From Monosiga brevicollis MX1 (lineage: Eukaryota; Opisthokonta; Choanoflagellata; Craspedida; Salpingoecidae): a DNA stretch of 29,350 nt. A program made the translations under genes and the position numbers. The notes below the pieces were generated by a model, which was not told where the DNA came from, searched no databases, and worked only from the letters and a program-made list of their open reading frames with translations. This document shows positions 1 through 29,350 of the stretch, in pieces. The DNA is taken from assembly GCF_000002865.3 (NCBI RefSeq), contig NW_001865040.1:2268135-2297484 (forward strand), given 5' to 3'. Within the stretch, counting starts at the first letter, position 1, and each line of letters begins with the position of its first letter.

Positions 1-50
1 TCGTTGGCTTCACTCTCATCTGTACTCCTCGTCTTCATCATTGCATTCAG

Positions 51-157
51 GTGACAAGTCCACCGTGCACCACGCCGTCTACGGCGGCATCAGAGACATC
101 ACATGCAAGTACCGAGGCGCGAACACGAGAAGCCTCAAGCGCCGCTGTGGACCGTAG
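51..157 (+). CDS. Probable last exon of a truncated gene inside the repeat, product unrecognised
   Basis: A pyrimidine-rich stretch ending in CATTCAG at 44-50 makes a good 3' splice site. Behind it, a frame entered in phase 1 runs 35 codons to TAG at 155-157. This frame has strongly GC-ending codons, as in the real genes of the window. The peptide is basic and ends in KRRCGP. Two other frames are also open here (to 269 and to 297) but have poorer codon use. AATAAA lies at 331-336, as expected for a 3' UTR. Upstream exons lie outside the window. I do not recognise the family. The same exon is repeated on the minus strand at 29225-29331. Confidence 0.4.
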
Positions 158-714
158 CTCTTCCCCATCAATCGTCCAAACTCGGTCTCCACGTCGAACA
201 CACCTTGCACGAGTGGCGCAGTGGCAACCACATCCCAAGAAGAGAAAATCGTCTAAGTCCACCCAATGAGGAAACAGCTTGCTTACTAAGTGTTTAGAAA
301 AAAAAATCGTCCCGGGCGTTTGTCAATCGAAATAAACCTTGAATGACCATTGATCAATCGGAACTTGTCTTGTCCATCTGCTTCTACCCACCAAGTTGTC
401 TCATTGCTTCGCTGACTCGTCTTATGGCGCTGCCATTTGACATACCAATCAGAGCCATGTAGCCCTAGAGAGTCAAAGCCAAATAAGTTTCGTATGGAAA
501 AGAAATGGGATTTATTTCAAAATAAATGATTTTCTGGTCTTTGGGCTGCTATGGCATCCACAGGAAGCGTATGAACACAAGAGCACCCTCGTTTGATCCG
601 CAAAAATTTAGCGCTTCTGCTGTGCTTGATTTGAAACGCACAGCAGACAGAATCGCCGAGCACGACCCGAAATACTGACTGCCAATTAATCGCACCTGCC
701 TCAATCCCAAGAGC

Positions 715-790
715 AATATGTTGTTACAAAAAGGGAATACATATGTTACTTTCAAGGAGGTGACCGAACTATCCCGCTGAACAACATATT
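715..790. repeat. Hairpin-forming 11-bp inverted repeat inside the left arm
   Basis: AATATGTTGTT at 715-725 is the exact reverse complement of AACAACATATT at 780-790, leaving a 54-nt loop. It sits within 15 bp of the inner end of the large inverted repeat, where a terminal structure of a mobile element might lie. The copy in the right arm is at 28592-28602 and 28657-28667. Confidence 0.7.
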
Positions 791-802
791 AAGGTACATT
801 CT

Positions 803-1098
803 AAAGAGATGTCGTTGTGTGTGTGTGTGTGTGTTGTCTGACATCTTTCGTGTGAACTGTCATGTGGTAGTTGTGAGCGAATCGTCTGACAACAGGGAGG
901 TGTCTGACAACCACTGCGCTCCCGCTGCTGAGGGCATCGGGGGGTGGAGGATGGCGGTCGGGGTGACGATGCGTCAGGCAAGGCAAGACAACAGGGTAGA
1001 ACATCGATTGGGCAACGTCTTCTGGTAGCAACTCAAAGGACCCATGCTCAGCATGAAAGGCAAGAGGTGCAAGAGGGGGGAGGGGGGGAGAACGGCGC
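803..1098. other. Spacer with a (TG)n microsatellite
   Basis: Between the left repeat arm and the first gene. It holds a short (TG)n run at about 815-834 and purine-rich sequence near 1060-1095. No convincing exon was found; the open frames on both strands are low-complexity. Confidence 0.6.
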
Positions 1099-1647
1099 TC
1101 AGCGCATGTACATGGTTACGGACACTTCGGTTGATCCCAGCATGACGGCCTCCTCGCTTACGGACGTCAATCCACCGAGTTGGGCAACATCAGCGCCCGC
1201 ATCTCGCTGGGGTGGGGAATAGCTCACCACCATCAAACATCCATGCCGCTGTATGCGTTTTAAGAGTCCCTCCAACTGAGAACTTTGCACCGCTCCGCCC
1301 ATGGAGTCAGGGTTGTGGGTATCGCATGAGTAGCACAGCACGACCGCAGCCAAGGGCGCCAGCTGGGTCACGGCCTCTGTGTCCTGGAGCGACACGCGGT
1401 GAAGTGCCTCCTCGTCCTCCTCGTCCTGGGTCACCGCTGCTCCTTCCGCCTCGACCTCTGCTGCCATCATGGCCCAGTAGAGCGGACGACCTAGCGTGTG
1501 TTGGACGCGACGGTCCCGCGCCAGTTCCACCGCGTTGACAAACGCCACCCCGCGCTTTCCCATGGGCAGCATGGGTTGAAGCTCTGCCACCCAGGTGCGT
1601 AGCTGTGCTCGAAGCGCCAGTGGACTCGGACCGTCCCCTGCCGCCAT
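1099..1647 (-). CDS. Unrecognised single-exon protein, 182 aa
   Basis: A complete ORF from ATG (1645-1647) to TGA (1099-1101), with GC-rich third positions and no need for splicing. The protein starts with a helical segment rich in Leu and Arg, followed by a conserved-looking stretch with MGKRGVAF. A short acidic linker (about residues 74-82, DEEDEEA) comes next. The second half is beta/alpha-like, with AAVVLCYSC and GCLMVVSYSP strands. It has no signal peptide and no membrane segment, and a soluble cytosolic or nuclear protein is likely. I do not recognise the family. It lies downstream of, and on the same strand as, the MRH-lectin gene, about 415 bp away. Confidence 0.7.
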   Translation of the reverse strand: MAAGDGPSPLALRAQLRTWVAELQPMLPMGKRGVAFVNAVELARDRRVQHTLGRPLYWAMMAAEVEAEGAAVTQDEEDEEALHRVSLQDTEAVTQLAPLAAVVLCYSCDTHNPDSMGGAVQSSQLEGLLKRIQRHGCLMVVSYSPPQRDAGADVAQLGGLTSVSEEAVMLGSTEVSVTMYMR

Positions 1648-2063
1648 GCTGCCACAAGCGGGTCACTGTAAAACCTACGCCTTGAGGCAAGGCACAGCCA
1701 CCCAGCCTGTATTACAGCCTCAGCCTCACCAATCAACCCTCAGCTGCGGGGTTTTGTTGAGCCTCCAGGCCTTGATGGGACAACCACCACGAGCCAGCCA
1801 GCCAACACCCAACAACATCAAGGTCAAAAAAAATCATCCAACGTCAATCGATCAGATCTACTTTTGTGATAAAGATGAAAAAAAATCAACCACAACGATT
1901 TTTTTTTTTTTGGGATGGGAATAATCGATTCTTTGAATCAGGTGGATCTCTCATGCACACTGTCACAGAAGTTAAACATCCAATCGAGAACATGGCCACG
2001 CTGGTGCTTGCACAAAGAGATGGCATACTTGCACACTTCCATGGCGGCTTTTGGACTCGCTCA
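1648..2063. other. Spacer with homopolymer A and T runs, no gene seen
   Basis: AT-rich stretch between two minus-strand genes: the 3' UTR side of the lectin gene and the 5' side of the 1099-1647 gene. It has an A run near 1827-1833 and a T run near 1900-1911. Short open frames crossing these runs are low-complexity and not convincing. Confidence 0.6.
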
Positions 2064-5000
2064 TTAGTCTTGCTTTTGGTCGTGCAAGTCATTCAATCCC
2101 AGGACAAGCCATTGCTGTAGGTACTGTTGCCTAAAGGCATTTGCCCCAAAATCCCGCGACCACGGTCTTGGTGAGATCACATTGTTGTGGCGTGGGCAGG
2201 CAGGGCAAGGGTCACATTCGAGGCATGTCCAGCCGATACCCACTTGAACAGGGCAAGATTGGACGCGAGGCGACCCTTGTGTGTGCGGCCCGAATGCTTC
2301 TCTGCTCAAACCCAGAAACACGAGCAAGCCATATCCGTGAAGATAACGAAATGACAACAGGTGGAGGATGGGCGGCTTGCTTGCATGATGGGCGGCTTGC
2401 TTGCATGATGGGCGGCTTGCTTGCATGATGGTCGGTTTACTGCACCTTGGTGAAAGTCGCTGGCAAAAGCTAGAATCTGCCAGCCCATAAAATCAAGTTG
2501 CCTTTCCAGCGGATAGCGCTTCAAAACCTCTTGCAGGCTATGTCGGTGCAGCGTTTGACCTTCACGCGGCAAAAAGCGCACGATTTGCCCATCCGGACCC
2601 AGCATGGTCTCCCACACCGTGCGTGGTGCTGCCGGCCAACTCCCCACTAGTCCTCGCCATTCGTCCAATTCGTTTGCCCTGTAGCCGCACGAGGTCATTT
2701 CCGTGTTTCAGCACACCCAACGTCAGGCACCTCGCCTGCGACGCGACTTGTCTTCCACAGCCAAGCAAAAGTAGAAGATACGAACATACCATCGGTCATT
2801 TCTGTGATCCCTTTTCAGCAGGGATAGGTACCGCTCGGCGTTGCGATGGCCTGGAAGCAAGACAGAGTAAGCACGCCCCGGGTTCATCAAGATGCCTGAG
2901 GGCATGTCTTTTCCTTGATGCTTCGCAGCTTGAACCCTTCTCGTTGTGATGAGCGCCAATAGGACAGGCCTTTTCTCCAGATGAAGACGCACGGGAGACG
3001 AAACAGATAAAAATCAAGCCAGCAACGTTGTTGAGTCATCAAATACTTTGCGTGGACTGCTCACCTGCCACTGAAAAACAAAAAGCATCGTATGGGTCTC
3101 GTCCCTGCCAGGTCCAGGCCATCGATCGGTAGCATCAGCACAGTTTCTTGATATAAGATCTCAGCCAACGGGAGGACAGACAGCGGCACAGTTTGTATTC
3201 TAGTAGAGCTGTACACTCAGGATATAACAAGTACGCACCAGACGGGCCGTGTGCGCAATGACCTCCATGTCCTTGAACATGCGTCGGAGGCCCAGCTGGG
3301 TCCAATATTGCAACTGTTCCTCACTCGCCCTGGCACACATGAACGACTGAGAGACCATGTCTTGGTGGGACTACAGTCCAGCCTCAGGCATGGCAACGCG
3401 CTGGATCATAGCTCTCTTCATGACTGCCTACCGTAGAGGGCTTCGCAGTCCATCGAGCGAGCAGCCCACCAAGAGCCACAGTTCCACCATACACTCGAGC
3501 CTATGGGGGACATGATGCGCTTTGTCAAAGCACGACTGCCTCGCATGCCCAGGAGCAGCGATATGGGGTCAGACGTACGTCAAAGCAGCCGGACCCAGGT
3601 CGCAGTGCTGGGTACAGGCTGAGCCGATGCAAAACAAGCCGTGGTAGCTGTACAACTGGAAGCGCTGGATTGACTTGGCGACAGTCATATAGGTGGGACG
3701 AAGGCAAGTGCGCAGCACGGGTTGAAGACGCTTTTGTGCAGCGGACACGGAGCGCCGAGGGGTAGCAGACAGCTGAACTTGATCGCGACACTCGGGTACC
3801 ACACCCACCAATGAACGCACATCCGCACTATCGGTCAGTCCACACAATGATCGATCATAGCCAACGTGGAGTGATAAATCGAGCATGAGATGAACTGGGT
3901 TGCCAGGGTCACTGAAGGGCCAAGGTACACGAGTCAAGTACCCGATAGTGACGTCCATGGCGACCGGAACAAAGTCCGGACTGGGTTGCTGCACCCAGCG
4001 CGAGGGCGCTAGCATCAACCGGCGGTCCTTGCTGTAAGAACATGCCCCAGCCAAGGACAGATCAAATGAGCTCGATGAGGCAGGGTCGTGGAAACGCTTG
4101 CCCGCCAGGCAGGATCCCCCCTTTAAGAGCAGCGCACATACGCATCAAACGCCCCGACGAGCAGAAAAGACCCAAAGCGGTCGTCATGATGGAAGGAGAA
4201 CTGGGCTGAAACCCCAAAAACGAAAGACGACATGTCGGAGCCTGAAGCATCAAAAGGGCCTTTTTGGTTTCTATCAAAATGATCATGTAGAACAAGGTAC
4301 TTGAGTGTTTCAGCGAGCATACGGAGCTCTATATTGCCATCGCTGATTGGACAAGTGGCCATGCTTTTTTATTGTGCATCCTCGCGGCGCAGTACCCTGC
4401 ATTTACCTGGACAACCACGAGAGTGGGAGATTTTGCACTGTCAAGATGGACAAGGTGGCGGCTTGTCGGCCTTGACACCAGTAGTAGCCTGCGGTGTTCA
4501 AGGGCTCATGAGCACGGCGCGTGACGATATTTGACATGGACGGCATGCGCAAGAAGCAATCTCTGCGGCAGGGTGCAACGGGGCAAGTCGACCTTGCCAA
4601 CGCGCGCGGCGCAATAGCTTGGCAATGGCAAGCGGCTCGTTAATGGGGGCTAAGCATCCCGCATCAAAAGTTTGGTGAGTTGGCACAAGATCGATTTGCG
4701 ATAAGGGCCATTTGTTTTGATTGGGGGAAAAACAAAAAAAAGAGAGAGGCATACCAGGCGTAGGGGCGGGTCGCTCACAGCTGATGAGCTGAGGGGGCTG
4801 TCGATCAACGTCTCGACAGAGCACGCTCATTCCCACGAATATGGTGTATCTGCACGACACCAGCAACGATCATTGAGTTGCAAATGGTAAGAGAAATGCC
4901 CTGTTCCGGCTGGAGCACGCAGAAGAGAAGTAGCGTGAAAAAAAAACAGCAAAGAAAGGATAAGTGCGTACCGGCAGGTCTGATCCTCGGTTGCATTCAG

Positions 5001-6399
5001 AATCGTGACTGTCTTGTCATCAATAATAGACGCCTGGGACGCATAGAGCATGGCACAGTCTGTGAGTACATGTAATACAGGCGCTGCCAGCAATGAGGGT
5101 GTCAGGGGTCTTGGGAGGGGCAAGGGTTGGGTGGCAAGCATGGGCCATAACGCACATCGGCCTGGCCGCGAGGCAGGGCACAGACAAATCGTACAGATGT
5201 GGCTCGGGGGCCACCTAGACGTTGGAGCGCATCAAGGTCAACATGATGATGTCAGTCAGAGCACTGCGTGAAGCTACCCAACTACGCTTGGAAAAGCATG
5301 GGTTGGGCGTTCCGTTGATCACGTACTGGTGGCAGGACAATGCGTGCCGCGGGCATAGTTCTCCACAAAGGAAGCACTTTGCCAAAGCGTGCCGTTGGTG
5401 TTGGTGCGATTCGTCCACAAGCCCAGTACCAACACTGCTGGCAGGTCGTCATTCTTTGCCATACAAGAATGGGGTTAAACATGCGGGCACTTTAAAAGCA
5501 AGCTTACTAGGTCTTTGAAGGGTCGAGTCGAGTCAGTGTCTCACCGGGTCGTCCAGGGGCTGGCCATGGGTATCGGCATGGAATTGGGTCACATTCTGGC
5601 CCAAGCAAACACGGTAGGTCCACCAACCAAACGCCTGCGGGACGAGCATGCGCAAGCACGCAAGGGAATGCGTTAGGCGCGCCGCGATGCTTGAGCATGT
5701 TTCGGTTGCAGCATGTTTGGCCTTCTCACGTGTTGAATGCAGGGCAGTTTTTGCGCCAGTTGCTCTCGCCAGTAGCTGGGCTCATTGCTGCGTTGCACCT
5801 GCATAGCGGTCACGTGGTGAGGCATGTTGACATGCATGAAGCAGGAAGCGGGTCAGCTAAACTGCTGTTAGAGGCCGAGTAAGCTTGTGCTAACCCGTTG
5901 GCGATCGGGACCATGGTGCTGGCAAGTGAAAGTTTTGAGACCCTGCCTGACTTGATAAGTGTTCAAGAGTACGCTGCTGGCCTGCCTACCCAGCCGGGGC
6001 ATCAAGGAGCCAGATCAGGACGCCGAGGCGCCAAAACCATCGGGTGGGAGGCAAAGACGAACGGTTGTGGCGCTTCCGAGGCCAGGCGAGGAAAGAGACT
6101 CAGCGTGATTGGGGCAGCAAAGTCATTGAGGTCAAACTGAGCAGCCCCAGCGAAAGCGAGCAGCGAAGCAAGGGTGAGGCGATCTGAAACGATTGGGTGT
6201 GGGTGTAGGATGCACCGTCTAATAAATCCGGCTCTGCCCCATTGTAGCCTGACGCGAAGCCAAGACGTTGGGTGGAGTGGAGTGGACAGGCAAGTGCCAA
6301 TCGTACCTTTGTGTCAACGACTCCGGGGCTGGCATGGGTGAGCGCAAGCAGGAACAGGGCTGTCGTCATGCAAGTAACATGGGTCAGTGTCCAGCCCAT
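2064..6399 (-). CDS. MRH-domain ER lectin of the OS-9/ERLEC1 type with long C-terminal extension, 20 exons, about 765 aa
   Basis: Exons, in transcript order: 6399-6307, 6136-6038, 5942-5895, 5798-5730, 5634-5545, 5453-5327, 5214-5156, 5033-4972, 4849-4755, 4649-4593, 4488-4407, 4342-4142, 4031-3579, 3500-3432, 3329-3239, 3159-3065, 2939-2790, 2678-2446, 2301-2244, 2130-2064. All phases agree. A signal peptide (residues 1-26) precedes an MRH (mannose 6-phosphate receptor homology) domain at about 104-228. It has GWWTY, W107/W108, Q120, R184 (in SVRFVC), E211 and Y217, equivalent to the mannose-binding residues of OS-9. OS-9 and ERLEC1 read trimmed N-glycans on misfolded proteins for ER-associated degradation. 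The rest, about 500 residues, is not recognised. It is not a second MRH domain, and no ER-retention motif is seen at the end. The last two exons are the least certain; a TGA at 2177 is an alternative end. Confidence 0.8.
2367..2435. repeat. 20-bp tandem repeat, three full copies plus a partial one
   Basis: Copies of the unit GATGGGCGGCTTGCTTGCAT lie at 2367-2386, 2387-2406 and 2407-2426, followed by a broken copy to 2435. The array lies inside the intron between the 18th and 19th exons (2302-2445) of the MRH-lectin gene. It opens spurious reading frames on both strands. Confidence 0.9.
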
Positions 6400-6789
6400 G
6401 GCCCTGATCTTGCCTGCCGTGCAGCGAGGCACCCGTCATGTGCAGCCTGCTCACTCGCGCGACCACATCCGTCAATGTCCTGCCGTTGTGGTCACACCAG
6501 CAACCCAGTGCCGTTCTGCTGATGCCCTTTTGAGCATTCAACTCGAGTTGTCACTGCCGTCGCTCTGAAATGATTTGTCAGCCAATTTCACAGAGAGAGA
6601 GAGAGAGTTTGAGAGAGAGTTTGAGAGAGTTTGAGAGTTTGAGAGAGTTTGAGAGGGAGGTTTGAGAGAGAGTTTGAGAGAGTTTGAGAGGGAGGTTTGA
6701 GAGAGAGTTTGAGAGAGAATTTGAGAGAGAGTTTGAGAGAGAATTTGAGAGTTTGAGAGAGTTTGAGGGGGAGAGAGAGAGAGAGAGAG

Positions 6790-6839
<50 letters not shown>

Positions 6840-6842
6840 AGG

Positions 6843-6880
<38 letters not shown>

Positions 6881-6972
6881 AGAGAGAGAGAGAGAGAGAG
6901 AGAGCAGACGAGCGTGTGCGTAACGTCGTCTGGTGTTTTTTTTTTCGATTTTGATTGATAAGAAGACTGAGG
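6400..6972. promoter_or_regulatory. Divergent promoter region between the MRH-lectin gene and the small helical-protein gene
   Basis: The two start codons face away from each other (6399 minus, 6973 plus), so 573 bp must hold both promoters. No TATA-like element was recognised. Much of it (6590-6905) is a GA-rich array, which as CT on the other strand gives long Ser-Leu frames that are not genes. Confidence 0.5.
6588..6905. repeat. GA-rich microsatellite with interspersed TTTGAGAG units
   Basis: About 315 bp made of (GA)n runs separated by TTTGAGAG-type units of 8-14 bp. The left part (6600-6770) is a TTTGAGAGAGA minisatellite; the right part (6770-6905) is mostly pure GA. A polypurine-polypyrimidine tract of this length could form triplex DNA or exclude nucleosomes in the divergent promoter. 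Confidence 0.9.
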
Positions 6973-7563
6973 ATGGCGGCGATGGTGCCAGCGGGGGCCG
7001 TGCCCAGTGGGCCAGGAGTAGAGGGCGAAGCGGCATTGCTGGAGCCGGCGAAGCATCATCTGCAGCGACGGCTTTCGGCCCATGTCCAAGACTTTTGTGC
7101 GCTCTTGCTGCAGGTTCATCAGAGTTCAAGTACGGCTCTCGTGGTCGGGCAAGGCGGCGTGTAAACACGCGACCAAGTCTCATCATCAATGACGCGTTTG
7201 CACGACATGTCGCGATCTGCGGTTTAATCCCTGTTAGAGAGCCAGGAGCGGATGGCGCGGGTAGTCAAGGACATGACGAACATGGAAAAGTCCCTGGCCA
7301 GCACCGAGGCCATGGTTGGCCACTGCGCATCCATCGTGGCTGGTGATCTCGTGACGGTATGCGCAGCGCACCCCAAACCGCACGCGCTGGTTTGCCCATC
7401 CGTCTGCATGTAATGGAGTTGACCCATTCTGTCTTACTTGCCCTTGGCGTGGGTTGGAGTGTCGCATCAGGCCCAGCACTTACAGCAGCTGTATCAGCCG
7501 CCAGTGGCCAGTCCAGGCACCGCAGATGCCCCAAACACAGACAACAAGACCTCGACTTCTTGA
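6973..7563 (+). CDS. Small helical (coiled-coil-like) protein, 3 exons, 122 aa
   Basis: Exons 6973-7129, 7238-7356 and 7471-7563, with junction phases 1 and 0 consistent and a TGA at 7561-7563. The N-terminus is Ala/Gly/Pro-rich. A helical core follows (about residues 28-95), with QERMARVVKDMTNMEKSLAS giving heptad-like spacing. The tail is polar and probably disordered (PVASPGTADAPNTDNKTSTS). It has no signal peptide or membrane segment. Size and layout resemble small subunits of coiled-coil assemblies such as BLOC-1 or BORC, but I cannot assign it to a subunit. The ATG at 6973 is chosen because the frame from it is continuous; an internal ATG three codons later is also possible. Confidence 0.6.
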
Positions 7564-8090
7564 CCAAGCACGCTCTTTGGCAATGCAAGGGTTGTGGTCC
7601 GCAAACACGAACGGAACAGCACCGAGAGAGAGAGTGTGTGTGAGACTTGATACAGCAGCAGGCCAAGGGCATGGGCGACTGACCAGGAGGTTGCGCTTTG
7701 CGTTTTCATTTTGGTGTGCTCCGGCTGCTGGACGTCTTTGGGCTCTGTGAGTCGTACGAACCGTCGCCATGACGGGGTGCCAATTGATCTTGTCACCTGA
7801 TAGCCGAGTCATGAATCAAGGAGTCAAGCCTTTGGCCTCTCATCCGTTGACCTCAACACCTCTTACCAACCATCCCCTGTCCCTCCCTATCAGCAGCCCA
7901 CTCCCCACAAATACCAAACCGCCTTTCCAATCCATGAACATTGCACTCGTGTCCCCACCCACCAACTCATCGCCTTCCCCGTGATCACCGACCGACTCTG
8001 ATTGAACCGAACCGAACCCCCCAGCAGCTGCGTCAGGGGCGATGTGGCACAGATTGTCATCATTTTTTAGACACAGTTGGTGTTGCAAGA

Positions 8091-8158
<68 letters not shown>

Positions 8159-8518
8159 GTGCGTGCTGGGCACTTGAGGGGGTGGGAGGGGGTGTGCCAG
8201 GTGGGTGAAGGAGCTGCCGGGGAGCGGGTGCGGTAGATGAAATTTTGTGGGTGGATCTGCTGGACAAGGGGTGCGTTTTGCACCATTGCGGCTTTTGCTC
8301 CTATGCGTGGGGAGGGTTTGAAGGAGCGAGGATGACACCTTGGGAGTACTAGCCTGGCTGGGTTCGAGTCATCAGCTTTTGGTTCCTTCTGTGAGCTGGC
8401 ATTGTGCATTTTTTTTTCCAGCAACCTCGTCTCATCAACGCGTGGTCACGATTGCTTGCTATTTCCAGCGGCTCGGCTTCCTTGTGTTTCCCTGCCTAGT
8501 CAACCGGCAAGCGACAGG
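7564..8518. other. Spacer with a long (TG)n microsatellite, no gene seen
   Basis: 955 bp between two plus-strand genes. The open frames here are low-complexity (Pro/Ser/Thr-rich, or His-Thr from the TG array). The last part, about 8340-8518, is the probable promoter and 5' UTR of the NmrA-like gene. Confidence 0.6.
8093..8154. repeat. (TG)n microsatellite, about 31 units
   Basis: Uninterrupted TG dinucleotides. On the reverse strand this gives a His-Thr frame that should not be read as protein. Runs of this length are prone to length polymorphism. Confidence 0.97.
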
Positions 8519-9412
8519 ATGGCGCCTTTGGTGACGATCGTGACGGGCAACTCCAACTCTGGAGCCCAGGCAGTGCACTCGCTGATGGGCAAGTATCGCG
8601 GGCAATGCCGAGTGCGAGCCTGCTTTCGCAGCGCCGCAAAGGCCGAGCCTTTTGTATCGGCATATGGCCAAGCAACTGATCTCTTCGAGTCTGTCGTGGG
8701 CATTGATGCCGCCGACCCCAAGTCACTTGTCCCTGCCTTTGAAGGGGCACGTTTTGCCGTTATTGTCACGCCGCATGACCACGCTCGCGGCATGGCCCAG
8801 GATGCGGAGCTGAGCAACAACATGATCGATGCCGCAGTTGCGGCTGGTGTGGAGCACATCATCTATGTCGGCAGCTGGACTGTGATTGACAAGTCGATGG
8901 GTGCCATCCCCGCTCGTTTCTTGGCTACCGAGGAGCATCTGCGTGAGCTGGGTGAAGCAGGTCGCGTGCGGTGGACCTCACTGCGCAGTGGTTTTTTCAA
9001 CCAGAATCTCATTCTGATGCTGAAGCCTCAAATCCAAGCCAGTGGTCAAGTGTTCTTCCCCAACATCAAGGGAGCCCCTGTGGACCCTGGGGACATGGGT
9101 CGAGTGGCGGCCGCCATTGCCACCAGTGCCGACGCGCAAGTGCACCATGGTCAGTACTATCAAATCTCCGGCCCCGTGGTTATGACCACGGCCGAGATGA
9201 CGACCAAGTTAGCAGCCGCCATGGGCACCACGGCCTCTTTCACGCCCGTGCCAGCCAGTAGCATGGAGCAAATTCCACCACCCGTGCGCGATCTGCTGGT
9301 CTGGATGGAGACGCACGACATTCCCTTTTCCGATGTCACTGCCCGCCTGACGGGTGGTGAGCACACCACGCTCGATGCTTGGCTGGAAGCCAATGCCGAC
9401 CTGCTGCAGTGA
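8519..9412 (+). CDS. NmrA-like NAD(P)-binding Rossmann-fold protein, 297 aa
   Basis: A single exon from ATG 8519 to TGA 9410-9412. The N-terminus has a beta strand and a glycine-rich dinucleotide loop, VTGNSNSGAQAV, which is the atypical short-chain dehydrogenase form seen in NmrA/HSCARG and isoflavone-reductase-like proteins. It continues with FEGARFAVIVTP, AAVAAGVEHIIYVGSWTV and a region LRSGFFNQNL that match the family's order. The C-terminal half (DPGDMGRVAAAIA and YYQISGP) is the substrate-domain part. Such proteins act as redox sensors or as reductases and I cannot choose between these. The upstream in-frame stretch to 8402 is open, but the ATG at 8519 sits right before the conserved strand. 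Confidence 0.88.
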   Translation: MAPLVTIVTGNSNSGAQAVHSLMGKYRGQCRVRACFRSAAKAEPFVSAYGQATDLFESVVGIDAADPKSLVPAFEGARFAVIVTPHDHARGMAQDAELSNNMIDAAVAAGVEHIIYVGSWTVIDKSMGAIPARFLATEEHLRELGEAGRVRWTSLRSGFFNQNLILMLKPQIQASGQVFFPNIKGAPVDPGDMGRVAAAIATSADAQVHHGQYYQISGPVVMTTAEMTTKLAAAMGTTASFTPVPASSMEQIPPPVRDLLVWMETHDIPFSDVTARLTGGEHTTLDAWLEANADLLQ

Positions 9413-9610
9413 TAATAGGCTGAGATCGTCGCCCTTTCTCTTTTATTAAACGTGTGTACTGCGTGTGTATACGCGTGCGTGTGTGTTACTGATTCGTTGG
9501 TTGGCTCAATGCTTGGCTAAGCCAATGCCGACCTGCTGCAGTGATAATAGGCTGAGATCGTCGCCTTCTTTCCAGACGTGTGTACTGTGTGTATACGCGT
9601 GCGTGTGTGT
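9376..9610. repeat. Direct tandem duplication of the NmrA gene's 3' end
   Basis: The last codons, the stop and the first part of the 3' UTR (about 9377-9487) are repeated 133 bp downstream (about 9510-9610). Each copy has ATGCCGACCTGCTGCAGTGA, then GATAATAGGC and a TGTGTGTATACGCGTGCG block. The second copy lacks the TTTTATTAAACG segment, which holds the probable poly(A) signal ATTAAA of the first. Confidence 0.9.
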
Positions 9611-10437
9611 TCAACAAAGATAATTCAATACAGCCTTGTATTTTTTTCTTCTGTTCAAGGTCTTGATGGCTCAGTGCCGTTCTCCGGCCGAACGTGCCGT
9701 CTTCCCTGCCGTCCTCCTGCCGTCAACTGTCAAATGATCGTGCTGACAATGACCGTAAGGGCGCTTTCAAGCGCAACTTCGAGCCGGAGTTGAACGCGGT
9801 CAGCATTCGTGTACATGAGCTGCAAATTGTTCAAAAGGGGAATCGAGTATCACATCCGCCTTGATATTATCCCAAAGTATAATTAATGTTATACTATTAT
9901 GATAAGCAAGTGTGATAAAGTACAACATAGTGGCTTGTGCCATTTTGTCATCAAGCGAAAAGCAACACACAAACGAAAGAACCAAAGAAAGAACAAAAAG
10001 AAAGAACAAAAGAAAGAACAAAAGAAAGAACAAAAGAAAGAACAAAAGAAAGAACAAAAGAACAACAAGAACAAAAGAAAGAACAACAAGAACAAAAGAA
10101 AGAACAACAAGAACAAAAGAAAGAACAACAAGAACAAAAGAAAGAACAAAAGAAAGAACAAAAGAAAGAACAAAAGAAAGAACAACACCTCCAAAAGCCG
10201 TCAAGCCGGCAAAAGGGTCAGTGATCTTACTCGTTGACCATTACCAAGTGAAGGAAGGGGGGAGGTTATTTTATTTTTAAAGCGTTTAGGGTCGAGTCCG
10301 CGCGGCCTTCTTCAAGGGTACTGGACCTTTGAGTGATTTTGGCAGCCAGGCGCCCGACCTTCTCCTGGGTTGGGGTTTCCGAGAGTCATTGCATCGGTGC
10401 TGCGCTGTTGCTGCGTTGTGTAAGAATTACCGTTGAG
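9413..10437. other. Repeat-filled spacer with a possible exon fragment
   Basis: It contains the second copy of the NmrA 3' end, a 12/15-bp minisatellite (9960-10185), and AT-rich sequence at 9840-9910. Between about 9675 and 9875 the plus strand has a roughly 65-codon open frame ending at TGA. The frame includes KGAFKRNFEPEL and VHELQIVQKG, which looks protein-like but has neither a clear start nor a recognised family. The 3' part before 10438 is the probable promoter of the JmjC gene. Confidence 0.45.
9960..10185. repeat. AAAGAAAGAACA minisatellite
   Basis: Tandem 12-bp units (AAAGAAAGAACA) with an inner block of 18-bp units that add an extra AACAAG. The array reads as Lys-Glu-Gln/Arg-Thr-rich frames on the plus strand and Leu/Phe-rich frames on the minus strand. 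None has a start, stop or conservation context that suggests a gene. Confidence 0.93.
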
Positions 10438-11698
10438 ATGACATCGCGGCCCGTTAGGGCCGTGGCCCTGTGGGCGATTGTGGCCGTGGTGCAGTTGAAT
10501 GCAAACACGGCACGCGCCGTGCCTCTGGACGATGCCGTTACAACGACACTGGATGCTTCTCCAAATGAGGCCAATCCCATCCGCATGGTCGACCCCATGC
10601 TTCAGATCGATACCGTGGTTGTTCCCACTTTGCCCGAATATGCCGACTGGCCGCTTTTGCACAGGCAGCTTGATCAGACGATGGATCAGCTCCTTGAGAC
10701 TGGCGTCGTCTCCTTACGCGATAGCACCGGCGAGATCGTCGTCTTGGATTCAATTGATGGAGCCGTCGAGGGCACAACCGTGGACAGTCTTCTCGCAGCT
10801 GGCTACTCGCTTGTGATCAAACCTGAGCATGAGCCCTCCTTGTCCTCGTCCATGCACGCATTTACCGTCAGCAACGTTATTTCTCAGCAGATCCAAGCGC
10901 ATCTGGGTGTGGTCATGTCGGAACACTTTTACATCTCCCCGCCCAGCCAGCGGGCCCTGAGCCCGCATACTGATGGTGGCGATGTCTTTGTGCACCAGTG
11001 GGCTGGCAGCAAGCTTTGGACCCTCTGCGTGCCCAAAGCGCCCGATTGCCAGGATTGCACGTTCGCAGATTTGGCTCTCCGCGCCGAACTGGCCAAGTCG
11101 GCCTTCCAAGGTCTGTCATCGTTTCATTGTCAGCAGGCCCTCTGGATTAAGCGAGCTCGCTCAAGGTGCCTGATTTCCAAAACACTCGAGCAGTATATCT
11201 CTTTGCGCTGGACGGCAAATCACACTTTCACACTTGCTCACCCCTGTACACTTGCTTTGGCTGTCCCCGCCCAAAGGCTGCACCGCCTATACGGACGAAC
11301 AACTTGCCGGAATGGAATGCCGCACCTTGGATCTGCAAGAAAATGAGCTGCTTTACGTTCCGCGCGGTGTCGTCCACTATGCCCGAGCCAACTCGACCGG
11401 CCTGAGCGCCCACGCCACCTACCAAGTGGTGCCGCCCTCTGCCACCTGGATCGACATGGTGGTCGATGAATGTAGCCTCGCAGCAACCACGCGGGCTTGC
11501 AACGAGTTGAAGAATCAGCTTCTCCAAGCCGACCTGGGTTTTCGGTGGCTCAACTTTCGCTTTAAAGACGTCCACGTGGCGCCCGTTCTGCCCAACAAAC
11601 TCAACGCCTCGGAATATACGCTTCCCTCCACTCGCCTCGCCTCGCTCATTACCCGCCCGGCCTCCAATGACGAATCAGTCACGCGCACGGTTTGTTGA
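10438..11698 (+). CDS. Signal-peptide-bearing JmjC/cupin-fold oxygenase-like protein, 2 exons, 364 aa
   Basis: Exons 10438-11110 and 11277-11698, joined in phase 1, with TGA at 11696-11698. Residues 1-27 form a signal peptide (basic start, Ala/Val/Leu core, ending ANTARA). The JmjC core resembles NO66/MINA-type Cupin_4 proteins. It has SPHTDGGDVFVHQWAGSKLW, with the HxD iron ligands at H177 and D179, and LLYVPRGVVHYA, with the distal ligand H258. This makes it a likely Fe(II)/2-oxoglutarate oxygenase, entering the secretory pathway rather than the nucleus. A possible donor (ACG|GTTTGT at 11689/11690) just before the stop joins in phase 0 to an exon at 11778, so this may be the N-terminal part of the next gene. 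The intron 11111-11276 was chosen by phase and by family alignment. Confidence 0.8.
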
Positions 11699-11777
11699 TA
11701 TGTTCTAGCCTGTGTCCCGATGTTGGTGTTGTGTGCTCGTCACCGCGTCCATAACCTTACATTCCTGAAAATCGCAG

Positions 11778-14700
11778 CGCCGTTCCTCGGATCGAGGCTA
11801 CAGCGGCAGAGGTTGTGGCTCATGCAACCAACGTTGCGACGACAGCTGGTTTGTCATTGCTCACGATTTGACGCTGCCCTTGAGTGAGCGAGTATGCGGG
11901 CGAGTTGCCAGAGTTGTTAATCGGTACGCATTCAACATTCTGCTGTTTATATTTGCAGTGATGGGAGCTGCGATTGGGTTGTGGGCAGCTGCGATGATAG
12001 CTGCGATAGCAGTTGCGGTATGTCATGCCATCAATGTGCAGCGCCTTACACCGACCATTCCCTATCGTGCTTTTTGTGTCTTACCGTACCTTGCATTTCT
12101 GGCTTTGTTGGCAGACTCGGTCGTTTGCAACTCTGGTTGCCGTTGCCCTCAAGGCTGGGGCAGCCTATTCGGTTACTGCAATTGTTCGTGTCTTAAAATG
12201 GATTCCTCGTGTCTCTCTATGTTTGCAACGCTCAGGCGCATTTGCGCAGATAGTTTGCCTCATTTTCTTGTCTGGCGCTTTGTGTCTATGCGTGGGTCGT
12301 GTTTCTGTCTGATTAGCTTGTAACTCTGGGCTGGACACTGTCAACGATGTGTGCAGTACGTTTTGACCCGACATCCGAGCCTTGCTGCCGAGCCTTTCTG
12401 GCTCTGCCATTGGTGCTGGTACGCTCAGCCAGCGTTTGTTTTTGCTCACCATGGCTGATCACGCTGACTTGCAGGTACTTGCGGCAAGGGCACCTACCAC
12501 GATATGGTTCGCTGTTTGAGCTGCGGTGCTGGTATGTGTTTATGTGCCATGCATTCCTTAGTGGTGCTAAGAGACCGTGACCATGCTGCACAACATACAC
12601 TAGCTTTGAACCCCAAATCCACACCAGACCCCGAGCCTCGCCCTCTTCATTCGTGTTCTTCGTTTCCGAATTTAGGTACCTACCAGGACAGTGCCAGCCA
12701 TCTTTCTACCTCATGCAAACCAAAGAGCCGCTGTCCTGCTGGTACTTACGACGCCAACGGTGGCAGGTACGGATGTTTTTGTCTGTATTTTTAGTGTTTG
12801 TCTGTATACCACGCCTTGTCGCCTTTGCTTTAGTATGATGGAGTCCTACTCTAACGTCCATCTTGTCATATCCCATCGCGTTGTCCCTGTCCAACGCAGC
12901 TCGTCTTCAAACACAAACTGCCTTGCTTGCCCGGCGGGCTCCTACCAAGATGCGACCAACCACCTGGAGACTTCTTGCAAGACCAAGACCAACACGTGCC
13001 CTGTTGGCCACTACGCCTCAAACGGTGGCAGCACTACAAGTGATCGCATCTGCGCCGTGTGTCCCGACGGTATGCCAATCCCTCGAACTGTCCCTGTATC
13101 ATTTTGTCTCGGATACATGATTATATGCGCATCCCCCCCGGCCCTTTGTTTTATCAACCCGCTTGATAATCGTTGGTCAATTCCCAGGTACTTGGATGAA
13201 TATCAATGGTAACTCAGCCCAGCAGTGCTATCAGAAATCTGTGCCATGCTCACCTGGCCAAGAGGTTTCAAACAAGGGTGACAAGACGGCCGACAACATT
13301 TGCGCCGCCTGCAGCTCAAGTGCGCACCATTTTTTTGTTTGCGCACTATTTCTTTGCCTGCTTGAAGGTGTTGGACACAACTGCTCATTGTCAACTCATT
13401 CTCCAACACCCGTCTCCAATGGCTTTGTTAGATTCATATCAACCCAGCCAGGGCTTGGCTGTACAGTGTACACGGAAGACTAACACTTGCAAAGCCGGCG
13501 AATATGTGACCAATCCAGATTCCCTGACCTCGGATTACTCCTGTGGTATCTGCGCTGCCGGTACGCCATCCCGTACTTTAGCCCTTCCGCCCCTCCACAT
13601 CGTCCTTTTGGCATGACTGCGCGCTCTGACACGTTTGTACTTGCGCAACATTTCGATTGGATTGCACGGCATGATGGCGGTCTCGATCACCAAGGCACTG
13701 TTCAACCCAGCAGCTCACACACTTCCTCAACATGCCACGGTCAGGGCTTCCGAGTTGCTTGCTCACCCGTTGCCTCCGCCATGACCTTTTCCTCTTTGTC
13801 CTCCTTCGTTTTACGGCTCTACGCCCAGCTCTCCACGTTAACGTGTGTGCCTCACGACTTGTCGATGATTTTGATTCTGCAGCGTGTGCGGCCGGCAATT
13901 ACCAAGCCAGTGCAGGGCAAACCTCTTGTTTGCCCTGCCCAGTTGACTCGTATTCTGATACCTCCGCAGCTACCTCGTGCAAACGTATGTTGATGGAGAC
14001 CACTTCGTTTCCTCCTTTGTCGTAACCTTTTTGGTCTTCAGCACCAAAGGATGCTCTTCTGGGTATTGACTTGGCAACGTGCGCGCCCCTCATGCGTTCC
14101 CGTGGGCGTGTTCATCTTCCTTGTTCAGCTTGCGATCTCAGCCATGGCGCTTATCAGGATCAAACCGGTCAAACTTCATGTGACGGCTGTGGAGTTGGTA
14201 CGTGTATTCATTCTGCTTCTCAAAAGCCTACTCAGATAAGCCATACGCAACGCCCTGATTGTATCGCTGATGCCTTAACTTGCGAAATTCTCAGGTTCGC
14301 GTCTGGATTTGACGACGTCAAGTTGCATCCCCTGTGCTGCTGGCAAATATCAAGGCCAGCCCTACAGTACTGTCTGCATCGATTGTGCAGCGGGCAAGTA
14401 TAGCCTTGCGAGCGCGTCAGTGTGCTCGGCTTGCCCAGCTGGCACCTACTCGGAGCTGGCTCAAGCCTCGGCGTGTACACAGTGTCCCGCGGGCAAGTTC
14501 TCTGCCAGTGAGAATTCAATCTCGTGTGCCCGCTGCTCTGCTGGCACTTACCAAGCACAGGCTGGCCAATCCGACTGCCAGACCTGCCAAGCTGGCTATA
14601 CTGTCAATCCCGATTTTACTCAATGCACTGGTGCGATTGACCCTCTGCTGGCACTGGATCGTTTTGGCATGTAGTTGCCAAATCAGTCGCGTACTGAGTT

Positions 14701-17700
14701 TCTGCCCTCGCCTTGTCTGATGTCTGACTTTTGTGCTCACTAGATGTCACGCCGCCCGAGTTGACGTTGGCCCCCAACGCCATCGTCCGGTTCGAAGCTC
14801 TGACCAATACTTTTGTCTATCCTACGGTGACAGCCACGGATACGAGTGGCGAAAGAATTGTCGTGACGCACACCAACAATGTTCAGCCAGGTGAGCCTCT
14901 ACTTTCTTTCTTCATTCTTTAATCCTGGCTCTATGGCCTCTGGGGTCCTGCGTCGTCTGCATGCTTGCTTTATTTTTTGTGGTGGTCATGCGGTGTCTGA
15001 ACGGCATATGCTTCCACTCATCTCCTCTTTGCCCATTGGCTTCTTCTTCTTTGAATCTTGCTTTGGCTAATCTTCAGACGAAGTCGGCACTTATGATGTG
15101 ACCTATTCTGGCGAGGACAGTGCCAAGAACAAGGGTGTCTTGGTTGTTCAGGTGATCATCTTTGCGGCCCGAAAACCGGTCATCGTGCTTCTTGGCCCGG
15201 TGGTCATGACGCTCGAAGTGCACACTCGTTTCAACGACCCCATGGGCTATGTGATCGATGAGGGCGAACCCAACAACCTCAACAACACCCTAGCTAGTAA
15301 CACAAGCGCTCTGGACATTGACACCCTCGGTACTTACTATGTCGTATATTCCATGCACACGCCCGACTCCCAAGGCCTGACCGCCTCGCCTGTGCGGCGC
15401 ACCGTCCATGTCGTCGACACGACGCCTCCCGTAAGTGCCCCACCAACTTTGCTATGCGCTCATACACGTCAGTGGAGTCGTCTTTGTTGAGCAGCATCTC
15501 ACTGTACGCTTATTGCTCACTTGCAATTGATGAATCACAGGTGATCTCGTTGACGCAGGGTGTCAACGTGACCGTTGAGGCGGGTTCCACCTGGTCCGAG
15601 CCTGGGTTTAGCATTCGGGATAACTACGATACCATGGCCATCGGCGACGTGACGGTGGAGCCTGTCGCGCTTAATCTCAAGGTGCCCAACGGCACGGTCC
15701 TCACCGTCGACTACATGGCTACCGATCGCAGCGGCAACGCCGTTTCCATCACACGCTATGTTCTTGTGCTGGATCGCCTCGCACCCACCATCACCCTGCT
15801 CAACGCCACCCGGCTGACTGCCGAGGCGGGTGACTTGTACTTTGAGTTCGATGCGGTGGCCGAGGATCAGTTGGATGATGATGTTGACCTGAGCATCACC
15901 TACCCAGATGGCGTCACCGTTGGTGGTGAATTGCAGCCTCCGTCTTTGCCCTTTGATTACAGCATTGTTTACACTGCCCGAGATGATGTTGGGAACACGG
16001 CTCATGCCACTCGCACCCTGACCGTGGTGGACACCAAGGCTCCCAGCCTTGAAGCCATCACCTCGGAGGTACACCTCGAGGCCGGTGCCGCCTATGCCAT
16101 CAATGCTTCGTGGTATTCCGTGCGCGACAACTACAAGGCCACGCCCACCATCTCCACCAACGTGTCGGCGCTGCCGCGCACCCACGTGATGACGCCCTAT
16201 CGTGCCAACGTGCAAATCACTGCCACCGATTCGCAAGGCAATCGAAACGCCACCTCGCTGCGAGTGCTCTTGGTGGATACTACCGCCCCCATGTTGACTT
16301 TGATCACCTCCAACGTCACCTCGGGCACTGATTTTAAAATTAGCGACCTCGTGACTGCCTACGACAGCAATGATGGGGTGTTGGACAGCGTTGTGGATAT
16401 GAACACCCACGGTACGAACGTGCTTGATCTACCCTCAACCCCAACCTGCCCCGTCGATCGAATCCGTTCCGCTGCGTCCAACGCCTATCAGCAGGCGCGC
16501 GCGGAGCGCATTCGCAGCACCAACACTCAGGTCGTAGGTGATGCGCCGGCCGGCAGCACCTACACTGTCGACTTTATTGTCACCGATGCGGCTGGCAACT
16601 CTGACTCCCTGCGCGGCGTGGTACTTACACTGCGCGATGATACAGCGCCTGTCATTGCCACCTCGGGCACGCCCACCGACCAGATTGAATACACGCGCGC
16701 AGCCAACCAGCTCGAGCTGCCTCTCACTGCATCTGACAACCTCGATGGCGATATCTCTTCTTGGGTTTGTCTGAGCGTGGCACGTTATGCTCCGCGCACG
16801 GCCGAGAGGACCCCAAATGTCTCGCGAACCGGATTGCTCGAGCCAGTGAGCCACAACTTCAACGACTTTGCTGAGGCGGGTCGCCCTTGGGGTGCCTCGG
16901 GCGGACGCCCCTTGCTTCTTCTTGACGAGCCTGTGGGAACGCTCTATGTTGTCAATGCGAGTGTTATGGACGGAGCGGGCAACACGGCGACACGCACCTT
17001 CCGCTACCTCATCGTGGATACGACTCCCCCTGTCCTCACACTCACATACCCCGGCAGCTACCATGTGCCCTACGACACCACCTTTATTGATCCAGGGTTC
17101 ACCGTGTTTGATGAGTCAGACGACTTGTCAGAGCACGTGCTCGTGTTGAATGCAGACCGTGTGAATCCGCGATTCCCTGGCACATACGTAGTTCAATACC
17201 GCACCAACGATCGGTATGGCAACCCGGCAGAGGCAGCGCGCTCCGTGATTGTGGACAACTTTACACTCCCAGCCGATGATGCCATCGTCACCATCGAGTA
17301 TGCGGCGAGCATCAGCCTAGCACCTTTTGCGCGTGCCTTTGAGGAGCAGCTTCGTGGTGCGCTGGGCTATCCATACATCTTTGTTGTCGGTCGCCATGCC
17401 GGTGCCGACACAACTGAGGATCGATTCAACACGCTTCCCGGCTCGGCGTCTAGCAGCAGCTCCCGCCGTCGCTCCCTGCAGGCTGCCACGAACACTTCGT
17501 TCGAGCTGTGCATGCGCTCCACGACCACCCTTGCTTGGGTGCCAGCTGAGACACTGGCTGGAATTATTCGAGCCTGGAACAACCCCAATGTGACCGTGAC
17601 CTCGATTCCTCTGCCCCCAGACCCCAACAACGCTGCCAGTGCCTCCACGGGCAACAAGAGTGGTGCTGACGCAGGGCTGATTGGCGCCATCGCAGGAGCT

Positions 17701-19532
17701 GCCGTGGGATTGGTTCTGGTGATCGTCTTGGTGCTGGTGGTGCTCCGACGCCGAAACAGCTCTGCTTCCAAGCAGCTCGCCGCGCCGTCATTCCAAGCCA
17801 ACAGCCACAGCATGGCCAATCCTTTGTTTGACCAGGACGTGTCTGGCTCGGTCCAAGCTTCAACCTATAACCATCTTGCGCTTGACGGCGAGTACCAGGA
17901 TGTGAACCCCGATGATCCGGGCTATGACGATTTTGAGGATCGTCCCGGTTTCGGCTCGGGCCCTGACGAGGATGACATCGATGGCGATGGCGGCTACTTT
18001 TACACGGATGTAGAGGGTGCAGCACCGGATGCCGGCACTGAACGCGCGCACGCCACCTTTGTGAATGAGGCGTACATGAGCGTCGACGATGACTTTAATG
18101 ACAGTAACGAGTATCACGAGGCCGTGCCTCGGGCCACGATGCCGGACGACACCTATGGCGTCGAAGGAGATTACGCGTTGGCTGTTCCGTCGGGTGGGGC
18201 GACGGAGACCACGTATGGTCTCAAGCTGGGCAACGGTGCCTATGGGGCGGATAACGCTTATGACCAGCCCACTTTCATGGCCAGTACATCAGCTGAGTAT
18301 GACGTTCCCATGTCTGCCGACGATAGCCAAGCGCTGGCCAAGGGTTATGCAGTCCCTTCAGTGCGAGATGGTCCGGCTTCGACCTCACACTACGATGTGC
18401 CTTTGTCCTCCATTACCGAACCTGCTCAGTATGCCGCGGTGAGCCATGACGAGGCCGAGCAGACACCGATGTATGGCGAAGGCGCAGCGCCCAAGTCCAT
18501 GTCGCTGACGCTGCAGTNNNNNNNNNNNNNNNNNNNNNNNNNNNNNNNNNNNNNNNNNNNNNNNNNNNNNNNNNNNNNNNNNNNNNNNNNNNNNNNNNNN
18601 NNNNNNNNNNNNNNNNNNNNNNNNNNNNNNNNNNNNNNNNNNNNNNNNNNNNNNNNNNNNNNNNNNNNNNNNNNNNNNNNNNNNNNNNNNNNNNNNNNNN
18701 NNNNNNNNNNNNNNNNNNNNNNNNNNNNNNNNNNNNNNNNNNNNNNNNNNNNNNNNNNNNNNNNNNNNNNNNNNNNNNNNNNNNNNNNNNNNNNNNNNNN
18801 NNNNNNNNNNNNNNNNNTACATTTGGTACCGTGAATGAGGTGGCTGACGACGAGGTGGGCCATCTTTTGTTGATTGAGGAGGCTAGCAAACTCCCCTCGT
18901 ACCGCGGCTCCGCCTCGCGTCGGGATGCGCAGACCGAGTTGGAGACCTTGCCTGTGGGCAGCTATATTTTGCGCTACTCGGACAACACCAAGCAGTTGGT
19001 GCTGAGCGTGCGCTCGCGTTCGCGCGTGCAGCATCACGTTCTCAGCATCAACGCCCAAGACGAGGTGCTTTTCAATGAGAAGGTGATGCCGGGCGCGCGC
19101 GATCTTGCGTCGGCCATGCACATTCTGAGCTCTCCAGAGCTTTATCAAGATTTTCTGAGCGTCCCTCTCTGGACAGCTGATGCAGCAGACACGGCCGAGG
19201 GGCCGGCGGCGGGGCTCGACGGCGAGCCCTACTTTCACGGACAGATTGATCGCTCAGAAGCCGAAAAGCGCCTCTTGGCCAATGGGTCGGATAACGCCTT
19301 TCTGGTGCGCGCTCGATCGGCCGGCTCCTACGCCTTATCCATCCTGAGCCTGAAGAGTAAAGATGCCAAGTGCCACCACCATCTTCTTGAAGTCAACGAG
19401 GAGGGTTTGGTGACGCTTAACAACGACCTTCTTTCTCCGCCCTGCACATCGATTGTGGGTGCAGTGGAGCTGCTCCGTCGCGTCCCGCCCGAGAACATCG
19501 ATCAACCGCAGGTGCCAGTCGCCCGCACTTAG
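11778..19532 (+). CDS. Transmembrane protein with cysteine-rich modules, Ig-like repeats, tyrosine-rich tail and two SH2 domains; N-terminus unresolved, gap inside
   Basis: Exons 11778-11923, 11959-12017, 12115-12183, 12475-12531, 12676-12766, 12900-13069, 13188-13319, 13432-13560, 13695-13739, 13883-13984, 14042-14197, 14295-14630, 14744-14890, 15078-15430 and 15541-19532, all phase-consistent. The ectodomain has small Cys-rich and TNFR-like repeats, then GCC2/GCC3-type repeats (CPAGTY, CPAGKF, CSAGTY) at 14295-14630. About seven Ig-like repeats of the HYR/DUF5011 kind follow, marked by VDTTPPV and DNLDGD motifs (14744-17270). A transmembrane helix lies at about 17674-17751, followed by RRR. 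The tail carries many tyrosines, including YDVP (twice), YAVP and YDQP. After the gap, an SH2 domain with YILRYS (about 18891-19150) and a second with FLVRARS (about 19230-19490) end at TAG 19530-19532. No kinase domain is visible. It probably acts as a phosphotyrosine scaffold at the plasma membrane. Confidence 0.82.
14295..14630 (+). other. Exon with about five GCC2/GCC3 cysteine-rich repeats
   Basis: Within the SH2 receptor gene. Repeats of about 24 residues follow the pattern C-x2-C-x-A-G-[KT]-[YF]-x7-9-C (CIPCAAGKYQ, CIDCAAGKYS, CSACPAGTYS, CTQCPAGKFS, CARCSAGTYQ). This is the GCC2/GCC3 (ephrin-receptor-like) module of extracellular proteins. It is flanked by phase 1 introns on both sides. 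Confidence 0.85.
17674..17751 (+). other. Transmembrane segment of the SH2 receptor-like protein
   Basis: About 24 hydrophobic residues (GLIGAIAGAAVGLVLVIVLV and on) end in VVLRRR. They divide an Ig-like repeat ectodomain from an acidic, tyrosine-rich tail. The basic stop-transfer cluster puts the SH2 side in the cytosol. Confidence 0.9.
18519..18817. other. Assembly gap of 299 N inside the SH2 gene
   Basis: The last bases before the gap still code for the tyrosine-rich tail and those after it for the start of the first SH2 domain. The reading frames on the two sides differ (codons begin at positions 1 modulo 3 before, 0 modulo 3 after). The N count is therefore an estimate, or an intron lies in the gap. 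Confidence 0.98.
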
Positions 19533-20385
19533 GCCTCTCGTGTACATTCTTGTGCATTCCCATTTCCTTGACATCTAGATGCGCTTTCCTTCTTCATCTT
19601 CTTCTACTTTTTTTTTTTTTTTTTTTCCCGTTGTTCGTCATGTCACTGATCATATAAGAACAATCGGTTTCTGCTCGACTTCTTGTTCTGTGCGGTTTCC
19701 CCTTTGTTATTGATCACTCTCATGGATCTGCTTTGGTTCTTTTTCCTTTTTCCTTATTTTTTTTTTTTTTTTTTTTTGGGTTCACCTTATCGCTGGCACA
19801 CGTTGGCTGCGCACATACCCTTTTTGTGTCAGTTTTGCGGTGCGTCTGCATTTATCGCCATCGTCTTCATTTTGTCAAGTGCACTCGTTGTGGTCTCGCT
19901 TCCATTTTTGCCGTGTTGTTTTTTTTTGGACGTTGACGTTTCTCTGAACTCGCTTAGGCGGGGATGTGGGGAGCGTCTTGTGGGGCACCTGCTATGCGAT
20001 GCTCTTTGTGATGTTGCTATAGATAGTTCATGAGATTGGTTACGGCCATCTCATTTTCTTGACACAACCAATTGCCATGAAGGGTCTTGCTCGGCTGGTG
20101 AGTGCATGTTCAGCTGTCAATTCGCATCAAACACAAAACACAAACACAAGCAAGAAAAAAGAACACAAAATTTGTCATTCGACACAAAGCAAGCAAATCA
20201 TCATCAATCAAACATCAACAAAACAAAAGTACAACAACATAAGCAAGTGTACATGGACGTGTAGATCCCATTTGGCTTTGATCACTCTCTCAAAAAGTCA
20301 CTGACACACGCGAACTTGATTGATCTCCGAGGGACTCGAGCAAGCGCGATCATCTTGCTGGTTCTGCTCGACCTGAAAAGGCGGA
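19533..20385. other. Spacer with poly(T) tracts, no gene seen
   Basis: It holds the 3' UTR of the SH2 gene, T runs near 19609-19626 and 19759-19777, and an A/C-rich tract at about 20130-20245. The Phe-rich open frames come from the T runs. The final part is the probable promoter of the GH3 gene. Confidence 0.6.
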
Positions 20386-23300
20386 ATGATGGCTGAGCGC
20401 CGTGCCTGGCTGGCTTGTGTGGTTGGGATTTTGGTTGGTCTGGTTGTCGTGAGTAGCGGCGAGCCGCAGCCGTGGATGAATGTTGAGGAGGATCCCACCA
20501 CGCGTGCCGAGTAAGCAGAACCACTGACGTTCATTTTGACCGATGGACTTTGGCCAGCTTAAACGGCAGCCTTGTTGGTGGTTTCGTCTTGCCGTCCTGA
20601 TCCTCGTTTGCAGACTCTCATGCCCTTTTGTGCGTCTACTACAGGAAATTGATGCAGGAGATGACTTTGGCCGAGAAGATTGCAATGCTCCACGGTTATA
20701 GCGGTATGCGTGCTCAATCGCAGATCGCAGCATCTGCCGTGGCAGTGACAGCCCACCAGCTGATGCCAGTGGCATCTGCGATGCTCACGAACCCCTAATG
20801 GCCGTGTGTGCGGATGTAGGTACCTCGCAAAATTACAACTATACCGGCTTTGTCGTGCCCAATGATCGCCTCAAGATTCCTGCCCTTCAGTTGAATGATG
20901 GCCCGCAAGGGTTCCGAGCCACCAACAACGGTTACGATCGCACGACGTAGGAGGCCCTGCTCCCTTTCTTTGACCGGCCGCAGGAAAAAAGGAGTGGTCA
21001 ACTAGTGCCTTCCGCCTGCTCAATTGTCTCTCTTCACTACTCTGTGTGTTCCATGCGTTGCCAGAACGGCGTGGCCCTCCGGCTTGACGATGGCAGCCAG
21101 CTGGGACGTGGCCATGCTCTCCAAGTGGGGCGAGGGGATGGGGGCGGAGTTTGCAGCCAAGGTTGGCTTTTGTGTTCATGCTCTCGTAAGCCCGAGATCT
21201 CTTAGTCCTTTTCCTAACCCACCGCATTGAACAGGGTGCCAACGTTCAGCTAGGCCCTGGTTTGTGCGTGGCCCGCGTACCGGTCAACGGCCGCAATTTT
21301 GAGTGTACGTCAACTTTCATCCTCTGGGTACTAGAGTGACATGACGGATCTCAAGTCCCCAGCTTTGATTCTCATCAAGATGTATTTTGTTGGCACGCGC
21401 CCAGATTTGAGCGGGGAGGATCCCTTCCTCGGTTATACCTTGGTTCAGCCGGTCATCCAGGGCATTCAATCGCAGGGTGTCATCGCCAATGCCAAGGTTG
21501 GTTCGTGTGCTCCCAGCCAACATTCTTCAAGAACAGAGCAAGGTGATTTACGTGTCAGCGTTGGCGCCATCAACGCTTTAAGCGCACAGCGCTCACGCCC
21601 GAACATCCCTCTTTCTGAAATCAGCACTATGTCAACAACAATCAGGTATGTTCCTTCCTTGTAACTTGAAATGGACTTGGTCTAGTCGACCATCTGCCGG
21701 CAAATCAGCCGCTTGATCAGGTGCTCAAAGCTCAATTAGAGCCAGGCCACTGATGAATGGCATGCCTGGCTGCTGCATAGGAGACTAAGCGGACGACCGT
21801 CAGCGAAAATGTGGATGAGCGCACACGATTCGAGGTACACTGCGCCGTAATTTTTAATTTTTTTTGGCCGGCTGTCCTCCCCCTTTGCTCCGCGCTCCGT
21901 GCTGCTCTTCCTTACTTGGTTGGGTTGTGCTGTGCTGCTCCAAGATCTACTACCCACCCTTTGAGGGGGCCATCAACGCCGACGTGGGCTCCTTTATGTG
22001 CAGTTATAACAAGATCAATTCAGCTTGGAGCTGCGAGAACAATGAAACTCTGAACACAGACCTCAAGCACCGCCTCAATCCCGACAACAAACGTTTTTGG
22101 GTCATGAGGTACTCGTGCTGCCTACCCCTGTTTCTTCCCCTCACCTGCCTCGCACGGTTTCGTTCATTACTGGCATGCTGTGTCGCAGCGATTGGGGGGC
22201 CACGCATAGTACCTCGATTGACAAGGGCTTGGACCAAGAGATGCCGGGCGACTCCCACATGGGAGATACACTTGCTGTATGTCCATGCCTGCCAACTACT
22301 CGACCCTTTCTCCTACATGCTGGTTGAGCCCCACGAGTCGCGGAAGATAAAAGACTACAACATTGTGCAGTCGTATCGTCCTCGGACGATCTCAGTTCTG
22401 ATTCCATGCGCCCCCACCCCGTCGTGCGGGTTTGGCGTGCTACGGTCGGCAGGACATGGTTTCCAACGGAACCGTCCCCATGGCCTTGATCAACGCCTCC
22501 GTCCTCAACATCCTAACACCCATGTTTAGCGTCGGTCTGTTTGATAAGCCCAACACGGGTGCCTTCTCCAAGTGCGTCGTGCTTTTGCTCTCGTTTTGCT
22601 TGGGTCTCAAGACGTGGATCGTGGTCCACTGACGTTGGTTGGGCCATTCTTGCGTCTAGCAATGTCACATCAGATGCGCACAACCAGTTGGCTCGTGAGC
22701 TGGCGGGCAATTGCCACGTCTTGCTACAAAATGAGAACAAGGTCCTCCCTCTCAATGCAGGAACCGCCAACACCACCTACCTCATTGTTGGGGCACAGGC
22801 ATGGAACCAAACTATTGTTGCTGGCGGGTACGGTCCACGTGCTTCCAGATGATAGAGGGGCATCTGCTTTGCTTGCAGCAAGGCACTGACTACAAACGGG
22901 TTCTTGTAGAGGATCCGGACATGTCGACATTCCATACATGGTCACGCCACTTGATGCGTTCAAGACGGCCCTCGGCTTTGGGCCCACACGCAACAATCAA
23001 GCTGGCCAAAAGGACTGTGTTGTGGAAAACCAGGTTGGCAGTAGCTTCTGTGTAGGCGTGCGGGCCATTCTCCAAGTGTTGGTTGGTACCGAGCTTGGTG
23101 GTTCGTCACCAGCACGTCTCACACAAATGTGACGTGTCCACCACCAGTGCGTGATCTATCTGGACGGCAGCGATACGGATATGGTTGCCAGCACAGCTGC
23201 GGAGGTTGGTTCTTTCAATTGCACAACGCAGTGACCCTCTCTGTCCGCAACAAAAATACTCTCACGTCAAAATGAACATTGACTGGATCGAACCTTGCTG

Positions 23301-24889
23301 CGGTGTTCATGCTCGAACATGCAGGTTGACTATGTTTTGGCTTTTGTGGCCACCACTTCACACGAGGGCGCTGACCGTGCCAACCTCAGCTTGGCCGGTG
23401 GACAGGTGCGGTTTGGCACATTGGTGCCATTGTTGATGAGCCTTTTCGTCCCAATCTTCTCCGCATAAGAGCTCATTGCTGCGCTGCAAACACGCGCAGG
23501 ACGAATTCATCATTGCTGCGGCCTCGCACAGCGACAAGGTGGTGGTCATTGGTGCGTCACTTTGCTTTCGACAAAAACGTTATGCGGCATGTTTGCAAGT
23601 GTTAGCTTTCAGAGGCGAGCGAACGATCGACGTGGTCGCCTTGTCTTGATCAAACCCTTACTCCTCAACTAGTGACAACGCCTGGAGCCATCTTGATGCC
23701 CTGGTCGGCGGACGTGGCCAGTATTGTTGTCAACTTTATGCCTGGTCAAGAAGGCGCCAATGCCGCTGCTGATGGTTTGTGCGACATATTCGCGTGGACT
23801 GCTTGCATCCAACACCATCCCAGCTCATTGGCTGTGGCACGGCAGTCTTGTTTGGCACCGTCAACCCAAGTGGCAAGTTGCCCCTAACCATGCCAAATGT
23901 GGAGAACGAGGTCGGCTTTACGGAGCGTCAATATCCTGGTCTTGACGACGCTGCCGAGGCGTACTATGATGAGCGTCTCCTCATCGGCTATCGGTGCGTC
24001 AGGGATTTGTTGGGTGCTGACATGAACCCTCCTTTTTTTTTTTTGGTCGCTCTTGTGCCTTGTTGTGAGGGCATGAACGTTTGGAGCGAGGAGCATTCAT
24101 GGTTTTTGCGGAACTCGACAGCTGGTATGATGCGCACGGCATCGAACCGCGCTTTCCCTTTGGCCATGGCTTGTCCTATGCTGCGTTCAAATATGACAAC
24201 CTGACCGTCAGCAAGGATGAAGTGGCGTTCAAGCTGACCAACATTGCTGAGGTGGGTGAAATCTGATCGGTGTGCAACGTCGTTCAAGTGGTCGCGCATG
24301 GCATTGCTGTCCATTCAGCACTTTGAATGAGCGGTGCCACGAGTACACATGTGACGCTGAATTGAATACCTATGTCTAGGATTATGGTGGTGAGGTGGTC
24401 CAACTCTACCTTGGCTTCCCTTCCAGCGCGGGCGAGCCCCCTAAGCAACTCAAAGGTGCGTTCCTGAGGGCGTACAGTCGGTATCTTTGAGAACAAACCA
24501 AATGCAAGACCTTGTACGCCACTCTAACGGCATGGCCAATACATCCATGCAATCGTCAATGCATGGCTGTTTGCCTTCTTGTCTCTGCCTCTCTTGATTG
24601 CCCCCAACAGGATTCACCAAAGTGTTTTTGCATGCGTTTGCCGAGGCGGAAGTCAAGCTGCCTTTGCGCAGCCGTGATCGCAGCGTGTGGGATGCTAGTA
24701 CCCATTCATGGTCCGAGGTATCTGGTGAATTTCAGGTATGTCATGCTGAGGCCAAGCATGGAAGGGCATTTGTGCTGGTGCTTTCGTCTTGTGGCGATGC
24801 TCTCATTTCTTTCGGCCGTTGTCTGACACCAGGTCTACGTTGGTTCGAGCTCGCGAGACATTCGGCTCACAGGTAGCTTCACCAACTGA
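20386..24889 (+). CDS. Secreted glycoside hydrolase family 3 enzyme, beta-glucosidase-like, 22 exons, about 711 aa
   Basis: Exons 20386-20510, 20645-20703, 20820-20946, 21065-21161, 21235-21304, 21405-21496, 21625-21645, 21781-21834, 21945-22108, 22189-22276, 22453-22571, 22660-22827, 22910-23033, 23148-23204, 23325-23405, 23500-23551, 23673-23774, 23846-23993, 24122-24251, 24380-24455, 24611-24735 and 24833-24889. All phases agree and TGA is at 24887-24889. A signal peptide (to about residue 25) is followed by the GH3 barrel, with LQLNDGPQGFR, QLGPGLCVARVPVNGRNFE and the nucleophile Asp271 in SDWGATHS. The second domain has GGGSGHV and DVLFGTVNPSGKLPLT. A fibronectin-III-like C-terminal domain follows WYDAHGIEPRFPFGHGLSY. 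The SDWGA form favours beta-glucosidase over xylosidase activity. The enzyme would act outside the cell or in food vacuoles on bacterial or plant glucans. Confidence 0.9.
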
Positions 24890-25362
24890 CTTGGTCAAGA
24901 CGCGTGCGCTCCCTCGTAATAGCCTGCTGTCATGAGCTGTTCCTAAAGCCTTGGTGTCTTTCTGCTCGCTCTGGTTGAGGAGTATGAAAAACAAATCTGG
25001 TTGATGTCTTTTGAGGCTTAATGGCTGGTACGCGTGGTCACTCATCAGTACAGGCTTGACGTTTTAGCGCCGCAAAAGCTGTGTAGCTCGCTCCTCTCTT
25101 GTCACAATTGACGTCGCTGGGTGAGAGTAAGAGCCCCATCTGCATTGCATAACGCCTTTTAGAGCCCAAGGCGGCGTCGAAGCAGCGACATGCCGTTCAT
25201 GAGACTGACTGACTGACATCTCTCATGTTGTATGGGATTTTTGTGTGTGTTGATCAAAATTTGCTTTCATAACAAAATGTTTGGAGCCTTTTTTTTTCAG
25301 ATACAGAAAGAGGTGCAGCGAAGGGCACCTGGGGGGTTTTTTTTTTGACGGCAGCTAGCAGG
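24890..25362. other. Spacer, no gene seen
   Basis: 473 bp between two plus-strand genes. T runs lie near 25289-25297 and 25337-25346. No exon-like frame with codon bias was found. Confidence 0.6.
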
Positions 25363-27323
25363 ATGCATGTGGTTGTGGTGGGCGGCGGTATCATTGGGGC
25401 TTGCTCGGCGTATCAGCTGGCCTGTCGTGGAGCCAAGGTGACGCTGATTGAGCGCACGGGTGTTGCCTGTGCAGCTTCGGGAAAAGCGGGTGCGTCGTCT
25501 GCGGCTTTTGCAAAAGGTTGCATCTCGGGTGGCTGTGCGTCGCTCATTCCACGGCAAATGCGGGGGGCATGGCAAAACAGGAGGGTTTCTGGCCCGTGAC
25601 TGGTGCAATGGAGGACCACTAGAGTCCTTGGCTCGTCGCAGCTTTGATCTTCACGAGTAGGCTGATTTGGCTTTCATTCCTGTCGTTGCCGTCTGACCAC
25701 CACCCAGGGTGATGCGTGCCTCGTTGTCCTTGCCTTATGAGCTGTGTGTTCATGCCGGGGCTAACAGGCAGCTGGCTGCGGCCCACGGCAATCCCTGGGA
25801 GTATCGCCGACTGCGCACGGTAGGCATTAATGTGCTCAAGTCAGCAGGGCGACCTTCGCCTGCGGTGCCGTGGCTGGATGGCGGTGCTGATGGGAAGACG
25901 GAAAACATGGGATCCACGGAAAACACGGCACAGGTGACGCCGGTAAGTCGCGATGATGCTGACAGCTGGCTGGACTCTTTCTTGAGGTCTGAGATCCAAA
26001 GGCAGACCTGTTAAGAGCACACCCCGTGCCCCATGGCGTGTCGCCAAGAAGATCTCACAGACCAATCGTGCCACTGGGACAGGGGTTGTTTACACGCAAG
26101 ATGGTGGAACTGGCCCAGGAGCATGGTGCGCGAGTGCGAGTGGAAACCGTGATCGGACTGAGCTATCGGGAGGGGCTGGCCGAGGTGTGTGGCGTCCAGT
26201 TGGCCACGGGGGAGGCTGTGCCAGCCGATGCGGTGCTGCTTTGCATGGGACCTTGGAGCGGCCAGTGCCGAGAATGGGTGCGAGCGATCACAGCGCCCAG
26301 AATTGGGGGTGAAAAGGCCCATTCGATCGTGGTGCAGCCTGGACCAAGGGCGGACATTGATGGAACGGCCGTTTTTATCAATTACACTCGTCGGGGCAAG
26401 ATGCAGAACCCGGAAATTTATCCACGTCCAGGTATGGGCGCTCGGCAAGCAAGCATGTCGGCTGCCATGGCTGCCAAACTCACCCGTGCAATGGTGCAAA
26501 ATGACTGCAGACGGCAGCGTGTATATGTGTGGCGGGACACACGCGCACACGCCGCTTCCTGCCAACTCGGCTGACGTGGTGCCTACAGAGGGCATTGGTG
26601 CTGAACTGAAGGAGATCATGGGTGAGTGGGGTGCTTTGGGCGAGGCCGATTGTGACAGGCAGGATAGACATGGCGCAGAGGTGAAGATGACATTCGAGGG
26701 GCTGCTAGATGGGGTGGGCCATCTGGGTGGGATCCGGTCGAAACCTCGATACGCTAATGCTTCTTGCTCGGTTGAATATGGGGGCAGACGCATGCTCCAG
26801 TGCACTGCAAGATGCTGAAGTGACTGTCGTGCAGGTGCGAATCGGCTTTGGTGCGTGGCGGGAGAGGCTTTTGGTCGCATGCTCATGTCACTTTGAGTGT
26901 GTGGGAGATAGGCATGCTATCTACCCATGCCTGACTCGGGCGTTCCATTTATAGGGCCGTTGCAAAAGGTACGTTGCAGCCGCGCCCCGACTGCTTTTCG
27001 CAGCTAGGGCGATGCTGTCCGCACGTCAGCGTCTGAAGGGGCAGGCTCATTCGGTGATTTGCTGTGTCACAGGGTCTGTTTATGGCTGCGGGCCATACTT
27101 GCTGGGGAATCCTCAACGGTCCCGCTACGGGTGAAGCGATGGCCGGTGAGTGCGGTGGGGAAAAGGCGCTTGCCCTGACTTGCCTCGCGGATGCTTCTTG
27201 GGCGCGAGTGTCTGATAGATTGGGCCTCTTCTTTTTGCCATTCTGCCATGACCAGACATTATCTTAGAGGGGACAGCGCGGCACGTGGATCTTTCCCAGG
27301 TGCAGCCATGGTGCGACCAGTAG
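25363..27323 (+). CDS. FAD-dependent oxidoreductase of the DAO family, 8 exons, about 361 aa
   Basis: Exons 25363-25489, 25581-25656, 25708-25942, 26083-26431, 26511-26621, 26788-26834, 27073-27145 and 27256-27323, phase-consistent, with TAG at 27321-27323. The N-terminus is a classic FAD-binding fold: VVVVGGGIIGACSAYQLA, then VTLIER, then ASGKAGGFLARDWC. It continues with GLFTRKMVELAQEHGARV, AVLLCMGPWSG and EIYPRPDGSVYMCGG. The end has AAGHTCWGILNGPATGEAMA, which closes the FAD site in this family. It resembles the small cytosolic FAD oxidoreductases of fungi (Tda3-like) more than true D-amino-acid oxidases. The substrate is unknown. The stretch 26835-27072 may hide a short exon, because a family block usually found before AAGH is not seen. 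Confidence 0.85.
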
Positions 27324-27692
27324 TCAGCAACATGCACGCTAAGAAGAGGAAAAGGAGAAAATGGGCTTCCAAAGTCAAGCAATCGACGGATCGGCGTGTG
27401 CTGTGTCATCAATTCAGAATCAAATGTCTCACAATCAAGTGTCTCACAACCAATGACAAAGCGAGGCGAACATGAGAAGGGTAGAAAGGGTCTGGTGAGG
27501 GTCTGGTGAGGGTCTGAAGCAGTCAAAAGCGGAAAACCTGGCCTAGTGCAGGGCATCAGAAACGAGCTCGAGGGCGCAGCCCTCCTTCATTGAGCAGGTC
27601 CGATGCAGATTGAAGCAGGTGGAAATAGCGGACATTGGCCTTGTACAAAGTATGCAAGGTCATCAGGGGCGGAAATTGGTGGCGGGCGAGGT
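27324..27692. other. Spacer between convergent genes, short tandem repeats
   Basis: It holds both 3' UTRs of the oxidoreductase (plus) and the tRNA phosphotransferase (minus). An 11-bp unit (GGGTCTGGTGA) is repeated about three times near 27489-27520, and a 14-15-bp TGTCTCACAA unit twice near 27424-27455. No gene was seen. Confidence 0.55.
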
Positions 27693-28280
27693 TCATGATG
27701 GCTTGCGCACGACCCGCTTGAAGTAGCGGGGGTGCAGGACGCCGTCTTGTCCAGCCGTGAGGAGCACGCGGTTGCGGGAGATGAAGACGGGGATACCATC
27801 GCGGAGCACTTGGTCGAGGTCGAGGTAGATCCAAACGTTGCAGGTGGTGCGCATACCAGAAATCACCTCACGGCTGCCCGGCTCGGCAGTGCTGAAGTGA
27901 ATGTGCTGGCGGCCCATGGTGCGCAAGCCCTCGCGCTGAATTTGGGCCCAGGCGGCATGATAGGTGCCGTGGACAACCACGGGCCAGTCTGCTGCGCTCA
28001 GGACAGGATCAAGAAGGCTGTCCTCTTGCACATTGAGCGAGTGGCCCTGGGTGGCGCGCACGCGCAGGGGGCCCTCGCGCAGTTCGAAACGGCCCTTGGC
28101 ATCAGTGGCGACAATCTCGCGAACCGTGTCATCGTCCAGATGGCGCAGCTTGTCATGGCGACGCAAATCAGCAGTATGAACAAAGCCATCCTTGCTCATG
28201 GGAACGCCTTCCTTCTCAGCGCCGTGTCGCAGAAGGTACGTCATGGTCTTGGATAGCCGTGTGAGTCGTCGGTCCGCCAT
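27693..28280 (-). CDS. TPT1: NAD+-dependent tRNA 2'-phosphotransferase (Tpt1/KptA family), 195 aa
   Basis: A single exon from ATG (28278-28280) to the stop at 27693-27695, about the length of the compact KptA/Tpt1 proteins. The family's two-lobe layout is present: an N-terminal winged-helix lobe with LLRHG (R18, H19), then a C-terminal ADP-ribosyltransferase-like lobe with RATQGHS (R75), HGTYHAAW and RQHIHF (R124). These correspond to the Arg-His-Arg-Arg set needed for catalysis. The enzyme removes the 2'-phosphate left at the splice junction by fungal-type tRNA ligation, passing it to NAD+ to give ADP-ribose 1'',2''-cyclic phosphate and nicotinamide. It acts in the nucleus or cytosol. No intron is needed, unlike its neighbours. 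Confidence 0.93.
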   Translation of the reverse strand: MADRRLTRLSKTMTYLLRHGAEKEGVPMSKDGFVHTADLRRHDKLRHLDDDTVREIVATDAKGRFELREGPLRVRATQGHSLNVQEDSLLDPVLSAADWPVVVHGTYHAAWAQIQREGLRTMGRQHIHFSTAEPGSREVISGMRTTCNVWIYLDLDQVLRDGIPVFISRNRVLLTAGQDGVLHPRYFKRVVRKPS

Positions 28281-28579
28281 GATCGTCGCTCCTTGCTCTA
28301 CTCTAAACTCAAGTCAGAGGAAGAAAGGGAAAAGGAAAAAAAAATAAAAAATAAAAAACGAATGAAAGCGTTTGGTGTTGCGCGTCGATCGATTGATCGC
28401 TGCGAGGCTGTGGTCTGCCTTGAAGAAGTGCTTGGGCAGATATCCAAGAGAAAAATGCCACCAAAGAGCCAGTCCCACCCACGAGATCAAGTCGGTGCTG
28501 TGAGGTGCGCGCCAGAGGGCGGGAGGAGGTGGAGTCGAGGTGCGCGCAAAAACTTTTTTTTTTGTTATGCAACGGCACC
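28281..28579. promoter_or_regulatory. Probable promoter region of the tRNA phosphotransferase gene
   Basis: 299 bp between the start codon and the inner end of the right repeat arm. It has an A-rich tract (28313-28360) just upstream of the start on the minus strand and a T run near 28554-28563. No consensus element was identified. Confidence 0.35.
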
Positions 28580-28591
28580 AGAATGTACCTT

Positions 28592-28667
28592 AATATGTTG
28601 TTCAGCGGGATAGTTCGGTCACCTCCTTGAAAGTAACATATGTATTCCCTTTTTGTAACAACATATT
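28592..28667. repeat. Hairpin-forming 11-bp inverted repeat inside the right arm
   Basis: Mirror copy of the 715-790 hairpin: 11-bp arms at 28592-28602 and 28657-28667 around a 54-nt loop, close to the inner boundary of the right repeat arm. Confidence 0.7.
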
Positions 28668-29224
28668 GCTCTTGGGATTGAGGCAGGTGCGATTAATTGG
28701 CAGTCAGTATTTCGGGTCGTGCTCGGCGATTCTGTCTGCTGTGCGTTTCAAATCAAGCACAGCAGAAGCGCTAAATTTTTGCGGATCAAACGAGGGTGCT
28801 CTTGTGTTCATACGCTTCCTGTGGATGCCATAGCAGCCCAAAGACCAGAAAATCATTTATTTTGAAATAAATCCCATTTCTTTTCCATACGAAACTTATT
28901 TGGCTTTGACTCTCTAGGGCTACATGGCTCTGATTGGTATGTCAAATGGCAGCGCCATAAGACGAGTCAGCGAAGCAATGAGACAACTTGGTGGGTAGAA
29001 GCAGATGGACAAGACAAGTTCCGATTGATCAATGGTCATTCAAGGTTTATTTCGATTGACAAACGCCCGGGACGATTTTTTTTTCTAAACACTTAGTAAG
29101 CAAGCTGTTTCCTCATTGGGTGGACTTAGACGATTTTCTCTTCTTGGGATGTGGTTGCCACTGCGCCACTCGTGCAAGGTGTGTTCGACGTGGAGACCGA
29201 GTTTGGACGATTGATGGGGAAGAG

Positions 29225-29331
29225 CTACGGTCCACAGCGGCGCTTGAGGCTTCTCGTGTTCGCGCCTCGGTACTTGCATGTGATGTCTCTGATGCCGCCG
29301 TAGACGGCGTGGTGCACGGTGGACTTGTCAC
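29225..29331 (-). CDS. Second copy of the probable last exon in the right repeat arm
   Basis: Exact inverted copy of 51-157, with the splice acceptor just above 29331 and the stop at 29225-29227. The rest of the gene would lie to the right of the window. Because the coding frame, acceptor and poly(A) signal are all preserved, both copies could be functional 3' ends, or both could be part of a repeated element. The opposite strand of this arm is also open for 71 codons (29120-29335), which is probably a shadow. Confidence 0.35.
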
Positions 29332-29350
29332 CTGAATGCAATGATGAAGA

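Follow-up and report, generated by a model that had tools for sequence, protein, structure and literature searches.

The RIOX enzymes, RIOX1/NO66 and RIOX2/MINA53, are intracellular proteins that align over their JmjC core, including the HxD motif, the lysine and the distal histidine, with the amino-terminal domain (the head) of the gene described here, whereas the head has a putative signal peptide, further conserved cysteines and a predicted place on the outside of a transmembrane (TM) receptor. Notch and the insulin receptor are furin-processed receptors with an R-x-[K/R]-R motif between ectodomain modules, as in the present gene, although their domains are unrelated to it and cleavage here is predicted. 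Within the open-licence literature we found no JmjC head on choanoflagellate SH2 or RTK receptors and no extracellular JmjC domain; the figures or supplements of Manning et al. 2008, reportedly the main survey, could name such a head. Publications on choanoflagellate jumonji proteins or Monosiga 2-oxoglutarate oxygenases, judged by titles and the beginnings of abstracts, gave nothing relevant. According to the available text of its paper, JMJD8 resembles the head in being a JmjC protein of the secretory pathway, but it is a JmjC-only protein of the ER lumen and not a receptor domain (PMC5684140). RTKC8 is a choanoflagellate RTK with a similar Cys-rich and HYR ectodomain, but the accessible part of its description has no JmjC domain and does not contain the words 'jumonji' or 'cupin' (PMC10263333). 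A 22-base stretch of the RTKC8 primer from the same source has two exact copies in the genome, and no JmjC_2 match was found on contig C21, the site of an RTKC8 primer match. RTKB2, whose kinase has been studied biochemically with a construct starting at residue 1450, ends in a kinase, whereas the gene described here ends in SH2 domains; the domain list of the RTKB2 figure legend names no JmjC domain and the word 'jumonji' is absent from the portion of the text available (PMC3584944).

The window, meaning the whole stretch of M. brevicollis DNA that was analysed (29,350 nt), contains a JmjC frame with an ATG at 10438, an intron at 11111-11276 and a TGA at 11696-11698. An earlier note on this DNA proposed that this frame and the SH2 protein downstream form a single gene, and the proposal is supported by breaks in conservation, by the order of modules at 22 of the 38 JmjC_2 loci, by a shared 7-kb block and by Pfam matches in one frame. 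The JmjC frame (10438-11698) and the frame encoding the Cys-rich, HYR, TM and SH2 modules are best read as joined through an 88-bp phase-0 intron, and from the sequence it is very probable that a single gene occupies 10438-19532 and encodes a type I receptor that extends from the JmjC head through two SH2 domains, the step from TM to SH2 spanning a gap of Ns. The features of the window are as follows.

8519-9409: frame of an NmrA-like protein
10438-11110, plus strand: exon 1, signal peptide MTSRPVRAVALWAIVAVVQLNANTARA (by eye and hydropathy) and amino-terminal portion of the JmjC head
10966-10974, plus strand: H177-T-D179 of the JmjC head, in exon 1
11277-11689, plus strand: exon 2, remainder of the JmjC head, ending ...SVTRT, phase 0
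11375-11377, plus strand: distal metal-ligand His258, in exon 2
11684-11689 joined to 11778-11783, plus strand: convertase-type site R-T|R-R, made by the splice
11690-11777, plus strand: intron 2, 88 bp, GTTTGT...CGCAG, phase 0, holding the TGA at 11696-11698 that was read as the JmjC stop
11778-11848, plus strand: exon 3, RRSSDRGYSGRGCGSCNQRCDDS, with which the Cys-rich stalk begins
11959-12017, 12115-12183, 12317-12355, plus strand: exons 4-6, Cys-rich
12475-12531, 12676-12766, 12900-13069, 13188-13319, plus strand: exons 7-10, Cys repeats
13432-13560, 13883-13984, 14129-14197, 14295-14630, plus strand: exons 11-14, Cys repeats
14744-14890, 15078-15430, plus strand: exons 15-16, HYR
15541-18517, plus strand: exon 17, Ig-like/HYR repeats, TM and Tyr-rich tail, up to the N gap
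17677-17748, plus strand: TM helix, approximate, from hydropathy
18518-18817: run of 300 N within the cytoplasmic region; the flanking frames disagree at this length
18819-19532, plus strand: two SH2 matches through the stop codon, the better one at 19230-19403
25993-26574: frame of an FAD-dependent oxidoreductase (DAO)
27693-28313: frame of a Tpt1/KptA RNA 2'-phosphotransferase

The joined model has 17 exons, all of its introns are GT-AG, and it reads without a stop for 1962 amino acids up to the N gap. In the translated gene the Pfam matches follow the order JmjC_2, Ephrin_rec_like (within exons 7-14, 12475-14630), HYR and Bact_surface_Ig-like, with SH2 beyond the gap. The TM helix is clear and lies on the opposite side of the 300-N gap from the SH2 domains, while the signal peptide was judged by eye, the hydropathy maximum of the amino terminus being 1.34. 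The Tyr-rich tail has 17 tyrosines in 254 residues, and both SH2 matches contain the SH2 arginine (YILR and FLVR). No kinase domain was matched by Pfam in either translated part of the gene, the 300 N being unreadable. Exon 11959-12017 can be read in two ways, one frame giving a Cys repeat and a second a stretch that resembles a signal peptide.

The head is a RIOX-like domain with an intact HxD...H triad. It matches PF08007 (JmjC_2) with 41.3 bits (cut-off 22), and among solved structures it comes closest to MINA53 (4.8e-18 by profile) and NO66. The metal ligands H177, D179 and H258 are kept, and the lysine after HxD, which we take to be the 2OG lysine, aligns with that of MINA. Among the 22 paralogous loci that carry a Cys-rich module, HxD is present in all 17 whose first half was read (for the other five only the second half was), and the distal-His motif is found in all 22. 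Among alignment rows with a letter at the position, the first histidine is kept in 12/13, the aspartate in 11/12, the distal histidine in 14/17 and the lysine in 11/11; the exceptions are read as rows translated through introns. Seven cysteines and two sequons fit a secreted domain. Over most of the head, from 10600 on, pN/pS is 0.041/0.24 (about 0.17) against the paralogous locus C38 and 0.067/0.457 (about 0.15) against a second paralog, C51, while exons 3-6 are less constrained (weakly against C38, with pN 0.107 and pS 0.12, about 0.9; about 0.39 against C51). Because the Fe(II)- and 2OG-type residues are kept, the head probably still binds both cofactors. It is possible, although we think it the less likely case, that the head serves to bind a ligand, with the JmjC fold kept and catalysis lost; it has no known substrate, and little 2OG or Fe(II) is present outside cells, but the retention of HxD, lysine and distal histidine across the loci and rows counted above, together with the purifying selection seen in pN/pS, speaks against this reading.

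As the earlier note had it, the exon at 11778 has no ATG and a stop lies just upstream (TGA 11766-11768, in its frame), and the distance of 79 bp from the JmjC stop to 11778 checks out. The phase-0 intron of 88 bp was likewise borne out, with GT at 11690, AG at 11776-11777 and no stop in the joined model. Scored with a matrix built without intron 2 itself, the donor at 11690 reaches 8.29, a value attained by 1.8% of the 1786 GT sites in the window, and the acceptor at 11777|11778 reaches 5.14, attained by 8.4% of 1676 AG sites. This acceptor is the third lowest among the 16 of the gene, and its C51 counterpart scores -2.98; use of the next-best AG nearby, at 11810 (4.12), would disrupt the frame of the Cys-rich part. 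The acceptor is weak on its own, and it is the paralog comparison and not the splice score that carries the case for one gene. In an alignment of the window with C38 and C51, exon 2 has an identity to C51 of 0.835, intron 2 of 0.398 and exon 3 of 0.662, gaps are confined to the intron, and coding conservation ends at the donor and restarts at the acceptor. GT and AG are kept in all three loci (ACG|GTTTGT in the window and C38, AAA|GTCAGT in C51; acceptors ...AG|CGCCGT). The stop after the JmjC part differs: C38 has the in-intron TGA of the window, whereas C51 has a TAG five codons in. At the signal-peptide end, identity over the first 250 bases (10320-10569) is just 0.43 to C38 and 0.41 to C51.

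The 39.5-Mb genome was scanned for JmjC_2 matches at E up to 1, which clustered into 38 loci. At 22 of these a Cys-rich module follows the JmjC core on the same strand; it was not seen at the other 16, of which 13 were read for about 1 kb, so that a more distant module would have escaped notice. A single open frame takes in both the distal-His motif and the Cys cluster in 14 of the 22, and for these loci no splice inference is necessary. Three further loci flagged by the one-frame pattern (L011, L067 and L069) were dropped on inspection, their Cys run not being the homologous module. C54b, which is among the 14, has a stop-free 102-bp in-frame intron with a GTGAGT donor at the same phase-0 position, the splice making RSRR. 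At the remaining eight (the window, C38, C51, C47, C12:70k, C44, C34:180k and C28) the join requires splicing past a stop codon or from one frame to another, and in C47 and C12:70k a further splice, as read from the frames, leads to the Cys module. At C54(-), a frame of 696 aa matches both JmjC_2 (31.7 bits, cut-off 22) and Ephrin_rec_like (74.8 bits, cut-off 23.1), the latter being matched in just one of seven frames scanned with Pfam. Ephrin_rec_like occurs within 12 kb downstream on the same strand at 12 of the 38 loci, and upstream or on the other strand at one each (150 of 303 candidates scored); as a sole marker of the partner module it was rejected as too strict. NCBIfam gave no match for the two proteins checked, and no relatives of the C12 head were found among viral contigs.

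The stops that lie early in intron 2 of the window, C38 and C51 mean that retention of this intron would yield the secreted head alone, and a regulated choice could then exist between a soluble head of 364 aa and, upon splicing, the receptor. We consider this unlikely, as the frame is open across the junction at 14 of the 22 loci, where retention could not end the protein, and chance stops are frequent in introns. Two adjacent genes, one for a secreted JmjC protein with its end at 11698 and one for an independently starting SH2 receptor, are very improbable. In favour of this reading, a TGA lies in frame after 11689, the JmjC frame is self-contained (in C38 too), the acceptor at 11778 is weak and the ATG at 11961 opens a signal-peptide-like frame, MGAAIGLWAAAMIAAIAVAV. 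Against it, C51 does not conserve the TGA, the JmjC and Cys modules share one frame in 14 of 22 paralogs, and the ATG at 11961, the sole candidate seen for the separate SH2 start exon that the earlier note had named as its refuting alternative, was rejected, being absent from C38 and C51 and opening a frame that fails to join exon 5 at the GTATGT donor.

In the single-gene model the splice of intron 2 creates V-T-R-T-R-R-S-S, and RTRR is the one place in the 1962 aa of the model where R-x-[K/R]-R occurs; the 1678-aa C51 model also has one occurrence. A furin-type R-x-[K/R]-R is present at the junction in 17 of the 22 loci, RxxR in two (RQSR in C12:30k and RVTR in C34:411k) and a dibasic pair only in three (C32, C46 and C17). 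By chance the motif is expected in about 0.2-0.3% of stretches of 25 residues (0.2% in the shuffled window protein), with the paralogs being related and the loci therefore not independent. The genome has three P_proprotein matches (best 4.8e-17), two of them in very long frames, and cleavage at RTRR by a furin-like convertase is predicted. This site, the receptor family and its tyrosine-kinase members are new points beyond the earlier note.

The inner ends vary among the eight of the 22 loci for which they were worked out. SH2 matches lie downstream on the same strand in the window, C47, C12:70k and C54(-), and tyrosine kinases at a minimum of four loci, C38, C51, C54b and C56 (135 of 686 candidates scored). 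In C38 and C51 the ectodomain, the TM segment and the start of the kinase share one frame, and in C47 the HYR match and the SH2 match each fall in a frame listed with 1385 aa; for C12, C54(-), C54b and C56 the link from JmjC to inner domain is one of proximity alone. A block of about 7 kb is common to the window and the C38 tyrosine-kinase gene, from about 10570 in the JmjC exon to about 17570, before the TM segment, with 84-100% identity per 250-base bin. One ectodomain, head included, is thus carried by a kinase in C38 and, provided that no gene boundary lies within the N gap, by SH2 domains in the window. The similarity of the block breaks off sharply close to the signal peptide and ahead of the TM segment. 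Introns 5-8 are more similar between the window and C38 than the JmjC exons are, as gene conversion could give.

Judged by the match to its RM2 peptides, C51 is the published RTKB2. The tail of C51 has six repeats, the fifth containing SEEVYGAVVD and the sixth EEVYEAIAD, which are the cores of the published peptides, and the order after the head (Cys-rich, Ig-like/HYR, EGF, TM, kinase) is that of published RTKB2. An SCR match in C51 is below threshold (17.3 versus 20.7 bits). Assignment of C51 to RTKC was rejected, as it carries the RTKB2 peptides. The kinase of our C51 model starts near residue 1528, or near 1170 if the head is left out; with the published construct starting at 1450, the residue numbering suggests that the published gene model probably includes most of the head without naming it. 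A fused JmjC-receptor model may therefore already be in databases.

From its amino terminus on, the window receptor would have a signal peptide, a RIOX-like JmjC head, the furin-type site, a Cys-rich and HYR/Ig-like stalk, one TM helix, a Tyr-rich tail and two SH2 domains. We infer that a furin-like convertase would cut RTRR in the secretory pathway, after which the head might stay on the stalk or be released; its odd number of cysteines makes an interchain disulfide possible, which could hold it there. A ligand bound through head and stalk could cluster the SH2 receptor with the C38 kinase, whose ectodomain is near-identical, the kinase would phosphorylate the Tyr-rich tail, and the SH2 domains would lock or extend the complex. 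The head might hydroxylate a partner, or merely sense or bind. Tentatively, and with more doubt than confidence, we suggest a choanoflagellate class of about two dozen receptors with a convertase-clipped, active 2-oxoglutarate oxygenase head, in which tyrosine kinases and SH2 receptors sharing one ectodomain would report on O2, 2OG or iron, or on a hydroxylated ligand. On the one-gene reading, an oxygenase fold forms the ligand-facing tip of phosphotyrosine receptors in the sister group of animals, RTKB2 among them. This offers testable candidates both for the cue that these orphan receptors sense and for the way in which kinase and SH2 receptors with a common ectodomain could pair. RTKB2 is a biochemically studied protist RTK, and the available text of its paper does not name the head (PMC3584944).

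Two repeats were noted around the gene. A tandem array of 18 copies of the 12-bp unit ACAAAAGAAAGA lies shortly upstream of it, at 9969-10185. A perfect inverted repeat of 771 nt occupies 32-802 and 28580-29350, with arms 27.8 kb apart and the second reaching the window edge, and may reflect a recent mobile element or an assembly effect.
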